Positions 1-64,000 of a stretch of DNA of 64,000 nt are shown here, piece after piece. The notes under the pieces were generated by a model. The model did not search any database. It had not been told where the DNA came from and saw only the letters and a program-made list of their open reading frames with translations. The position numbers and the translations under genes are program-made. The stretch lies in contig NZ_CP060131.1 of NCBI RefSeq assembly GCF_014235185.1, positions 3,665,501 to 3,729,500 on the forward strand, written 5' to 3'. The stretch comes from Pseudonocardia petroleophila. Its GTDB lineage: Bacteria; Actinomycetota; Actinomycetes; Mycobacteriales; Pseudonocardiaceae. The first letter of the stretch is position 1. Every line of letters starts with the position of its first letter.

Positions 1-64
1 CCGCGGCGAGAGCGTGACGTCGACGGCGGGATCGGCGGTCGTCGGTAGCAAGCGCGAGGCTCAT
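1..64 (-). CDS. N-terminal fragment of a gene running off the left edge
   Basis: An ATG on the minus strand at 64 opens a frame beginning MSLALATDDRRSRRRRHALA that reaches the window edge without a stop. It lies 12 bp downstream of the stop of the preceding minus-strand gene and has a GGAC-like ribosome site in that gap, so it is probably the next gene of the same operon. The arginine-rich N-terminus gives no family. Function unknown. Confidence 0.4.
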   Translation of the reverse strand, partial: MSLALATDDRRSRRRRHALAA

Positions 65-76
65 CGTCGCGTCCGC

Positions 77-373
77 CTATACCTGGAACGCGCCGACGAT
101 GACGGCCGCGACGGAGGCCAATGCGAGCCCGCCCAGGATCCACGCTGATCCCACGAGCCCTTCGTAGGCGGTCGCGGAGCGGTTCCGACGCCCGATGATG
201 ATCATTACTGCGCAGACCAGGAGGCCGAGCACGCCGGAGAACAGGACTCCCCATTTCAGCCAGCCCAGGATCTGGTTGGCGAAGTCGCCGAGTCCGGGCG
301 GCACGGTGGCATCGGGATTCGGCGGTGCGACGGCCAGCCAGACGGCGGTCCGACTGAGTAGGTTGATCTTCAC
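77..373 (-). CDS. Small two-helix membrane protein, possibly of a conjugative element
   Basis: This 98-residue protein has an N-terminal hydrophobic stretch (about residues 7-17), a first strong membrane helix around 40-60 (WGVLFSGVLGLLVCAVMIII), a basic GRRNRS turn and a second helix near 74-95. The GTG start at 373 overlaps the stop of the upstream gene as GTGA, so the two are translationally coupled. Size, two-helix plan and pairing with a P-loop-like protein recall the small pilin-like (TrbC-type) proteins of actinobacterial conjugative elements. That is inference from architecture; no diagnostic motif is present. Confidence 0.6.
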   Translation of the reverse strand: MKINLLSRTAVWLAVAPPNPDATVPPGLGDFANQILGWLKWGVLFSGVLGLLVCAVMIIIGRRNRSATAYEGLVGSAWILGGLALASVAAVIVGAFQV

Positions 374-915
374 GGGGAGGGTTCCCTTCGGCTGGATGAC
401 ACGTGGCGTGGCGTCGTACGGCCGGCTGCTGTCGCCGTCGGCCGGGGGCCTGCGTGGAGTGCGGCCGTCAGTTCCCCGATGGCGCGGGCGTATCCGCGCG
501 CGGCGCGGGGCATCTCGTTCATCGGTCGACCGAAGATCTGGCGGACGGCGTCGAGCGGTGTCGCGGATGCGCGCCAGAACCCAACGTGTGGCAGCAACAC
601 CACTGCGGCGGCGTGCGGCTCCAGGAGGCGCAGCCGTGCGAGGAGGGCGCGCGTCGGGCGCGCCCCGTCGACGGCTGTGACCGCGAGGACCGGTCGACGC
701 CCAACCCCGCCGATCAGCTGCGCCGCGCGTCCAGCCCGGATCACGGAGTCGGCGGTGGTCCGGCAGACCAGGACGTCGACAGCGCGCCCAATGAAGACCC
801 CACGGTCCGTGCCGCCCAACGCGACGGCGACCGTCGTCGTCCCCACGCCACCGCCGACCCCGGCCACGGTGGGGCCGTCGGATCGGTGGACGCGACGTGG
901 CAGATGGTCGGGCAT
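370..915 (-). CDS. P-loop-like protein of a possible conjugation or secretion operon
   Basis: The 181-residue protein has a glycine-rich N-terminal motif VAGVGGGVGTTTVA (about residues 17-30) that resembles the deviant Walker A of ParA/MinD-like proteins but lacks the signature lysine. No clear Walker B follows, so ATP binding is doubtful. A proline- and arginine-rich tail ends the protein. The ATG at 915 follows AGGGG at good spacing. The gene overlaps the downstream membrane-protein gene by four bases. The actual role is unknown. Confidence 0.5.
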   Translation of the reverse strand: MPDHLPRRVHRSDGPTVAGVGGGVGTTTVAVALGGTDRGVFIGRAVDVLVCRTTADSVIRAGRAAQLIGGVGRRPVLAVTAVDGARPTRALLARLRLLEPHAAAVVLLPHVGFWRASATPLDAVRQIFGRPMNEMPRAARGYARAIGELTAALHAGPRPTATAAGRTTPRHVSSSRREPSP

Positions 916-1475
916 CGGATCCCCTGGATCGGCATGAGCTGACGATCAACAGGGTGCGATCACGTCGCGTCCGCGTCGTTCCCCGATGCGTCGGCCACTC
1001 CGGGGAACCGCTGGGCACGGCTATCGGCACCACGCACCACTTCGTGGACTCTGGCGCGGGCCGCGTGCAGGGCGCGACCTATGAAATGGGAAGGGAGCAG
1101 AGCGGCGGAGCGGCAGTGTGAGTACCGAGGACCGCAGCAAAGTGTCCGTCGGTGTCGATCGAGTCGCTGAGCTCATGCCATTGGCAATGGGTGGGGTTCG
1201 AGTCCGAGGACCGAGTTGAACCATAACCCCACCGTCTCGCACGCTGCTGACCTGCGGCTTTAGTGAACCCGTCGCTACCTGACTTCTTCGTCCCGAAGCA
1301 ATGCTGACCGGAGCCCTGCCTGGTGGTTCGTGCCGCTCAGCGCCTTGCCGACTCCGGCGCCGTCCCACTACAGGGCCGAGTGGTGTACTCGTAGTGGTTG
1401 GCCCCTCAGTCGGGCCCTCACAGCGCGTGGGCCGGGCCGGTCGAGCTCATCCGACCCCTACCCGGGTCGTGATCC
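916..1475. other. Gene-poor stretch
   Basis: I see no convincing gene in these 560 bases: open frames on both strands lack the GC-rich third-position pattern of the neighbours and have no recognisable products. One short hairpin (CCATTG-G-CAATGG, 1178-1190) stands out. The promoter of the minus-strand operon starting at 915 should lie at its left end. Confidence 0.5.
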
Positions 1476-1715
1476 GTGAACAACGGGCACCTCACGGCGA
1501 GGGGGCGTGCGTCCAACTGCTTCGCGCCCCAGACCACGATCGTCAGCGCTGCCGTGGTCGAACTGCTTCGCGGCGAGGATGCGGTCGGCCGGGCCCGCAG
1601 CGTGGAGGTCAGGGGTTACGCGGCCGTCGCGCTGCTTGCCGACGCCGAGCGGTCGGCCGGGCAGATCGGCTTCGACGTCGAGGCGCTGGCCCAACTCTCA
1701 CACGAGAGTACGGAT
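1476..1715 (+). pseudogene. Truncated coding fragment of unknown family
   Basis: From about 1500 to 1703 the plus strand shows a clear coding signature: nearly every third position is G or C and the translation reads like a folded protein (…AAVVELLRGEDAV…, …GYAAVALLADAERSA…). The frame has a GTG at 1476 but no good ribosome site, and the signature stops where it collides with the 3' end of the opposite TetR gene at 1698. The likeliest reading is a fragment cut at its 3' end by rearrangement. I do not recognise the family. Confidence 0.35.
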
Positions 1716-2321
1716 CAGCAGCCGCTTCCAGCGCGCCAGCAACGGCTCTGTGGTCGGATCTCGGTCGTGCAGTGCGTAGGTGAGCCCCACGCCGCGCATG
1801 CTGGTGAAGGCCAGGTCGCGCACCTCGGCGAAATCAGGGTGGCTCGACAGGACCGGTCCGTACATCGCGTCCACGACGGTCTCGATCGTGCGCAGCAGCC
1901 TGCTCTCGGCGTGGAAGAGTGCCATGCGGAGTTCCGGCTCGGTACGTGCTGCCGTCCACAACTCCATTGCTGCCCAGAAGTAGGGCTGGCGGAACGTCTC
2001 CCACAATAGGTCGGTGGCATGTTCGATGCGCTCGGCACCGCTGGCGCGTCCATGCGGAGAGTGGGCGATCCAGTCATCCATCTCCGTCAGACGCTCTCGT
2101 GCCAGATGCTGAGCGGCCGCGATCAACAGCTCCTCGCGGGAGGGGAAGTGGTGCAGCAAGCGACCGCGTGTCACACCGGCGCGGGCCTGGATCGTGACGG
2201 TGGTGGTACGGCGGTAGCCGTCGCTGACCAAGCCCTCGATCGCTGCGTCGAGGATGAGGGAACGGCTGTCGGCGGTGCGTTGTCTTTGCGTACGCGGCAG
2301 ACGTCGTTCTGGTGCGGCCAC
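1698..2321 (-). CDS. TetR/AcrR family transcriptional regulator
   Basis: The 207-residue protein has the usual TetR plan. An N-terminal helix-turn-helix includes the region ILDAAIEGLVSDGYRRTTT followed by ARAGVTRGRLLHHFPSREEL, about residues 20-60. A helical ligand-binding domain follows (FRQPYFWAAMELW, and SMRGVGLTYAL near the C-terminus). I chose the GTG at 2321 because it gives normal TetR length and a basic leader (PRTQRQR); the frame stays open to 2414. No ribosome site is obvious. Ligand unknown. The opposite-strand coding fragment ends at its 3' end. Confidence 0.85.
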   Translation of the reverse strand: MAAPERRLPRTQRQRTADSRSLILDAAIEGLVSDGYRRTTTVTIQARAGVTRGRLLHHFPSREELLIAAAQHLARERLTEMDDWIAHSPHGRASGAERIEHATDLLWETFRQPYFWAAMELWTAARTEPELRMALFHAESRLLRTIETVVDAMYGPVLSSHPDFAEVRDLAFTSMRGVGLTYALHDRDPTTEPLLARWKRLLIRTLV

Positions 2322-2459
2322 GACGAGACGATAGCCGACGGTGTGCGAGAGACGGGTCGGGTGCGGAGCTGGGACCGCACGCCCTGACTTGGGCGAACCC
2401 CTAGTCCTGATCACGCTGCGTCGTAGATCCGCATCGCAGAGGGCCGGTTGGCGGACCGA

Positions 2460-3404
2460 CTACGGACCGAGCGGCCCCCCCGTCGCGCGCATCGCGAGCA
2501 CGAAGGCGAGGATGGTGGCGAAAGCGATCAGCGCCATGATGACGAGTTGCGGGTCGGAGGTCAGCTCCCGTGACCGGCCTCCCCGCCGTTCGATCTCCGG
2601 CATCGGCGGTCCCATCCAGTCCAGCACGTGGAACCGCCGGTCGAACTCCTCGGCGTCGTCGACCCCGGCCAGGAGTTCGCGGGTGGGACCGTTCGCCACG
2701 ATCCGCCCGTTTGCCAGGACCGCGAGCCGGCCGTCGAGGGCCTTCGCCAGCTCGATGTCGTGGGTGGTGATGAGCATCGTGGCGCCGCTGCGCCGTTGGC
2801 TGGTCAGGATGGCCTGGACGGTGCGCGCCGTGGTGGGGGCGTCCAGGCCGAGGTCGACGTCGTCGAGGACGATCAGTGGCCTGCCTCCCACCATCGCGGC
2901 GCCCAGGGCGACCCGTCGCCGCATGCGGGCCGAGATCTGTTCGGGTAGCTGGTCGGCGACCGCTTCGAGGCCCAGTGTCTGCAGCCACCAGACCGTGGTC
3001 GCGTGGATCGACTCCTCGTCCACGTTCTGCAGGTGCAGCGGCAGGGCGAGGTTCTCGCGCACCGTCTGCGACCCGAACACGGACGGTTCGAACAGGGTGG
3101 CCCCGCCCAACAGCACCCCCATCTGAGCGCGCAGCGCCTTCAACGACTTCGGGTCGAGATCCCACACCGATCGTCCGCCGACCAGGACCCGCCCGGTGTC
3201 GGGCGGGACCAAACCGACCAGATGGCGGACCAACGTGGTCTTGCCCCCTCCGGAGGGACCCATCAGTACGGTGATCTGACCGGCTGGTATCTCCGCGCGC
3301 AACCTCTGGTGGACGACCTCGCCACCGAGCGAGGTCGAGATGTCGTCGAACCGGATGTCGGGTGCTGCGCTGTCGGGCACGAGATGACCTCCGATGGCTT
3401 GCAT
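2460..3404 (-). CDS. Mkl/MlaF-like ABC ATPase with degenerate signature and C-terminal membrane anchor
   Basis: This 314-residue protein is built like the ATPase of Mce/Mla lipid transporters. It has Walker A GPSGGGKTT (about 49-57), an FEPSVFGSQTVRENLALPL segment matching the Mkl 'LFGSMN' region, and the H-loop TTHD. Two catalytic elements are altered: the LSGGQ-type signature reads ISARMRRR, and Walker B reads LIVLDDVD, with Asp in place of the catalytic Glu. A hydrophobic helix near the C-terminus (LVIMALIAFATILAFVLAM) would anchor it in the membrane, which is unusual. The start at 3404 has AGGGG upstream; the frame extends to 3539. It may be a weak or regulatory ATPase. The canonical Mkl lies at 11591. 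Confidence 0.75.
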   Translation of the reverse strand: MQAIGGHLVPDSAAPDIRFDDISTSLGGEVVHQRLRAEIPAGQITVLMGPSGGGKTTLVRHLVGLVPPDTGRVLVGGRSVWDLDPKSLKALRAQMGVLLGGATLFEPSVFGSQTVRENLALPLHLQNVDEESIHATTVWWLQTLGLEAVADQLPEQISARMRRRVALGAAMVGGRPLIVLDDVDLGLDAPTTARTVQAILTSQRRSGATMLITTHDIELAKALDGRLAVLANGRIVANGPTRELLAGVDDAEEFDRRFHVLDWMGPPMPEIERRGGRSRELTSDPQLVIMALIAFATILAFVLAMRATGGPLGP

Positions 3405-3579
3405 GGCCCACCGACCCCTACGGGCGTTGGGCCGAGTGGGCGCATCCTGCCCCACCCCGTATGGCGCAGTCGAACGATCCATGTCCCCGGGGAATCGACC
3501 GTCCAGGTCATACAGTGACGGGATGTAGCCTCCGCGCACGGACGGTCACCAGACCGTCCGACCACTTCGGGAGGTACAC

Positions 3580-4032
3580 ATGTCCGCCTATCGATCGATC
3601 GTCGTCGGCACGGACGGCTCCGCCACCGCCCTGCGCGCGGTGCAGCGCGCGGCGCAGGTCGCACGGGACGCGCAGGCCCGCCTGGTGATCGTGTCGGCCT
3701 ACACGCCCGCGAGTCGCGAGGACGTCGAGGACGCCGAGGAGGCTCTGGGTGACGAGTCGTTCCTCGTCCGCGGATCGACGCCGGCGGAGGAGAACCTGCG
3801 CGTGGCCGCGGCCGCGGCGACGGAGCTGGGCGTCGAGGAGATCCTCACCCAGGCGGTGGACGGCGCCCCGGTCGACGTCCTGCGCAAGGCGGTCCTCGAC
3901 CATGACGCGGACCTCCTGGTCGTGGGGAACCGCGGACTGAACACGCTCAGCGGTCGGCTCCTGGGATCGGTCCCGTCGACCGCGGCCCGCACCGCCGGCG
4001 CGGACGTCCTCATCGTGCACACGACGAGCTGA
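3580..4032 (+). CDS. Universal stress protein (UspA family)
   Basis: A single-domain Usp of 150 residues begins with the usual strand IVVGTDGSATALRAV. It ends with the nucleotide-binding loop GNRGLNTLSGRLLGSVPS, which matches the G-2x-G-9x-G-S/T pattern of ATP-binding Usp proteins. The ATG follows GGGAGG. It is transcribed divergently from the degenerate ABC ATPase and probably ends at the palindrome at 4068-4085. Actinobacterial Usp proteins often respond to hypoxia or redox stress; nothing here shows the trigger. Confidence 0.93.
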   Translation: MSAYRSIVVGTDGSATALRAVQRAAQVARDAQARLVIVSAYTPASREDVEDAEEALGDESFLVRGSTPAEENLRVAAAAATELGVEEILTQAVDGAPVDVLRKAVLDHDADLLVVGNRGLNTLSGRLLGSVPSTAARTAGADVLIVHTTS

Positions 4033-4067
4033 GGGGTTCGCGGCCGAGCCGGTGACATCGGCCCGCC

Positions 4068-4085
4068 CGGGCCATCGATGGCCCG
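4068..4085. terminator. Palindrome after the usp gene, likely terminator
   Basis: CGGGCCATCGATGGCCCG is a perfect 18-bp inverted repeat 36 bp after the usp stop codon. It is very GC-rich and has no T-tract, as is common for actinobacterial terminators. A protein-binding site is the alternative. Confidence 0.5.
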
Positions 4086-4170
4086 CGGCGCCCGTCCACG
4101 TCACCGTCCGCTTCGTGCACACTCCGTTGCGTTGTAGTCCCGGTCACAGTGCAGTGAGGAGAACCCGACG

Positions 4171-5670
<1,500 letters not shown>

Positions 5671-5722
5671 GGTCGACCCACATCGCCGACGCACACCGTT
5701 CCATCACAGGAGGAGAAAGCAC

Positions 5723-6133
5723 ATGGGCGTGTTCACCGACGAGTCCGAGGTCTACACCTACCTCGGCGGCATCTTCGAGCTGGCGACCAAGAAGGACGGG
5801 CTGTCCGACAAGCTCGCCGGGTCCGGGGTGGTCCTGCGGATCCACTACACCGACCCCGACTCGACCATCACGGTCGACATGCCGAACAAGGAGGTCGAGA
5901 CCGGCGGTGGCAGCACCAAGGAGCCCAACGTCGAGCTGTTCATGACCGCCGACACCGGCAACCGGTTCTGGCTCGGCAAGGTCAACCTCTCGGTGGCGAT
6001 GGCACGCGGCACGGTGCGCGCCAAGGGCCCGGTGCCGAAGCTGCTCAAGCTGATCCCCACGGCCAAGGAGCTCTTCCCGGAGTACGAGAAGATGCTCACC
6101 GAAGCCGGTCGCGACGACCTCGTCAACGCTTGA
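5723..6133 (+). CDS. SCP2-like sterol/lipid-binding protein
   Basis: This is a 136-residue stand-alone SCP2-type domain. It has the alternating strands of the fold (VVLRIHYTDPDSTITVDM, VELFMTADTGNRFWLGKVN) and a C-terminal helical part with GPVPKLLKLIPTAKELFPEY. The domain binds lipids or acyl-CoA in a hydrophobic tunnel. The ATG follows AGGAGGAG. Its place between an aldehyde dehydrogenase and an acyl-CoA synthetase suggests it carries a hydrophobic intermediate between them, which is inference. Confidence 0.85.
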   Translation: MGVFTDESEVYTYLGGIFELATKKDGLSDKLAGSGVVLRIHYTDPDSTITVDMPNKEVETGGGSTKEPNVELFMTADTGNRFWLGKVNLSVAMARGTVRAKGPVPKLLKLIPTAKELFPEYEKMLTEAGRDDLVNA

Positions 6134-6167
6134 TCACCCGCGTACCCGTCGAGATCGGAGTGCCACC

Positions 6168-7799
6168 GTGCTGAGCACGATGCAGAACATGCCTCTCACC
6201 GTCGGATCCGTGCTGCGGCACGCGTCCACCGTGCACGGTGGACGCGAGACGATCACCGCCGTCACGCCGGGATCGACCCGGCGGACCAGCTACGCCGAGC
6301 TCGGCGAGCGGGCGGCGCGGCTGGCGAACGCGCTGCGCGGGTTCGGTGTCACCGGTGACCAGCGGGTGGCCACGTTCCAGTGGAGCAACCAGGAGCATCT
6401 CGACGGGTACGCGGCCATCCCCTCGATGGGCGCGGTGCTGCACACGCTCAACCTGAGGCTGCCCCCACACCAGCTGTCCTACATCGCCAACCACGCCGAG
6501 GACGGCGTGCTGATCGTCGACGACACGCTGGTCCCGCTGCTGGCCCGCGCGCTGCCCGACATGACGACGGTGCACACGGTGCTGGTCACCGGCGGCGGAG
6601 ACCTCGCGCGGTTGGAGGGCCACGGCAAGCAGGTGCTGCGCTACGACGAGGTCCTCGCGGCGCAGTCCCCGGTGTTCGACTGGCCCGAGGTGGACGAGAA
6701 CTCGGCTGCCGCGATGTGCTACACCTCGGGCACCACCGGCAACCCGAAGGGAGTCGTGTACAGCCACCGCTCCATGTGGCTGCACTCCCAGGCGGCGTGC
6801 ACCACCAACGCGCTGGGCGTCGGCTACGACGACACGATCCTGGCGATCGTCCCGATGTTCCACGCCAACGCCTGGGGCCTGCCGTACGCCGCGATGATGG
6901 CCGGCGCCCAACTGCTGCTGCCGGGCCCGTTCCTGCAGGCCGCGCCGCTGGTGGCGATGATCGAGTCGGAGCGGCCCACGATGTCGGGTGCGGTGCCGAC
7001 GATCTGGAACGACATCCTCAACCACGTCCGGGCGAACCCGGGACATGACCTCAGTTCGCTCAAGTTCGTGGCGTGCGGCGGCTCCGCGGTGCCGCGCTCG
7101 CTGATGCAGGCCTTCGACGAGCTCGGGGTCCGGATCGTGCAGGCCTGGGGCATGACCGAGACCTCACCGCTGGCCTCGGTCGCGCTCCCGCCCGCCACCG
7201 CGACCCCCGAGGAGGCGATGCAGCTGCGCGGTACGCAGGGCCGCGTCGTCGCCGGGGTCGAGGCGCGCATCGTCGACGACGAGGGCACGCCGCTGCCGCA
7301 CGACGGCAAGTCGGTGGGGGAGCTCGAGGTCCGAGGGCCCTGGGTCACCGCCTCCTACTACGGGGACGAGGACCCGGAGAAGTTCCACGAGGGCTGGCTG
7401 CGCACCGGCGATGTCGGGCTGATCGATCCGGGCCAGTTCATCACCCTGACCGACCGGGCCAAGGACGTGATCAAGTCCGGCGGCGAGTGGATCTCGTCGG
7501 TCGAACTGGAGAACGAGCTGATCGGCCATCCGGACGTCATGACGGCTGCAGTGATCGCGGTGCCGGACGAGAAGTGGCAGGAACGCCCACTGGCCGCGGT
7601 CGTACGACGACCCGGGTCGACCGTCACGCCCGCCGAGCTGAACGAATTTCTCTCCGACAAGGTCGCGAAATGGTGGCTTCCAGAGCGATGGAGCTTCATC
7701 GACGAGGTGCCGCTGACCGGAACCGGGAAGTACGACAAGAAGGTGCTCCGTAAGCGCTACAGCGACGGGGAGCTTTCCGTGGAGAACATTTCCGGCTGA
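6168..7799 (+). CDS. Fatty-acyl-CoA synthetase (FadD-like, AMP-forming)
   Basis: The 543-residue ANL-family enzyme activates a carboxylic acid as the adenylate and transfers it to CoA. Signature segments are the P-loop YTSGTTGNPKGVVYSHRSM, the adenylate-binding WGMTETSP, the hinge TGDVG…, KDVIKSGGEWISSVELEN, and the catalytic lysine region GTGKYDKKVLRKRY. The length and sequence style resemble medium/long-chain enzymes. The GTG start has GGAG upstream. It ends the ALDH-SCP2-ligase run and is followed by a strong hairpin. Confidence 0.93.
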   Translation: MLSTMQNMPLTVGSVLRHASTVHGGRETITAVTPGSTRRTSYAELGERAARLANALRGFGVTGDQRVATFQWSNQEHLDGYAAIPSMGAVLHTLNLRLPPHQLSYIANHAEDGVLIVDDTLVPLLARALPDMTTVHTVLVTGGGDLARLEGHGKQVLRYDEVLAAQSPVFDWPEVDENSAAAMCYTSGTTGNPKGVVYSHRSMWLHSQAACTTNALGVGYDDTILAIVPMFHANAWGLPYAAMMAGAQLLLPGPFLQAAPLVAMIESERPTMSGAVPTIWNDILNHVRANPGHDLSSLKFVACGGSAVPRSLMQAFDELGVRIVQAWGMTETSPLASVALPPATATPEEAMQLRGTQGRVVAGVEARIVDDEGTPLPHDGKSVGELEVRGPWVTASYYGDEDPEKFHEGWLRTGDVGLIDPGQFITLTDRAKDVIKSGGEWISSVELENELIGHPDVMTAAVIAVPDEKWQERPLAAVVRRPGSTVTPAELNEFLSDKVAKWWLPERWSFIDEVPLTGTGKYDKKVLRKRYSDGELSVENISG

Positions 7800-7805
7800 A
7801 CTGCT

Positions 7806-7867
7806 GTCGGCCTTGTGCCGACACGATTCTGGCCCCGAGTCGAACAGGGCTCGGGGGCAGAATCGTG
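7806..7867. terminator. Double hairpin, bidirectional terminator
   Basis: Two hairpins lie between convergent genes. GTCGGC-CTTGT-GCCGAC occupies 7806-7822. A long stem occupies 7822-7867, with arms CACGATTCTGGCCCCGAG and CTCGGGGGCAGAATCGTG paired except for one internal mismatch around a 10-nt loop. The position between a plus-strand stop (7799) and a minus-strand stop (7893) fits a terminator serving both. Confidence 0.8.
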
Positions 7868-7892
7868 CGTCGACCTCGTTCCGCGCCCTGGA

Positions 7893-8306
7893 TCAGCGGG
7901 CCCGCTCGCGGCGGCGGCCGGCCAGGTGTCCGGCGACCGCTCCGACGACCACGGCGGCCCCGGCCGCGGAGACGATCTGCGCGAGGTCGAGACCGCCCCC
8001 GGCGGGCGGGAACCAGAAGATCAGCGGGAGTACGAGCAGGAAGCTGCCGAGTGCTGCGCAGGCTCCGTGCACAGGGGTGAGTTCCGCATCGCCCACCTGG
8101 CTGCCCGCCGCGGCGAAGGCGACCACCGAGACCAGCAGCAGCCAGAACTGGCCCACCACCGGCAGGTAGGCCTGGGCGATCGGGGTCATCAGCCCGCCGA
8201 GGAGCAGGACCGACAGACCCGTGGACGCCGCTCTGACGGCCGTCGCTACGTCCACGAGGACGGGGGCTGGACCTCGCGCCGACGCGCCGCCTGCTGAGTT
8301 GCTCAT
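7893..8306 (-). CDS. Small integral membrane protein, four helices
   Basis: The 137-residue protein is nearly all hydrophobic, with four predicted helices (GLSVLLLGGLMTPIAQAYL, FWLLLVSVVAFAAAG, ACAALGSFLLVLPLIFWF, and a C-terminal IVSAAGAAVVVGAVAGHLAG) and a basic tail RRRERAR. The plan resembles the TIGR04086-type small membrane proteins, but the match is weak. The start at 8306 was chosen over longer frames because residues before it are not membrane-like. It is divergent from the histidine kinase at 8384, with which it may share control. Function unknown. Confidence 0.7.
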   Translation of the reverse strand: MSNSAGGASARGPAPVLVDVATAVRAASTGLSVLLLGGLMTPIAQAYLPVVGQFWLLLVSVVAFAAAGSQVGDAELTPVHGACAALGSFLLVLPLIFWFPPAGGGLDLAQIVSAAGAAVVVGAVAGHLAGRRRERAR

Positions 8307-8383
8307 CACAGGAAGTCTACAGTGGGTGGTCCCCAGTTCCCGCCGGGCCGGCCACCGGACGGCACCACGGTTCGGAGGAACAG

Positions 8384-9598
8384 ATGGCTCCTCGCCACCC
8401 GACCGACGAGCAGGCGCCACCCGATCCGGCCGTGAGCGTCGACCGTGTCGAGCTCGCCCGGCTGTTCCTGTCGGCGACCGAACCGACCGAGGTCCTCGAC
8501 GCTGTGGCCCGGGCGGTGTGCGCGCGGACCGCGTTCCGACGGTCGGTGATCATGGCTGTCGACCCGGTCCGGGGGGTGGTGCATGGTCGTGCGGGCTTCG
8601 GCGTCGACCCCACGAAGGTCGCCGCCTGCGGCGGACCGGTGGGGGACTACCGGGTGATCTCGAAGCTGAGCGGTTCGGCTGTGCCCCTGGTGGTACTCGC
8701 CTCCGACGTGGCCGACATGGTGCCTGGACAGTGTCTGCGGCTCTTCGAGGTGCACGGCCCGATCGCCGTCCAGCTGCTGTGCAGCGACCGGCTGGGGCTG
8801 CTCGGGGTCGTATTCTGCGATCACGGCACGACGTCGGACTTCCGGCCGAGTGCGGCGGACCTCGCGACGCTCACCGAGCTGTCCGAGGTCGCTGCCTTGG
8901 CGTTCCAGCAGGCGCTGCTGCTCCGACGATCGGTCTCGTTGCAGGAGCTGCGCGAGCGGTCCAGGATCGCCGCCGCGCTGCACGACGGGGTCACCCAGCA
9001 GCTGTTCGCCGCCACTCTGGAGGTCGAGGAGCTTCGCGCAGGCGGGGCACTGGACGAGCAGGCGACCGTCGGTCTGGAGCGGCTGGCGGACCGTCTCGGT
9101 ACCGCCTTGCAGCAACTGCGGGTGGCGTTGGTCGAGATCGCCAGCGGGGGAGTGCCCTACGACCGCGGGACGCAGGAAGGCGACCAGGCGGTGGCGACCA
9201 GGATCCGCAGCGTGCTCGCCCGGGTCGGGGCCGGTGGCGGGCCGACCCCGGACCTGGACGTGACCGGCGAAGGGCCAGAGCCCGACGCCGTGTCGGCGGA
9301 CCTGCTCGTCCGGGCGGTGCGGGAGGGTGCGGCGAACGCCGGGCACCACGGGCACGCCACCCAGATCGCGGTGCACCTGCGCCGGGGCGGATCGTGGTGG
9401 ACCGTGGAGATCGACGATGACGGTTCGGGCGATGCCGTCGATGTTCGGCGGGTTCTGAGCGGGCACAAGAACAACTCGTTCGGCCTTCCGAGTCTGGCGA
9501 AGGAATGCGCGCGGGTCGGTGGACGGATCTGGGTGAGTGACGCGCCGCGCCTACACGGCCTGCGACTCGGCGTGGCCGTTCCCTTGAACGCCCGCTGA
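8384..9598 (+). CDS. GAF-domain sensor histidine kinase, NarL-type (HisKA_3)
   Basis: The 404-residue soluble kinase has an N-terminal GAF-like sensor (about 20-170). The HisKA_3 dimer helix carries the phospho-acceptor in AALHDGVTQQLFAATLEVEE, and an HATPase_c domain follows (REGAANAGHHG N-box, IDDDGSG, FGLPSLAKECARVGGRI). No membrane segment is present, so it should sense a cytoplasmic cue. GAGGAAC precedes the ATG. No response regulator adjoins it; the NarL-type regulator at 24403, beyond the mce genes, is a candidate partner. Its position just upstream of mce makes control of that operon possible. Confidence 0.88.
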   Translation: MAPRHPTDEQAPPDPAVSVDRVELARLFLSATEPTEVLDAVARAVCARTAFRRSVIMAVDPVRGVVHGRAGFGVDPTKVAACGGPVGDYRVISKLSGSAVPLVVLASDVADMVPGQCLRLFEVHGPIAVQLLCSDRLGLLGVVFCDHGTTSDFRPSAADLATLTELSEVAALAFQQALLLRRSVSLQELRERSRIAAALHDGVTQQLFAATLEVEELRAGGALDEQATVGLERLADRLGTALQQLRVALVEIASGGVPYDRGTQEGDQAVATRIRSVLARVGAGGGPTPDLDVTGEGPEPDAVSADLLVRAVREGAANAGHHGHATQIAVHLRRGGSWWTVEIDDDGSGDAVDVRRVLSGHKNNSFGLPSLAKECARVGGRIWVSDAPRLHGLRLGVAVPLNAR

Positions 9599-9599
9599 C

Positions 9600-9647
9600 G
9601 GGGGTCGACCGGTCGACCCCCCGATCGGGGGGACTTCATTCCCCCCG
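9600..9647. promoter_or_regulatory. 22-bp palindrome and hairpin between the kinase and the mce operon
   Basis: Immediately after the kinase stop, 9600-9621 is a perfect 22-bp palindrome (GGGGGTCGACC and its complement). It is followed by a second stem CGGGGGG / CCCCCCG (9626-9632 and 9641-9647) around an 8-nt loop. Together they could terminate the kinase transcript. The perfect palindrome could also be an operator for the mce promoter, which must lie in the remaining 170 bp before 9818. Confidence 0.5.
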
Positions 9648-9817
9648 GTTGTCGGCGTATCCCCCCCATTCCTCAGCCGTTAGCCAGATAACACGATCGT
9701 AAGCTGCATCACGCGGGCGATTTCATCGCACACGTCTGACGGTTGCCACTGTCGACTGCTGCTGCCCTGACGCCGCTCGATGTGACCCAGCTGTGATCGA
9801 CCAGGAAGGAACCGACC

Positions 9818-10669
9818 GTGAGTTCGCCGACAGCAGTCCCGATTCCCAAGGACTCGACCAGACGTCTACCCAGGGTGTCCAAACCGCTCAAGGGTCTCGA
9901 GGGGCCGCTGGTCCAGGCCGGCGAGATGACGCGGCTCATGTTCCAGGTCCTCTGGATGGCGGTGCGCCACCCGATCGGGTATTGGTCCGAGGTCAAGGAC
10001 CAGATGTTCGACATCCTGAAGCTCTGCTGGATCCCGATGGCGGTGTCCACAACCGCGTTCGGCCTGGGTGCGCCGGGCCTTCAGGGCGGCAACATCTTCA
10101 ACCTCTTCGGGATCCCCGAGCGACTCGGATCCTTCTTCGTCATGGCGAGTGTCCGGGAGTTCGCTCCCTGGGTGAACGCCATGGTCGTCGCCGGCGTGGT
10201 GGGTACGGCGATCACCGCCGACCTCGGTGCTCGGCGCATCCGCGAGGAGATCGACGCCATGGAGGTCCTCGGCGTCGACCCGATCCGCACCCTCGTGCTG
10301 CCGCGGGTGATCGCGCTGTTCATCATGACCGGCCTGCTCGACCTGGTGGCCATCCTGTTCGGCCTGCTCGGTGGCTACATCGCGGCGGTACCCATCCTCG
10401 GTGCCAACCCGGCTGCCTTCGCCGACAGCCTCTTCGCCAACCTCTCCGCCACCGACGTGTGGGGCAGCGTGGTCAAGACCGCGCTGTTCGGCCTGATCAT
10501 CGGCGTCGTCTGCTGCTACAAGGGCCTCAAGGCGAGCGGCGGTCCGATCGGTGTCGGCAGCGCGGTCAACCAGGCGGTCGTCATCGCGTTCGCAGCGATC
10601 TGGATCTTCAACATGGTGTTCACGACGATCCTGCTCGGTCTGAACCCCGACATCCAGGTCTACAAGTAG
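9818..10669 (+). CDS. YrbE/MlaE-type permease A of the Mce transporter
   Basis: The 283-residue membrane permease of an Mce ABC-type lipid importer has the MlaE coupling segment ADLGARRIREEIDAMEVLGV, the family hallmark that contacts the ATPase, and several hydrophobic helices (LDLVAILFGLLGGYIAAVPI, FGLIIGVVCCYKG). The GTG start is preceded by GGAAGG. It pairs with the next permease to form the inner-membrane channel that receives lipid from the Mce protein complex. First gene of the nine-gene mce operon. Confidence 0.95.
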   Translation: MSSPTAVPIPKDSTRRLPRVSKPLKGLEGPLVQAGEMTRLMFQVLWMAVRHPIGYWSEVKDQMFDILKLCWIPMAVSTTAFGLGAPGLQGGNIFNLFGIPERLGSFFVMASVREFAPWVNAMVVAGVVGTAITADLGARRIREEIDAMEVLGVDPIRTLVLPRVIALFIMTGLLDLVAILFGLLGGYIAAVPILGANPAAFADSLFANLSATDVWGSVVKTALFGLIIGVVCCYKGLKASGGPIGVGSAVNQAVVIAFAAIWIFNMVFTTILLGLNPDIQVYK

Positions 10670-10682
10670 AGGAGCGCATGAC

Positions 10683-11546
10683 ATGACCAGCATGATGGAT
10701 CGTCCCGGTCCCGTCGGCCCGCCTCCCGGTCCTCCGAAGAAGCTCGGCCCGAAAATCACGTTCGGTGAGCAGAAGGTCAAGGAGGCCTTCACCACCGGTG
10801 GGCAGATCGCCAAGTTCTCCGGCCGGATCATCCGGGACCTGCCCGACGTGCGGCACTACGCCTCCGAGGTCTTCCGGCAGTCCGGCATCCTCATCCTCTC
10901 CAGCGGCCTGATCATCTGGCTGATGATGTTCGTCATCGGCTACCAGTGCGGTCTGGAGGCGAACTACACCCTCAAGCAGATCGGCGCCCCGCTCTACTCG
11001 GGCATCTTCTCCGCCTGGTGCGCGATCCGGGAGATGGGTCCCTACATGTGGGGCTACATCCTGGCGGCGAAGGTCGGTTGCGGCCTGGTCGCGGAGCTCG
11101 GGTCGATGCGGATCTCCGACGAGATCGACGCCATGGAGGTGATGGGGGTCCGCTCGCGGAGCTACCTCGTGGGCACTCGCATCATCGCCACCTGGATCGC
11201 GATGCCGTTCCTCTACGTCGTCGGCCTCGGCATCATGTACATCGCCGAGTACCTGACCGTCGTCATCCAGCTCGGCGGGGTGTCGGCCGGTGGCTACTCG
11301 TTCATCTTCTGGCTCTACCAGAACCCTCTCGACTTCGTCTACTCGCTGTCGAAAGTCATGGCGATGGGCACAGTGATCATCTTCGTCGGCTGCTACTACG
11401 GCTACAACGCCAGCGGTGGCCCGGTCGGCGTGGGACGAAACACCGCGAAGTCGATGATGCTCAACATGGTTCTGATCCATGTCGTCGGCGTTCTCGGCAC
11501 CCAGCTGTTCTGGGGTCTGTCCGCGAACGCACCGATCGCCAACTAG
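10683..11546 (+). CDS. YrbE/MlaE-type permease B of the Mce transporter
   Basis: The second permease (287 residues) carries the matching coupling helix AELGSMRISDEIDAMEVMGV and membrane helices such as GILILSSGLIIWLMMFVIGY and MALIHVVGVLG-like segments near the end. A proline-rich N-terminus (GPVGPPPGPPKK) is typical of actinobacterial YrbEB. The nearby ATG at 10678 stops after two codons, so the start is the ATG at 10683 behind GAGGAG. It sits 13 bp after the first permease gene. Confidence 0.95.
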   Translation: MTSMMDRPGPVGPPPGPPKKLGPKITFGEQKVKEAFTTGGQIAKFSGRIIRDLPDVRHYASEVFRQSGILILSSGLIIWLMMFVIGYQCGLEANYTLKQIGAPLYSGIFSAWCAIREMGPYMWGYILAAKVGCGLVAELGSMRISDEIDAMEVMGVRSRSYLVGTRIIATWIAMPFLYVVGLGIMYIAEYLTVVIQLGGVSAGGYSFIFWLYQNPLDFVYSLSKVMAMGTVIIFVGCYYGYNASGGPVGVGRNTAKSMMLNMVLIHVVGVLGTQLFWGLSANAPIAN

Positions 11547-11590
11547 TCCATCACGTCGGGGCGCTGTCGCCCCATCCCCGGAGGTCTCCG

Positions 11591-12427
11591 ATGTCCCCCC
11601 GAGCCGAACCAGTCGGTGTCCACCCGCCAGCAGGCCGTCACGGCCAGCGCGGGCGGGACGTCGGTGCCGCCGGGCCGGCGCCCATGTCGGTGCGCAACCT
11701 GCACAAGGCCTTCGGGTCCTTCAAGATCCTCCGGGGCCTCGACCTGGAGTTCCACGACAACGCGATCACGACGATCCTCGGGCCGTCCGGTACCGGGAAG
11801 AGCGTCCTGATCAAGCACCTGGTCGGGCTCCTGGAGCCCGACCAGGGCGAGGTCGTGATCTTCGGCCAGGACATGTGGCGGATCACCGAGCGCGAGCGCT
11901 ACGAGCTGCGCAAGCGCTTCGGCGTGCTGTTCCAGGACGGCGCCCTGTTCGGGTCGATGAACATGTACGACAACACGGCCTTCCCGCTGCGCAAGCACAC
12001 CGACATGTCCGAGAGCGACATCCGGGAGATTGTGATGTCGAACCTGGTGGAGGTGGGCCTGGAGGCGGCGGTCGGGAAGTTCCCGAGCGAGGTCTCCGGT
12101 GGGATGCGCAAGCGCGCCGGCTTCGCCCGCGCACTGGTGATGAACCCCGACATCGTGCTCTTCGACGAGCCGGACTCCGGTCTCGACCCGGTCCGCACCA
12201 GCCTGCTCTGCGACCTGATCCTGAAGATCCACGCGGAGCACGGCGGTTGCTACATGATCGTGACCCACGACATCAGATCGGCGAAGAAGGTCAGTGACTA
12301 CGTCGGCCTGATCTGGCAGGGCAACGTCGTGCACTACGGCGACGCGGCCGGTGCGTTCTCCTCCGAGGACCCGTTCGTCCGCCAGTTCCTCGCTGGCGAG
12401 TCCGCCGGACCCCTGGGGATGGACTGA
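11591..12427 (+). CDS. Mce transporter ATPase (Mkl/MceG/MlaF type)
   Basis: The 278-residue ABC ATPase powers the YrbE permeases. It has Walker A GPSGTGKS, an intact signature VSGGMRKRAGFARAL, Walker B IVLFDEPDSGLD and the switch histidine in VTHD. LFGSMNMYDNTAFPL is typical of the Mkl branch. GGAGG precedes the ATG at 11591. In mycobacteria this ATPase (MceG) is unlinked and shared between mce operons; here it lies inside the operon. The related protein at 2460 lacks the intact signature and catalytic Glu. Confidence 0.95.
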   Translation: MSPRAEPVGVHPPAGRHGQRGRDVGAAGPAPMSVRNLHKAFGSFKILRGLDLEFHDNAITTILGPSGTGKSVLIKHLVGLLEPDQGEVVIFGQDMWRITERERYELRKRFGVLFQDGALFGSMNMYDNTAFPLRKHTDMSESDIREIVMSNLVEVGLEAAVGKFPSEVSGGMRKRAGFARALVMNPDIVLFDEPDSGLDPVRTSLLCDLILKIHAEHGGCYMIVTHDIRSAKKVSDYVGLIWQGNVVHYGDAAGAFSSEDPFVRQFLAGESAGPLGMD

Positions 12428-12428
12428 C

Positions 12429-13661
12429 GTGCAGCGGATCCTCACCGCGATGGTGGCCGCAGTACTCGTACTGGCCACCACCGCAGCCGGAGTCATGTCG
12501 TTCAACGGCCCCTACCGGGTCACGGTCATGCTCGACAATGCGGCCAACCTTATCGAGGGCAGCCTGATCAAGGTCAACGGCTTCGACGCCGGGACCATCG
12601 AGTCGTTGGACGTGGTGGACGGTCGGGCCCAGCTCTCGCTCGTGCTTGATCGAGAGTACGCCCCGCTGCACGACGGCGCCACCGCAGCCATCGTCTGGAA
12701 GGCCCTGCTCGGCGAGCGGTTGGTCAACCTGACCGACGGGCCGGTGGGTAACGCGGAGATCCCCTCCGGCGGGATGCTGATGGGCGAGCAGCCCTCCCCG
12801 GTCGAGCTCGACACCGTGCTGGCCGCTCTCGACCCGCCGACCCGGGCGACGCTCAACTCGCTGACCCGAAACCTGGACGAGACGCTGAGCGGCAGCGAGG
12901 CCGATCTCAACGCCACGTTGCGCACCGCGGGCCCGGCGATCGGAGCCCTCGGTGACGTGTTGCGCGGCCTCGGAACCGACGGTGAGGCCGTGCGCCAGCT
13001 GGTCACCCGGCTCAACGAGACGATGACGATCCTGGCTCGCCGTGATGGCGACGTGTCCCGTGTGGTCGACCAACTCGGTGGCGCGGTCGACCAGATCGTG
13101 GCGCAGCGCGAGGCGCTCGGCGAGAGCCTCCGGGAGCTGCCTCCCACGCTCCGGCAGGCCCGCACCACGCTGGACAGCGTGCCCGGCACGGTCGAGGAGG
13201 TGACACCGCTGCTCGGAGCCCTCGCACCGGCCACCGCGCGGCTCCCCGGTGTCGCCGCCGACCTGCGGCCCCTGCTCAGCGATCTCCGACCGGCCATCGC
13301 CGATCTCCGGCCGACCCTCGACTCCGCGTCGGAGCTGCTGCAGTTCACCCCCGGTCTGCTCGACAGCGGCACCGCGACGGTGCCCGCCATCGAGGAGACC
13401 GTCGCCGGGATCACGCCGGCCCTGGCCTTCCTGCGGCCGTACACGCCCGAGCTGGCCGGCTTCCTGACCAACTGGAACTCGGCGAACGCCAACTTCGACC
13501 GCAACGGTCACTACGCGCGCATCTACGTCACAGCGGGCGCGGAGAACGTGAACGTCAACCCGGGCGTGCTGCCTCCGGGTACGACCAAGAACCTGGCGCC
13601 GCTGCCCGGTGAGCTGGTCGGCCAGCCCTGGACGGACGCTTTCGGAGAGGGAATGCGATGA
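12429..13661 (+). CDS. Mce family protein 1 (substrate-binding, MlaD domain)
   Basis: This 410-residue protein is anchored by an N-terminal helix (MVAAVLVLATTAAGVMSF), followed by one MCE/MlaD domain (about 28-105, with VTVMLDNAANLIEGSLIKVNG). A long amphipathic helical region with repeating DLRP-type heptads follows. Mce proteins assemble as a hetero-hexamer whose helices form a tunnel for lipids across the cell envelope. The GTG at 12429 follows the ATPase stop by one base. It is the first of six consecutive mce genes. Confidence 0.92.
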   Translation: MQRILTAMVAAVLVLATTAAGVMSFNGPYRVTVMLDNAANLIEGSLIKVNGFDAGTIESLDVVDGRAQLSLVLDREYAPLHDGATAAIVWKALLGERLVNLTDGPVGNAEIPSGGMLMGEQPSPVELDTVLAALDPPTRATLNSLTRNLDETLSGSEADLNATLRTAGPAIGALGDVLRGLGTDGEAVRQLVTRLNETMTILARRDGDVSRVVDQLGGAVDQIVAQREALGESLRELPPTLRQARTTLDSVPGTVEEVTPLLGALAPATARLPGVAADLRPLLSDLRPAIADLRPTLDSASELLQFTPGLLDSGTATVPAIEETVAGITPALAFLRPYTPELAGFLTNWNSANANFDRNGHYARIYVTAGAENVNVNPGVLPPGTTKNLAPLPGELVGQPWTDAFGEGMR

Positions 13662-15028
13662 AGTTCTCGACTCCCCGCGCACTCGCGGTGGGACTTGTCG
13701 CCGCGATCGGGGCCACCGGTGCGATGAGTGGCATGGCCACGGAGAACCCGTCGGCCCGGGGCATGATCGTGGTGGCCGAGTTCGACTCGGCCGGCCCGCT
13801 GCTCACGCGCAACGAGGTCAAGGTCGACGGTGTGGTGATCGGCGAGGTGCAGGACACGATCATCGACGGCGACCACGCCGACGTGGTGCTCGACCTCGAC
13901 CCCTCGGCGCTGCCGCTCTACCGGGACGCGACGGCCACCATCCGGCCGATCAGCCTCCTCGGCGAGCGATACGTGGACCTCGAGCGGGGCACACCCGGTA
14001 CGGCCGAGATGGCCGCCGGGGACGTCATCCCGCGCCACCGGACCGGTACGAACGTCGACCTCGACGAGATCCTCAACACCGTCGACGAACCGACCGGCGA
14101 GTCGCTGGCCTTCCTGGTCACCACGCTCGGTGACGGGCTGCGCGACAACGGTGGCAACGTCGATGCCGCGCTGCAGGCGCTGGCCCCGGCGCTGCGCGAC
14201 ACGGAGGGGCTGACGTCCGTCCTGGAGGACCAGAACGTCCTGCTCGGTTCCCTGGTCGACCAGGTCGAGCCGGTGGCCGGGGCGTTGGCCGCCGACGGGG
14301 GCGCGTCGCTGGACCAGCTGGTGGCCTCCGCCGACCGGCTGCTGGCGGCGAGCACTCGTCAACAGGAGGCACTCGACCAGACCCTGGCCGAGCTGCCTGG
14401 GGCGCTGCGCTCCGCGCGGACCACCCTGGACGAGCTCGCCGGCACCGCCGAGCAGACGACCCCGACGCTGCGCTCGCTGCGCCCGGTCACCGATGACCTC
14501 ACGGAGATCTCCGGCGAGCTGCGGACCTTCGCCGACTCGCTCGACCCGGCGCTGGCCCAGGCCGACCCGGTGCTGCAGGAGGCCCGCAAGCTCCTGGAGG
14601 AGGCCCAGCCGGTCGCGGCCGACCTGCGCACGGCCTCACCCGACCTGCGCACGGCCTCGTCCTCGGCCCGCCCACTGGTCGAGGACCTCACCGCCAACCT
14701 CGACAACGTCCTGAACTTCGTCCGCTACTGGGCACTGACCACCAACGGCTACGACGGGATCTCGCACTACTTCCGGGCGCACATCATCGTCAACCAGGAC
14801 ACGGTGACGAACTTCCTGCCGCAGGCCCTGCCCGTCCCGCCGCTGTTCGGCACCCCGCCGCTGATCGGTGGTGAGCAGCCCGGCAGCGACGTACCCGGCA
14901 CGTCGACCAGCCCCCCGGCCGGTGGCTCGTTGCTGGAAGCGCCCGGCCCGGACGACGACGGTGCCACCGGACTGACCCCTGAACAGGAGAGTGGCATGCT
15001 CGGCTCGCTACTGGGAGGCGGCTCGTGA
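13658..15028 (+). CDS. Mce family protein 2
   Basis: A 456-residue Mce protein: signal-anchor (RALAVGLVAAIGATGAMSG), MCE domain (MIVVAEFDSAGPLLTRNEVK through SLLGERYVDLERG), then a long helical tunnel-forming part. The C-terminal tail is Pro/Ser/Gly-rich (PGTSTSPPAGG) and acidic, about 60 residues, longer than in its siblings. It overlaps the previous gene by ATGA, so translation is coupled and subunits should be made in equal amounts. Confidence 0.92.
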   Translation: MKFSTPRALAVGLVAAIGATGAMSGMATENPSARGMIVVAEFDSAGPLLTRNEVKVDGVVIGEVQDTIIDGDHADVVLDLDPSALPLYRDATATIRPISLLGERYVDLERGTPGTAEMAAGDVIPRHRTGTNVDLDEILNTVDEPTGESLAFLVTTLGDGLRDNGGNVDAALQALAPALRDTEGLTSVLEDQNVLLGSLVDQVEPVAGALAADGGASLDQLVASADRLLAASTRQQEALDQTLAELPGALRSARTTLDELAGTAEQTTPTLRSLRPVTDDLTEISGELRTFADSLDPALAQADPVLQEARKLLEEAQPVAADLRTASPDLRTASSSARPLVEDLTANLDNVLNFVRYWALTTNGYDGISHYFRAHIIVNQDTVTNFLPQALPVPPLFGTPPLIGGEQPGSDVPGTSTSPPAGGSLLEAPGPDDDGATGLTPEQESGMLGSLLGGGS

Positions 15029-16323
15029 GACTCCTCCAGAAGGCCTTCAACTCCCGCGGTTCGGCCCTGTTCATCGGTATCACGGTCGTGGTCCTGTTCG
15101 TCGCCTCCGTGGTGTTCGCATTCTCGGCGCAGTACGGGATCCCCGGCGCGACCGTGACGATGGTCCGGGCCTCGTTCGACGACGTCGGCGCCCTGCGCCG
15201 CGGTGACGACGTCCGGATCGCCAGCGCCCGGGTCGGCACGGTCGACTCCATCGAGTACTCCGAGGCACTGGGCGCGGTCGCCGTGCTGAAGCTGGACGGG
15301 GACCGCCCTATCTACCGCGACTCCAGCGCGGCGACCGCATCGGTCGGCGCCCGGTCGGCACTGGGCCAGAAGTTCGTCGACCTCGATCCCGGCAGCGAGA
15401 GCGCCGGGCCGCTCGGCGAGGACGAGGTCATCCCCAAGCGCGTCACCCGCGGCGCGCAGGAGGTCAGTGACCTGTTCAACGTGTTCGACCAGCCGACCCG
15501 CACGGCACTGGGATCGACGCTGCGCGAGCTCGGCGGCGGCCTCGCCGGCCGATCCGACGACCTGGCCGACGCCTTCCGCACCTCCCCCGACCTGCTTCCC
15601 GACCTGGGCACGGTGTCCCGGTCGTTGAGTACCGACGACGGCGCCGACCTGGTCGGCCTGCTGCGGTCGGCCGAGACCCTCGCCGGCCGCTTCGAGGGCC
15701 GCGAACAGGAAATCGCCTCCCTCATGACGAACCTCAGCACCACGCTCGACGCCGTCGCTGTGGACGACGCCGCGCCGTTCGAGCAGATCCTGCAGAAGGC
15801 TCCGGGAACCCTGCGGGACGTGCGTTCCGCGCTGGACACACTCAACGGCCCGCTCGCGGACACCCGGGTGGCGGTCACCGACCTGCGGCCGGGCGCGGAG
15901 GCGCTCGGCCTGGCCACCCCGGATGTGCGGGGCGTGCTGCGTGAAGGCGTCGGACCGCTCGACCGGGTGCCGGGCGTCGCCGACGTGGCGGAGCCTGCGC
16001 TGGGAGACCTGACCGCCCTGATGTCCGACGCCCGGCCGCTGACCCCCAGGCTGGTGCAGACGCTGCGGGAGGCCGCGCCACTGCTGGCCGATGCCGCTCC
16101 GTTCTCCCCGGAGATCTCGCAGTTCTTCACCAACGCGACGAGCGCGCTCAACGACGGTGACGCGGCGGGCCACTGGCTGCGCTTCTTCCCGATCGTGTCG
16201 GCGGAATCGGTGTCCGGTGTGCTGCCGGTCGAGGACCCGACGGTCGCCCGCAACGGGGACCCGGAGCCCGGTGAGCTCGAGACCGACCGCCAGCCGCTCC
16301 CGCTGCTGGGGGGCCGGAACTGA
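15025..16323 (+). CDS. Mce family protein 3
   Basis: A 432-residue Mce protein with an N-terminal anchor (ALFIGITVVVLFVASVVFAF), an MCE domain (MVRASFDDVGALRRGDDVRI to ALGQKFVDLDPGS) and a helical C-terminal region ending in a short polar tail. GTGA overlap with the upstream gene. No lipobox cysteine is present. Confidence 0.92.
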   Translation: MRLLQKAFNSRGSALFIGITVVVLFVASVVFAFSAQYGIPGATVTMVRASFDDVGALRRGDDVRIASARVGTVDSIEYSEALGAVAVLKLDGDRPIYRDSSAATASVGARSALGQKFVDLDPGSESAGPLGEDEVIPKRVTRGAQEVSDLFNVFDQPTRTALGSTLRELGGGLAGRSDDLADAFRTSPDLLPDLGTVSRSLSTDDGADLVGLLRSAETLAGRFEGREQEIASLMTNLSTTLDAVAVDDAAPFEQILQKAPGTLRDVRSALDTLNGPLADTRVAVTDLRPGAEALGLATPDVRGVLREGVGPLDRVPGVADVAEPALGDLTALMSDARPLTPRLVQTLREAAPLLADAAPFSPEISQFFTNATSALNDGDAAGHWLRFFPIVSAESVSGVLPVEDPTVARNGDPEPGELETDRQPLPLLGGRN

Positions 16324-17636
16324 TGACCGCCACCACGTTCCGCAGCCGCCGGACGCTGTCGCCTGCCGGTATCGGCATCCTGGTCACCATCGTCCTGCTT
16401 CTTCTGGGTGTGGCGCTGTTCAGCAAGGCGCAGATCCTCACCTGGCTCAGCCCCGGTGACACGATCCGGGCGAACTTCAGCCAGGACTACCGGATGCGCG
16501 CCTACCAGACCCCGGTCAAGATCGCCGGGGTGCCGGTCGGCGTGGTCACCGGGGTCGAGCGCGCGGACGACGGCTCAGCGCTGGTCGAGATGAAGCTCGA
16601 CCCGGGGGAGAAGGATAAACTCGGCTCCGCTCCGAGCGCCGAGATCCGCGCCACCACCCTGCTCGGCGGCAACTACTACCTGGAGCTCTCTCCCGGCGGC
16701 GACCGGGGCGAGCTGCAGGGCGACATCCCGATCGACCGCACCGAGGTACCGGTCGAACTGGACCGGGTGGCGGCGGCACTGCAGCCGGATGCCCTCCTCG
16801 GGCTGCAGCGCAGCACCGGCTACCTCGACGACACCCTGTCCCAGGGTGGGTCAGAGGCACTGCAGGATCTCGCGCGGACCGCCCCCGACACCCTCGGTCC
16901 GGCCGGCGGGGTGCTGCAGGCCGTGCGCGGCACCCGGCCGGAGGTCGATCTGACCGAGCTCGTTCAGGGACTGGAGTCCGCGTCGCGCGCGCTGTCGGAG
17001 AACAACGGCCAGCTCGACGACGTCGTCACCGGGTTGGAGGCGCTCTCCGGCGTGCTCGACCGGCGTGGCGGTGACATCGCCGCGTCCCTGCGCAACACGC
17101 CCGAGACGCTGCGCATCGCCAACGCCGGCCTGCGCGACCTCGACGGGACACTGGCCGAGCTGCGGGACACGGCGGGACCGGCGCTACCGGTCGTGGAGGA
17201 GCTCGACGAGCTGCTCGAAACGGCCGAGCCCGTCCTGGAGGAGGCCCGACCGGTGGTCGCCGACCTGCGCGGCCTGCTCGTGGACGCCCGCCCGCTGGTC
17301 GACGATCTCGTCCCGGCCACGCAGGACCTCACCACCGTGCTGGACAACCTGGAGGGCCCCGTGCTCGACCGGGTGAACGGCCCGGTGCTGGACACCATCA
17401 ACTCCGGCTTCGACGGGACCGGCCCCTACGAGGGCGGTGGCGGCGACAACCCGTTCTACACCGAGCTGGCCTACATGGTCACCAACCTCGACAGCGCCTC
17501 GGCCCTCACCGACGAGAACGGTGCGGTCATCGGCTTCAACCCCGGGGTCAACGGCGGCAGCATCGCTGGGCTGCCCGGCGTCAGCGTCGAGCAGCTGTTC
17601 GCCAACCTCGCCCAGTTCCAGGAGATCCAGCGATGA
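16323..17636 (+). CDS. Mce family protein 4
   Basis: A 437-residue Mce protein. The anchor is GIGILVTIVLLLLGVALFS; the MCE domain includes IRANFSQDYRMRAYQTPVKI and TLLGGNYYLELSPGG, the GGxYYxEL pattern usual for the D position in actinobacterial mce operons. A helical region follows, then a glycine-rich tail (YEGGGGDNPFYTELAYMV). It overlaps the upstream stop by one base (TGATG). Confidence 0.92.
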   Translation: MTATTFRSRRTLSPAGIGILVTIVLLLLGVALFSKAQILTWLSPGDTIRANFSQDYRMRAYQTPVKIAGVPVGVVTGVERADDGSALVEMKLDPGEKDKLGSAPSAEIRATTLLGGNYYLELSPGGDRGELQGDIPIDRTEVPVELDRVAAALQPDALLGLQRSTGYLDDTLSQGGSEALQDLARTAPDTLGPAGGVLQAVRGTRPEVDLTELVQGLESASRALSENNGQLDDVVTGLEALSGVLDRRGGDIAASLRNTPETLRIANAGLRDLDGTLAELRDTAGPALPVVEELDELLETAEPVLEEARPVVADLRGLLVDARPLVDDLVPATQDLTTVLDNLEGPVLDRVNGPVLDTINSGFDGTGPYEGGGGDNPFYTELAYMVTNLDSASALTDENGAVIGFNPGVNGGSIAGLPGVSVEQLFANLAQFQEIQR

Positions 17637-18895
17637 GCACCACGCGCCGCTCACAGGGGCGGCTCGCCCGGATGTGGTCCCACGCACGCAGCGAACCGGG
17701 TCTGTTCCGCAACATCGTGATCATGGCCGCGCTGATCGTGCTCGGCCTAGGGGTTGGCGGCTACATCCTGAGCCAGCAGCGGTTCAACCCGCCGTGGCAG
17801 AACGACCTGGTCTTTGAAGCCACGTTCGAGGCCACGCCGGCGATCAGTCCCGGCAACGGGCAGGAGGTGCGGATCGCCGGCGTGGCTGTCGGCGACATCC
17901 GCGAGGCGCGGGTGTCCGACGACGGTGACGCGGTGCTCACCCTCGCGGTGTCGGCCGACTACCCGGTCTTCGACAACGCGCGGGTCGTCCTGCGACCCAA
18001 GAGCCCGCTCAACGAGATGTACGTCGAGGTCAGCCCGGGAGGCCCGCCCGGCGTCCCGCTGGAGGACGGCGCGGTGCTGCCCGTCGGGCAGTCCTCGGAG
18101 CCGGTGCAGATCGACGAGGTGACCGGCTACCTGGACGACAACGCCCGCTATGCCCTCACCTCCCTGCTGTCGGAGTCCGACACGGCGCTGGTCAACGCGC
18201 CCGCCACGCTGCCCGACGGGTTGCGCGGCGCGGACGCGGTGCTCACCGATCTGCAGCCGGTGGTGGCCGAGCTGGACGCGCGCCGAGACAAGATCGCCCG
18301 GCTGGTCACCGCGCTGAGCCAGATCTCCTCGGCGTTGGGCCGCGACGACGAGCGGATCTCACGCCTGGCCGCGAGCCTACAGACGACCCTGACCACCGTG
18401 GCCGGGCAGAGTGAGCCGTTGGACGACGCGCTCGCCCAGCTGCCGGACCTCGACGCCCAGCTGCGTGCGGCGACGCAGGGCGTGAGCGAGCTGGCCGGTG
18501 AGCTCGATCCTGCGCTGGTCAACCTCCGGGAGGCCACCGAGGTGCTGCCCGGGGCGCTCTCCCGCACGAACGACTCCGTCGAGCGGCTGGACACGACTCT
18601 GGACACCCTCACCCCGGTGATCGCGGCGGCCCGACCGGTGGTCGGTGACCTGCGGCCCGTGGTGGGCGACCTGAACGCCAGCCTGGACGACCTGGTGCCC
18701 ATCTCCGAGCGGCTGGAACCGGTCACCGCGGGCCTGGTCCCGTACCTGACCGACCTACAGGCCTTCGTCTACAACACGAACTCGGTGACCAGCCTGCGCG
18801 ACGCCAACCGGGGGATCCTGCGCGGCCTGCTGCAGGTGTCGCCGACCACGCTCCCGCTTCCGCTCCAGGGTCTCGCGACCCCGACCCCGCGATAG
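17633..18895 (+). CDS. Mce family protein 5
   Basis: A 420-residue Mce protein with a longer cytoplasmic leader (about 25 residues), an anchor helix (NIVIMAALIVLGLGVGGYIL), an MCE domain (LVFEATFEATPAISPGNGQE to SPLNEMYVEVSPGG) and a coiled helical region. The fifth position often holds the lipoprotein MceE in mycobacteria, but no lipobox cysteine occurs here. ATGA overlap with the upstream gene. Confidence 0.92.
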   Translation: MSTTRRSQGRLARMWSHARSEPGLFRNIVIMAALIVLGLGVGGYILSQQRFNPPWQNDLVFEATFEATPAISPGNGQEVRIAGVAVGDIREARVSDDGDAVLTLAVSADYPVFDNARVVLRPKSPLNEMYVEVSPGGPPGVPLEDGAVLPVGQSSEPVQIDEVTGYLDDNARYALTSLLSESDTALVNAPATLPDGLRGADAVLTDLQPVVAELDARRDKIARLVTALSQISSALGRDDERISRLAASLQTTLTTVAGQSEPLDDALAQLPDLDAQLRAATQGVSELAGELDPALVNLREATEVLPGALSRTNDSVERLDTTLDTLTPVIAAARPVVGDLRPVVGDLNASLDDLVPISERLEPVTAGLVPYLTDLQAFVYNTNSVTSLRDANRGILRGLLQVSPTTLPLPLQGLATPTPR

Positions 18896-20215
18896 GTGCC
18901 GGACATGCGCATACCTCTGTTCATGGTGCCGATCCTGCGGACCCTCGTCGTCGCGGCATTCGTGGGTCTCTCGGCATTCATCTTCGGATTCCTCTGGCTC
19001 AACTCCGGCGGCACCATCCCCGGCATCTCGCAGGCCGGCTACCGCGTGTCGCTGGCGATGGACGACGTGGACAACCTGGTGCCGCAGTCCGACGTCCGGC
19101 AGGCCGGTGTCGTGATCGGCCGGGTGCAGACCGTCGAGGTGGAGGACGGCTCCGCGGTCGTCACCCTGGACCTCGACGACGGCGCCGGGCCGCTGCACGA
19201 GGGCGTCACGGTGACGATCCGCAACAAGACGCTGGTGGAGGAGTCCTATGCCGACGTCGCCGACGGCTCCGGCGCGGAGATCGCCAGGGACTCGATCCTG
19301 CCGCGCAGCGCCGCCCGGTCGAGCGTCCAGCTCGACGACGTGCTGACCAGCCTCGACCAGCCCACCCGGGACGCGCTGGGCCGTACCATCCGATCCGCGG
19401 CGGTGGTCACCGACGGGTCCCGCGAGGACATCGCCGACGCCGTGGCCGGGCTCGGCGCGCTGGGTCGTGAGGGCGGCAGCGCCCTCGACGCGCTGGCTGC
19501 CCAGTCGCAGGACCTCGTCGAGGTCACCGGCAACACGACCGCCCTGTTGCAGGCGCTCGACACCGGGCAGGGCCGGATCACCGGCCTGGTCCGCGACACC
19601 GACCGGATCACCCAGGTGGTGACCGACAACCGGACCGATCTCGAGGCCGTGCTGCGTGAGCTGCCGGGCGTGCTGGACACCGCGCAGAACGCCAGCGGCA
19701 GTCTGAAGACGCTCGCCGGCTCGCTGGCCCCGGTGGCGGCGAACCTGGAGGCCGCCGCGCCGGACCTGTCCGCTGCGCTGGCCGAACTGCCGGCGACATC
19801 GGCGGACCTCCGGGGTCTGCTGCCCTCGCTCGACACCACTCTCGAACGAGCCCCGGACACCCTGAGCCGGGTGGGCGGCTTCACCGACGTGACCCGGGAT
19901 CTCATCCCGACGTTGCAGGTCAACCTGTCGGACCTGAACCCGGCTCTGGCCTACCTGCGCCCCTACGGCAAGGACACGGCGCTGTGGTTCGCCGGGCTGT
20001 CCCAGACCCTCGGAGTGTCGGCTGACGGGAACGGGACGGCGCTGCGCGCCTTCGTCGTCGTCAACGAGAAGTCGGTGAACCAGCCGCTGAACACCCAGTT
20101 CGGTCCGCTGGAGAAGTACAACCCGTACCCCGAGGCGGGCGGCAACTCCGACCCGCAGCGGTCCTTCGAAGGTGAGTACCCGCGGGTCGAGCGGGACCCC
20201 GTCCCGGAGAACTGA
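18896..20215 (+). CDS. Mce family protein 6
   Basis: The last of the six Mce proteins (439 residues) has an anchor (LVVAAFVGLSAFIFGFLWL), an MCE domain (YRVSLAMDDVDNLVPQSDVR to TLVEESYADVADGSG) and a helical region ending in a proline-rich tail. The GTG at 18896 abuts the previous stop codon; the ATG at 18905 is an equally plausible start. A strong hairpin 15 bp after the stop marks the end of the core operon. Confidence 0.92.
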   Translation: MPDMRIPLFMVPILRTLVVAAFVGLSAFIFGFLWLNSGGTIPGISQAGYRVSLAMDDVDNLVPQSDVRQAGVVIGRVQTVEVEDGSAVVTLDLDDGAGPLHEGVTVTIRNKTLVEESYADVADGSGAEIARDSILPRSAARSSVQLDDVLTSLDQPTRDALGRTIRSAAVVTDGSREDIADAVAGLGALGREGGSALDALAAQSQDLVEVTGNTTALLQALDTGQGRITGLVRDTDRITQVVTDNRTDLEAVLRELPGVLDTAQNASGSLKTLAGSLAPVAANLEAAAPDLSAALAELPATSADLRGLLPSLDTTLERAPDTLSRVGGFTDVTRDLIPTLQVNLSDLNPALAYLRPYGKDTALWFAGLSQTLGVSADGNGTALRAFVVVNEKSVNQPLNTQFGPLEKYNPYPEAGGNSDPQRSFEGEYPRVERDPVPEN

Positions 20216-20230
20216 CGGGAAAGACCCACC

Positions 20231-20262
20231 GACGATGGCCCGGGCACCCCCGGGCCATCGTC
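20231..20262 (+). terminator. Strong hairpin terminator after the mce genes
   Basis: A perfect 14-bp stem (GACGATGGCCCGGG and its complement) closes on the 4-nt loop CACC, 15 bp after the last mce stop codon. There is no T-run, as is usual in high-GC actinobacteria. It should separate the nine transport genes from the MmpL-like gene, or attenuate read-through into it. Confidence 0.85.
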
Positions 20263-20311
20263 ATCTGTGTGACGAGGAGGATGGCGCGATGACGGTGACG
20301 AGGCCGGCAGG

Positions 20312-22654
20312 GTGACAGGGCAAGGCGAGCAGGAGCCCGGAGGCGGCGCGACCGGCCGTCGCGGGTCGGGGCCATCGCTTCCTCGGCGGGTGGTGCGGAT
20401 CGGATGGCGCCGGTGGGTGGCCGGGCTGCTGGTGGTGGGCCTGGTCGGCGCGGTGTTGCTGGGCCTGCTGAGACTCCGCGTCGACACCGGCGTGAACTCC
20501 GTCGTCGTGCCCGACGACCCCGCCGCCGTCGCGCTCACCGAGGTCGGGTCGTCGTTCGGCGGTGACCCCGTCGTGGTGCTGCTGGAGTCCGCACAGCCGC
20601 GGCAGCTGCTCTCCGGCGACGCGTTGCCCGCCCTGCTCAAGTTGGAGGGGCAGCTGGCCCGCACCCCGGACGTGGCCGCGGTCTACGGCCCGGCCACGGT
20701 GCTCAACCAGGTGGCCGGCCGGGCGCAGGAGCTACTCGCCGAGCTGTCGGGCTACCGCGACGGGGTGCGTGCGGCCGCGGCCGAGCGGGTCACCGCCGAG
20801 GGCGGGACCGACGCAGCGGCCCAGGCCGCCGCGGCGGCCGCCGTGGCCGAGTTCGACCAGCGCTACGGGACGCTCATCGTGCAGGGGCTGCCCGGCGGAC
20901 TGCCCACGCTGCGCAACGACGAGTTCGTCAACTCGGTGATCTTCGGCGACGGCGGCGAGCCGCGCCCGCAGTGGAGATTCGTGGTGCCGGAGGCCTCAGC
21001 GGTCGCGGTGCTCGTCAGGCCCCGCCAGAATCTGGATCAGGCTGGCGTGGAACGACTGGTCGCCGACGTCCGGGGCGCGGTCACGGCGTCGGGCCTGGAC
21101 ACCGAGCGGGTCACCGTGTCCGGGGTCCCGGCCGTCGCGGCCGCACTGGGCGACCGGGTCCGCACCGAGGTCCCCTTGCTCGGGGGCATCGCCCTACTGG
21201 CGGTCGGGGCCTGGTTCCTCGCCGTACGCTGGACAGAGCGGCGACACCGGGTGCTGCCGCTGGCGGCCACCGCGGTGGGCACCGTGATCACCCTGGGGAT
21301 CTTCGGCTGGGTCGACCGCCCGCTGTCGTTGGGGGTCATCGCCTTCCTGCCGGTACTGATCGGCGTCGGAAGCGACTTCACCACCTACCTCACCACCGGT
21401 GCGTCGCGCCGACTGGTGCTGGTCGTCGGAGCGGCCACGGCCGCGAGCTTCGGAGCCCTGGCGGTCAGCCCGATCCCGACCGTGCGTGATCTCGGGGTCA
21501 CGCTCGCCGTGGGCATCTCCGTCGCCGTAATCACCGGCGTGGCGGTGACCTGGCGGCGGTCGGTCCCCGCCGCGGCGGAGCCGGAACCGGCGCACACGCC
21601 GGCGCCGCGGGGCTCAATGCGGACCCGGATCGTCGCCGGAGCCGCCGCCGTGGTGCTCGCCGGGGCGGGCTGGTTCGCACTCGCCGATCTGCCCTTGCGC
21701 GCGGACCTGCAGAGTTTCGCCGGAGGCCTGTCCGTCGTCGACGACGCCGAGCACGTCGAGGACCTGCTCGGGTCGAGCGGGGAGTTCACGATCCTGCTGT
21801 CCGGCGGTGGAGCGGCGACCCCGGAGGCCCTGGAGTGGATGCGTGCCGCCGAGGAGGCGGTGATCACCGTCGAGGGGGACCGGCTGCGGCCGATCATCTC
21901 GCCGCCTGGCCTGCTGGGCTTTCTCGGCGAGACACCGACCGACGGCCAGCTCACCTCGGCGCTGCGGCTACTGCCGCGTTACCTGACCGGTAGCGTGATC
22001 AACTCGGATCGCTCGCTCGCAGTCATCACCTTCGGAACCCGGCTCGACGATGCGGAGCAGTTGCTGGACCTGCGGGAGTCCGTGCGTTCGGTGCTCCCGC
22101 CGCCTCCAGCGGGCATGCAGGTCGAGCTGACCGGCCTGCCGATGGTGGCCGTGGGGTCCTACGAGACGATCTCCGCGGACCGGTACCTGGCGAACGTGCT
22201 GGGAATCGTCGTCGCCGGGCTGGTCCTCGCGCTCGGTCTGCGAAAGCGCTCCGACGCTGCGCTCGCCGTGATCGCAGCCGCGCTGGCGACCGGATGGGGC
22301 CTGGCGGCGGTATGGGTCGCCGGAATCGGGCTGACACCGGTCACGATCGCGATCGGGTCGCTCACCGCGGCCGTCGGCTGCGAGTTCACGGTGCTGGCCG
22401 CGGAGGCGGCGCGGCGCAACGACCGATCGCTGCACCGCGCGGTGCTGCTCGCGGCCGCCGCGTCGGCCACCGGCTACGCCGTCCTGATGTTCTCCAAGTT
22501 GTCGGTGGTGGCCCAGTTCGGGCTGCTGCTCGCGGTGTCGGTGGGTGTCGCGATGGGTTCGGCGGTGTTCGTCGTATGGCTGGCCCGCATCTCGGGGCCG
22601 GCCGAGCCGTTGAACACCGTGGACCGTGACCGCCGTCTCGTGGGAGTGAAGTGA
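20312..22654 (+). CDS. MmpL/RND-type membrane transporter
   Basis: The 780-residue protein has the RND layout of two halves, each with one helix, a large extracytoplasmic loop and a bundle of helices. Helix 1 is WVAGLLVVGLVGAVLLGLL; loops run to about residue 290 and 470-620; helix bundles follow (IALLAVGAWFLAVRW, GVIAFLPVLIGVGSDFTTYL, VLGIVVAGLVLALGL). The GVGSDF segment corresponds to the charged TM4 motif of MmpL/HpnN relatives. These export or shuttle lipids. GTG start behind GAGG. It probably works with the adjacent Mce system, and overlaps the next gene. Confidence 0.85.
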   Translation: MTGQGEQEPGGGATGRRGSGPSLPRRVVRIGWRRWVAGLLVVGLVGAVLLGLLRLRVDTGVNSVVVPDDPAAVALTEVGSSFGGDPVVVLLESAQPRQLLSGDALPALLKLEGQLARTPDVAAVYGPATVLNQVAGRAQELLAELSGYRDGVRAAAAERVTAEGGTDAAAQAAAAAAVAEFDQRYGTLIVQGLPGGLPTLRNDEFVNSVIFGDGGEPRPQWRFVVPEASAVAVLVRPRQNLDQAGVERLVADVRGAVTASGLDTERVTVSGVPAVAAALGDRVRTEVPLLGGIALLAVGAWFLAVRWTERRHRVLPLAATAVGTVITLGIFGWVDRPLSLGVIAFLPVLIGVGSDFTTYLTTGASRRLVLVVGAATAASFGALAVSPIPTVRDLGVTLAVGISVAVITGVAVTWRRSVPAAAEPEPAHTPAPRGSMRTRIVAGAAAVVLAGAGWFALADLPLRADLQSFAGGLSVVDDAEHVEDLLGSSGEFTILLSGGGAATPEALEWMRAAEEAVITVEGDRLRPIISPPGLLGFLGETPTDGQLTSALRLLPRYLTGSVINSDRSLAVITFGTRLDDAEQLLDLRESVRSVLPPPPAGMQVELTGLPMVAVGSYETISADRYLANVLGIVVAGLVLALGLRKRSDAALAVIAAALATGWGLAAVWVAGIGLTPVTIAIGSLTAAVGCEFTVLAAEAARRNDRSLHRAVLLAAAASATGYAVLMFSKLSVVAQFGLLLAVSVGVAMGSAVFVVWLARISGPAEPLNTVDRDRRLVGVK

Positions 22655-24105
22655 TGAGCCAGCAGGGCGCGGAAGACGTCGACGTCACAGGAGTGCGGAC
22701 ACCGGATGCGGACGCCACGCCGGAGTCACCGGCGGCCGAGGGGAACAGCTCATCAGGCTCGCCCGAGGTGGCGGGCGAGGGCGGGCCGGCACCGGATGGC
22801 GGCGACGACGCCGAACCGGCGCCGGGCGGTACCGCAGACGGTGACGATCCCGCCCTCGACGCCGGCGAGTCCGATGGCGCCGAGCCGCCCGCCCGCACGG
22901 GGAGCGCCGGCCCCGGCGAGGCGGAGGACAGCGAGTCTGCGGAGGACAGCGAGTCTGCGGAGGACAGCGAGTCTGCGGAGGACAGCGAGTCTGCGGAGGA
23001 CAGCGAGTCTGCGGAGGACAGCGAGTCTGCGGACCGCACGGGGACCGGGCCGCATCGGCGCGGGCTCCGGCTGCCCACCACATGGGCCGGTCGCGCGGTC
23101 GCCGCTGCCGTGGTCCTGGCTCTCGTGGCCGCCGGTGCGAGCGCGGTGTGGTGGCAGGCTTCCGCGTTGCCCGCCGATGCCGCATACCGGCTCGACGGCC
23201 GCACCGTCACCGTCGAACAGCTCGACGAGCGGATCGTCGCGCTCCAGGCGCTCTACGGAGTGCAGGCCCCCGAGGACCCCGCGGCCGCGGACGGTTTCCG
23301 GCGGGACGTGGCCAAGTCGGTCGTGCTCAGCGACATCCTCGACCGCGAGGCACTGGCGCGTGGGCTGATCGTCGCCGACAAGCAGGTCGCCGACACTCGC
23401 GACCGCTACATCGAGGAACAGTTCGGCCCCGGCGGCCGGGACGCGTTCGTGCGGGCGCTGGGCAACGTCGGCACCTCGGAGCAGGCGGTACTCGACGAGA
23501 TCCGGCGGCAGATGACGGTCGGGCTGCTGATGCAGGACGTCGTCGGCCCGATCACCGTGACCGACGAGGAGTTGCGCGCCGCCTACGCCGAGCGGCAGAA
23601 CACCCTCGGCACCCCCGAACGACGGACGCTGCGCAACATCGTCGTGGAGTCCGAGGAGCAGGCCCGCGCCGCCGCCGACGAGATCCGCGGTGGAGTCGCG
23701 TTCGAGCAGGTGGCCGCCGACCGCAGCCGGGACGAGAGCACTCGTGGCGCAGGCGGGCTGCTGGGCGACCTCGCGCGAGACGAGCTGGAGGGGCCGGTGG
23801 GCGACGCGGCGTTCGCGGTGGCGCCCGGCGAGCTGTACGGGCCGGTGCAGGGCCAGTTCGGGTGGAACGTCGGGCGGGTGGATGCGCTGACCCCCTTCGT
23901 CCCCGCCTCCTTCGAGCAGGTCGCCGACGGGCTGCGGCAGGCCCTGGAGATCGAGCGCAGCCTGGCGATCTGGCAGGACTGGATCGCCCAGCAGGTGCGG
24001 GACGCCGACGTGGTCTACGCCGACGACTTCCGCCCGGCCGATCCCGACGCCGCGCCGACGTTCGGGTCGCCGACGCCCGCCGACGGCACGGAGGTGCCAC
24101 GGTGA
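22654..24105 (+). CDS. Membrane-anchored PpiC/SurA-like foldase with acidic repeat leader
   Basis: The protein (483 residues) starts with an unusually long cytoplasmic acidic leader of about 130 residues that contains six exact AEDSES hexads. A single helix follows (AVAAAVVLALVAAGASAVWW), then an extracytoplasmic SurA-N-like helical region and a parvulin PpiC-type domain (ERRTLRNIVVESEEQARAAA … GAGGLLGDLARDEL … GPVQGQFGWNVGRV). It is probably a peptidyl-prolyl isomerase or chaperone for envelope proteins such as the Mce/MmpL partners. ATG overlaps the previous stop (TGATG); a GTG one codon earlier is possible. Confidence 0.85.
   Translation: MSQQGAEDVDVTGVRTPDADATPESPAAEGNSSSGSPEVAGEGGPAPDGGDDAEPAPGGTADGDDPALDAGESDGAEPPARTGSAGPGEAEDSESAEDSESAEDSESAEDSESAEDSESAEDSESADRTGTGPHRRGLRLPTTWAGRAVAAAVVLALVAAGASAVWWQASALPADAAYRLDGRTVTVEQLDERIVALQALYGVQAPEDPAAADGFRRDVAKSVVLSDILDREALARGLIVADKQVADTRDRYIEEQFGPGGRDAFVRALGNVGTSEQAVLDEIRRQMTVGLLMQDVVGPITVTDEELRAAYAERQNTLGTPERRTLRNIVVESEEQARAAADEIRGGVAFEQVAADRSRDESTRGAGGLLGDLARDELEGPVGDAAFAVAPGELYGPVQGQFGWNVGRVDALTPFVPASFEQVADGLRQALEIERSLAIWQDWIAQQVRDADVVYADDFRPADPDAAPTFGSPTPADGTEVPR
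22921..23028 (+). repeat. Six perfect 18-bp tandem repeats inside the foldase gene
   Basis: The unit GCGGAGGACAGCGAGTCT is repeated six times without a mismatch, coding for (Ala-Glu-Asp-Ser-Glu-Ser)6. Because the unit is a multiple of three, copy-number change keeps the frame. The complete lack of synonymous drift shows recent slippage expansion. A cytoplasmic, highly acidic, serine-rich linker results. Confidence 0.95.
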
Positions 24106-24323
24106 GTGTTGTGATCGTCAACCTGGTGGGGACGGTGGTGCTGGGGGCCGCCGTGCTCCTGGTCGGGGTGTGGGGGCGGCGCAACGCCGCGAGCCTGCTG
24201 CCGCTGACGTTGACCACCGAGGACCGCCGGCGCAGGGTTGTCGTGTACCGCCGAGGGGCGCTGGCCTGCCAGGTCGCCGGGGTACTCCTGATCTCCGTCG
24301 GTGTCATCTCCACCCTGTTGTGA
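24102..24323 (+). CDS. Small membrane protein, two helices, mce-associated
   Basis: The 73-residue product has two hydrophobic helices, VIVNLVGTVVLGAAVLLVGV and ACQVAGVLLISVGVISTLL, joined by a basic cytoplasmic loop (TTEDRRRRVVVYRRG). The GTG start overlaps the upstream stop as GTGA, so it belongs to the MmpL-foldase operon. No family recognised. The tight coupling suggests it is a subunit or stabiliser of a membrane complex. Confidence 0.75.
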   Translation: MSVVIVNLVGTVVLGAAVLLVGVWGRRNAASLLPLTLTTEDRRRRVVVYRRGALACQVAGVLLISVGVISTLL

Positions 24324-24402
24324 GCGAACCGTGCGTGACGCGCGGGCGAACACCCACCGAGCCGTCTGCCGCGGCCGTCGGACGGCCCGAAGGGAGACGG
24401 CG

Positions 24403-25116
24403 GTGATCAGACCGGCGCAGCGCCAGGCGACGGACCCCGCCCGGATGTATTTCGAGGAGGGTCGGCTCACCGCGGTACTGGTCGATGACCACGAACTCGT
24501 GTTGGAGGGGCTGCAGCGGGCGCTCGCCCGGGACGCCATCGATGTCGTCGGCGCTTTTCTCGACGGGGACGGCGCACTGGAGTTCCTGGCCGGTGAGATG
24601 GCCGCGCACACCCGGCTCGACCTGGTCGTCGTCGATCTCCGGCTGGGCGGTCGCTCCGGGATCGGTCTGGTCGAGGACGTGATCCGGCTGCGTCCGGACG
24701 TCCGGATCGCGATGCTGACCAGTTTCGAGGACCGGGTCGCGGCGGTGGCCGCGGTGCAGGCCGGCGCGAAGGGCTTCTTCCTCAAGGACTCCTCGTGCGG
24801 CGAGCTGTCCGCGGGGCTGCGGCGGGTCGCCGAGGGACATCTCGTGATCGACTCGCGACTGGCCCAGGCGGTCCTCGGCGGCGACCCGAACTTCCGGTTC
24901 ACCGAGCACGAGCTCTCGATCGTGGCGCTGGTCGCCGACGGCATGACCAACCGGCAGATCGGGGAGGAAATGCACCTGTCGTCCTACACGGTCAAGGAGT
25001 ACCTCTCGCGGGTGATGCGCAAGCTCGGCACGGCGACCCGCGCGGAGACCGTGGTGCGGGCGGTCCGCGAGGGTCTGCTGCCCGAGAAGTACCCGGGACA
25101 GAACTGGGAGGACTGA
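24403..25116 (+). CDS. LuxR/NarL-type response regulator
   Basis: The 237-residue regulator has a receiver domain (about 20-140; acidic pocket VLVDDHE, phospho-Asp in LVVVDLRLGG, Lys in FFLKDSS) and a C-terminal LuxR helix-turn-helix (FTEHELSIVALVADGMTNRQ … SSYTVKEYLSRVMRKL). The GTG at 24403 follows AGGGAG. It is convergent with a histidine kinase at 25138 that is of the classical HisKA type, not the HisKA_3 type usual for NarL partners. The HisKA_3 kinase at 8384 is thus an alternative partner. Confidence 0.92.
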   Translation: MIRPAQRQATDPARMYFEEGRLTAVLVDDHELVLEGLQRALARDAIDVVGAFLDGDGALEFLAGEMAAHTRLDLVVVDLRLGGRSGIGLVEDVIRLRPDVRIAMLTSFEDRVAAVAAVQAGAKGFFLKDSSCGELSAGLRRVAEGHLVIDSRLAQAVLGGDPNFRFTEHELSIVALVADGMTNRQIGEEMHLSSYTVKEYLSRVMRKLGTATRAETVVRAVREGLLPEKYPGQNWED

Positions 25117-25137
25117 ACCGGCGGCGGCCGCGTGTCA

Positions 25138-26397
25138 CTATCCCCGCACGGGCAGGACGAGCCGAGCGATAAGTCCGCCCCCAGAACGTGCGGACAGGGT
25201 CAGCGTCCCGCCCATCGACGTCGTCAGCTCGCTGACGATCCACAACCCCAGACCCGCGGTTCCCCGCCTGTCTCCGAGACTCACGTACTTCTGCGTGACC
25301 TGGCCGAGCTGATCAGCCGAGAGGCCGGGCCCACGGTCGCGGATCTCCACGACCAGGTCGTCGCGATCCCGGGCGAGGTACACCTCAACCGGTTGGCTCC
25401 CGCTGTACCGGGCGGCGTTCCCGGCCAGGTTGCCGATCACGCGGTGCAGCCGCTGCGGGTCGCACCTCACCATGGCGTCGGGGGGGCGGACGACGATCGA
25501 GCGGCGTTCCTCGGTCAGGCCCGCGCCGGCGAGAGCGGTCACGGCGAGATCCTGCAGGCGGACGGACCGCTCACGGGCCCTGCCGACCGCCCCACCCCCG
25601 GTCAAGGCCACCTCAGCCAGCCCGTCGAGCATGTCCTGCAGGTGCTCGGCGGTCGCGGCGATCAGGTCCAGCGTCGGATCGGGTCCCGGCCGGGTGGCGG
25701 CCCGGGCGAGCGCGGTGAGCGAGGACACCGGCGCGCGGAACTCGTGCAGGATCACGCGCAGCCCGTCGAGCCGCGCCTGCTGGGAGTCGAGCAGCCTGCT
25801 GCGCAGGTCGCGTTCCTCGGCCAGTGCCTGGTGCTCGGCGATCACCTCGGCGCGGGATTCGGCCACCACGCGGTACTGCCGGTCGAGTCGCCGCACGAAC
25901 ACCCCGGTCAGGGTGGCCACCGCCGCCAGGTAGAAGGTCCACCACAGTCCCGCCGAGACCTGTGTGGCGAACGTCGTCGTGGCCGGGCTGCCGACGACGC
26001 AGGCTCCGGTGTACGCGCCGCCCACGAGCAGCGCGAACAGCTCGCCTCGCCGGCTCTCGGTGCGCAGGCTGTTGGCGATGACCACGAGGGGGAGCACCGC
26101 GACCGCGAGGCTCACCGCACCGCCGGTCAACGCGGTGGCGAGCAGCGCGAGAACGGCGTCGGTACCCGAGACCACGATCGGCCTCGGTCCGCTCCCGCGG
26201 GCCAGCCGGGCGGCGGCGAGCAGCAGCGCGTAGACCGCGGCGACGGCGACCACGGCGAACACGGCGACCAGCGGCGCGCGCACCGCCGGATCGGTCTGCA
26301 CGGCCAGCACTGCCAGGGTCGCCACCACGCCGATGCGGACCGCGATGACGATCAGGTCGTCCGGGCGGGATCGGGCGGTGTCGCGGTCAGCGAGCAT
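25138..26397 (-). CDS. Membrane sensor histidine kinase (HisKA type)
   Basis: The 419-residue kinase has an N-terminal membrane sensor of about six helices (residues 15-170, e.g. LVAVFAVVAVAAVYALLLAA). A coiled linker (AEVIAEHQALAEERDLRSR) and a HisKA helix with the phospho-acceptor in VILHEFRAPVSSL follow, then an HATPase domain (GNLAGNAARYS, IRDRGPGLS, GTAGLGLWIVSEL). The MASE-like multi-helix sensor points to a membrane or lipophilic cue. Its 5' end overlaps the upstream membrane-protein gene by 11 bp, and its 3' end faces the response regulator gene 22 bp away. Confidence 0.88.
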   Translation of the reverse strand: MLADRDTARSRPDDLIVIAVRIGVVATLAVLAVQTDPAVRAPLVAVFAVVAVAAVYALLLAAARLARGSGPRPIVVSGTDAVLALLATALTGGAVSLAVAVLPLVVIANSLRTESRRGELFALLVGGAYTGACVVGSPATTTFATQVSAGLWWTFYLAAVATLTGVFVRRLDRQYRVVAESRAEVIAEHQALAEERDLRSRLLDSQQARLDGLRVILHEFRAPVSSLTALARAATRPGPDPTLDLIAATAEHLQDMLDGLAEVALTGGGAVGRARERSVRLQDLAVTALAGAGLTEERRSIVVRPPDAMVRCDPQRLHRVIGNLAGNAARYSGSQPVEVYLARDRDDLVVEIRDRGPGLSADQLGQVTQKYVSLGDRRGTAGLGLWIVSELTTSMGGTLTLSARSGGGLIARLVLPVRG

Positions 26398-26842
26398 CCG
26401 GCACGGCGAGGAAGCGGTGCGAACTCGGCAGAACCGTCGCGAACGCGCCGAGCGTCACCAGGACGAACGCGGCAACGGCATGCCAGGTCCCGCCCACGGC
26501 GAAGACCACTGCGACGAACAGCCCGAGCCCGACGAGGACGAACCGGGCCCATCCGCGACCGGACAGCAGGGCAGCGGTCAGCACCACCGTCGACACCGCG
26601 GCCAGGATCGCGATCACCGCGGTCGAGGCGACTGCGGGCGGACCACTCACGGCGTCGGGACCCAGCTGCGTGGCGACCCGGTCGGCCTCCGAGTCGACGC
26701 TGTTCGCGGCGAGTGAGTCGGCTGCGGCGTAGAGCTCGACGAGTGCGAGTCCGATCCACGCCACAGCGGCGGACCAGAGGGCTCCGGGGATCCGCATGGC
26801 GCCCCGGGAGCGGTGCGGGACGGGCCCGCTGGACGATGACAT
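26387..26842 (-). CDS. Membrane protein of unknown function, four helices
   Basis: The 151-residue protein has four predicted helices (ALWSAAVAWIGLALVELYAA, VIAILAAVSTVVLTAALL, RFVLVGLGLFVAVVFAVGG, AVAAFVLVTLGAFATVL). Between helices 1 and 2 is a polar extracytoplasmic stretch of about 35 residues that could bind a signal. It overlaps the kinase start, so it is likely an accessory to that sensor. No family recognised. Confidence 0.65.
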   Translation of the reverse strand: MSSSSGPVPHRSRGAMRIPGALWSAAVAWIGLALVELYAAADSLAANSVDSEADRVATQLGPDAVSGPPAVASTAVIAILAAVSTVVLTAALLSGRGWARFVLVGLGLFVAVVFAVGGTWHAVAAFVLVTLGAFATVLPSSHRFLAVPDAR

Positions 26843-26995
26843 GGCGAAGATCGTAGCGGCCCGCGCGGTTCGTGCGCTGCCGTCGACGCCGCTCGCGGTG
26901 GCCCCCTCGGGCCAGCGTTGGCGCGGCCGGCCCGGTGACGCACCGGAAGATCGTTGTGACTATGTGCACAGCATCTCGATGGTGAGGAGTAGTCA

Positions 26996-28102
26996 ATGAA
27001 GACCAAGGCAGCAGTGCTCTGGGGCTTGGGCCAGAAGTGGGAGGTCGAGGAGATCGACCTCGATCCGCCCGGTCCCGGCGAGGTCCTGGTCAAGCTGACC
27101 GCGAGCGGCCTGTGCCACTCCGACGAGCACCTCGTGACCGGTGACCTCCCGTTCCCGCTGCCCGTGGTGGGCGGGCACGAAGGAGCGGGCACGGTAGTCG
27201 AGCTGGGGGCCGGAGTCGAGGACCTGGACGTCGACGACTCGGTCGTCCTGACGTTCCTGCCGTCCTGCGGACGATGCTCGTACTGCGCCCGCGGCATGAC
27301 GAACCTGTGCGACCTCGGCGGCGCCGTCATGATGGGCCCGCAGCTCGACGGCGGCTACCGCTTCCACGCCCGCGGCGAGGACATCGGCCAGATGTGCCTG
27401 CTCGGCACGTTCTCCGAGTACACCGTCGTGCCGGTCGCCTCCATCGTGAAGGTGGACCAGGGCACGTCGCTGGACAAGGCCGCGCTGATCGGGTGCGGCG
27501 TCACCACCGGCTACGGCAGCGCGGTGCGCTCGGCCGAGGTACGGGCGGGCGACACGGTCGTCGTGCTCGGGGCCGGCGGCATCGGCATGAACGCCATCCA
27601 GGGTGCGCGCATCGCGGGTGCCCGGTACATCGTCGCGGTCGACCCGGTGGAGTACAAGCGCCAGCGGGCCGTCGAGTTCGGTGCCACGCACGTCGCCGAG
27701 TCCGCCGACTCCGCGTGGGAGATCGTGAGCGGCCTCACCCGCGGTCAGCTCGCCGACGCCTGCATCGTGACGACCGGTGTCGCCGAAGGAGCGGAGACCG
27801 GCGCGGCGCTGGCCCTCGTGGGCAAGCGCGGCCGGGTGGTCATCACCGCGATCGGGCACCCGGAGGAGTCGACGATCACCGCGTCGCTGCTGGAGATGAC
27901 CCTCTACGAGAAGACGATCAAGGGTGCGCTCTACGGGTCGTCCAACGCCCAGCACGACATCCCCCGGCTGCTGGAGCTCTACAACACCGGCCAGCTCAAG
28001 CTCGACGAGCTGATCACGCGCGAGTACCGCCTGGAGGAGATCAACCAGGGCTACGACGACATGCGCGCGGGGCTCAACATCCGCGGCCTCATCCGCTACT
28101 GA
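26996..28102 (+). CDS. NDMA-dependent (mycofactocin-type) alcohol dehydrogenase
   Basis: The 368-residue zinc medium-chain dehydrogenase oxidises an alcohol. Catalytic zinc ligands are Cys40 (GLCHSDEH), His61 and Glu62 (GGHEGAG); structural zinc cysteines are 91, 94, 97 and 105 (CGRCSYC…C). The Rossmann loop is VLGAGGIGMNAIQGAR. Sequence style (MMGPQLDGGYRFHARGEDIG) matches the NDMA-dependent group whose NAD(H) does not exchange and which uses mycofactocin as electron acceptor; that dependence is family knowledge. GAGGAG-type site precedes the ATG. It heads an operon with R2lox, ferredoxin and ferredoxin reductase. Confidence 0.93.
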   Translation: MKTKAAVLWGLGQKWEVEEIDLDPPGPGEVLVKLTASGLCHSDEHLVTGDLPFPLPVVGGHEGAGTVVELGAGVEDLDVDDSVVLTFLPSCGRCSYCARGMTNLCDLGGAVMMGPQLDGGYRFHARGEDIGQMCLLGTFSEYTVVPVASIVKVDQGTSLDKAALIGCGVTTGYGSAVRSAEVRAGDTVVVLGAGGIGMNAIQGARIAGARYIVAVDPVEYKRQRAVEFGATHVAESADSAWEIVSGLTRGQLADACIVTTGVAEGAETGAALALVGKRGRVVITAIGHPEESTITASLLEMTLYEKTIKGALYGSSNAQHDIPRLLELYNTGQLKLDELITREYRLEEINQGYDDMRAGLNIRGLIRY

Positions 28103-28145
28103 CCGCACCCGAACCGACACACCGCCACGACGAAGGAGACCGGAC

Positions 28146-29138
28146 ATGGCCATCGACCGGATCATCGAGCACACCAAGCGCAACGGCTGGGGCAGCCTGT
28201 CCCACGACGGTCTCCGCATGGAGTCGTTCTCGATGCGCCTGTTCCGCAAGGGCAACAAGAAGTTCTGGAACCCCGAGGACATCGACTTCTCGCAGGACAA
28301 AGCCGACTTCGAGGCGATGACCGAGGACGAGCAGCGGATGACGCTGGTCCTGGCCTCGCAGTTCATGGCCGGTGAGGAGTCCGTGACCCAGGACATGCAG
28401 CCCTTCGCACACGCGATGGCAGCCGAGGGCCGGCTCGCCGACGAGGCGTACATCACGCAGTTCGTCTTCGAGGAGGCCAAGCACATGCAGGCCTTCCGGC
28501 TGTGGTTCGACGCGATCGGGCAGAGCGCCGACCTGCACAGCCACGTCGAGTACAGCACGGCCTACGACACGATCTTCAAGCAGGAACTGCCGAAGTCGAT
28601 GTACGCCCTGATGACGGACCCGACCCCGGCCAACCAGGTCCGGGCCTCGGTCACCTACAACCACGTCGTCGAGGGCACCCTGGCGCTCACCGGCTACTAC
28701 GCCTGGGCGAAGGTGTGTGCGAGCCGGGACATCCTGCCCGGGATGCAACGGCTGGTGAAGCTCATCGGCGACGACGAGCGTCGCCACATGGCCTGGGGCA
28801 CCTTCACCTGCCGTCGCCATGTCGCGGCCGACGACAAGAACTGGGATGTGGTCGACGAGCGCATGCAGGAGCTCCTGCCGCCCGCCCTGCAGCTCATCGT
28901 CGCCCTGTTCGACCAGTTCGAGCTGGAAGGCAAGACGACCCCGTTCGGCATCTCCATCGACGAGATGAGCGACTACGCGCTGGACAAGGTGAACCGGCGG
29001 ATGGAGTCCATCGAGAGCGCGCGCGGCCGCGACGTCTACGAGATCGACGAGGACTACTCGCCGATGGAGATGGAAGACCACTTCGGCGACGCGGACGAGC
29101 GCGAGATCACGGCCGCGCTGGTCGGCGCGAACGTCTGA
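28146..29138 (+). CDS. R2-like ligand-binding oxidase (R2lox)
   Basis: The 330-residue ferritin-fold protein has all six metal ligands of the R2lox family: Glu77, Glu110, His113, Glu176, Glu211 and His214 (EESV, EEAKH, VVEGTL, DDERRH). It also has the Val80/Tyr171 pair that forms the ether crosslink in characterised members; every position is offset by +9 from the M. tuberculosis protein (family knowledge recalled, not aligned here). The Mn/Fe cofactor binds a fatty-acid-like ligand and activates O2; the natural substrate of the family is unknown. Position between an alcohol dehydrogenase and a ferredoxin/reductase pair is informative. Confidence 0.95.
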   Translation: MAIDRIIEHTKRNGWGSLSHDGLRMESFSMRLFRKGNKKFWNPEDIDFSQDKADFEAMTEDEQRMTLVLASQFMAGEESVTQDMQPFAHAMAAEGRLADEAYITQFVFEEAKHMQAFRLWFDAIGQSADLHSHVEYSTAYDTIFKQELPKSMYALMTDPTPANQVRASVTYNHVVEGTLALTGYYAWAKVCASRDILPGMQRLVKLIGDDERRHMAWGTFTCRRHVAADDKNWDVVDERMQELLPPALQLIVALFDQFELEGKTTPFGISIDEMSDYALDKVNRRMESIESARGRDVYEIDEDYSPMEMEDHFGDADEREITAALVGANV

Positions 29139-29206
29139 CGACGTCGGCGCCGGGCGCAGTCCACGCGGCGCGCCCGGCGCCGTCCCCCTACCCCCGAGGA
29201 GTTCCC

Positions 29207-29524
29207 GTGGCATTCGTGATCGGCCCGTCGTGCGTCGACGTCATGGACAAGTCGTGCATCGAGGAGTGTCCGGTCGACTGCATCTACGAGGGTGGCCGGA
29301 TGCTCTACATCCACCCCACGGAATGCATCGACTGCGCTGCCTGCGAACCGGTGTGCCCGGTCGAGGCGATCGTCCCGGCCCAGAAGGTCACGGCGGAGTG
29401 GAAGCCCTTCCAGGAGTCCGCGAAGGCGATGTTCGACGAGGTGGGATCGCCCGGCGGCTCCTCCAACGTCGATGTGCTGACCGACACCAGCTTCGTCGCC
29501 GGATTCGAGAAGGACGAGGACTGA
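29207..29524 (+). CDS. 7Fe ferredoxin ([3Fe-4S][4Fe-4S])
   Basis: The 105-residue ferredoxin has cysteines at 9, 17 and 50 for a [3Fe-4S] cluster and at 21, 40, 43 and 46 for a [4Fe-4S] cluster, the exact spacing of the Azotobacter FdI/FdxA type. A C-terminal extension of about 45 residues follows. The GTG at 29207 has GAGGA upstream. It most likely carries electrons from the next gene's reductase to the R2lox protein or to the nearby P450s. Confidence 0.95.
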   Translation: MAFVIGPSCVDVMDKSCIEECPVDCIYEGGRMLYIHPTECIDCAACEPVCPVEAIVPAQKVTAEWKPFQESAKAMFDEVGSPGGSSNVDVLTDTSFVAGFEKDED

Positions 29525-29546
29525 GGTCCGCGAAGGAGCCACCACC

Positions 29547-30539
29547 ATGCCCGACGACATCGACGTCGACCTGCTGTTGATCGGGGCCGGCCCGGCCGGC
29601 CTGTACGGCGCCTACTACGCGGGCTTCCGGGGGCTTCGCACCGCGGTACTCGACGCCCAGCCGCAGCTCGGTGGCCAGGTCAGCGCGATCTACCCCGAGA
29701 AGAACATCTACGACATCGCGGGCCTGCCCGCCGTCCAGGGACAGCAGCTGGTCGACGGCCTCGCGAGCCAGGCCGCGCAGTTCGACCCGACCTACGTGCT
29801 GGGCGAGCAGGCGGTGGAGCTGGAGCGCTCCGGGCAGCGGTGGACGGTCCGCACGGCCACCGGACGGCGGATCCGCGCCGGGGCGATCGTGATCACCAGC
29901 GGGGTGGGCACCGTGACCCCGCGGCCGCTGCCGTGCTCGGCGGAGGGCTTCCTCGACCGCGGGCTGCGCTACTTCGTGCCCCAGCTCGACGTGCTCGACG
30001 GCAAGGACGTGGTGGTCGTGGGCGGCGGCGACTCGGCGGTGGACTGGGCACTCGCGGCGTTGCCGCGCGCCACCTCCGTCACCCTGGTGCACCGCCGCAC
30101 GCAGTTCCGCGCACACGAGCACTCCGTGCAGCTGCTCCGGGACAGCTCCTGCCGGTTGATCCTCGACGCCACGGTGAACGCGGTGCGGGGCAACGGCGCC
30201 GTCGACGGGATCGAGGTCCAGGCCAAGGGCGGGGAGCCGGAGGTGATCCGGGCCCAGGTAGTCGTCGCGGCACTGGGCTTCCTGATGAACCTCGGGCCGA
30301 TCAAGGACTGGGGACTGGAGCTGGAGGGCCGGTCGATCAGAGTCGACACCAGCATGCGCACCAACCTGCCCGGCGTCTATGCAGCAGGCGACGTCACCAC
30401 CTATCCCGGCAAGGTCAAGTTGATCGCGGTCGGGTTCGGCGAGGTGGCCACCGCGGTCAACAACGCCGCGGTCGATCTCGACCCCGACGCCTCGCTCGCT
30501 CCAGGTCACTCCAGCGACGCGGTCCCCGCGGCGGTCTGA
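29547..30539 (+). CDS. Ferredoxin-NAD(P) reductase, thioredoxin-reductase-like
   Basis: The 330-residue flavoprotein has an FAD loop LLIGAGPAGLYGAYYAGFRG, an NAD(P) loop VVVGGGDSAVDWALAAL and the closing FAD motif GVYAAGDVTTYPGK. No redox CxxC is present between them, which separates ferredoxin-NADP reductases of the YumC type from thioredoxin reductases. AAGGAG precedes the ATG. Adjacent to the ferredoxin, it completes an NAD(P)H to flavin to FeS chain. The operon ends at the hairpin at 30556. Confidence 0.92.
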   Translation: MPDDIDVDLLLIGAGPAGLYGAYYAGFRGLRTAVLDAQPQLGGQVSAIYPEKNIYDIAGLPAVQGQQLVDGLASQAAQFDPTYVLGEQAVELERSGQRWTVRTATGRRIRAGAIVITSGVGTVTPRPLPCSAEGFLDRGLRYFVPQLDVLDGKDVVVVGGGDSAVDWALAALPRATSVTLVHRRTQFRAHEHSVQLLRDSSCRLILDATVNAVRGNGAVDGIEVQAKGGEPEVIRAQVVVAALGFLMNLGPIKDWGLELEGRSIRVDTSMRTNLPGVYAAGDVTTYPGKVKLIAVGFGEVATAVNNAAVDLDPDASLAPGHSSDAVPAAV

Positions 30540-30555
30540 CGGGCAGGTCATACGT

Positions 30556-30575
30556 CCCGGCCAACCATGGCCGGG
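30556..30575 (+). terminator. Hairpin terminator after the reductase
   Basis: A perfect 8-bp stem CCCGGCCA / TGGCCGGG closes on the loop ACCA, 16 bp after the reductase stop, and pairing continues past a bulge. It separates the ADH-R2lox operon from the convergent TetR gene. Confidence 0.7.
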
Positions 30576-30681
30576 GGACGGGACGGATCCACCCTGCCCC
30601 ACGCACAGCGGTCGCGCTCCGTGTCGCGGGCCCGCTCTCGCCCGGGGCACTGAGCAGGCGGAGCTGGCAGGTCGGCTTCGG

Positions 30682-31290
30682 TTACGTGGCCGCGGAGGGC
30701 TCCGGTTGATCCTGGCCGAGGAAGCGGGTCACCACGGTCGCGATCTGCTCGGCCACCGCCGAAGCGTCGTGCAGCGGGGACACGACGTGGCTGATGGCGA
30801 GCCGGGTGGCCACCTCGGACGCGGTGGCGACGTCGCGCGGGTCGAGGTCGGGCCAGCGTCGCAGCAGGAAGGTGCTCGCCCGGTCACGCGCCGCCTGCAC
30901 GATCGGCTCGCTCTGCGTGGTGAGCAGGGGGAGGAGCTCCTCACTGCCGCGGCCGGTGAGGATGGCGCGAAGCAGGGGGTCGTCGCTCGCTCGCCGGACC
31001 GTCATCCGCACGGCCGCGACCCAGGCCGTGTAGAGGTCCCGCTCGCCGCCCAGGGCCGCCTCCACGCTGTCGAGGAACTGTTCGGTCAGCCGGAGGACCA
31101 GGGCGGCGGCCAGCCCTTGTTTGCTGGAGAACTCGTTGTAGAGCGTCTGCCTGCTGATCCCGACCCGGTCGGCGACGTCCTGCAGCCGTAGGCCCCGCCA
31201 CCCACCGGTGACGAGGAGGCGGGCGGCGACGTCGAGGGCCTCGTCGCGCATGAGTCGGTGGGTCCGCTCGGCGAGGGAACGGGTGACCAT
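30682..31290 (-). CDS. TetR family regulator, divergent from the P450 operon
   Basis: The 202-residue protein has a TetR helix-turn-helix near the N-terminus (ALDVAARLLVTGGWRGLRLQ, VGISRQTLYNEFSSKQGLAA) and a helical effector domain. The recognition helix SRQTLYxEFxSK is nearly the same as in the TetR at 38759, so the two may read similar operators. Divergent orientation, 97 bp from the P450 start, makes it the probable repressor of the P450 pair; the ligand may be their substrate. Confidence 0.9.
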   Translation of the reverse strand: MVTRSLAERTHRLMRDEALDVAARLLVTGGWRGLRLQDVADRVGISRQTLYNEFSSKQGLAAALVLRLTEQFLDSVEAALGGERDLYTAWVAAVRMTVRRASDDPLLRAILTGRGSEELLPLLTTQSEPIVQAARDRASTFLLRRWPDLDPRDVATASEVATRLAISHVVSPLHDASAVAEQIATVVTRFLGQDQPEPSAAT

Positions 31291-31387
31291 GGATCCAGTT
31301 TCGACGCTAGAGCCCGCTACGTCAATCTATTGGACACGTTGGCATTCTGCGTCTACCGTCGTGGTACTCACTCGTTCGGAGGTACTC

Positions 31388-32836
31388 ATGGTCCCGCAGA
31401 TGGTCCGGGCGGCTCGCGAGCGGCTGTCCACGGTGTTGCTGGCGCCGTTGCCGGCTTCCGTCGATGCCGCAGTGCTGCGCGGTGCGGCCCGAGGTCGCGC
31501 GGTCGATCTCGCGACCGCGCCGCCCGGCTTGGCGGCCGTTCCCGGTGACCAGGGACTGCCGGTGCTCGGGCGCACGCTCGAGTACATCCGGTACGGCAGT
31601 GACTTCACCCGTGCCCGGCACGCCCATTACGGGCCGGTGTCCTGGGCCGGATTCCTGGGCGAGCGCGTGGTGATGGCCGCCGGCCCCGACGCCACCCGTG
31701 CGGTGCTGACCAACGCGGACAAGGCCTACTCGCAGGACGGGTGGCGCTACCTGATCGACCGGTTCTTCGGGCGTGGACTGATGCTGCTCGACTTCGACGA
31801 GCACCGCGCGCACCGCCGCGTCATGCAGCAGGCCTTCACCGCCGACCGGCTCGCCGGCTACGTCGACCAGACGATTCCGTGCGCCCGCGACACCGTTCCG
31901 ACCTGGCCCACCGACCGGCCGGTCCGGATCTACCCCGAGCTCAAGCGCCTGACCCTCGACGTCGCGACCAGGGTCTTCATGGACGAGCGCACGGGGCCGG
32001 AGACCGAGCGGATCAACCGGGCGTTCGTCGACTGCGTACGCGCGGCGAGCGCTCTGGTGAAGTGGGACGTGCCCGGCACCCGCTGGCGCGCGGGGTTGCG
32101 TGGCCGGGCGGTCCTGGAGACCTACTTCGCGGAGAACCTGCCGGGCAAGCGCGCGCAACCGGGGCACGATCTGTTCTCGGCGTTGTGCCAGGCCCGTACA
32201 CCGGACGGGGAGGCATTCAGCGACACCGACGTCATCAACCACATGATCTTCCTGATGATGGCGGCGCACGACACCTCCACCATCACCAGCGCTGCCGCGG
32301 CCTACTACCTCGCGGCGAACCCGCAGTGGCAGGAACGGGCGCGCGAGGAGTCACTCGCCCTGGGTGACGCGCCCCTGGACATGGCCGCCCTGCGCACCTT
32401 GCGCACGCTCGATCTGGTGGTCAAGGAGTCGCTGCGGCTCGTCGCCCCCGTCCCGGTCGTCATGCGCCGCACGGTCACCGACACCGCCCTGCTGGGCCAC
32501 CACATCCCCAGGGGCACGCTGGTACTGGTCGCCGGAGCGGTGAACCACTTCGACCCCGGCTGCTGGACCGACCCCGACACCTTCGACCCGGACAGGTTCG
32601 CCGAGCCCCGCCACGAGGACAGGTCGCATCGCGACGCCTGGATCCCGTTCGGGGGTGGCGTGCACAAGTGCATCGGGATGGCGTTCGGGACCCTGGAGGT
32701 CACCGCGATCCTGCACGAGATGCTGCGGACGTATCGGTGGAGCGTCGAGCCCGGGTACCGACCCCGCTGGGACAACACCTCGCTGCCCGTCCCGGCCGAC
32801 GGGCTCCCGGTGCGCCTGACCCGGCTCGCCGCGTGA
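31388..32836 (+). CDS. Cytochrome P450 (first of a coupled pair)
   Basis: The 482-residue P450 has the I-helix motif MAAHDTST (oxygen activation), the K-helix ESLR, and the heme-binding loop PFGGGVHKCIGMAFG with the thiolate at Cys428. It is longer than typical bacterial class I P450s, closer to CYP51/CYP136-like forms; the N-terminal 40 residues are extra. I chose the ATG at 31388 (behind GGAGGTACTC) over an open frame that extends upstream. Electrons could come from the ferredoxin and reductase at 29207-30539. Substrate unknown. Confidence 0.93.
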   Translation: MVPQMVRAARERLSTVLLAPLPASVDAAVLRGAARGRAVDLATAPPGLAAVPGDQGLPVLGRTLEYIRYGSDFTRARHAHYGPVSWAGFLGERVVMAAGPDATRAVLTNADKAYSQDGWRYLIDRFFGRGLMLLDFDEHRAHRRVMQQAFTADRLAGYVDQTIPCARDTVPTWPTDRPVRIYPELKRLTLDVATRVFMDERTGPETERINRAFVDCVRAASALVKWDVPGTRWRAGLRGRAVLETYFAENLPGKRAQPGHDLFSALCQARTPDGEAFSDTDVINHMIFLMMAAHDTSTITSAAAAYYLAANPQWQERAREESLALGDAPLDMAALRTLRTLDLVVKESLRLVAPVPVVMRRTVTDTALLGHHIPRGTLVLVAGAVNHFDPGCWTDPDTFDPDRFAEPRHEDRSHRDAWIPFGGGVHKCIGMAFGTLEVTAILHEMLRTYRWSVEPGYRPRWDNTSLPVPADGLPVRLTRLAA

Positions 32837-34077
32837 TCGCACAGGGGCTCGCGGGGGCCGACCCGGACGCGGAGCGGACGCTGGTGGAGGTGCTGCTCAC
32901 CGACCACGGGGCCCCCGGCCCGTACGCCGGGTACCGGCGCCTGCGCGAACGGGCACCGCGGCTGCGGACCGCCGCCGGTCTGCTCGTGCTCAGCGGGTAC
33001 CGCGACTGCGAGGCGGCGCTGCGCAACCGGGCGCTGGGCAAGATGGACGAGTCGCTGGGCTTCCAACTCGCCGCCGTGCCCGAAGACCTGCGTCGAGAGG
33101 CTCTGCGCCGGTTCCGCCGCACCATGCTGTTCCGCAACCCGCCCGACCACACCCGGCTGCGGCGGCTGGTGTCGTCGGTGTTCACCCCCCGGCACGTCGA
33201 GGCGCTGCGCCCGGCGGTGGTGCGGCGGATCGACGCGCTGCTCGACGGGTTCGCCGGGCGTGACGTCGTCGACGTCGTCACCGAGCTGGCCCTGCCGTTG
33301 CCGGTCGGGGTGATCGGCGACCTGCTGGGTGTCCCGGACGTCGACCTCGCGGTCGCCGCGCCGTGGGTGCGGCACCTGGTCGCCCCGCTGGAGCCCAGCG
33401 CCGACATCGCTGCGGTGCAGGCCGCGGTCCGCGCCGAGGATCAGCTCGCCGCCTACGTCGCCGACCTGCTGGCCGAGAAGCGGCGCTGCCCGGGCGACGA
33501 CCTGCTCAGCCGGCTCGCCACCGCGCGCGGCGAGGACCAGCTCGACGACGACGAGTGCGTCGGAACCGCGATCCTGCTGTTCGCGGCGGGCTTCGAGACC
33601 ACGACCAACCTGATCGGCAACGGCCTGACGGCGTTGCTCGGGGCACCGGCGCAGGCCGCCCTGCTGCGTGAGCGTCCCGGCCTGGCCGGGTCCGCCGTGG
33701 AGGAGATGCTGCGGTTCGACGCCCCGGTGCAGACCGACGGCCGGACGGCACTGGTCGACACTTCGGTCGCGGACATCGAGGTCGCGGCAGGCCAGGTCGT
33801 CCTGATGCTGCTCGGCGCCGGCAACCGTGACCCGGCGGTCTACACCGATCCGGAATCCCTGCACATCACCCGCCGTCAGGCCGCGCCCCTCTCGTTCGGC
33901 GGCGGCCTGCACTTCTGCCTGGGTGCACCGCTGGCCCGCTTGGAGGCGGTCGAGCTGTTCCCCCGCCTGTTGGCCCGGTTCCCCGAGCTGGCCGCCGCCG
34001 GCACCGGGACCTGGCGTCCCGGCCTGTCGTTCCGCGGCCTCGCCCGCCTTCCCGTCGCGCCGGGCCGTCCGGCCTGA
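32833..34077 (+). CDS. Cytochrome P450 (second of a coupled pair)
   Basis: The 414-residue class I P450 has the I-helix FAAGFETTTN, the K-helix ExxR in VEEMLRFDAPVQ (Glu-x-x-x-Arg context) and the heme loop SFGGGLHFCLGAPLAR with Cys362. It is only distantly similar to the preceding P450. Its GTG start overlaps the first P450 stop as GTGA, so the two are made together and may act in sequence on one substrate. Acyl-CoA genes follow, so hydroxylation of a lipid or terpenoid before beta-oxidation is plausible. Confidence 0.92.
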   Translation: MIAQGLAGADPDAERTLVEVLLTDHGAPGPYAGYRRLRERAPRLRTAAGLLVLSGYRDCEAALRNRALGKMDESLGFQLAAVPEDLRREALRRFRRTMLFRNPPDHTRLRRLVSSVFTPRHVEALRPAVVRRIDALLDGFAGRDVVDVVTELALPLPVGVIGDLLGVPDVDLAVAAPWVRHLVAPLEPSADIAAVQAAVRAEDQLAAYVADLLAEKRRCPGDDLLSRLATARGEDQLDDDECVGTAILLFAAGFETTTNLIGNGLTALLGAPAQAALLRERPGLAGSAVEEMLRFDAPVQTDGRTALVDTSVADIEVAAGQVVLMLLGAGNRDPAVYTDPESLHITRRQAAPLSFGGGLHFCLGAPLARLEAVELFPRLLARFPELAAAGTGTWRPGLSFRGLARLPVAPGRPA

Positions 34078-34105
34078 CGTCCGATCCAGACCCTCCGGAG
34101 GAACC

Positions 34106-35251
34106 ATGAGTGCCACCCGATCCCCGTGGATGAACACCGACCTCGACGACTTCCGCGACATGGCCCGCACGTTCTGCGAGAAGGAGCTGGCTCCCCACCA
34201 GGACCGCTGGATGGAGCAGAAGCAGGTCGACCGGGAGTTGTGGAACAAGGCGGGGGAGGTCGGCCTGCTGTGCCTGTCGATTCCCGAGGAGTACGGCGGC
34301 GGCGGCGGCAACTTCGCGCACGAGGCCGTGCTGATCGAGGAGCAGGCCGCCTGCGGGGACAGCTGCTGGGGAGTGGCCCTGCACAACGCGATCGTGGCGC
34401 ACTACGTGCTCGCCTACGGGACCGAGGAGCAGAAGCTGGGCTGGCTTCCGAAGCTGGCCAGTGGGGAGTGGGTCGGCGCCATCGCGATGACCGAGCCCGG
34501 CACCGGATCCGATCTCCAGAACGTGCAGACGAAGGCGGCCCGTGAGGGCGACGACTACGTGGTGAACGGCGCGAAGACGTTCATCACCAACGGTGGCCAG
34601 GCCGACGTGGTCCTCGTGGTGGCCAAGACCGACCCCGCGGCGGGTGCGCAGGGGATCTCGTTGCTCGTCGTGGAGGCCGAGCGCGCGGGCTTCCGCCGCG
34701 GGCGGATCCTGGACAAGGTCGGGCTCAAGGGCCAGGACACCGCCGAGCTGTTCTTCGACGACGTCCGCGTCCCGGTCGGGAACCTGCTGGGCGGTACCGA
34801 GGGCCAGGGCTTCGTCCAGCTGATGCAGCAGCTTCCCCAGGAGCGGCTGCTGATCGGGATCACCTCGGTGGCCGCGATGGAGATGGCCGTGCGGGAGACC
34901 GTTCGCTACACCAAGGATCGCTCGGCGTTCGGCCGTGAGATCTTCTCGTTCCAGAACACCCGATTCACCCTGGCGGAGGCGGCGACGGAGGCCCGGGTGT
35001 GCCGGGTGTTCCTCGACGACTGCATCACCAAGCACCTCGCCGGGGAGCTCGACATCCCGACGGTCGCGATGCTCAAGTGGTGGACCAGTGAGCGTGCGAT
35101 GCGGGTGATCGACGAGTGCGTGCAGCTGCACGGTGGCTACGGCTACATGAGCGAGTACCGGATCGCCCGTGCGTGGACCGACCAGCGGGTGCAGAAGATC
35201 TACGGCGGGACCAACGAGATCATGAAGGAGATCATCTCGCGAACGCTCTGA
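34106..35251 (+). CDS. Acyl-CoA dehydrogenase (long-chain/isovaleryl subtype)
   Basis: The 381-residue FAD enzyme introduces the alpha-beta double bond in an acyl-CoA. It has AMTEPGTGSDLQNVQTKA (flavin/acyl contact), VNGAKTFITNGGQAD, KDRSAFG and QLHGGYGYMSEYRIAR. The C-terminal IYGGTNEIMKE has Gly where MCAD-type enzymes have the catalytic Glu, as in LCAD/IVD enzymes whose base comes from an earlier helix (here the MEMAVRETVRYTK segment offers Glu). GGAGG precedes the ATG. Third gene of the P450 operon. Confidence 0.93.
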   Translation: MSATRSPWMNTDLDDFRDMARTFCEKELAPHQDRWMEQKQVDRELWNKAGEVGLLCLSIPEEYGGGGGNFAHEAVLIEEQAACGDSCWGVALHNAIVAHYVLAYGTEEQKLGWLPKLASGEWVGAIAMTEPGTGSDLQNVQTKAAREGDDYVVNGAKTFITNGGQADVVLVVAKTDPAAGAQGISLLVVEAERAGFRRGRILDKVGLKGQDTAELFFDDVRVPVGNLLGGTEGQGFVQLMQQLPQERLLIGITSVAAMEMAVRETVRYTKDRSAFGREIFSFQNTRFTLAEAATEARVCRVFLDDCITKHLAGELDIPTVAMLKWWTSERAMRVIDECVQLHGGYGYMSEYRIARAWTDQRVQKIYGGTNEIMKEIISRTL

Positions 35252-35322
35252 CGAGGCCGGACCGATCCGGCACCCGCCCCTGGGTCCGGTACGGTGTCGG
35301 CGTCCGAGTGCGGGAGGCGCTG

Positions 35323-36129
35323 ATGTCCGAGGCCGTTGCCGAGGTCTGCTGGCCAGCGGAGTGGCCGAAGCGGTCGATGACCGGACTCGTCCTGCGCTCG
35401 GGATTCGTCCTCGGATTCGGTGCGCTGCTGCTCTGGACGGGTGTGGTGAGCATCGGTCGCGACGACGTCGGGTCCGTGATCGGGTCGGTGCTCGTGCTCG
35501 CCGGGGTGGCGCTCGTCGGCAATGCGGTGATCGGGATCGTCGCCGCCGCCGCGCACCGTCCGCGGCGGCTGACCGTGGTCCGCGGGCGCTCCGAGCGTTT
35601 CGACGAGGACGGGGTCGCCGTACCCGGCGCCCGTGGCGTCGCGGTCGCCTCGGCCGTGGTGGCGGGAGCGGTCGCGCTGACCGCCGCGGCTCTGCTCCTG
35701 GCGCCCGGCCCGGCGTGGATCGTGTCGTGCGTCGGGTTGCTCGGCGCCGCCTGGCCGGTCGCGGCCGCGGTCCGCCGGTTGCGCGGGGCCGAGGCGCTGG
35801 TCGTCGTGCCGGCCGGGATCGAGTACCGCTCGCCGTCCGGGTCGGTGGCCGTGGACTGGGACACCGTCGTGTCCATCGTGGCCCGATCACCGTACCGCGG
35901 GCGTCTGATAGGGGTCGTGACGACCGGATCCGCCATGCGCCGACGTGGGACGGACGGGCCGTGGTCGGCCGAGGAGGTCCCGGCCTGGAGTGGCGGGCTG
36001 CCGCTACCGGTCGACCGGCTCGATGCCGACCCGTTGCTGGTTCTCGACCTGCTGAGCCGTGCGCACGCCGATCCGGCACTACGTGCCCGGCTCGGGTCGG
36101 AGGCCGGCCCGATGTCCGCCGTGCGCTGA
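35323..36129 (+). CDS. Membrane protein with PH-like cytoplasmic tail
   Basis: The 268-residue protein has two pairs of helices (LVLRSGFVLGFGALLLWTGV, VLVLAGVALVGNAVIGIVAA, VAVASAVVAGAVALTAAALL, WIVSCVGLLGAAWPVAAAV). A C-terminal domain of about 100 residues follows, rich in beta strands (ALVVVPAGIEYRSPSGSVAV DWDTVVSI), of the kind called PH-like in bacterial membrane proteins. ATG behind GGGAGG. It lies 71 bp after the acyl-CoA dehydrogenase. Function unknown. Confidence 0.7.
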   Translation: MSEAVAEVCWPAEWPKRSMTGLVLRSGFVLGFGALLLWTGVVSIGRDDVGSVIGSVLVLAGVALVGNAVIGIVAAAAHRPRRLTVVRGRSERFDEDGVAVPGARGVAVASAVVAGAVALTAAALLLAPGPAWIVSCVGLLGAAWPVAAAVRRLRGAEALVVVPAGIEYRSPSGSVAVDWDTVVSIVARSPYRGRLIGVVTTGSAMRRRGTDGPWSAEEVPAWSGGLPLPVDRLDADPLLVLDLLSRAHADPALRARLGSEAGPMSAVR

Positions 36130-36370
36130 ACGCCGTCGGCGTGCGCTCCCCGCGCACGGCCGAACTGCCGATCTGGGCGACGGGCGGTGGCGCATCGCTG
36201 ACGTGCTGAGCCGATACCGACCGAGTTCGTCGTCGTGCGGGTCAATGCTGCCGACCGGCCCGTTGACGAGCCTGGGGCACCTCCGTACGGTCGGGATGCC
36301 GACGCTGGCGGGCTAGCGAGGTGGGACGCGCGCAACACAGGGGCCGGGGCGGAACGGGGTGGGTACACCG

Positions 36371-37930
36371 ATGACCGCAGCCGGGCTCGGTGTGGGGTCG
36401 CAGAGCTTCTCGGTGACGGTCGGCGAGCTGGTCGCCGAGCAGGCGCGCAGCGCCCCCGACCAGGTGGCGCTCGAGGAGGCCGGGCGGACCTGGTCCTACC
36501 GCGAGCTCGACGACCGGGTCGCGCGGCTGGCCGGGGTGCTGCTGACGTACGGCGTGCGGCACGGGGACCGGGTCGCGGTGCTCGCGGAGAACCGCCACGA
36601 GTACCTCGAGCTGGAACTGGCCGCCGGGCGGCTGGGAGCGATCACGGCCTGCCTCAACTGGCGGCTGCTGCCGGCCGAACTGGAGCACTGCATCCGGCTG
36701 GTCGAGCCGTCGTTGGTCGTGGTCTCACCCCGGTTCCGGCCCGCACTGGCCGTTGTGGCGCACGGCGTGCGCCACGTCGTGCTGCTCGGCGACGAGCTCG
36801 ACGGCCTGCTGGCCGCCGCCGGGCCGGTCGCGCCGGGCGCTGCCGGGCGCGTCGACCCCGAGGACGGGCTCACCATCCTCTACACCAGCGGTACGACCGG
36901 GCCGCCCAAGGGAGCCCTGATCAGCCACCGCGCGATGATCGCCCGCGCGGGGCTGTTCGCGACGGTCACCGGCGCGACCTGCGAGGACGCCTTCGTGGCC
37001 TGGGCGCCGATGTTCCACATGGCGTCCACCGACCAGAGCCTGATCACCCTGATGCTCGGCGGGCGGGTCGTGGTCTGCGACGGGCTGGACCTCGACGCGA
37101 TCACGGCCGCGCTGGAACACCACCGGCTCAGCTGGCTGGTCGCGATGCCGGGGATGATCGAGCAGTTGCTGGGTGCCCTGACCGGCGAGGACGGGGCGCG
37201 CCCGGTGCGTGGGGTCCGGCTGGTCGGGGCGATGGCCGATCTGGTGCCGCGCCGGCAGATCGCGGCACTGACCGCACTGCTGGACTGCCCTTACGCCAAC
37301 ACGTTCGGCTCGACCGAGTGCGGGCTCGCGCCGGCGTCCGCGAACCGGATCGGCGTCGGTGCGGCCCCCGCGACGCTTCCGAAGCGCCAGAGCCCCCTGG
37401 GCATGGTCCGGCTGGTGGACGCGGACGACCGGGACGTCCCCGACGGCGCGCCGGGGGAGCTGGCTTTCCGCGGTCCGACGTTGTTCAGCGGGTACTGGTC
37501 GGCCCCGCAGGTCAACGCCGAGGACTTCCGGGGCGGCTGGTTCCACACCGGAGACTGCTTCGTCCGCCAGGCCGACGGCGCGCTCGACTTCGTCGACCGG
37601 GTCAAGTACATGATCAAGTCAGGTGGGGAGAACATCTACCCCGCCGAGATCGAGCGGCATCTGCTCGCCGACGAGCGGGTCGCCGACGCCGTGGTCGTGC
37701 GCCGCGCCGACGAGCGCTGGGGCGAGGTGCCGGTTGCGGTCGTGGCGCGGGCCGACGGTGCCGACCCCTCCGCGGAGGATCTGCTCGGACGGCTGCGCGG
37801 GCTGATCGCCGCTTACAAGATCCCCCGAGCCGTCCACTTCGTCGACGAGGCCGACCTGCCGCGCAGCACCACGGGCAAGATCCAGCGCCACGAGGTGGAG
37901 CGGCGGCTCTCGGCGGCCGGACCGGCCTGA
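36371..37930 (+). CDS. Acyl-CoA synthetase (AMP-forming)
   Basis: The 519-residue ANL ligase has the P-loop TILYTSGTTGPPKGALISH, the adenylate motif NTFGSTECG, the hinge HTGDCFVR, KYMIKSGGENIYPAEIERHL, and the catalytic-lysine region RSTTGKIQRHEVERR. It differs clearly from the ligase at 6168. The ATG at 36371 is preferred over a GTG four codons earlier. It is preceded by 240 bp without a gene and may have its own promoter. The downstream TetR gene is on the same strand. Confidence 0.92.
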   Translation: MTAAGLGVGSQSFSVTVGELVAEQARSAPDQVALEEAGRTWSYRELDDRVARLAGVLLTYGVRHGDRVAVLAENRHEYLELELAAGRLGAITACLNWRLLPAELEHCIRLVEPSLVVVSPRFRPALAVVAHGVRHVVLLGDELDGLLAAAGPVAPGAAGRVDPEDGLTILYTSGTTGPPKGALISHRAMIARAGLFATVTGATCEDAFVAWAPMFHMASTDQSLITLMLGGRVVVCDGLDLDAITAALEHHRLSWLVAMPGMIEQLLGALTGEDGARPVRGVRLVGAMADLVPRRQIAALTALLDCPYANTFGSTECGLAPASANRIGVGAAPATLPKRQSPLGMVRLVDADDRDVPDGAPGELAFRGPTLFSGYWSAPQVNAEDFRGGWFHTGDCFVRQADGALDFVDRVKYMIKSGGENIYPAEIERHLLADERVADAVVVRRADERWGEVPVAVVARADGADPSAEDLLGRLRGLIAAYKIPRAVHFVDEADLPRSTTGKIQRHEVERRLSAAGPA

Positions 37931-38019
37931 GCCCGGTACGGAGCGCCCGGGGGAGAGGCGCCGTCACGCCGCACTAGACTGGATCGTGACCGGCTACTCG
38001 GCGGACGGAGGGGCGAGCG

Positions 38020-38724
38020 ATGGCGGCAGCGGCCGATCGCGACACCGACCCTGCTGTGCCGCGGCGCCGCCCGGGCCGTCCCCGGTTGACCGAACCGTCG
38101 CCGGAGTACCGCAGACGTCTCGAGGAGATCATCGATACCGCCACCGTGGTCTTCCACGAACGCGGATTCGACGCCGGCTCGCTCGACGACGTGGCGGCCG
38201 TGCTCGGGTTGAGCAAGGCCAGCCTGTACCACTACGTACGCAGCAAGGCCCAGCTGCTCTACCTGATCTTCGATCGGGCGATCACCCTGTCACTGCACCG
38301 TCTGGACGCGATGTCCGGCATCCCTGATCCTCGGGAACGGCTGGCCGCGCTCATCGCTCACCAGGTGCGGATGGTCTCCGAGGAGCCGAGCCTGTTCGCC
38401 GTGTTCTTCGACCAGCGTCCGCGACTGGACGACAGCTTCGACGCCGACATCCGGCGCAAGGAGCGGGCCTACGTGCGGCGTATCGCGGAGGTCGTCGAGG
38501 CCGCGACCGTGGCGGACGGCCCGACCCGGCTGGACGCCAGGCACGCCGCCCACGCGCTGCTGGGCATGACTAGTTGGGTCTACAAGTGGATGGACCCCGT
38601 GCGGGATACACCGGAGGACGTCGCCCGTACGATGATCGGTCTGGTGCTCGGGCCGGGCGTGCCGGCCCCGGAGAGCCGGTTCCCTCTGGACCCGACGCGG
38701 TCGGGTCTCGCGGCGTCGGGCTGA
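38020..38724 (+). CDS. TetR family regulator (KstR2-like size and context)
   Basis: The 234-residue protein has a basic, proline-rich leader (RRRPGRPRL) and a TetR helix-turn-helix (IIDTATVVFHERGFDAGSLD, LGLSKASLYHYVRSKAQLLY). The long effector domain contains SLFAVFFDQRPRLD and the C-terminal TSWVYKWMDP. This style is common in regulators of acyl-CoA and steroid catabolism. It lies 89 bp after the CoA-ligase gene. The ligand may be an acyl-CoA, which is inference. Confidence 0.9.
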   Translation: MAAAADRDTDPAVPRRRPGRPRLTEPSPEYRRRLEEIIDTATVVFHERGFDAGSLDDVAAVLGLSKASLYHYVRSKAQLLYLIFDRAITLSLHRLDAMSGIPDPRERLAALIAHQVRMVSEEPSLFAVFFDQRPRLDDSFDADIRRKERAYVRRIAEVVEAATVADGPTRLDARHAAHALLGMTSWVYKWMDPVRDTPEDVARTMIGLVLGPGVPAPESRFPLDPTRSGLAASG

Positions 38725-38758
38725 CGCCGCACGGACCCGGGAGAGCGCCGCATCCGGT

Positions 38759-39361
38759 TCACCCGGTCGAGAGGACCTCCCGGAGGTAGGGCCCGACCAG
38801 TTCGGCGATCTCGCCGGCCACGGTGTCCACGTCGCGGTCGGGCAGCACCACGTGGCTGACCAGCAGCCGGGCCAGCGCGTCGGCGGCCACTGCCACCCGG
38901 CGCGGGTCCGCCGCAGGCCGGCGTCGCAGGACGTGGCCGGTGAGGGCCGCGGTGGCTCGGTCGATGATCGGGGCCGAGTCGGTGGTGACCAGGTCGAGCA
39001 GGCCGCTCTCCGCTCCGGTGAGCAGGCAGGTGACCATGGGGTCGTCCCGGGCCGCGTTCAGCACGAACCGGCAGCACGTGCGGACCGCCTCCTGCTCGTC
39101 GCCGCCCGTTCCCGCGAGGACGGCGGACAGCGCACCGAGGAGCCGGTCGGTACGTCGGAGCACGACCGCGCGGACCAGCGCAGGCTTCGAGCCGAACTCC
39201 GCGTAGAGGGTCTGCCGGCTGATGCCCACCGCGACCGCCACGTCGCCCATCCGCAGCGACCCCCAGTCGGATCGGCCGGCGACCTCGGCAGCGGCGTCGA
39301 TCACGGCCTCGCGCAGCAGGTGGCGCGTGACACCCGGGAACCGATGCTGTCGCTGTGCCAT
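38759..39361 (-). CDS. TetR family regulator, divergent from the thioesterase gene
   Basis: The 200-residue protein has a TetR helix-turn-helix (DAAAEVAGRSDWGSLRMGDV, VGISRQTLYAEFGSKPALVR) and a ligand domain with a C-terminal DRDVDTVAGEIAELVGPYL helix. It is close in style to the TetR at 30682, suggesting a paralogous pair. A 23-bp inverted repeat (39372-39394) lies directly in front of its start codon and in front of the divergent thioesterase gene, as expected for autoregulation and control of that gene. Confidence 0.9.
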   Translation of the reverse strand: MAQRQHRFPGVTRHLLREAVIDAAAEVAGRSDWGSLRMGDVAVAVGISRQTLYAEFGSKPALVRAVVLRRTDRLLGALSAVLAGTGGDEQEAVRTCCRFVLNAARDDPMVTCLLTGAESGLLDLVTTDSAPIIDRATAALTGHVLRRRPAADPRRVAVAADALARLLVSHVVLPDRDVDTVAGEIAELVGPYLREVLSTG

Positions 39362-39371
39362 GATGGCAGCC

Positions 39372-39394
39372 TGACAGATGGTGGCATGCTGTCA
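39372..39394. promoter_or_regulatory. Candidate TetR operator
   Basis: TGACAG-N11-CTGTCA is an inverted repeat with perfect 6-bp arms in the 67-bp gap between the divergent TetR and thioesterase genes. Size and position fit a TetR dimer site. It is 11 bp upstream of the TetR start codon. Confidence 0.55.
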
Positions 39395-39428
39395 AGAAGA
39401 CGGACACACGGCAACGAAGGGTCCACCG

Positions 39429-39995
39429 ATGACGGAGCTCCCTCCGCGTCCAGCAGACGCGGTACTGCTCGACCCGCACGGGGACCGCTGCTTCGGCTGC
39501 GGCCCGGACAACCCGGCCGGGGTCGCGCTGCAGGTCTACCGCGTCGGCGACGAGGTGCTGGCCGACGTGTGCTTCGAGCCGAAGCATGCCGGTGCCCACG
39601 GTGTCGTGCACGGGGGAGTGCTGGCGTCGGCCTGCGACGACCTGGTGGCGTTCCTGCTCTACGTGCTGCACCAGCCGGCCGTCACCCGCAGCCTGCAGGT
39701 GGAGTACCTCGCACCGGTGCCGGTGGGGGAGCCGCACCGGCTGGTGGGCAGGCTCGTGAGTCGGGACGGCCGCCGGTTGACGATGGCGGCCGAGGGGCGC
39801 GCCGCCGACGGCGTGGTGCGGTTCACCGCGCACGCCGTGTTCGTCACGGTGGATCTCGCGCATTTCGAACGGTTCGGCTCGGTCGACGGGGCGGACGCGG
39901 TCTCCAGGTTCCGCGCCGCACGACCCGACACGACGATGTCGGACACGAGCCCGCCCGGCCCGTCGGTGCTCGACACGATGGCACGGGGTGCCTGA
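39429..39995 (+). CDS. Hotdog-fold acyl-CoA thioesterase (PaaI-like)
   Basis: The 188-residue hotdog protein has the CFGCGPDNPAGVALQVY motif and a central helix with AHGVVHGGVLASACDDLVAF that carries the family's HGG turn and catalytic acid. The strand order is VTRSLQVEYLAPVPVGEPHR. Such enzymes hydrolyse acyl- or aroyl-CoA. A C-terminal extension of about 40 residues is not part of the fold. GAAGGG-type site precedes the ATG at 39429. The next gene overlaps by one base (TGATG). Confidence 0.87.
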   Translation: MTELPPRPADAVLLDPHGDRCFGCGPDNPAGVALQVYRVGDEVLADVCFEPKHAGAHGVVHGGVLASACDDLVAFLLYVLHQPAVTRSLQVEYLAPVPVGEPHRLVGRLVSRDGRRLTMAAEGRAADGVVRFTAHAVFVTVDLAHFERFGSVDGADAVSRFRAARPDTTMSDTSPPGPSVLDTMARGA

Positions 39996-41035
39996 TGGGC
40001 GGCTCGATGGTCGCCGGGTACCCGCACCGGATCGGCGGGCACTGCGGGTCCGGGGCGCTGCGTGACCTGCTCGAATGGGCGGGCCTGAGCTATGCCGACG
40101 AGCCGATGGGCGAGGGGGCGGTGTTCGGGCTGGGCGGCAGCCTGAGCTTCAGCTATCTGCGTGGCCCCGGCCTCGGGACCCCGTTCTACCTCGTCGGGCG
40201 GGGCCCTTCGTTGACCGAGCAGTTCAGTGCGAACCTCGGCATCGCCGAGGAGATGCGCTGCACCGACGATCCGGTGCTGGGCTGGGAGTGGGTGCGCGAC
40301 GAGCTCGATGCGGGCCGCCCGGTCCTGTGCTGGGCCGAGATGGCCGAGCTGCCCTATCTGCGGGTGAAGATGCGGATGAGCCGCCACGACATCGTCGTCA
40401 TCGGCTACGACGACGACGCGGGCACGGTCGTCGTGGTGGACAACGACCGCGCGGAGTCGCAGACGATCGGCCGCGACGACCTGGCGCGGGCCCGCTCGGC
40501 CGTTGGCTTCCCGATGCCCACCCGGCACACCTGCTTCCGGCTCGGCTTCCCCGACGCGCTCCCGGACCTGCGGATGGCGGTGGCGAGGGCGTGTGCGGAG
40601 GCGGTGCACGGGATGTCCGACCCGGTCCCGTCGATGGGTCCGACGGCCGCCGTCGGGGCCGCCGGGGTCGCGGCGTTCGTGGCCGATCTCGATCTCTGGG
40701 CCGAGCAGTTCCCGGGGGCTGCGCTGGATCGTGCGCTGTTCAGCCTGCAGGTGTTCGTGGAGAAGGCGGGTACCGGCGGCGGGTTGTTCCGGCGGTTGCA
40801 GGCGGATTTCCTGGCCGATGTCGGCGGCTGGCTCGGCGATCCGGTGGTGCTCGAGGCGGCCCAGGTGTACCGGCGGCTCGCCGAGACGTGGTCGCAGACC
40901 GCGGCGGCGGCGGTCGGGCCGGCCCCGGCCGTCGATCGCCTCGCGGGCGTGCGCCGCACCGCGGCCGCCCTGCCCGCCCTGGAGTGTGAGGGCGTCGACA
41001 GGCTGGCTGCGCTGGCACAGCGGCTGGCGCCCTGA
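39995..41035 (+). CDS. BtrH-like (Cys-peptidase fold) protein with DUF4872-type tail
   Basis: The 346-residue protein resembles BtrH N-terminal-domain proteins, a papain-like fold that includes an acyltransferase of butirosin synthesis. The putative nucleophile is Cys17 in GGHCGSGALRDLL. The His and Asp partners are likely in MSRHDIVVIGYDDDAGTVVVVDND (read as two short stretches). The C-terminal half (about 180-346) is helical, DUF4872-like. It is coupled to the thioesterase gene by TGATG. Residues 43 to about 311 are encoded by an 807-bp block that recurs almost identically at 51563-52369. Real function unknown; transfer of an acyl group is a guess. Confidence 0.75.
   Translation: MGGSMVAGYPHRIGGHCGSGALRDLLEWAGLSYADEPMGEGAVFGLGGSLSFSYLRGPGLGTPFYLVGRGPSLTEQFSANLGIAEEMRCTDDPVLGWEWVRDELDAGRPVLCWAEMAELPYLRVKMRMSRHDIVVIGYDDDAGTVVVVDNDRAESQTIGRDDLARARSAVGFPMPTRHTCFRLGFPDALPDLRMAVARACAEAVHGMSDPVPSMGPTAAVGAAGVAAFVADLDLWAEQFPGAALDRALFSLQVFVEKAGTGGGLFRRLQADFLADVGGWLGDPVVLEAAQVYRRLAETWSQTAAAAVGPAPAVDRLAGVRRTAAALPALECEGVDRLAALAQRLAP
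40123..40929 (+). repeat. 807-bp block duplicated at 51563-52369 (copy 1)
   Basis: Compared base by base, this block matches 51563-52369 with a single difference (C at 40135, T at 51575). On the right, similarity continues but drops abruptly to that of diverged paralogues (gtcgatcgcctc versus gtcgaccgcctcctc). On the left it ends sharply at 40123. The pattern suggests recent gene conversion between older paralogues or a recent segment copy. Confidence 0.95.
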
Positions 41036-41204
41036 CCAGCACTCCCCGGGGCCAGCCCTGGCGCGGGCTCCCTCGTCCAGGGCACGCCACCGCCTCGGGA
41101 GGACGGCGCGAACTCGATGCCGTCACCGCGGGCGGGCTCGTCGACAGCCACACTCGGGTCGGTGCCGCCCGCCTCCATCGCCAAGAGTGCGGCTCGGAAC
41201 TCGG

Positions 41205-41590
41205 TCACCAGTCGCCGGTGCGGGAGAGGCGCCGTGACATGTCGGCGCCGCGAAGGCTCTGGGAGCCGATGATCGCAGCGGTCGGGGCGGGGTCGCGGCC
41301 CTCGTGTAAGCGGACCAGGTCGCGCAAGGCGCCGTGGATGGGGAGCCAGGCCTCGTATTGACGCAGAGGGAGTAGAGGCCGTAGACGGTCTTGGCGGGCA
41401 GGAAGTCGTGCGGGAGCGCCGCCGAGGCGATCCCGCCGACCACCAGGTAGAAGATCGCGTCCAGGACCAAGCGGCAGGGGTGTCTCTCCGGCGGCCCGCC
41501 CTTGCCGCGGGTGTTGCCCGGGGCGGGTAGTAGCGGCTCGACGACCCGAGACTGCGCGTCGGTCGGCGACAAGGTCGGGTAGAACCCGCA
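41205..41590 (-). pseudogene. IS5-type transposase remnant, frameshifted and truncated
   Basis: On the minus strand one frame reads YPTLSPTDAQSRVVEPLLPA then VLDAIFYLVVGGIASAALPHDF, and KTVYGLYS. After a frameshift near 41360 another frame continues YEAWLPIHGALRDLVRLHEG and AAIIGSQSLRGADMSRRLSR before a stop. These are the N-terminal DUF4096-like domain and the first catalytic Asp region (III-[D]SQS, here IIGSQS, so the Asp is changed) of IS5-family transposases. The rest of the element is missing. A dead fragment. Confidence 0.75.
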
Positions 41591-41699
41591 GGCCGCGGGC
41601 CTTGTCCCGGTCCTGGTCGGGGCCGTCCCGTTCGGGTGGGCGGAGCATCACGGAGCCCATCAACAGGCCGACGGCTGCGAGTCCACAGACGCTCTCTCA

Positions 41700-41955
41700 G
41701 ATGTGCGGGCCGCCGCCCCCGTCGTGTCGCGCAGCTCCCGGTGAGGACGTCTGCGCTGATCCCCCTGTCGGTCCAGGTGACGGGCGCGCCAGGCTGCCGT
41801 TACGACCGCAGGTGAGCGACGGGTCGGTGGCGGTTGTGAGAGGAACCGCCGGTTCGCGGTATCGGCAGGCCCGGCGCCTCAGCGTGGAAGACCCGGGTCC
41901 TCGTGCAGGTGCTCGGCGACGGAGAGCTGCGGCTCGTAGGGCAACTGCGCCGTGT
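41700..41955 (-). pseudogene. Decayed copies of the genes found intact at 56354-57644
   Basis: Four short stretches match the oxygenase operon in the same order and strand. 41707-41735 matches the 3' end of the small gene at 56354. 41750-41800 matches its 5' part. 41820-41860 matches the junction of the 56632 gene and the PaaA-like gene end (gtcggtggcggt…agaggaaccgccggtt). 41882-41945 matches the PaaA-like middle, reading LPYEPQLSVAEHLHED against VPYEPLLSVAERLHKD. Internal deletions and frameshifts remove all function. This is a vestige of a second operon copy. Confidence 0.75.
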
Positions 41956-42123
41956 CGACAGCGGGGCGAACCTTCCGGTCCGGTTAATCGTTAGCTCCGT
42001 GGAAAGTGCTTGTGCCTCGGGTCGCCGTACCCAGGACCAGGACAGTGCCCGCTCACCGCTCACCGCCCGGCTTCCACCGGGCCGGGCTCCAGCCCGTCGT
42101 CTGCCAGGAAGAGGACCTCCCGG

Positions 42124-44466
42124 ATGGCCCACCACCGCACTGCCGCTACACCGCGACCTGCCCGCCCGCGTGTCGACGTCAGCCGACGGAAGTTCCTCGG
42201 TTTCGTCATCGCTGCCCCGACGCTGGTGGTGGCCGCGGAGATGGGGCGCCAGTCGCTCGGGCTGGGCCCGACCGCAGTCGCGAGCCCGCTCGTGTCGCCC
42301 CCGCAGGTCCCGGAGGCCTACGATCTGCTCGATCTCCTGCGCGAGACATCCCGCGCGACGGCGAATCTGATCCGTATCACGGTCAACCGCGACAGCACGG
42401 TCTCTTTCGAACTCCCCCGCTCGGACAACGGGCAGGGCATCATCACCTCCACTCAGATGATCATCGCGGAGGAGATGGGCCTCGATCCCGACCAGGTGAT
42501 CGTCACCCTCGCCGATGCCCGCCCGGAGCTGCTGTTCAACCAGATCACCGCCGGGTCGAGCACCACCTTCACCACCTACACCCCGATCCGGGTGGCGGCC
42601 GCGATCGCCAACAAGCGGCTGCTCGACGCGGCAGCGGCCCAGCTGGAGCAGGAGGTCAGCCTGCTGACCAGCCGGGCGGGCCTGATCACCAGCACCGTCG
42701 GGGCGGTGATCCCGATCGGTGACCTGGCCGAGGTCGCGGGCACCGACGTGACGGAGGAGGTGGAGGTCCTCCTCAAGCCGCGCGAGGAGTTCACGGTCGT
42801 CGGGAGGCCGCGCAACAAGTCCGACCAGGTCGCGATGGTGACCGGGGCGAAAAAGTTCGTCACCGACCTGGCCATTCCCGACGCGCTGCCGACCATGGTC
42901 TGCCGGGCACCCACGCTCAACGGCACACCGGACGGCGTGGACAACATCGACGAGGTCCGGCGGATGCCGGGCGTCACCGACGTCGAGGTGGTCGGCACGG
43001 GCATCGCGGTCCGTGCGCTGACCTTCGGCCAGTGCATCGACGCGATCCAGGTGCTGCGGGCCCGGTGGGGCTCCGGGACCGCCGAGGGCGCCAACGACGA
43101 CTCGGTGCTCGCCGAGATCAAGGCGGCCGAGCTGCCGCTCGTCGTCCCGGCCGGGGTGGTCGGCGAGAGCCTGGAGAGCGAGCACACGTTCTACTTCCGC
43201 AGCGGCGCGTCCCTGGAGACCAACTCCGCCATCGCCGACGTGCGCGACGGGAGGGCCGAGATCTGGGGCCCGGCGAAGAACCCCATCGCCGCGCAGGCCG
43301 AGATCGCCAAAGTGATCGGCCTGCCGACGAGCGCGGTCACCTTCCACGTCATCGAGGGCGGTGGCTCGTTCGGCCGCAAGCTGTTCTTCGACGCCGCGCT
43401 CGAGGCCGCCGAGATCTCGCAGAAGATGGGCAAGCCCGTCAAGCTGATGTGGCACCGCGCCGACGACTCGCGCGTCGGGCGCGTGCATCCGCTGTGCACC
43501 TCGCGGGTGCGCGCCGTTGTCGCCGGGGACACGGTGGTCAGCTTCGAGCAGCGTCACGCCAGCGTAGCGACCGAGACCAACCCGGGTCTCGGCGAGCCGC
43601 TGACCGCGGCGGTGTTCAGACTGCCGGCCGCGAATTACACGCTGTCCCAGTCCATCTTCGAGCTGACGCAGGTGACGCACTACAACTTCGGGGTGAGCAC
43701 CCGGTTGCTCAACGAGGTCGACCTGCGGTTCAACACGCAGTCCACCCGCAACATCTACTCCCCCGACGTCACCGCCGCCCGCGAGCTCATGGTCGACCAG
43801 ATCGCCGAGCAGATGGGCAAGGACCCCTACGAGTTCCGCCGGGAGTTCCTCAAGTCCGACCGGGCGCGCGGCGTGCTCGACAAGGTCGCCGAGGAGGGCG
43901 ACTGGGGGAAGTCGATGCCGGAGGGCACCGCCCAGGGGATCGGCTTCCACTTCGAGTACAAGGGCGTGTCGGCCTGCCTCGTCGAGATCGACTGCCGCCC
44001 GGAGACGGTGAACCGGCCGATCCGCGAGGGCATCACCGGCCCGCGCGTCACCAAGGTGACCTTCGCGATCGACCCCGGCCTGGCCATCAACCCGCGCGGT
44101 ATCGAGGCCCAGATGATGGGCGGCATCAACGACGCCATCGCCAACATCCTCACGGCCAGCCTCCACCTGACCGACGGGTACTTCGTCGAGGCGAGCTGGG
44201 ACAACTACTTCTACACCCGGCAGTGGAACACCCCGATCGAGATGGACATCCACATCGTCGACTCCGGGTTCCCCGAGCCCGGCGGCATCGGCGAGGCCGG
44301 CGTGGCCTCCACCGGCGCCGCGGTGGCCAACGCCTACCGGCGGGCCACCGGCATCACCCCGGAGTACTTCCCGATCAACCACAAGGACCCGTTCCCGTAC
44401 GAGCCCAAGCCGGTCGTGCCGCCCGTCCCGCAGTCGCCGACCGACGGCCTGCAGTTCACCTTCTGA
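42124..44466 (+). CDS. Tat-exported molybdopterin-binding hydroxylase subunit (IorB-like)
   Basis: The 780-residue large subunit of a xanthine-oxidase-family hydroxylase has a Tat signal (VSRRKFLGFVIAAPTLVVAA). Molybdopterin segments include SDNGQGIITSTQMIIAEEMG, AGSSTTFTTY, EGGGSFGRKLFFDAALEAA and the catalytic Glu region GGIGEAGVAST. This is the isoquinoline 1-oxidoreductase beta type, which hydroxylates N-heterocycles or oxidises aldehydes, here outside the membrane. The ATG at 42124 was chosen because it directly precedes the Tat signal. The [2Fe-2S] partner follows 10 bp later. Substrate unknown. Confidence 0.9.
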   Translation: MAHHRTAATPRPARPRVDVSRRKFLGFVIAAPTLVVAAEMGRQSLGLGPTAVASPLVSPPQVPEAYDLLDLLRETSRATANLIRITVNRDSTVSFELPRSDNGQGIITSTQMIIAEEMGLDPDQVIVTLADARPELLFNQITAGSSTTFTTYTPIRVAAAIANKRLLDAAAAQLEQEVSLLTSRAGLITSTVGAVIPIGDLAEVAGTDVTEEVEVLLKPREEFTVVGRPRNKSDQVAMVTGAKKFVTDLAIPDALPTMVCRAPTLNGTPDGVDNIDEVRRMPGVTDVEVVGTGIAVRALTFGQCIDAIQVLRARWGSGTAEGANDDSVLAEIKAAELPLVVPAGVVGESLESEHTFYFRSGASLETNSAIADVRDGRAEIWGPAKNPIAAQAEIAKVIGLPTSAVTFHVIEGGGSFGRKLFFDAALEAAEISQKMGKPVKLMWHRADDSRVGRVHPLCTSRVRAVVAGDTVVSFEQRHASVATETNPGLGEPLTAAVFRLPAANYTLSQSIFELTQVTHYNFGVSTRLLNEVDLRFNTQSTRNIYSPDVTAARELMVDQIAEQMGKDPYEFRREFLKSDRARGVLDKVAEEGDWGKSMPEGTAQGIGFHFEYKGVSACLVEIDCRPETVNRPIREGITGPRVTKVTFAIDPGLAINPRGIEAQMMGGINDAIANILTASLHLTDGYFVEASWDNYFYTRQWNTPIEMDIHIVDSGFPEPGGIGEAGVASTGAAVANAYRRATGITPEYFPINHKDPFPYEPKPVVPPVPQSPTDGLQFTF

Positions 44467-44476
44467 GGAGCGAGAC

Positions 44477-44953
44477 ATGCCTACACAGACCTTCAACCTC
44501 AACGGCGACTCCGTCACCGTCGAGACCGAGGACGACGTCCGCCTGCTCTGGGTGATCCGCGACCTGCTCGGCGTCACCGGCCCGAAGTACGGCTGCGGCA
44601 TCAACGTGTGCAAGGCCTGCACCAGCCACATCAACGGCAAGGCCTTCAACCCCTGCTCGGTCACGGTCGGTGACATCGACGCCGACGACGAGATCACCAC
44701 GATCGAGGGCCTCGCCGACACCGTCGACAGCGACCTGCACCCGATGCAGGAGGCCTGGATCGAGAAGGACGTCGCGCAGTGCGGCTACTGCCAGCCCGGT
44801 CAGATCATGGCCGCGGTGGCGAAGGTCCGGCAGTGCGCGGAGGAGGGTCGCAAGCTCGACGACTCGGCGATCGAGGAGATCCGCAACATCTGCCGGTGCG
44901 GCACCTACAACCGGATCCGCGAGGCGATCTACGCCGGCGCGGAGAACATGTGA
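44477..44953 (+). CDS. [2Fe-2S] subunit of the molybdenum hydroxylase (IorA-like)
   Basis: The 158-residue protein has the two iron-sulfur domains of this family: a plant-type cluster (YGCGINVCKACTSHINGKAF…PC, residues about 38-62) and a helical C-terminal cluster domain (CGYCQPGQ … CRCGTYNRIREAI). It passes electrons from the molybdenum centre of its partner to an acceptor. It has no signal of its own, so it should be exported folded with the Tat-bearing large subunit. GAGGAGCG precedes the ATG. Confidence 0.94.
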   Translation: MPTQTFNLNGDSVTVETEDDVRLLWVIRDLLGVTGPKYGCGINVCKACTSHINGKAFNPCSVTVGDIDADDEITTIEGLADTVDSDLHPMQEAWIEKDVAQCGYCQPGQIMAAVAKVRQCAEEGRKLDDSAIEEIRNICRCGTYNRIREAIYAGAENM

Positions 44954-44964
44954 GGAGATCGAAT

Positions 44965-45246
44965 ATGAGGGCTCGCAAACAGTTCGTCGTCGCCGCGATC
45001 GTCGGCGCCACCGTCGTCGGCGGGGGTGGAGTTGCCATGGCCGGCGTCTCCACCCCTGACGACCTGGGTCAGGGCGTCAACGCCGTCACCACCCTCGTCG
45101 AGGATCTGTTGGCCCAGGTGGTCGACGCCGTCGACGCGCCGAGGCCGGAGGGCGCAGACGGTCTGGAGACCGAGCTGCCCGACGTGGACCCCCGCTTCGT
45201 CGAAGGCCCGCTCGGCGGCCTGATCAACAATGGTCCGCTGAGGTAG
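44965..45246 (+). CDS. Small secreted protein, molybdenum-hydroxylase operon
   Basis: The 93-residue product has a signal peptide (KQFVVAAIVGATVVGGGGVA with a likely cut after AMA) and a mature part of about 65 acidic residues without cysteines. A ribosome site GAGGAG spans the gap to the [2Fe-2S] gene 11 bp upstream, so it is in the same operon. No family is recognised; it could be an envelope partner or electron-transfer scaffold for the exported hydroxylase. Confidence 0.7.
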   Translation: MRARKQFVVAAIVGATVVGGGGVAMAGVSTPDDLGQGVNAVTTLVEDLLAQVVDAVDAPRPEGADGLETELPDVDPRFVEGPLGGLINNGPLR

Positions 45247-45341
45247 GACGCGGCGCACGCAGATGGCCTGCCTGTCCGGTGGATCCGCCACGCTGCTGGA
45301 CGCCCCCCGACGCCGTGGCCCTGCGGCTCGGGAGGCGTGGG

Positions 45342-45806
45342 TCACGGCTGGCTGCGTCGCCGCGGTGAGTCGTCCTGGGCAAGCTCCCGCAGCGCGGCCA
45401 GTCCCCGTTCGAGCCCGCGCAGGGCATCGACGTCGATGCGCATGAGCAACCGCCGGCGCCGCTTCTGGCCGGCCGCGGCGATCTGTTCGATGAGGGCGAG
45501 GCCCTCGGGGGTGAGGCCCGCGAGCCGGACCCGGCGATCACCGGCGTTCTCGATGCGGTGCACCAGCTTGCGCCCGACCAGCCGATCCACGATGCCGGTG
45601 ACGGTGGGCAGGGCCACACCGAGGGCGTGGGCGAGATCGCCCTGCGGGAGGGGGCCGTCCGTGTCGAGCAGCAGCAGTACGCGGAGCTGTTGCATGGTCA
45701 GGCCACTGTCGAACAGCGGGTCCGGCCCGGCCCGGGTGATCGCACGCCGCAGGACGGCCTCGTGCCGATCGATGGATGCGAGCAGCTCCAACCGTTCGCC
45801 GTCCAT
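45342..45806 (-). CDS. MarR family regulator of the adjacent RND pump
   Basis: The 154-residue protein has a MarR winged helix: FDSGLTMQQLRVLLLLDTDG, GDLAHALGVALPTVTGIVDR (recognition helix) and the wing KLVHRIENAGDRRVRLAGLT, followed by a C-terminal dimer helix. It is divergent from the RND gene with a 77-bp gap that holds an inverted repeat, the classical arrangement for MarR repression of an efflux pump. Confidence 0.92.
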   Translation of the reverse strand: MDGERLELLASIDRHEAVLRRAITRAGPDPLFDSGLTMQQLRVLLLLDTDGPLPQGDLAHALGVALPTVTGIVDRLVGRKLVHRIENAGDRRVRLAGLTPEGLALIEQIAAAGQKRRRRLLMRIDVDALRGLERGLAALRELAQDDSPRRRSQP

Positions 45807-45837
45807 GATCTGCCCCTCAGTGGCTCAGCGAAATCTC

Positions 45838-45853
45838 AGCTTCCGATGAAGCT
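45838..45853. promoter_or_regulatory. Candidate MarR operator
   Basis: AGCTTC-CGAT-GAAGCT, an inverted repeat with perfect 6-bp arms, lies in the 77-bp divergent gap between marR and the RND gene. A TAGTAT box (45866-45871) sits about 12 bp before the RND ATG, which has no ribosome site, so the mRNA may be leaderless. Confidence 0.45.
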
Positions 45854-45883
45854 TCGCCCAGCACGTAGTATTCACTGGTCCTC

Positions 45884-48800
45884 ATGACCTGGCTCGCGCG
45901 TCTCAGCGTAACCAACCGTGCCGTCGTCGGACTGGTCACGGTGCTCGTCCTGGCGTTCGGCGTGTTCGCGGCCACCTCGCTTCGCCAGGAGCTGCTGCCC
46001 TCGCTCGAGCTGCCGGTGCTCACCGTGGTGACCCCATATCCCGGCGCATCACCCGAGTCCGTGGAGCGGCAGGTCACCGACCCGATCGAGACGGCTGTCG
46101 ACGGCGTCGACGGCCTGATCGGTTCCTCGTCGACGTCTACCGGCAGCAGTTCTGTGATCACCCTGGAGTTCACTTACGGTACCGATATCGACGAGTCCGC
46201 CACCGCGGTGGAGCGCGCGGTGGTGGGCATCGCGCTACCCGATGGCGTGACACCGACGGTCAGCGCGATCACCACCGACGCGATCCCGGTGCTGCAGCTC
46301 GCGGCATCGTCCGCGCTGGCCGACGACCAGCTCGCGGCGGTGCTGCGCGACGAGGTCCGCCCGCTGCTCGGCGGGCTCGACGGCGTCGGCCAGGTGATGT
46401 TGTCGGGCATTGCGGACCCCCGTGTCACGATCGACCTCGACGCCGCGGCCGCGGCCGACCGCGGCGTGTCGCCCGCGTCGATCTCCGAGGTGCTCCAGAC
46501 CAACGGCGTGCGGGTGCCCGCCGGTGAGTTGACCCCCGACACCGAACCGACGGCGGTCGAGGTCGGCACTCCGATCACGACCGTCGAGCAGCTGAGCGAG
46601 CTGTTCGTCGTCCCGGCGGCACCGGGTGCTGCCCCGGTGCGCCTGGGCGACGTCGCCGTCGTCACCGCCGAGCCCGCGCCGGCCACCGGGTACACCCGCA
46701 CCAACGGTGTGGCGAGCATCGGGATCGGCATCACGAAACTCCCCGATGCCAACACGATCGCGGTGTCCGAGGAAGTCACCGAGGCGCTCGGAGAGGTCGC
46801 CGACCTGCTCGGGGGAGCTGCGCAGGACGCCGAGGTCACGGTGGTGTTCGACCAGGCGCCGTTCATCGAGCAGTCGGTCGAGGACCTCACCACCGAGGGT
46901 CTGCTGGGCCTGCTGTTCGCCGTGCTGGTAATCCTGGGCTTCCTGCTCTCGGTGCGTGCCACCGTCGTGACAGCGGTGTCGATCCCGCTGTCGGTGCTGC
47001 TGGCGCTGATCGTGCTCTACCTCGGCGGCAACACGCTCAACATCCTCACCCTCGGCGCGCTCACCGTCGCCGTCGGGCGCGTCGTCGACGACTCGATCGT
47101 CGTCATCGAGAACATCAAGCGCCACATCGGCTACGGCGGCCCGCGGCGCCCGGCGATCCTCACCGCGATCCGTGAGGTGGCCGGCGCGATCACCGCCTCG
47201 ACGGTCACCACCGTCGCGGTGTTCGCCCCGATCGCCTTCGTCGGCGGTCAGGTCGGCGAACTGTTCCGACCGTTCGCGGTGACCGTCACCGCCGCGCTGC
47301 TCGCGTCGCTGATCGTCTCGCTGACGGTGGTGCCCGTGCTGGCGTCGGTGTTCCTGCGCAGCCCGTCCCCACCGGCCCACGCGGAGAGCCGCATCACCGA
47401 GGAGCCCACCGCGTTGCAGCGTGGCTACCTGCCGGTGCTCAACGGGGCGCTCGCTCGCCCGGCACTCTCGCTCGCGCTCGCCGTCGCGATCCTGGGTGGG
47501 ACCGTCGCCCTGGTGCCGCTGCTGGAGACCAACTTCCTGGGCGACTCGGGGGGCGACACCCTCACCGTGACCCAGGAGCTCGATCCCGGCACCGGGCTGC
47601 CCCGGGCCGACGCCGCCGCGCGGCAGGTGGAAGACGTCCTCGCCGGCACCGACGACGTCGAGACCTACCAGGTCACGGTCGGCTCCCCGGCCGGTGGCGC
47701 CGTGCTGCTCGGCCCACCCGGGGACTTCGAGAGCACGGCGACCCGGTTCTCGGTGACCCTCGCCGAGGATGCCGACGTCGACGCGGTGGCCGCCGACCTG
47801 CGCGAGGCGTTCGGTGACCTGACCGACGCGGGTACGTTGACGGTCACCGCCGGGCAGGGCGGATTCGGCACCGACGAGCTCGCCGTCGACGTCCGCGCCC
47901 AGGACCCCGAGGCCCTGGCCGAGGCCGCCGCCACGGTGCAGCGGGCCGTCGAGGCCATCCCGGGCGCGAGCGACGTGCGCAACAACCTCTCCGCCGAGCA
48001 GACCACGGTGGACGTGGCCGTGGATCGGCGGCTGGCCGCCGAACAGGGGCTCACCGAGGTGGCGGTGGGCCAGGCCGTGGCCACGGCGCTGCGCGGCTCC
48101 ACCGTCGGCACGGTGACGATCGACGGGGTCGAGCAGGACGTCGTGCTGCGCACCGGTGACGTCCCGGCCGACCTGGCCGCGTTGCGGGCGCTGCCGCTGG
48201 GCGCGGTGACCCTCGCCGACGTCGCCACGATCACCGACAAGGCCACGGTGCCGACGATCGTGCGGGCCGACGGCGAACGCAGCGCACAGATCACCGCCCG
48301 CCCCGACGCAGACGACCTCGGCACCGTCACCTCCGACCTGCGGGCCGAGCTCGACGAACTCGACCTCCCGGCCGGCGTGACGGCGGAGATCGGTGGGATC
48401 AGCGCCGACCAGGAGGATGCGTTCATCCAGCTCGGGCTCGCATTGCTGGCCGCGATCGCCGTGGTCTACCTCGTCATGGTCGTGACGTTCCGCAGCCTGC
48501 TGCAGCCCCTGCTGCTGCTCATCGCGATCCCGTTCGCGGCAACCGGGGCGCTCGGCCTGCTGCTGATCACCGGCATACCGCTGGGGGTGCCCGCGCTGAT
48601 CGGCATGCTGCTGCTCGTCGGGATCGTGGTCACCAACGCGATCGTCCTGATCGATCTGGTCAACCAGTACCGGCGCGACGGACGTCCGGTGCGCGAGGCC
48701 CTGGTCGAAGGCTCGCTGCAGCGGCTGCGCCCGATCCTGATGACGGCGGTGGCCACGGTGTTCGCCCTGTTGCCACTGGCGTTGGGTTTCACCGGCGGCG

Positions 48801-49924
48801 GTGGCGGGTTCATCGCCCAGCCGCTCGCGGTGGTCGTGATAGGCGGCCTGGTCACCTCCACGCTGCTCACCCTCGTCCTGGTGCCGGTGCTCTATCTGCT
48901 CGTCGAGCGCCGCGGGGACGGTCGGTCGGCGGCGGAGGACACCGCGGACCAGCGATCCGCGGACCGTGGGCCGGCTGGCGAGTGGCAGACACCAGCGGGG
49001 CGGGAGCCTCTTGCCGCAGCGGCGCTGGGCACCGGAGCCGGGGCGACCGCGGGCGCCGCGATGCCGGCGAGCACGGCTATGGTCGCCGAGGGGTTCGCTG
49101 CAACGCCCGAGCCGAGGACCTTCGAAGCTGCCCCGGCCGGCCCGGCGCTCTACGGACAGCTCACCGATCGCGACGGGAACCCGCTGGCCGCCGCCGCGGT
49201 CGCCGTGTTCGACGGCACGGGTAGCCAGGTCGTCGCCACCTGCTCGGACAGTCGGGGTGGCTACCGCGTCGACCTGTCGGCGGCAGGGGAGTACCTGCTC
49301 GTCGGGCAGTCCGGCGGCCGTGAGCCCGCGACCGAGTGGGTCGTGGTCACCGACGACGCCGTCCGTCGCGACCTGGCCGTCGACGGCCCGGCCTGTGTGA
49401 CCGGCCGGATCCGGTCCGCCACCGCAACGGGGGTGCCCGCGCTGGTCACCGTCGTCGACCTCGCCGGGCAGCGGGTCGCCGGCGGGCGGGCCGACACCGA
49501 CGGGCGCTACCTGCTCACGCAGGTCCCCGCCGGGGAGCACCGGCTCCTCGCAGCACCCGCCACCGGACCCTCGGCCTCGACGCTGATCCGGGTGCCGCAG
49601 ACCGGCACCGTCCGCCAGGACATCGACCTCGCCCCGGCCGGCGAGGTGACCGGCACGGTCCGCTCGCGACAGGGCACGCCGATCGGCGGTGCCGTGGCCA
49701 CCGTCATCGATGCCGACGGCACGATGGTGGCGACCGGTCGCACCGCCGCCGACGGGTCGTTCCGGCTGTCAGGGCTGCCCGAGGGCACCTACACCGTCAC
49801 AGCCAGCAACGGCCTTCCCGCCACAGGCACCGTCGAGGTGCGCCACGACGGGCCGGTCAGCACGAGCCTGGAGCTCGGGGATCCGGTCATCCCGAGCGAG
49901 GCGGAGAACGGTCACGTCACCTGA
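45884..49924 (+). CDS. AcrB-like RND efflux pump with three extra C-terminal beta-sandwich domains
   Basis: The 1346-residue protein has a full RND core (1 to about 1008): N-terminal helix (AVVGLVTVLVLAFGVFAATS), two large porter loops and twelve helices. The proton-relay pair is in GRVVDDSIVVIENIKRH on helix 4. After an Ala-rich linker (about 1010-1085) come three domains of 75-80 residues (YGQLTDRDGNPLAAAAVAVF, VTGRIRSATATGVPALVTVV, VTGTVRSRQGTPIGGAVATV) of the carboxypeptidase-regulatory/Cna-B-like type. The final helix places these in the cytoplasm by standard RND topology. The RND core exports hydrophobic toxicants; the tail's role is unknown. Confidence 0.92.
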   Translation: MTWLARLSVTNRAVVGLVTVLVLAFGVFAATSLRQELLPSLELPVLTVVTPYPGASPESVERQVTDPIETAVDGVDGLIGSSSTSTGSSSVITLEFTYGTDIDESATAVERAVVGIALPDGVTPTVSAITTDAIPVLQLAASSALADDQLAAVLRDEVRPLLGGLDGVGQVMLSGIADPRVTIDLDAAAAADRGVSPASISEVLQTNGVRVPAGELTPDTEPTAVEVGTPITTVEQLSELFVVPAAPGAAPVRLGDVAVVTAEPAPATGYTRTNGVASIGIGITKLPDANTIAVSEEVTEALGEVADLLGGAAQDAEVTVVFDQAPFIEQSVEDLTTEGLLGLLFAVLVILGFLLSVRATVVTAVSIPLSVLLALIVLYLGGNTLNILTLGALTVAVGRVVDDSIVVIENIKRHIGYGGPRRPAILTAIREVAGAITASTVTTVAVFAPIAFVGGQVGELFRPFAVTVTAALLASLIVSLTVVPVLASVFLRSPSPPAHAESRITEEPTALQRGYLPVLNGALARPALSLALAVAILGGTVALVPLLETNFLGDSGGDTLTVTQELDPGTGLPRADAAARQVEDVLAGTDDVETYQVTVGSPAGGAVLLGPPGDFESTATRFSVTLAEDADVDAVAADLREAFGDLTDAGTLTVTAGQGGFGTDELAVDVRAQDPEALAEAAATVQRAVEAIPGASDVRNNLSAEQTTVDVAVDRRLAAEQGLTEVAVGQAVATALRGSTVGTVTIDGVEQDVVLRTGDVPADLAALRALPLGAVTLADVATITDKATVPTIVRADGERSAQITARPDADDLGTVTSDLRAELDELDLPAGVTAEIGGISADQEDAFIQLGLALLAAIAVVYLVMVVTFRSLLQPLLLLIAIPFAATGALGLLLITGIPLGVPALIGMLLLVGIVVTNAIVLIDLVNQYRRDGRPVREALVEGSLQRLRPILMTAVATVFALLPLALGFTGGGGGFIAQPLAVVVIGGLVTSTLLTLVLVPVLYLLVERRGDGRSAAEDTADQRSADRGPAGEWQTPAGREPLAAAALGTGAGATAGAAMPASTAMVAEGFAATPEPRTFEAAPAGPALYGQLTDRDGNPLAAAAVAVFDGTGSQVVATCSDSRGGYRVDLSAAGEYLLVGQSGGREPATEWVVVTDDAVRRDLAVDGPACVTGRIRSATATGVPALVTVVDLAGQRVAGGRADTDGRYLLTQVPAGEHRLLAAPATGPSASTLIRVPQTGTVRQDIDLAPAGEVTGTVRSRQGTPIGGAVATVIDADGTMVATGRTAADGSFRLSGLPEGTYTVTASNGLPATGTVEVRHDGPVSTSLELGDPVIPSEAENGHVT

Positions 49925-50253
49925 TACCCGGGAGAACAGCATGCCCATGCCCATGACCTATCGCGTACTGCTCGGTCACCGTCCCCCATCAGCCTCGGCC
50001 CGCCGGTCGGAGCGGCAGCGCGCACCCCAGCTGCTCGTCGATCAGCACCTCGGTGACCTACACGACGAGCAGCGACACCACCGGCCCACCGCCAGCCCCG
50101 CACGGCGTGGACGCGTACGCATCGATCAGCAGCACCCCGTAGACGATGGTGCTGGCTGAGCTCGTCCTGTCCTGTCTGGCGCCGCCACGTCGGTGGTGAC
50201 CGTCGAGCCGGCGGAGGGCGCCAGAACCTCGCCGAGGTGCTGAGCCGGTGGAG
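49925..50253. other. Stretch without a recognisable gene
   Basis: Between the RND stop and the 3' end of the broken MerR gene no open frame has a coding-like composition or a recognisable product. No clear hairpin terminator was seen. It may hold decayed sequence from the same rearrangement that damaged the MerR gene. Confidence 0.4.
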
Positions 50254-50992
50254 TCACAGGACGTCGTGGCCGCGGCCCGGGTGCGCCGCGACCCCGCTGA
50301 TGTAGTCGCCGATCGCGCCGCCGCTGTGCCGCTCCAGCGCCTGGTCGAACGAGGCGTCGACCGCCGCGCCGATGGCCGGTCTCGCTCGACCGATGGCGGC
50401 GGTGAGCTGGGGCACTCACTCCCGCTGGGGACACCCGGGCACGTGTCCGGCCAGCACGGCATCGGCGAGCCCGCCGATGAGCCGTACGGCCAGCGTGTCC
50501 ACCGACGATCCGAGCTGCTCGCCCATGGCGAGCACTGCGTCGACCGGGAGGCCCGACGAGACCAGCTCGCGCAGGGAGTTGAGCAGCCGCGGGCTCGGCA
50601 CCTTGTACCGGCCCGCATCCTGTCGTTCGATCACGCCGATGTCGTGGAGCCGGGTGATGGCGGCGTCGAGGCCGGCCGGACCGGCGAACGGGCTCAGATC
50701 CGCCGGGCTGGTCGTGGTCGAGATCTCGTCGCTCCAGAAGCCGGTGACCACCTGCTCGAGACCGGGGACCGCGGTGAGGTCCCGCCCCTGATCCCATGCG
50801 GCGATGAGCTCACCGATGTTCTGCACGGTGTGTCCCCGCTCGAGCAGGCGGCCGACGAGCCGGAGCCGGGCCGACCCGGCCGACCCGGCGCGGAGGTGGG
50901 AGCAGGCCACGGTCCTGGTACGCGCGGATGTTGCGCACGGTCGTGCCTGCCGTGTGCGCGAGCTCGTCGATGCGGTACTCGCGGCCGTTCAT
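50254..50992 (-). pseudogene. MerR family regulator, frameshifted
   Basis: The N-terminal helix-turn-helix is in one frame from the ATG at 50992 (YRIDELAHTAGTTVRNIRAY QDRGLLPPP). After a small deletion and frameshift near 50880 the next frame continues (ARLRLVGRLLERGHTVQNIG ELIAAWDQG) to an in-frame stop at 50416. Homologous-looking sequence goes on beyond the stop (VPQLTAAIGRARPAIGAAVD) to 50254. The original protein would be about 245 residues, the TipA-like actinobacterial size. Two lesions make it inactive. It was coupled (ATGA) to the membrane-protein gene upstream. Confidence 0.7.
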
Positions 50993-51432
50993 CCGGCGCC
51001 CCGCCGGGTGGGCGGTCCGGCTTCCGAGGGTGGCCGGTCGTCGGTGCCGTACCACGCGAAGCCGAGAGACCCCCCGAGGACGCCGAGCAGCTTCCCCGCC
51101 AGGAAGCCGCTGATGTTGGTGGTCACCAGCGAGGTCAACGACACGAGGATCACCGCCACCCCGGTGAACTCCCGGTGGCCCGGTGCGAACCAGAGGAACG
51201 CGGCGAGCGCGCAGAGCGCGGAGCCGAAGAGGAACCCGGACGCCCCGGCCAATCCGGGCAGCAGCAGCACCGTCACCCGCCCGCCCGGTAGGAAGAGGAT
51301 CACCAGGCCGGCCGCGGCGGTCAGGATCACCGCCGCCAGCGGGTGCGGGCGCCACCACCGGCGCCACCGGCCCGCTTCAGCGCCCCGGTCGTGCCGACGT
51401 CGTGCCGCAGCTGATCGAGACGTCAGAGGCAT
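50989..51432 (-). CDS. DUF6114-like membrane protein
   Basis: The 147-residue protein has a basic N-terminus (RRRHDRGAEAGRWRRWWRPH) and four helices (AAVILTAAAGLVILFLPGG, VTVLLLPGLAGASGFLFGSA, ALAAFLWFAPG, GVAVILVSLTSLVTTNISGF) ending in GKLLGVLGGSLGFAWYG. That final segment is typical of the DUF6114 family of actinobacteria, which usually lies next to a DUF6230 exported protein. Its stop overlaps the start of the broken MerR gene (ATGA). Function unknown. Confidence 0.65.
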   Translation of the reverse strand: MPLTSRSAAARRRHDRGAEAGRWRRWWRPHPLAAVILTAAAGLVILFLPGGRVTVLLLPGLAGASGFLFGSALCALAAFLWFAPGHREFTGVAVILVSLTSLVTTNISGFLAGKLLGVLGGSLGFAWYGTDDRPPSEAGPPTRRGAG

Positions 51433-51562
51433 TCCGGCTGGTCCTGGCCCACCTGTCGGCGCAACCCCCGACAGGGAGAGCTGGTTGACCGTCACCCATG
51501 GGGCCGTCGCGCTGATGTCCAGCGCGAGACCGCCCGCGGTGACCGGCACGTCACCGGTAGAG
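51433..51562 (-). pseudogene. 3' remnant of a gene cut by the duplicated block
   Basis: Upstream of the DUF6114-like gene the minus strand reads VPVTAGGLALDISATAPWVT and NQLSLSGVAPTGG without a start, and the reading ends at the left border of the duplicated 807-bp block (51563). It could be the tail of a DUF6230-type exported protein, the usual partner of DUF6114. The cut at the block border implies the block arrived by rearrangement. Short and uncertain. Confidence 0.3.
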
Positions 51563-52369
51563 GTTCGGGCTGGGTGGCAGCCTGAGCTTCAGCTATCTGC
51601 GTGGCCCCGGCCTCGGGACCCCGTTCTACCTCGTCGGGCGGGGCCCTTCGTTGACCGAGCAGTTCAGTGCGAACCTCGGCATCGCCGAGGAGATGCGCTG
51701 CACCGACGATCCGGTGCTGGGCTGGGAGTGGGTGCGCGACGAGCTCGATGCGGGCCGCCCGGTCCTGTGCTGGGCCGAGATGGCCGAGCTGCCCTATCTG
51801 CGGGTGAAGATGCGGATGAGCCGCCACGACATCGTCGTCATCGGCTACGACGACGACGCGGGCACGGTCGTCGTGGTGGACAACGACCGCGCGGAGTCGC
51901 AGACGATCGGCCGCGACGACCTGGCGCGGGCCCGCTCGGCCGTTGGCTTCCCGATGCCCACCCGGCACACCTGCTTCCGGCTCGGCTTCCCCGACGCGCT
52001 CCCGGACCTGCGGATGGCGGTGGCGAGGGCGTGTGCGGAGGCGGTGCACGGGATGTCCGACCCGGTCCCGTCGATGGGTCCGACGGCCGCCGTCGGGGCC
52101 GCCGGGGTCGCGGCGTTCGTGGCCGATCTCGATCTCTGGGCCGAGCAGTTCCCGGGGGCTGCGCTGGATCGTGCGCTGTTCAGCCTGCAGGTGTTCGTGG
52201 AGAAGGCGGGTACCGGCGGCGGGTTGTTCCGGCGGTTGCAGGCGGATTTCCTGGCCGATGTCGGCGGCTGGCTCGGCGATCCGGTGGTGCTCGAGGCGGC
52301 CCAGGTGTACCGGCGGCTCGCCGAGACGTGGTCGCAGACCGCGGCGGCGGCGGTCGGGCCGGCCCCGGC
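51563..52369 (+). repeat. 807-bp block duplicated at 40123-40929 (copy 2)
   Basis: Second copy of the block, same orientation, offset 11440 bp. One mismatch in 807 bp was seen by eye. The left border is the breakpoint with an unrelated minus-strand remnant; the right border passes into diverged but homologous sequence. Confidence 0.95.
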
Positions 52370-52476
52370 GGTCGACCGCCTCCTCGCCGCGGTGCGCCGC
52401 ATCGCGGCCGCGCTGCCCGCCCTGGAACTCGACGGGGTGCGGAAGCTGGCCGCGGTGGGACAGCGGCCGGGCCCTG
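51563..52476 (+). pseudogene. 5'-truncated second copy of the BtrH-like gene
   Basis: This copy lacks the first 42 codons of the gene at 39995, including the start and the putative nucleophile Cys17. It then matches it almost perfectly to 52369 and continues as a diverged paralogue (RLLAAVRRIAAALPALELDG VRKLAAVGQ). A one-base deletion near the end (cggccgggccctga against cggctggcgccctga) shifts the last codons so the frame runs into the IS at 52483. It cannot make a working enzyme. Confidence 0.85.
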
Positions 52477-52482
52477 ACTGCT

Positions 52483-53913
52483 CGGTAGCCGCAGCAACCG
52501 TTGAACTTTGGCGTGCTGATCTTGTAGTTGATGGTGTTCGGCGGGTGGGTGTTCTGTCGCAGTGTGGTCCATGCCGGGTGTTGGGTCATCCGGGCGAGTT
52601 GGACGGTGACGAGGTCGCGTAGCCCGTTGATCGACCATCGGCTTCCGCCGATGTCGGTGCGGGCGTTGAGTTCGCGCATGACTCTTTCCAGCACGCCGCT
52701 GCCCAGTCCGGGGCCGCCGAGCCGGGCGAGGTCACGTCGCACCGCAGGCTGTAGGCAGGTGAACACCTGGTCGCGTGCGCCGAGGAGCAGCTCGGTCGCC
52801 GCGTGGTGGTGCGCGCCGGCGATCGAGGCACTGAATGCGTCGTAGGTCTGTAGGGCCTGCGAGTGGGTGTGGTGTTCACGGGCGGTGCGGCGCAACAACT
52901 CGGCCAGCTCGGCCCGCTTGGCGTTCGCCCAGGGGTGCGGGGCCTTGTCGGCGTAGAGCGCCCACCGCAGCGCCCGGGGCAGGTGCCACCAGCAGCGCTG
53001 GATCGGGGTGTCGGGCCAGGTGGTCTCGGCCAGCCGGGTGATCGCGGGCTCGCCGTCGACCACGACGATGACCGGGGCGTCCAGGGCGGCCAGTTGCTCG
53101 CGCATCGCCGCCCAGGGCTGATCGACGGTGACACCGAGCAGGACGGTGTGGGCGCGTCGTCGTCGGGTGGGCCCGGGTCGCGCGGTCAGGCCCAACGCGA
53201 TGTTGCAGGCGATCCCCAACCGCCGCGGCCCGGCGCGCATCCCGGTGCCGTCCAGGATGACCACCGCGGCGGGGGCTGGGCTGTCGATCAGCTCGGCCAC
53301 GCCGATCCCGTCCAGCAGTGGTGCCACGTCGGCCACTGCGTGATGAGCGCGTCCGGTCGAGGCCGGCGCTCCGAACGATCGGGCGACCTGCGCGGCGCGG
53401 GCGAAGGACATCTGGCCGGCCAACTCGGCCAGGTCCACAGCGAGCCGGTCGGTGCGGCGGCGGCCGGACAGACCCAGCATCAGCAGCAACGGTGCAAAGA
53501 CCCGGCCGCAGGCCCGGCAGCCGACGTTCGCCAGGTGCAGACGCACCACTCCGACCGCGATGTCGATCCGCCGCGGCCGTGATCGTTTGCCCTTGCGAGC
53601 GAAGTCCTGCATCACCCCGCACCCGGGACAGGCGAGCGGCGCCGGAAGATCACGCACCGGAAGCCAACGCGGCCCACAGACCCGGTCGATCAACCGGTCC
53701 TGAGCCTGTTCGAGCGCGGCAGCCAGGGCCGCCGCGGGAACATCGTCGCGCATCGCCACCGCCCATGTCTCGAGCTGGGACCAGGTCAACGATCCATCGA
53801 GCTCCGGTAGCTCGGTGCTCGACAGTAGCCACAGCCACGGTGATTCCTCACGACGAAGGGCACCCACCCTTCACCGCAAGATCACGAAAGTTCAACGCTG
53901 CCGGACGCTACCG
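52483..53913 (-). mobile_element. Intact insertion sequence, 1431 bp, 6-bp target duplication
   Basis: Both ends carry imperfect 27-bp inverted repeats that share the outer CGGTAGC and the inner GTTGAACTTT, separated by 10 mostly different bases; the left end starts at 52483 and the right end is 53913. The flanks are the direct repeat ACTGCT (52477-52482 and 53914-53919). It inserted at the shared 3' border of the convergent BtrH-like copy and the XylA-like reductase gene, leaving the reductase stop codon intact. It carries one transposase gene. Confidence 0.9.
52485..53867 (-). CDS. DDE transposase (ISKra4-like), without its own stop codon
   Basis: The 461 residues encoded inside the element include a zinc-finger-like N-terminus (CPGCGVMQDFARKGKRSRPR, VGCRACGRVFAPL) and an RNase-H-like core. 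Candidate acidic residues are in AAVVILDGTGMRAGP and VIVVVDGEPAITRL, with a following CWWHLPRALRWALY. The layout resembles ISKra4-type transposases; the exact family is unsure. GTG start at 53867. No stop occurs before the element's left end, so translation runs on to 51492 through antisense of the BtrH-like copy, adding about 330 host-encoded residues. Confidence 0.8.
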
Positions 53914-53918
53914 ACTGC

Positions 53919-54974
53919 TCACCCCTGTCGCTGGGTCTTCTTGTCCAGGAACCGGTCGGCGTGGAAGAAGTTCCCCTCGGGGCGCAGCGCGCGCAGCTGC
54001 TGCTCCACCGCGTCGACCATCGCCGGTGGGCCGCACACGTAGGCGTCGCAGGAGGTGAGCAGCTCGGTGGGGAGCCCGGCGAGGACGTCGGTGACCATAC
54101 CGCGGGCGCCCGACCAGCCCGAGTCGGGCGCTTCCTCCGACAGCGCGGGCACGAAGGTGTAGGACGTCCCCCAGGAGCCGGCCAGCGCCGCGGACTCCTC
54201 CAGGCAGTAGAGGTCGCGGGTGCTGCGGGCCCCGAACACGAACACGAAGTCGCGCCGGACGTCGTCGTCGCGGGCGGCCTCCAGGATCGACTTGATCGGG
54301 GCCAGACCGCTGCCTCCGGCCACGCACAGCACGGGCACGGCGGACGGCCGCAGCCACAGGTTGCCGAACGGGCCGACGACGCCGAGCCGGGTGCCGGTCC
54401 GGTCCTCGGCGAAGAGCCATTCGGTGAATTCGCCCCCGGGGGTCCGGCGGACGAAGAAGGTGAACTCGTCCTTGGGGCGGTCGGCGGCCCCCGTGGCGAA
54501 GGAGTAGCTGCGCGGACCTGACAGACCGTCGACGGTCAGTTCGGCGTACTGGCCCGCCGAGTACTCGAAGGGCTCGTCCACCCGGACGGTGACCTCCAGG
54601 ATGTCGTGGGTGAGCCCACGCTTGCCGACCATCTCCCCGTCGGTGTGCACCAACGGATGGTCGGGCATGTCGGCGAGATCGGCGACGTCGAGCTCGACGG
54701 CCCCGCGGGCCAGCGACTGGCAGGGGAGGATGTAGCGGTCCTTGAGCTCCTGGGACGACAGCGCGATTGCCGCGTCGGTGATCTCCCGGACCTTGCCGCT
54801 GATCAGCCGGGACTTGCAGGTGCCGCAGGTGCCCACGGTGCAGCTGTGCGGGAACGGGATCCCGGCGGCGAGCGCCTCGTTCAGGATCGAGTCCTTGCCG
54901 GTGGCCGGGAAGGATCTGCCCGACGGCAGGATGGTCACCGAGGTCGGTGTCCGGTCGCGTGTGAAGAACCTCAT
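53919..54974 (-). CDS. XylA-type oxygenase reductase ([2Fe-2S], FAD, NAD)
   Basis: The 351-residue reductase begins with a plant-type [2Fe-2S] domain (CTVGTCGTCKSRLISG and the fourth ligand in LPCQS). An FAD domain (RSYSFATG) and an NAD domain (VAGGSGLAPIKSILE) follow. This order and length match XylA/CymAb, the electron donors of membrane diiron hydroxylases. I chose the ATG at 54974 (MRFFTRD) over upstream GTG codons that lie in a tandem repeat. The gene ends exactly at the IS target duplication. It should feed the XylM-like hydroxylase encoded upstream. Confidence 0.93.
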   Translation of the reverse strand: MRFFTRDRTPTSVTILPSGRSFPATGKDSILNEALAAGIPFPHSCTVGTCGTCKSRLISGKVREITDAAIALSSQELKDRYILPCQSLARGAVELDVADLADMPDHPLVHTDGEMVGKRGLTHDILEVTVRVDEPFEYSAGQYAELTVDGLSGPRSYSFATGAADRPKDEFTFFVRRTPGGEFTEWLFAEDRTGTRLGVVGPFGNLWLRPSAVPVLCVAGGSGLAPIKSILEAARDDDVRRDFVFVFGARSTRDLYCLEESAALAGSWGTSYTFVPALSEEAPDSGWSGARGMVTDVLAGLPTELLTSCDAYVCGPPAMVDAVEQQLRALRPEGNFFHADRFLDKKTQRQG

Positions 54975-55010
54975 CACTGCCCTGTCTTCCTGGGTGAGTA
55001 CCGACGACGC

Positions 55011-55070
55011 GGTGGGCGCCGACACGGTGGGCGCCGACACGGTGGGCGCCGACACGGTGGGTGCCGACGC
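55011..55070 (-). repeat. 15-bp tandem repeat between the hydroxylase and reductase genes
   Basis: Four copies of GGTGGGCGCCGACAC occur head to tail (the last with two changes) in the 108-bp gap between the XylM-like stop and the reductase start. On the minus strand each unit contains an in-frame GTG, so they can be read as alternative upstream starts giving (SAPTV)n extensions of the reductase. Confidence 0.9.
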
Positions 55071-55082
55071 CCACGGCCGGAC

Positions 55083-56222
55083 CTACGCCATCCCCGACGG
55101 CTCCGGGTCGGCCTTGTCGCCGACACCGGCGCCGACCCACTCGGGCCAGCCGATCCGCCGATTCTCGACCATCGCCATGCGCTGCTCGTCGGGGGAGGCG
55201 AACCTCGTGTCCCAGTCCTGCAGCCGCGGCTTGGCGATGTAGCTGGTCCACACCGGCGGCACCAGGGCGCAGACGAAGCAGAGAAAGGCGCTGGGCATCT
55301 GCGCACCGTCGGTGCGCGGCTCGAGCTCGTAGAAGCGGTGCTTGCTGTCGAAGTGGTGCTCGATGTGGTTGGTGATCTCGACACCGAGCGGCCGGATGAT
55401 CGTCCCGAGGTGGTTCCAGGCGTGGTGCAGCTTGATGGGCGAGCCGGGCACCCGGACCATGCCGTAGTGCTGGAGGTAGTTGAAGCCCTCCACCAGCAGC
55501 TTGGAGAAGACCATCGTCGCGACGGCGACCAGCAGCCCGGCCCAGCCGGCGAAGTAGAGCACGGTCGCGCACAGGGCGGTCAGCAGCAGGATCTCGACGT
55601 ACACGGCGTTGCGCGGGTGGAAGATCGTCATGTCGCGCTTGCGCAGGGACCGGACGCTCGTGACCACGCCGTCCTTCCAGGCGCCGTAGGAGGCCTGCCA
55701 GACGAAGGCGTAGATGGTCTGGCCGCGCCGCGGCGTGTCGCTGTCGATCGGGGTGCACAGGTCGAGGTGATGGGTGAGCTTGTGGCCCACGTCGCGGTTC
55801 GGGTCGAGATAGACGGTGTTGTAGATCTTCGACACGGCGACGGGGAACCAGTGTCGGCGGTGCATGAGTTCGTGGGAGATGGGCAGGTTGGGTACCGCTC
55901 CGATCCACCCGACCGACAGCGCCATCCCGACGACCTGCCAGCCGCTCATCGCGCCGGGGGTGCCCGAGGTCCACTCGGTGAGTCGGCCGATGAACAGCGC
56001 CCACAGCCCGACCAGCAACGGGAGGTGGAGATAGAGGGGGATCTCGGCCAGGACCGGCCGGGAGAGCCTGCGGACCCCGTGGTCGGCCGGCAGCAGGATG
56101 TCGAGGGCCATCAGGACCGGGAAGGTGGCGATGCCGAGCCACGCCCACGACCCGCCGAGCCACAGCCCGGCGATCGCCGCGCCGACGACCGCCGTGACGA
56201 TGTAGTAGCGAAATGCACCCAT
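55083..56222 (-). CDS. XylM/CymA-type membrane diiron hydroxylase (AlkB family)
   Basis: The 379-residue membrane protein carries the three histidine boxes of alkane/xylene hydroxylases: HELMHRRH (from His117), HKLTHH (147-152) and NHIEHH (285-290), plus the NYLQHYG signature (248-254). About six helices surround them. From memory of the sequences it is much closer to xylene monooxygenase XylM and p-cymene monooxygenase CymAa than to AlkB (for example MDTLRYY-like start, DPNRDxxHxxTHH). The enzyme inserts oxygen into a methyl group of an alkyl-aromatic or similar compound, with electrons from the XylA-like reductase. GAGGA precedes the ATG. Confidence 0.93.
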   Translation of the reverse strand: MGAFRYYIVTAVVGAAIAGLWLGGSWAWLGIATFPVLMALDILLPADHGVRRLSRPVLAEIPLYLHLPLLVGLWALFIGRLTEWTSGTPGAMSGWQVVGMALSVGWIGAVPNLPISHELMHRRHWFPVAVSKIYNTVYLDPNRDVGHKLTHHLDLCTPIDSDTPRRGQTIYAFVWQASYGAWKDGVVTSVRSLRKRDMTIFHPRNAVYVEILLLTALCATVLYFAGWAGLLVAVATMVFSKLLVEGFNYLQHYGMVRVPGSPIKLHHAWNHLGTIIRPLGVEITNHIEHHFDSKHRFYELEPRTDGAQMPSAFLCFVCALVPPVWTSYIAKPRLQDWDTRFASPDEQRMAMVENRRIGWPEWVGAGVGDKADPEPSGMA

Positions 56223-56353
56223 GATGACGTCGATTCCTCACGCTCGAGTCGACCCGCGACGGCTCCGCGGATGGCGACGTTGCCTGCTTGCTTGTTGCGG
56301 TGCTGTGTCGTGCTGCCCCTGCCGGTCATGTGCCCTGCTGGTCGTGCCGTCGC

Positions 56354-56635
56354 TCAGGTCGCTGCGGGTACGTCGCCCGTCGTCTCGCGCACGCTGTCCA
56401 TCACATGCACGATCAGCCGGTATGCCGCCGCCGCGTCCTGAAGGGGGGCCGCGGCCATCCCGTCGAGGTGGGGCAGGGCCCGGGCGGCGTAGGCGTCCGT
56501 ATGCAGGATGGGGACCAGTTCGGCCTCGGTCAGCAGTAGGTCCACGGTGGGGAAGTCGCCGCTGATCCGCCCGTCGGTCCAGGTGACGTGCACCAGGCTG
56601 CCGTTGCGGGAGCCCTTGACGGTGAAGGTGCTCAT
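56354..56635 (-). CDS. Small protein of the oxygenase operon, unknown
   Basis: The 93-residue protein has a beta-rich first half (STFTVKGSRNGSLVHVTWTD GRISG) and a helical second half (TEAELVPILHTDAYAARALP). It starts within the previous gene's stop (ATGA at 56632-56635) and lies 131 bp before the XylM-like gene. The lack of known motifs and the size suggest an effector or small subunit like those of soluble diiron oxygenases. A decayed copy is seen at 41707-41800. Confidence 0.8.
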   Translation of the reverse strand: MSTFTVKGSRNGSLVHVTWTDGRISGDFPTVDLLLTEAELVPILHTDAYAARALPHLDGMAAAPLQDAAAAYRLIVHVMDSVRETTGDVPAAT

Positions 56636-56922
56636 CGCTGCACGCCGACGGCCTGCCACACCTGCAGCAGCGCCTCCTCGTCACCGAGGTCGGTGTCCCA
56701 GCCGTAGGGCTTGGCGAAGGTGAACGTCTGCGGTTCCGGGTAGGTCGCGTCGCTGGTGTCATACATGGTGACCGAGACCGACCGTTCGCCGACGGCCACG
56801 AAGAAGAACTCCCGGTAGTCCGACAGCGCCACCTCGAACAGCGCCACCTTCGGGTCCGGCCGGACCACCTGGACCCGCCACCCGCTGGACCCGCGGGCGA
56901 GCAGCGGGTCGGTGGCGGTCAT
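56632..56922 (-). CDS. Small protein of the oxygenase operon, unknown
   Basis: The 96-residue protein is beta-rich (GWRVQVVRPDPKVALFEVAL, REFFFVAVGERSVSVTMYDT) and ends with DLGDEEALLQVWQAVGVQR. Both of its ends overlap neighbours by ATGA, so it is co-translated with the PaaA-like protein and the next small protein. It could be a PaaB-like structural or regulatory subunit, but no PaaB motif is recognisable. A start-region remnant lies at 41820-41850. Confidence 0.8.
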   Translation of the reverse strand: MTATDPLLARGSSGWRVQVVRPDPKVALFEVALSDYREFFFVAVGERSVSVTMYDTSDATYPEPQTFTFAKPYGWDTDLGDEEALLQVWQAVGVQR

Positions 56923-57644
56923 CAGAGGAACCGCCGGTTTGCGGCGTCCGCGGGCACCGAGATGCCCAGCGCCTCGACCATCGGCCGGGTGTCGGCGACG
57001 TACTGCTGGCGCAGGTCCTCGTTGTTCTTGGTGCGCAGGCCCCAGCGGACGTAGGCGTCGGAGAAGTTCGAGTCCGACCGGCCGAACATGTCCAGCGCGG
57101 CCGGCCACCAGATCTTGATCTTCTCGTTCGCCTCGTCGAGACCCTCGGGCGTGGAGCAGATGCGCTTGAGGTTGCTCATGCCGAACGTGGCGTGGAAGAC
57201 CTCGTCCTTGTGCAGGCGCTCGGCGACGGAGAGCAGCGGCTCGTAGGGCACGCCCTCCCACGTCTCGCCGATGTAGCAGCCGACCCGGTCACCGAGGCCG
57301 TTGAAGTAGGCCAGGTCGCAGAACGAGTCGATCGGCAGGTGGAACAGGTACTGCTTGATCGGGGCGTCGATCGGGCCGACCCCGAGCCCCTCCAGGATCC
57401 GGGCGGTGATCACCCCGTGCTCGACCTCCTGGGCCATCAGCTTGGCGAAGGTCGTCTTCAGGCGCTCGGTCGGGCACAGCGTCATGCACCTGTTCCACAG
57501 CTTCCCGAGCAACTCCGTGTAGTGCGGGTTGGTCGAGTTCTCCAGGTGGTGGCTGAGCATGCGGACGAGGAGTTCGTGGAACTCCGCGGGCATCTCCGGA
57601 TCGCCCTCCCGGTAGACCCGGCGTGGCACCTCGGTGATCGTCAC
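56922..57644 (-). CDS. PaaA-like ferritin-fold diiron oxygenase subunit
   Basis: The 240-residue protein has two helix-borne metal motifs, Glu73-x-x-His76 (QEVEHG) and Glu148-x-x-His151 (DEVFHATFG). Glu44 and Glu127 are likely bridging ligands. Its C-terminal part (WWPAALDMFGRSDSNFSDAY, LRTKNNEDLRQQYVADTRPM) follows PaaA of the phenylacetyl-CoA epoxidase. It is about 70 residues shorter than PaaA, and no PaaC gene is nearby. The GTG at 57644 heads the operon behind GGGAG. The substrate may be an aroyl- or acyl-CoA or a free compound. Confidence 0.85.
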   Translation of the reverse strand: MTITEVPRRVYREGDPEMPAEFHELLVRMLSHHLENSTNPHYTELLGKLWNRCMTLCPTERLKTTFAKLMAQEVEHGVITARILEGLGVGPIDAPIKQYLFHLPIDSFCDLAYFNGLGDRVGCYIGETWEGVPYEPLLSVAERLHKDEVFHATFGMSNLKRICSTPEGLDEANEKIKIWWPAALDMFGRSDSNFSDAYVRWGLRTKNNEDLRQQYVADTRPMVEALGISVPADAANRRFL

Positions 57645-57820
57645 GGGTACTCCCTTCGTCGACGTGTGACGCGTACCATATGCGCCGCGGCAGAGTTTCG
57701 TCAACCGACGGGTCGGATGAATTATTCAGTGGGCACTCTTGACGTGACCGTGCCCGGTCCTCCATTCTCCCGACCAGCGGGTTGGGCGAACTCCAGCCCC
57801 CCGGCGACGCGGAGGTCGAC

Positions 57821-58213
57821 GTGGACGAAGGCGCGAAAGGGCGCACCCTGGCAGAGGCGGATCTCGTGGTCACGCCCGAGCTGCTGGCCCGCCTGGCGGG
57901 CGCACTCGGAACGGACAGCGGGCCGCAGACCGCCGGCCTCGTGCCGTCGTTCGCCGCGACGGTCGGCGGGGAGTCCACGGTCGTGGACGGGCTCGGGCTG
58001 GACCTGTCGCGGGCGCTGCTGGGCGGGCTCGGCTACGAGTGGGAGCGACCGTTCGTGCCGGGCGAGACCGTGCGCGTCCGGGTCACCGTCGAGGACGTGT
58101 TCGCCAAGGGCGCCAACCAGTTCGGGGTGGTGGTCGCCGAGTACACCGACGGCGACGGCGCGGTCGTGCAGCGCCAGTCGATCACGTTCGTCGAGAGGGC
58201 GGCCACGTCGTGA
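57821..58213 (+). CDS. MaoC-like N-terminal (FAS1-type) dehydratase domain protein
   Basis: The 130-residue hotdog-like protein matches the MaoC_dehydrat_N type (VVTPELLARLAGALGTDSGP, LGGLGYEWERPFVPGETVRV, QRQSITFVERA). In such pairs this half lacks the catalytic residues and dimerises with the active half encoded next. GGAGG stands just before the GTG at 57821, which I prefer to a TTG at 57782. It is first of a plus-strand operon divergent from the oxygenase operon. Confidence 0.8.
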   Translation: MDEGAKGRTLAEADLVVTPELLARLAGALGTDSGPQTAGLVPSFAATVGGESTVVDGLGLDLSRALLGGLGYEWERPFVPGETVRVRVTVEDVFAKGANQFGVVVAEYTDGDGAVVQRQSITFVERAATS

Positions 58214-58563
58214 ACATCGTCGAAGCGACCTGCACCCCGGTCAGCCGGGTGCAGATCTCCCGGTACGCCGGGGCCGTCAACGACTACAACCCGGTGCACG
58301 TCGACGAGGAGTTCGCCAAGGCCGCCGGCCTGCCCTCGGTGATCGCGCACGGCCCGCTGACCGTCGCGTTGGCGCTGGACGCCGTCGTCGCGCAGCTCGG
58401 CCCGGACGCGCTGCGCTCGGCCACGGCGCGGCTCTCGGCCCCGGTGTTCCCGGGCGACGAGCTGACCGTCGTCCCCACCGACAAGGGGATCGAGGTCCGC
58501 AAGGCCGACGGGACGGTCGTGGCCACGGTGGCGCTCACGCTGGCCGCCGCGGACGGTGCCTGA
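58210..58563 (+). CDS. MaoC-like enoyl-CoA hydratase, catalytic half
   Basis: The 117-residue protein contains the hydratase-2 motif ISRYAGAVNDYNPVHVDEEF with the catalytic Asp/His pair, then GLPSVIAHGPLTVALALDAV. With the preceding protein it should form an R-specific enoyl-CoA hydratase of the split type used in steroid and aromatic side-chain degradation. GTGA overlap with the upstream gene. Confidence 0.88.
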   Translation: MNIVEATCTPVSRVQISRYAGAVNDYNPVHVDEEFAKAAGLPSVIAHGPLTVALALDAVVAQLGPDALRSATARLSAPVFPGDELTVVPTDKGIEVRKADGTVVATVALTLAAADGA

Positions 58564-59354
58564 TGGGCTACGAGCACCTCATGACCGAGGAGCGCGCCGG
58601 CGGTGTCCGCGTGCTGACGCTCAACCGCCCGGACCGGCTCAACGCGTGGAACTCCCGGATGCGCTCGGAGATGCGCGACGCCGTCGAGGACGCCGCCGGT
58701 GACCCGCAGGTCCGGGTGCTGGTGCTGACCGGGGCCGGTCGCGGGTTCTCCGCGGGCGAGGACGTCAGCGAGATGGGCGACCTCACGGCGATGGGCACGC
58801 GCGGGTTCCGCGCACTGGCCCGCGGCATCCACGACGTCTTCGACACCGTCGAGGCCATGGAGGTGCCGGTCATCGCGGCGGTGGAGGGGGTCGCCGCGGG
58901 CGGCGGCTTCGAGCTCGCCCTGTCCTGCGACTTCCGGGTGGCCGGCGAGAGCGCCCGGTTCGTCATGCCCGAGGCCAAGGTCGGGCTGATCCCCGGCTCG
59001 GGCGGCTGCTCGCGGCTGGTCCGGCACGTCGGGCTGGGGCGGGCGAAGGAGCTGGTGATGCTCGGCGGCACGCTGCGCGCGCCGCGAGCACTGGATCTGG
59101 GGCTGGCCACCGAGGTGGTAGCCGACGGCGGCGCGCTAGAGGCCGCCGTCGCCATGGCCGGTCGGCTCGCCACGATGGCGCCGCTGGCGCTGGGGATGGC
59201 CAAGCTCGTGCTCAACACCTGCACCGATGTCGACGCCGAGACCGGGCGCCGGCTGGAGCGGCTGGGGCAGAGCGTGCTCAAGACCACCGAGGACCACCGG
59301 GAGGGCGCGCTGGCGTTCCTCGAGAAGCGCCCGCCGCAGTGGCAGGGCCGGTAG
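58563..59354 (+). CDS. Enoyl-CoA hydratase/isomerase (crotonase family)
   Basis: The 263-residue crotonase has the oxyanion-hole segments GAGRGFSAGEDVSEMG and AAVEGVAAGGGFELALSCDF. Both catalytic glutamates are present, one in GGGFE and one in MPEAKVGLIPGSGG, so it is probably a hydratase. It starts within the preceding stop (TGATG). With two MaoC-type genes just upstream, the operon encodes two stereochemically distinct hydration steps. Confidence 0.93.
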   Translation: MGYEHLMTEERAGGVRVLTLNRPDRLNAWNSRMRSEMRDAVEDAAGDPQVRVLVLTGAGRGFSAGEDVSEMGDLTAMGTRGFRALARGIHDVFDTVEAMEVPVIAAVEGVAAGGGFELALSCDFRVAGESARFVMPEAKVGLIPGSGGCSRLVRHVGLGRAKELVMLGGTLRAPRALDLGLATEVVADGGALEAAVAMAGRLATMAPLALGMAKLVLNTCTDVDAETGRRLERLGQSVLKTTEDHREGALAFLEKRPPQWQGR

Positions 59355-59362
59355 GAGGAGTC

Positions 59363-60736
59363 GTGACCACAGTGGAGAAGTCCCGGCTCTGGAACGCGCC
59401 GACCCAGACCGCCCCGCGCGAGACGCTCGACGCGTTGCACCTCGAACGCATCCGCCACCTCGTCGGCTGGGCCTACGAGAACTCGCCGCTGCACCGGCGC
59501 ATCTACGACGCGGCCGGGGTCAAGCCCGCCGATATCCGCACCTGGGACGACTACCATCACAAGTTGCCCTTCACCGACAAACCGCATTACGTGGCCGACC
59601 AGGAGGCCAGTGCCGACGGGTTCGGCGGCATCGCCCGCGGGCCGGAGACGTGGCAGCAGTACTTCCACACCACCGGCACCACCGGCCGGTTCCTCAACGA
59701 GGCCTTCACCCACTACGAGCTGCACAAGGCGGGGTCGCAGTACTGCTACGGCTTGTGGGACCACGGGATCCGGCCGTCGGACTCGATGTACTTCTGCTTC
59801 GACTTCGGCATGTGGATCGGGCTCTGGAGCTTCTACTGGGGCGCCCGCAACCTCGGGCTGACGATCATCTCCGGTGGCGGGGTCAGCGGCGTGGAACGCG
59901 TCCGGCAGATCATGGAGCGGCGCCCCACCATCGTCTGCGGCACGCCCACCTACCTGCTGCACCTCGCCGAGGTGGCCAGGCGCGAGGGCCTCGACGTCCG
60001 CGACGCCGGGGTGCGCATGCTCGCCGGTGGCGGCGAGGCCGGCTTCTCCATCCCCGCCACCCGCGACCAGCTGAAGCAGGCGTGGGGGGCCGAGCAGGTC
60101 TACGACGCCTACGGCGTGGGCGAGGCCCTGTTCATCGGCCAGTCCTGCAACGAGTGGGGCGGCGGGGTGCACGTGATCGAGGACGTCTGCCACTCCTATG
60201 CCGTCGACCCGGCGTCCGGCGAGCCGGTCACGTCGTCGGACGCGGTCGGCGAGCACGTGCTGACCAGCTACACGCATTTCGCGCAGCCGTTCATCAAGTA
60301 CCGCACGCACGATCTCGTCCGCATCGACGACGCACCCGACCACGGCTGCGGCTGGACGTGGAAGCACATGCCCGGCACGGTGCTCGGCCGCGCCGACTTC
60401 ATGGTCACCATCCGCGGGGTCAACGTCTATCCGACGGCGGTGGAGAACCTGATCGGCGAGGTGGCGGGCCTGTCCAACCACTACGAGCTGCACATCAGCC
60501 GCGTCGACGGGATGGACCGCATGCTCGTCAAGGTGGAGGCCGCGGCGCCCGGGGCCGACGGTGCGGAGCTCGGCGGACGCCTCGGCGGGTACCTCCGGGA
60601 GAACCTGGGCGTCCGGTTGGAGACCGAGATCCTCGAGGCGGGCGCGCTGCCGCGCTACGAGCTGAAGACCAGGCGGATCTTCGACAGCCGCTCGGCCGAC
60701 GAGCGGCCCGTCGTGACGTTGGGAGAGAAGCTGTGA
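59363..60736 (+). CDS. PaaK-like aryl-CoA ligase (AMP-forming)
   Basis: The 457-residue protein resembles phenylacetate-CoA ligases: RIRHLVGWAYENSPLHRRIY, the P-loop FHTTGTTGRFLNEAF (Ser-Gly-Thr-Thr-Gly in PaaK, here TTGTTG), VYDAYGVGEALF in place of the usual YGxTE, and GRADFMVTIRGVNVYPTAVE. The altered adenylate motif suggests an unusual substrate. AGGAGGAG precedes the GTG. A small protein gene overlaps its end. It probably activates the acid produced by upstream oxidation. Confidence 0.9.
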   Translation: MTTVEKSRLWNAPTQTAPRETLDALHLERIRHLVGWAYENSPLHRRIYDAAGVKPADIRTWDDYHHKLPFTDKPHYVADQEASADGFGGIARGPETWQQYFHTTGTTGRFLNEAFTHYELHKAGSQYCYGLWDHGIRPSDSMYFCFDFGMWIGLWSFYWGARNLGLTIISGGGVSGVERVRQIMERRPTIVCGTPTYLLHLAEVARREGLDVRDAGVRMLAGGGEAGFSIPATRDQLKQAWGAEQVYDAYGVGEALFIGQSCNEWGGGVHVIEDVCHSYAVDPASGEPVTSSDAVGEHVLTSYTHFAQPFIKYRTHDLVRIDDAPDHGCGWTWKHMPGTVLGRADFMVTIRGVNVYPTAVENLIGEVAGLSNHYELHISRVDGMDRMLVKVEAAAPGADGAELGGRLGGYLRENLGVRLETEILEAGALPRYELKTRRIFDSRSADERPVVTLGEKL

Positions 60737-60978
60737 CGACCGTACAGATCCCGGTGCAGGCGTCCCCGCCGGTGCTCGGGGGCCTGCCCGACCTGCAGCG
60801 CGAGCGGCTCGCCGCGCTGCGGGCGGGCCTGCTGTCCGAGCAGTCCGAAGCGGTCAGCCCGGCCGTCGGGCGGGCGCTGGAGATGGCCGACGCGTACCTG
60901 TTCCTCGCCCTGGGCTACCTGGGGCACACCGACGAGCTGTTTCCGGGGGAGTCGGCTCCGGAGGCGCCGCCGCCGTGA
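60733..60978 (+). CDS. Small helical protein coupled to the CoA ligase
   Basis: The 81-residue protein is mostly helical (LPDLQRERLAALRAGLLSEQ, GRALEMADAYLFLALGYLG) with a Pro/Glu-rich tail. Its GTG overlaps the ligase stop (GTGA). No family is recognised; coupling suggests a partner of the ligase. It ends 26 bp before the convergent GntR gene. Confidence 0.7.
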   Translation: MTTVQIPVQASPPVLGGLPDLQRERLAALRAGLLSEQSEAVSPAVGRALEMADAYLFLALGYLGHTDELFPGESAPEAPPP

Positions 60979-61004
60979 CACCGACCCGCGCCGGCGTGGA
61001 CCGC

Positions 61005-61721
61005 TCAGGGGCCGGGGGAGCGGGCGGGGTCGTCCTCGCGTACGAGGTCGCGGTGGTGCAGTCGCAGGGCCTTGTCCAGGGCCTCGCCGTCGCGGTGGCG
61101 CACCGCGGAGACGATCTCCCGGTGCACGTCGATGTTGTGCCGGAGCAGGTCGTCGGTGCCCTCGACCAGCACCGCCCGCACGAGTCCGGCGTCGATCAAC
61201 GTCACGATCGCCTCGTGCACGTCGGCGAGCACGGCGAGCCGGGACGCCCGCGCCAGCACCCGGTGCAGGCGCAGGTTGGCCGCGAGATAGCCCGCCGCGT
61301 CGGGGGCGCGCTCCATCTCGTCGAGCGCCCAGTCCATGTCGCGCAGGTCCTCGGGGGTGGCGCGGTCCAGGGCCACCCGGGTCAGCAGGTCCTCGAGATG
61401 GGAGCGGGTCTCGAACAGCTCCAGCGGATCACGGCCGGTGCCGGAGAACCACAGGTCCAGCCCGCCCAGCCGGACGTGTGGCGGCAGCGAGGCGACGAAC
61501 ACCCCGCCGCCAGGCCCGGTGCGGACCTCGACGAGCCCGCGGTCGCGCAGGATCCGCAGCGACTCGTTCATCACCGTCGGGCTGACCTCGTAGTGCGCCA
61601 TCAGGTCGGTGCGCCGGCCCAGCGTGCTGCCGACCGGGGTGCGTTCGGCGAGCAGGGTCTGCTCGATGCGGCCGGCGACGTCCTGCGCGCGGGACCTCCG
61701 AGGTCCGGGGGGAGCGGGCAT
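61005..61721 (-). CDS. GntR family (FadR-type) regulator
   Basis: The 238-residue protein has an N-terminal winged helix (DVAGRIEQTLLAERTPVGST, RRTDLMAHYEVSPTVMNESL, VRTGPGGGVFVAS) and a C-terminal all-helical FCD ligand domain (ETRSHLEDLLTRVALDRATP, LRLHRVLARASR, HREIVSAVRHRDGEALDKAL). FCD domains often bind carboxylic acids through a metal. I chose the ATG at 61721 (AGGAG upstream); the open frame extends to 61742. It is divergent from the amidohydrolase gene with matching inverted sites between them. Confidence 0.9.
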   Translation of the reverse strand: MPAPPGPRRSRAQDVAGRIEQTLLAERTPVGSTLGRRTDLMAHYEVSPTVMNESLRILRDRGLVEVRTGPGGGVFVASLPPHVRLGGLDLWFSGTGRDPLELFETRSHLEDLLTRVALDRATPEDLRDMDWALDEMERAPDAAGYLAANLRLHRVLARASRLAVLADVHEAIVTLIDAGLVRAVLVEGTDDLLRHNIDVHREIVSAVRHRDGEALDKALRLHHRDLVREDDPARSPGP

Positions 61722-61733
61722 GGTGCTCCTTCG

Positions 61734-61815
61734 TGTATGCACAAAGAGAGGCCTGATCGCCGACGATCACGGATCTCGCATATTCAACCACGCTTCTTCT
61801 TGAATCGTGCATACA
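61734..61815. promoter_or_regulatory. Paired GntR-type operator sites
   Basis: TGTATGCAC (61734-61742) and its reverse complement GTGCATACA (61807-61815) flank the divergent promoter region between the GntR gene and the amidohydrolase gene. Each is itself near-palindromic (TGT-ATGC-ACA for the first), in line with the GT-N-AC pattern of FadR-type sites. One covers the GntR promoter, the other the catabolic promoter. Confidence 0.6.
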
Positions 61816-61872
61816 TGAAGGCTAGGTTCGTGTCGCCAGACCGTGCAACGACGTACGTGTGGAGGTGTCCCG

Positions 61873-62925
61873 ATGAGGTCCGTCCCGGCCCTGCCCGCCG
61901 GCACGATCGACGTCCACACGCACGCGATCGCGCCCACCCTTCCCGACCTGTCCGGCCACCCCGGTCGGTGGCCGTCGACGGAGCTCACCGGCGAGACCAC
62001 CGCCCGCATCCTGCTGGCCGGGCACCCGTACCGGGATATCGACGACCGGTGTTGGTCGGCGCAACGCCGCCTGACCGACATGGACGCCGAGGGCGTGGCC
62101 GCGCAACTGGTCTCGCCGATCCCCGTGACGCTGTGTCACGGGGAGCCCGTCGACGGGGCCGTCGTGCTGGCCGCCGCCCAGAACGAGTTCTTCGCGGAGC
62201 TGGTCGGGCGGGGCGGCGGGCGGCTGTTCGGCCTGGGTGCCGTCCCGCTCCAGGACCCGGCCCGGGCCACCACCGAGCTGGTGCGCTGTGTCCGCGAGCT
62301 GGGGTTCCTCGGGGTGGAGATCGGCACCCGGGTCGGTGACGCCGAGCTGGCCGACCCGTGCTTCGACGAGTTCTTCGACACCGCTGCCGAGCTGGGTGCC
62401 TTCGTGCTGGTGCACCCGGTCGACCAGACGCTCGACCCGCGGCTCGCCGGCCTGGGCATCGGGTTCGGCATGGGCATGCCGGGCGAGACCGCCGTCGCGG
62501 CGGCGGCCCTGCTGACCGGCCGGGAGCGGCGGCCCGGGATGCGGCTGTGCCTGGCCCACGCCGGTGGGGCACTGCCGGCGGTGCTGCCCCGGCTCGACCG
62601 CGGGGAGCTGCTCGCGGGACGCGCGGGCGAGCGCCCACCCACGGTGCGCGCCCGGGACATGTGGTGCGACTCGCTGACCTACGACGCCGACAGCCTGCGG
62701 CTGGCGGTCACCCGGTTCGGTCCCGGGCACGTCGTGCTGGGCACCGACTACCCGTTCGCCGCCCGGGAGGCCCCGGCCGGGGCCGTCCTCGACGGCCTCG
62801 ACGACGACCTGCGCAGATCCATCGGTCGTGACAACGCATTGGACATGATCGTCGCCCTCCACCCGGAGAGCCCGGTCCACGACAAGGGAGGCCCCTCGTG
62901 GGCGAGATCCTCGGCCTCGGCCTGA
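61873..62925 (+). CDS. Amidohydrolase-2 family (ACMSD-like) decarboxylase/hydrolase
   Basis: The 350-residue TIM-barrel protein has the metal motif IDVHTHAIAPTLP near the N-terminus. A histidine in VLVHPVDQ, one in LCLAHAGGALPAVLPRLDR and the catalytic Asp region VLGTDYPF complete the ACMSD-type site. Relatives decarboxylate aromatic acids or ring-cleavage products. GGAGG precedes the ATG at 61873. Its end overlaps the dioxygenase gene by 28 bp, so the two act together: for instance decarboxylation next to ring cleavage. Confidence 0.9.
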   Translation: MRSVPALPAGTIDVHTHAIAPTLPDLSGHPGRWPSTELTGETTARILLAGHPYRDIDDRCWSAQRRLTDMDAEGVAAQLVSPIPVTLCHGEPVDGAVVLAAAQNEFFAELVGRGGGRLFGLGAVPLQDPARATTELVRCVRELGFLGVEIGTRVGDAELADPCFDEFFDTAAELGAFVLVHPVDQTLDPRLAGLGIGFGMGMPGETAVAAAALLTGRERRPGMRLCLAHAGGALPAVLPRLDRGELLAGRAGERPPTVRARDMWCDSLTYDADSLRLAVTRFGPGHVVLGTDYPFAAREAPAGAVLDGLDDDLRRSIGRDNALDMIVALHPESPVHDKGGPSWARSSASA

Positions 62926-63971
62926 CCCACTACCCGCCGCTCGCGGTCACCGACGAGCACATGGCCGACATCCTGCGGCTCACGCTCTCCGACCCGGACA
63001 TCCCGGCGGAGCAGAAGGACCCGGCGAACTGGCCGGAGCGGATGCGCGCCGACTGGGGCGACGACGGCGGCACCGCGGCCGCGGCCCGGCACCGCGCCGA
63101 GCTGGTCGCCGGGATGGCGAGGTGCCGCGAGGCCCTCGACGCGTTCGAGCCCGACGTCGTCCTGGTCTGGGGGGACGACCAGTACGAGACCTTCCGCGAG
63201 GAGGTCGTGCCGTCGTTCTGCCTGATGGCCTACGAGGACATGGAGATCCGGCCGCTCGAGCCCGCCGGGTCGCGCGGGGTGCCCAACCCGTGGGGCCGAC
63301 CGGCCGACATGCCGATGCTGATGCGCGGCGCCCCCGACATCGGCCGGGAGGTCGCGGCGCACCTGCTCGACGCCGGGTTCGACATCGCCTACTCCTACCG
63401 CAAGCCCGACGGCGTGCCGTTCCCGCACGCGATGGCCAACACCCAGCTCTACCTGGACTACGACCACGCGGGCACCGAGTTCCCCTACCCCGTGCTGCCG
63501 ATGGCGGTGAACTGCTACGGCCGGCACGTGATAGCCCGCAAGGGCGGCATCGCGAAGTTCGCCGACATCGCCGCCGAGCGGCTGGACCCGCCCGGGCCCA
63601 CCCCGGCGCGCTGCTACGCCCTCGGCGCGGCACTGGCGTCGGCGTTGCGCGACGGGCCGCACCGGGTGGCGCTGGTCGCGTCGTCGAGCTGGTCGCACGC
63701 CTTCCTCGTCGACGACAACTGGCACCTGCGCCCGGACACGGCCTCGGACCGCGCCCTGTACGAGTCGCTGGCCGCGGGCGACTACGAGGCCTGGCTCAAG
63801 ACCAGCGCCGACGACATCGTGCGGTCCGGCCAGCAGGAGATGCTGCTGTGGTTCTGCCTGGCCGGGGCGATGGCGGAGCTGGGCCACAAGCCCACCTGGT
63901 CGACGTTCGTCGAGACCGAGGTCCTCAACTCCAACAAGTGCTTCGCCGTCTTCGAGGGGAACAAGGCATGA
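62898..63971 (+). CDS. LigB-type (class III) extradiol ring-cleavage dioxygenase
   Basis: The 357-residue protein begins with GLGLTHYPPLAVTDE, placing an iron-ligand His early, as in LigB. VVLVWGDDQYETF, FDIAYSYRK and the C-terminal VALVASSSWSHAFLVDDN supply further histidine/acid residues of the family. It opens the ring of a catechol-like compound using Fe(II). The GTG start overlaps the amidohydrolase gene and its stop overlaps the next gene (ATGA). Substrate unknown. Confidence 0.88.
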   Translation: MGEILGLGLTHYPPLAVTDEHMADILRLTLSDPDIPAEQKDPANWPERMRADWGDDGGTAAAARHRAELVAGMARCREALDAFEPDVVLVWGDDQYETFREEVVPSFCLMAYEDMEIRPLEPAGSRGVPNPWGRPADMPMLMRGAPDIGREVAAHLLDAGFDIAYSYRKPDGVPFPHAMANTQLYLDYDHAGTEFPYPVLPMAVNCYGRHVIARKGGIAKFADIAAERLDPPGPTPARCYALGAALASALRDGPHRVALVASSSWSHAFLVDDNWHLRPDTASDRALYESLAAGDYEAWLKTSADDIVRSGQQEMLLWFCLAGAMAELGHKPTWSTFVETEVLNSNKCFAVFEGNKA

Positions 63972-64000
63972 CCACCACCGTCGCGGCCACCGAGCTGGCC
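63968..64000 (+). CDS. N-terminal fragment of the next catabolic gene
   Basis: An ATG overlapping the dioxygenase stop (ATGA) opens a frame reading MTTTVAATELA to the window edge. The coupling makes it a certain operon member, but too little is visible to name it. Confidence 0.7.
   Translation, partial: MTTTVAATELA

Follow-up and report, generated by a model that had tools for sequence, protein, structure and literature searches.

A C-terminal tail of CarboxypepD_reg domains, a candidate cytosolic docking arm, on an RND permease of Pseudonocardia

Known RND pumps take up their substrates mainly from the periplasmic side, and in those of the AcrB type a lysine in TM10 is part of the proton relay. 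Additional domains on transporters have been seen in other settings: in the SusC-type family represented by SusCdex (9hfj), whose members are outer-membrane receptors, a CpD-like domain at the N-terminus (CpD standing here for the CarboxypepD_reg domain of Pfam) lies in the periplasm. QsdH is described as an RND transporter that bears an AHL lactonase as its N-terminal enzyme domain, which the authors assign to the first periplasmic loop (PMC3466314). The YceI lipocalins, relevant here through their gene neighborhoods, include the secreted protein BcnA, reported to bind hydrophobic antibiotics (PMC5350466). In open-access PMC, the titles and abstract openings among the matches listed gave neither exporter CpD tails nor a coupling of exporters to CpD-YceI proteins as a topic.

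We analyzed a window of 64,000 nucleotides from the soil bacterium Pseudonocardia petroleophila (the whole stretch of DNA under study), in which one forward-strand open reading frame, with no internal stop across the 1346 residues of its translation, joins an RND permease to three CpD domains (Table 1). The ACR_tran match is full-length, covering residues 5-1007 and profile positions 2-1020 of 1021 (Pfam; E 1.3e-207), and CarboxypepD_reg is matched by three stretches of the tail (E 8.5e-30, far beyond chance; 103.4 bits against a gathering cut-off of 32.3). The earlier note on this DNA had described an RND pump with three carboxypeptidase-regulatory/Cna-B-like domains joined to it, and this description holds; the repeats, given there as about 75-80 residues, come out close to that, at 82-83 each, with a repeat HMM.

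Table 1. Positions in the window of the pump gene, its parts and the divergent regulator gene.
Feature	Position	Strand	Size or basis
MarR-family regulator	45342..45806	-	Pfam MarR E 1.1e-14
RND permease-CpD x3 fusion gene	45884..49924	+	1346 aa
RND (ACR_tran) core, residues 1-1010, 12 predicted TM helices	45884..48913	+	Pfam, hydropathy
Asp402-Asp403 pair	47087..47092	+	TM4
Disordered Ala/Gly-rich linker, residues 1018-1079	48935..49120	+	AlphaFold pLDDT, dN
CpD repeat 1, residues 1085-1167	49136..49384	+	repeat HMM, AlphaFold beta strands
CpD repeat 2, residues 1168-1250	49385..49633	+	repeat HMM, AlphaFold beta strands
CpD repeat 3, residues 1251-1332	49634..49879	+	Pfam, repeat HMM, AlphaFold beta strands

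With AcrB, MexB and MdtB the protein shares the full-length ACR_tran core, the 12 helices and the aspartate pair, and its best solved relative is MdtB (9lyq, E 5.8e-97). The TM4 aspartates of ACR_tran permeases are present as D402-D403, presumably the TM4 proton relay; unlike in those pumps, the TM10 lysine is replaced, threonine 917 aligning with that of the solved pump 8f3e, and across 36 aligned sequences the position is T in 30, S in 5 and I in 1. A complete core with a DD relay, as first noted, is thus confirmed for its length and its aspartates, but not for the lysine. The best NCBIfam model, RND_permease_2 (NF033617), scores 577.5 bits, below its cut-off of 1250; the AcrB-type model TIGR00915 (2A0602) reaches 378.9 bits under a curated 940.35, and the CusA/CzcA heavy-metal RND model TIGR00914 reaches 363 under 701.45. 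Since the curated 2A0602 score is missed and a threonine holds the lysine position, the label HAE1 was dropped for this pump. No adaptor (MFP) or outer-membrane factor gene was noticed when the lists of RND neighborhoods were read by eye. The MarR-family gene and the pump gene point away from each other across a gap of 77 bases; among the ten RND neighborhoods listed, a MarR-like gene was also seen by eye at this place in L008, L010, L012 and L017.

The topology of the pump is predicted to be canonical: hydropathy gives 12 TM helices, with a large loop behind helix 1 (307 residues) and another behind helix 7 (303 residues). In an AlphaFold model of residues 845-1346, five helices of the core are followed by a disordered stretch (pLDDT below 50 at model residues 174-235, the linker) and finally by the beta domains; an RR pair lies at residues 1009-1010, soon after TM12. 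The CpD tail should therefore lie in the cytosol, the placement that had seemed odd from the sequence. This sets it apart from the AcrB, MexB and MdtB pumps and also from QsdH, another RND permease with an added domain, in that here the addition is C-terminal and predicted to be cytosolic. In fold, the domains resemble the regulatory domains of carboxypeptidases N and D (VIA Z 12.4 and 12.2), the N-terminal extension (NTE) of SusCdex (Z 10.7 over 78 residues, rmsd 2.2) and, with a Z of about 9 (VIA), transthyretin.

The pump was found in 19 of the 60 Pseudonocardia genomes of a genus survey, and each of these 19 has one to three copies of CpD sequence behind it (18 on the same contig; in G033 inferred across contig ends). 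In one carrier, G052, core and tail are in different frames. Outside Pseudonocardia none of the 70 orthologues found has CpD repeats (one is cut by its contig end); absence of the tail from all orthologues, named in the earlier note as a refutation, thus holds for those found beyond the genus but not within it. A second Pseudonocardia RND protein has both ACR_tran and CarboxypepD_reg above the Pfam cut-off. The long tails of L022 and L028 were rejected as CpD, being Pro-rich (that of L028 also Gln-rich), and L058 and L078 were seen by eye to finish in hydrophobic segments rather than CpD. Among close relatives, dN/dS is 0.59-0.73 in the tail, about 1 in repeat 1 (0.95 and 1.14) and 0.26 in the core; dN is highest in the linker (residues 1011-1084; 0.20), the tail having a third of that (0.065-0.070). 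To seven more distant congeners the tail is 36-55% identical.

The same kind of C-terminal tail is found on actinobacterial DHA2-like (EmrB/OtrB-like) MFS transporters, members of another transporter superfamily. By Pfam, MFS_1 and CarboxypepD_reg both score above cut-off in 12 scanned proteins, and MMPL is combined with CpD in one. In a tree, a single group of 35 rows (support 97/94) unites the first repeats of the RND proteins with those of many MFS proteins, the MMPL protein and several solo proteins, the majority of the other carriers though not every one; RND repeats 2 and 3 were not separated from MFS repeats 2 and 3 on the few columns at hand. As a module, the tail recurs in actinobacteria. 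It also occurs in small CpD frames, and every frame read as solo is without a hydrophobic segment (L098, L139, L140, L142-L149, L191 and L195). L098 looked like a case in which tail and pump are naturally separate, but it begins at a contig edge and was not used as one. The solo frame of L148 follows an MFS gene at a distance of about a dozen bases and was considered as its separate tail; as that MFS protein itself carries a single CpD (30.7 bits, the cut-off being 32.3; tree row L148_YceI_1), the frame counts only as a CpD protein beside an exporter.

Behind many of the MFS-CpD genes the next gene encodes a YceI domain headed by a CpD. In the 60 genomes, each of the 31 type-B CpD-YceI genes directly follows a CpD-triple match that lies upstream on its own strand (in one case a partial match); the predicted stop-to-start distance, read at 24 distinct loci, is -4 in 15, -8 in five and +44 to +354 in four. 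The type-A genes in these genomes, to which the source genome's own CpD-YceI at genome positions 3363017-3363901 belongs, show no such linkage (0 of 40 beside a listed CpD-triple match). CpD-YceI was present in 10 of the 25 Pseudonocardia MFS-tail loci examined, within 0.5-1.7 kb of downstream sequence. No YceI gene was detected by HMM in the RND-carrying loci (L008-L017, L102-L105, L130-L132 and L199-L204), and at E <= 1e-30 two of the 19 RND-carrying genomes, G040 and G055, gave no CpD-YceI at all; with 17 of 19 carriers and 27 of 41 non-carriers positive, there is no clear difference between the two. CpD-YceI proteins begin with the CpD, and their 45 N-terminal residues, counted from script-selected starts, look free of a signal peptide by eye; BcnA, in contrast, is secreted (PMC5350466).

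Given that the tail is carried by unrelated exporters and that the next gene often encodes a CpD-matched predicted small-molecule binder, the tail is probably a docking arm, and we see about an even chance that it forms a cytosolic platform for CpD-bearing soluble partners; recruitment of a partner, one of the functions first suggested for it, is a good guess. In such a mechanism a proton-driven RND exporter would have gained, within the Pseudonocardia lineage, a C-terminal arm in which a flexible linker leads to as many as three CpD domains of the transthyretin-like kind, taken from the pool that also supplied the DHA2-like MFS exporters. The arm would dock soluble CpD-bearing proteins at the inner face of the membrane, presumably by physical CpD-CpD contact. 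For the MFS version the partner would be the cytosolic CpD-YceI lipocalin from the next, often overlapping gene, which may bind some lipophilic compound and deliver it to the exporter; the RND arm may use a partner of the same kind, acting in trans. The predicted cytosolic position, the recurrence of the module, the 31 of 31 coupling (the strongest pointer to function), the precedent of BcnA and the identity kept among distant congeners argue for docking. The RND loci without YceI, the unlinked type-A gene of the source genome, the two RND carriers lacking CpD-YceI and its similar presence in non-carriers, the MFS-tail loci in which it was seen in only 10 of 25, the high dN/dS of the tail and its varying number of repeats argue against it, and periplasmic uptake by known RND pumps makes a cytosolic hand-off a poor fit.

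Other explanations were weighed against docking. The tail could be regulatory without any protein partner, sensing a small molecule or the state of the trimer and gating from inside, or stabilizing or clustering trimers. We consider this rather unlikely, although the likeness to carboxypeptidase regulatory domains and to transthyretin, which holds small aromatic ligands, would suit it, as would the lack of a YceI neighbor at the RND gene; fold similarity gives no function, about 60 disordered residues speak against rigid coupling to the core, and the coupling of all 31 type-B CpD-YceI genes to other CpD triples would be left unexplained. It is unlikely, too, that the arm is a near-neutral passenger, gained when the pump gene recombined with that of an MFS exporter, and kept because it is harmless. 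The high dN/dS, most of all in repeat 1, the varying copy number and the frame break in G052 are what a passenger would show, but CpD sequence has stayed behind the pump in every carrier of the genus survey, identity to distant congeners persists, dN falls well short of that of the linker, and arms of the same kind recur on other exporters.

Both remaining explanations are far less probable. Export of the domains by an extra helix, as adhesin or stalk, had been raised at the outset, and the top Foldseek matches of the tail are indeed mostly surface or extracellular proteins (TIE protein, BcpA, SpaA pilins). We regard it as very improbable: neither hydropathy nor AlphaFold (residues 845-1346) finds a thirteenth helix, the best 19-residue hydropathy window from residue 1012 on being 1.27, below the threshold of 1.6, and these predictions contradict the extracellular location of a surface adhesin or pilin. 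Residues 1085-1346 contain no lysine, so that a Cna-B Lys-Asn isopeptide bond is impossible and a stalk stabilized in this way is ruled out; the solo relatives without hydrophobic segments and the apparent lack of signal peptides in CpD-YceI also speak against export. A sequencing or assembly fusion can be practically dismissed, since the same architecture is present in independent assemblies and in four named species, P. oceani, P. xinjiangensis, P. nigra and P. lacus.

A wider form of the docking proposal, which we hold only tentatively, is that CpD acts in actinobacteria as a transferable cytosolic docking code, the arms of three unrelated kinds of exporter (ACR_tran RND, DHA2-like MFS and MMPL) binding CpD-tagged soluble carriers, chiefly CpD-YceI lipocalins, which would gather lipophilic drugs or metabolites in the cytosol and pass them to the pump. 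As many MFS forms encode the presumed partner as an overlapping next gene, the docking idea is clearly testable. If it is true, a docked cytosolic carrier would give some exporters a supply line from inside, a route of efflux that to our knowledge the standard view of RND or MFS pumps does not include, and a widespread, unexplained actinobacterial domain would have a function.

The RND permease encoded by the fusion gene (see the table) carries an ACR_tran match over residues 5-1007 (Pfam, E 1.3e-207), followed by a linker and three CarboxypepD_reg (CpD) stretches (Pfam, E 8.5e-30), the latter forming its tail. MdtB is its closest solved relative, AcrB and MexB were matched too, and it falls below every subfamily cut-off in the NCBIfam model scan. 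Thr917 stands where AcrB-like pumps have the TM10 lysine, a position occupied by T, S or I in 36/36 aligned sequences. A MarR-type regulator gene is divergent to the pump gene, and the closest orthologues by identity are those of P. oceani (91%) and a Pseudonocardiales MAG (90%). Among the fetched loci, a small nitroreductase-like gene precedes the pump gene in L014 and L015, and a GlcG/HbpS-like gene follows it in L014-L016, with no MarR gene adjoining the pump in any of these (names assigned by eye). The region with the pump is flanked on both sides by a direct repeat whose nearly identical copies, about 0.8 kb long, are spaced 11440 nt apart and show no mismatch along long stretches; the repeat contains part of a BtrH_N/DUF4872 gene, and transposase-like ORFs seemingly lie near both copies (by eye).

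Coordinates of the fusion gene and of other features, as positions in the window
Feature	Position	Strand	Basis
RND permease-CpD fusion gene	45884-49924	+	ORF translation, 1346 aa
Thr917 codon	48632-48634		
Direct repeat, first copy	40123 to about 40945		
Direct repeat, second copy	51563 to about 52385		

The RND-CpD protein is a real domain fusion, specific to its lineage. The orthologue search, made with short patterns, kept the best 80 loci from named genomes and hence is no census; ten of these (L008-L017) are Pseudonocardia or Pseudonocardiales records, and CpD repeats are present in nine of the ten: six loci have three copies, two have two and one has a single copy. The tenth, L011, reaches a contig end 35 residues past residue 1005. 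In a survey of 60 Pseudonocardia genomes, our own included, the pump was found in 19 (E <= 1e-40), and every one of the 19 has CpD sequence behind it; nine have three repeats, eight have two and two have one. Core and tail are not in one frame in G052 (L131), through either a sequencing slip or decay; the core frame is broken in G023; in G033 core and tail sit at the ends of two contigs and are presumably linked; and G024 has, besides its intact copy, a second one apparently split across contigs C685 and C396. The assembly artefact that the earlier note had considered is thus set aside. Its other reservation, a tail absent from all orthologues, holds outside the genus group, where none of the remaining 70 loci among the best 80 (L018-L087) has a CpD repeat by HMM, and fails within it. 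In 66 of these 70 the protein extends 12 to 65 residues past residue 1005, L025 among them meeting a contig end, and the other four have longer tails unrelated to CpD. The tail-less relatives belong mainly to Cellulomonadaceae, Promicromonosporaceae, Micrococcaceae and Microbacteriaceae, and no further Pseudonocardiaceae occur among the best 80 besides the Pseudonocardia-group loci; horizontal gain is conceivable.

The tail is very probably cytosolic, as far as prediction goes. Hydropathy gives the 12 helices and two large loops typical of RND pumps, with RR nine residues past the last helix, and an AlphaFold model of residues 845-1346 (36 sequences, mean pLDDT 78.6, pTM 0.36) has five helices, disorder at 1018-1079 and then beta domains, whose blocks are mostly at pLDDT 83-96 and whose placement against the membrane is of low confidence. 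The oddity of such domains on the cytosolic side, remarked on previously, therefore stands in these predictions; the extra helix suggested as a way of placing them outside finds no counterpart, no hydropathy window exceeding 1.27 from residue 1012 onward and the beta domains following disorder. Modeled alone (10 sequences, mean pLDDT 85.5, pTM 0.53), the tail resembles Cna-B/pilin-like proteins (Foldseek), and its single domains match carboxypeptidase N/D regulatory and transthyretin-like domains (VIA-align, Z about 9-13.6 across about 80 residues). Among these rows, at Z 11.5, is a domain of pyrogallol-phloroglucinol transhydroxylase, a cytoplasmic enzyme. Residues 1085-1346 contain no lysine.

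Such a tail could be an arm that docks soluble CpD-bearing partners or, less probably, a near-neutral passenger. Against the two closest relatives, and with small counts, dN/dS is 0.26 for the core, 0.61-0.62 for the linker and 0.59-0.73 for the tail, values that might suit a passenger; the tail figure is high because its dS is low (0.09-0.12). The corresponding dN is 0.035-0.036, 0.20 and 0.065-0.070. Compared with seven congeners that are less closely related, the tail is 36-55% identical; the linkers of these align poorly with one another by eye. Taken together, we read dN/dS, dN and identities as suggesting moderate constraint on the tail, a near-neutral tail being a possible alternative.

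The tail query matches 54/60 genomes of the genus (E <= 1e-3) and, with ten candidates per genome scored, at least 34/246 genomes of the class, our own included, in at least 10/104 genera (E <= 1e-12). Pfam scans of chosen ORFs found MFS_1 with CpD in L107, L111, L118, L122, L124 and L133 and in L180, L184, L186, L187, L189 and L198, and ACR_tran with CpD in L104. A single frame in L180 (527-4009) joins an MFS exporter to three CpD stretches, with DUF1622 after them, and L179 (525-3950), from another actinobacterial family, encodes an MMPL transporter with a CpD tail of three repeats (Pfam and HMM). The six scanned Pseudonocardia MFS proteins are nearest to DHA2 and tetracycline-efflux types (NCBIfam), only L107 passing a curated cut-off (efflux_EmrB, 252.3 versus 230.2). 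Remaining tail-bearing frames, classed by hydropathy only, include some with zero or one to three helices (L134, L136, L137, L141 and own-genome L088). The L088 frame (4126-7185, 1019 aa) combines a hydrophobic stretch with a long section rich in Asp and Ala and, at the C-terminus, two CpD repeats, and L134 and L136 encode proteins of similar look. In a tree built on 133 repeats, taken from 43 chosen loci, a 35-row group (97/94) unites the first repeats of 12/12 RND tails used with those of many MFS proteins, the MMPL protein and several solo proteins, the RND repeats forming a 12-row subgroup (100/96) inside it; the group does not include the first repeats of L122, L124, L128, L186, L187, L189, L191 and L148, and the tree gave no resolution for repeats 2 and 3.

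Many MFS-CpD genes are directly followed by a gene encoding a CpD and then a YceI lipocalin domain (CpD-YceI; domains Pfam-checked in L106, L143 and own-genome L089), found at 10/25 fetched genus MFS-tail loci and eight distinct class-survey loci; by HMM, no YceI gene occurs in the RND loci fetched, the 70 without a tail included. With matches to the YceI part only excluded, the 60 genomes hold 40 type-A genes (resembling the own-genome gene, E <= 1e-118) and 31 of type B (E 1e-53 to 1e-43). All 31 type-B genes lie directly downstream, on the same strand, of a CpD-triple match (one partial), whose frames are of >=800 aa in 20 cases, <=320 aa in seven and intermediate in four; in a comparison restricted to the 72 stronger tail matches, 0/40 type-A genes do so. 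The predicted CpD-YceI start, for which a script chose the final start codon ahead of the CpD domain, overlaps the stop of the gene before it by 4 bases in 15/24 distinct loci and by 8 in 5/24. A conserved Pseudonocardia row (L142-L147, read in six genomes and Pfam-checked in one) contains genes for a solo CpD triple and CpD-YceI and, farther out, for an oxygenase of AurF type and a reductase linked to ferredoxin.

BcnA, a YceI lipocalin, sequesters the antibiotics rifampin, polymyxin B, norfloxacin and ceftazidime; its orthologues, M. tuberculosis Rv1890c included, restore resistance (PMC5350466). Since BcnA is secreted, whereas the CpD-YceI proteins are apparently cytosolic, we can only infer such a function for the latter. 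CpD-YceI of either type occurs in 17/19 pump carriers versus 27/41 non-carriers of the 60-genome survey, G040 and G055 having the pump and no CpD-YceI match; carriers and non-carriers do not clearly differ in these counts, the RND pump may or may not require this partner, and hand-off of YceI-type cargo to it seems rather doubtful. That the tail serves as a docking arm we consider an evenly balanced proposition. The titles and abstract openings that the open-access literature searches listed held no description of CpD-armed exporters as a class, and the pump is an RND member of this wider class.
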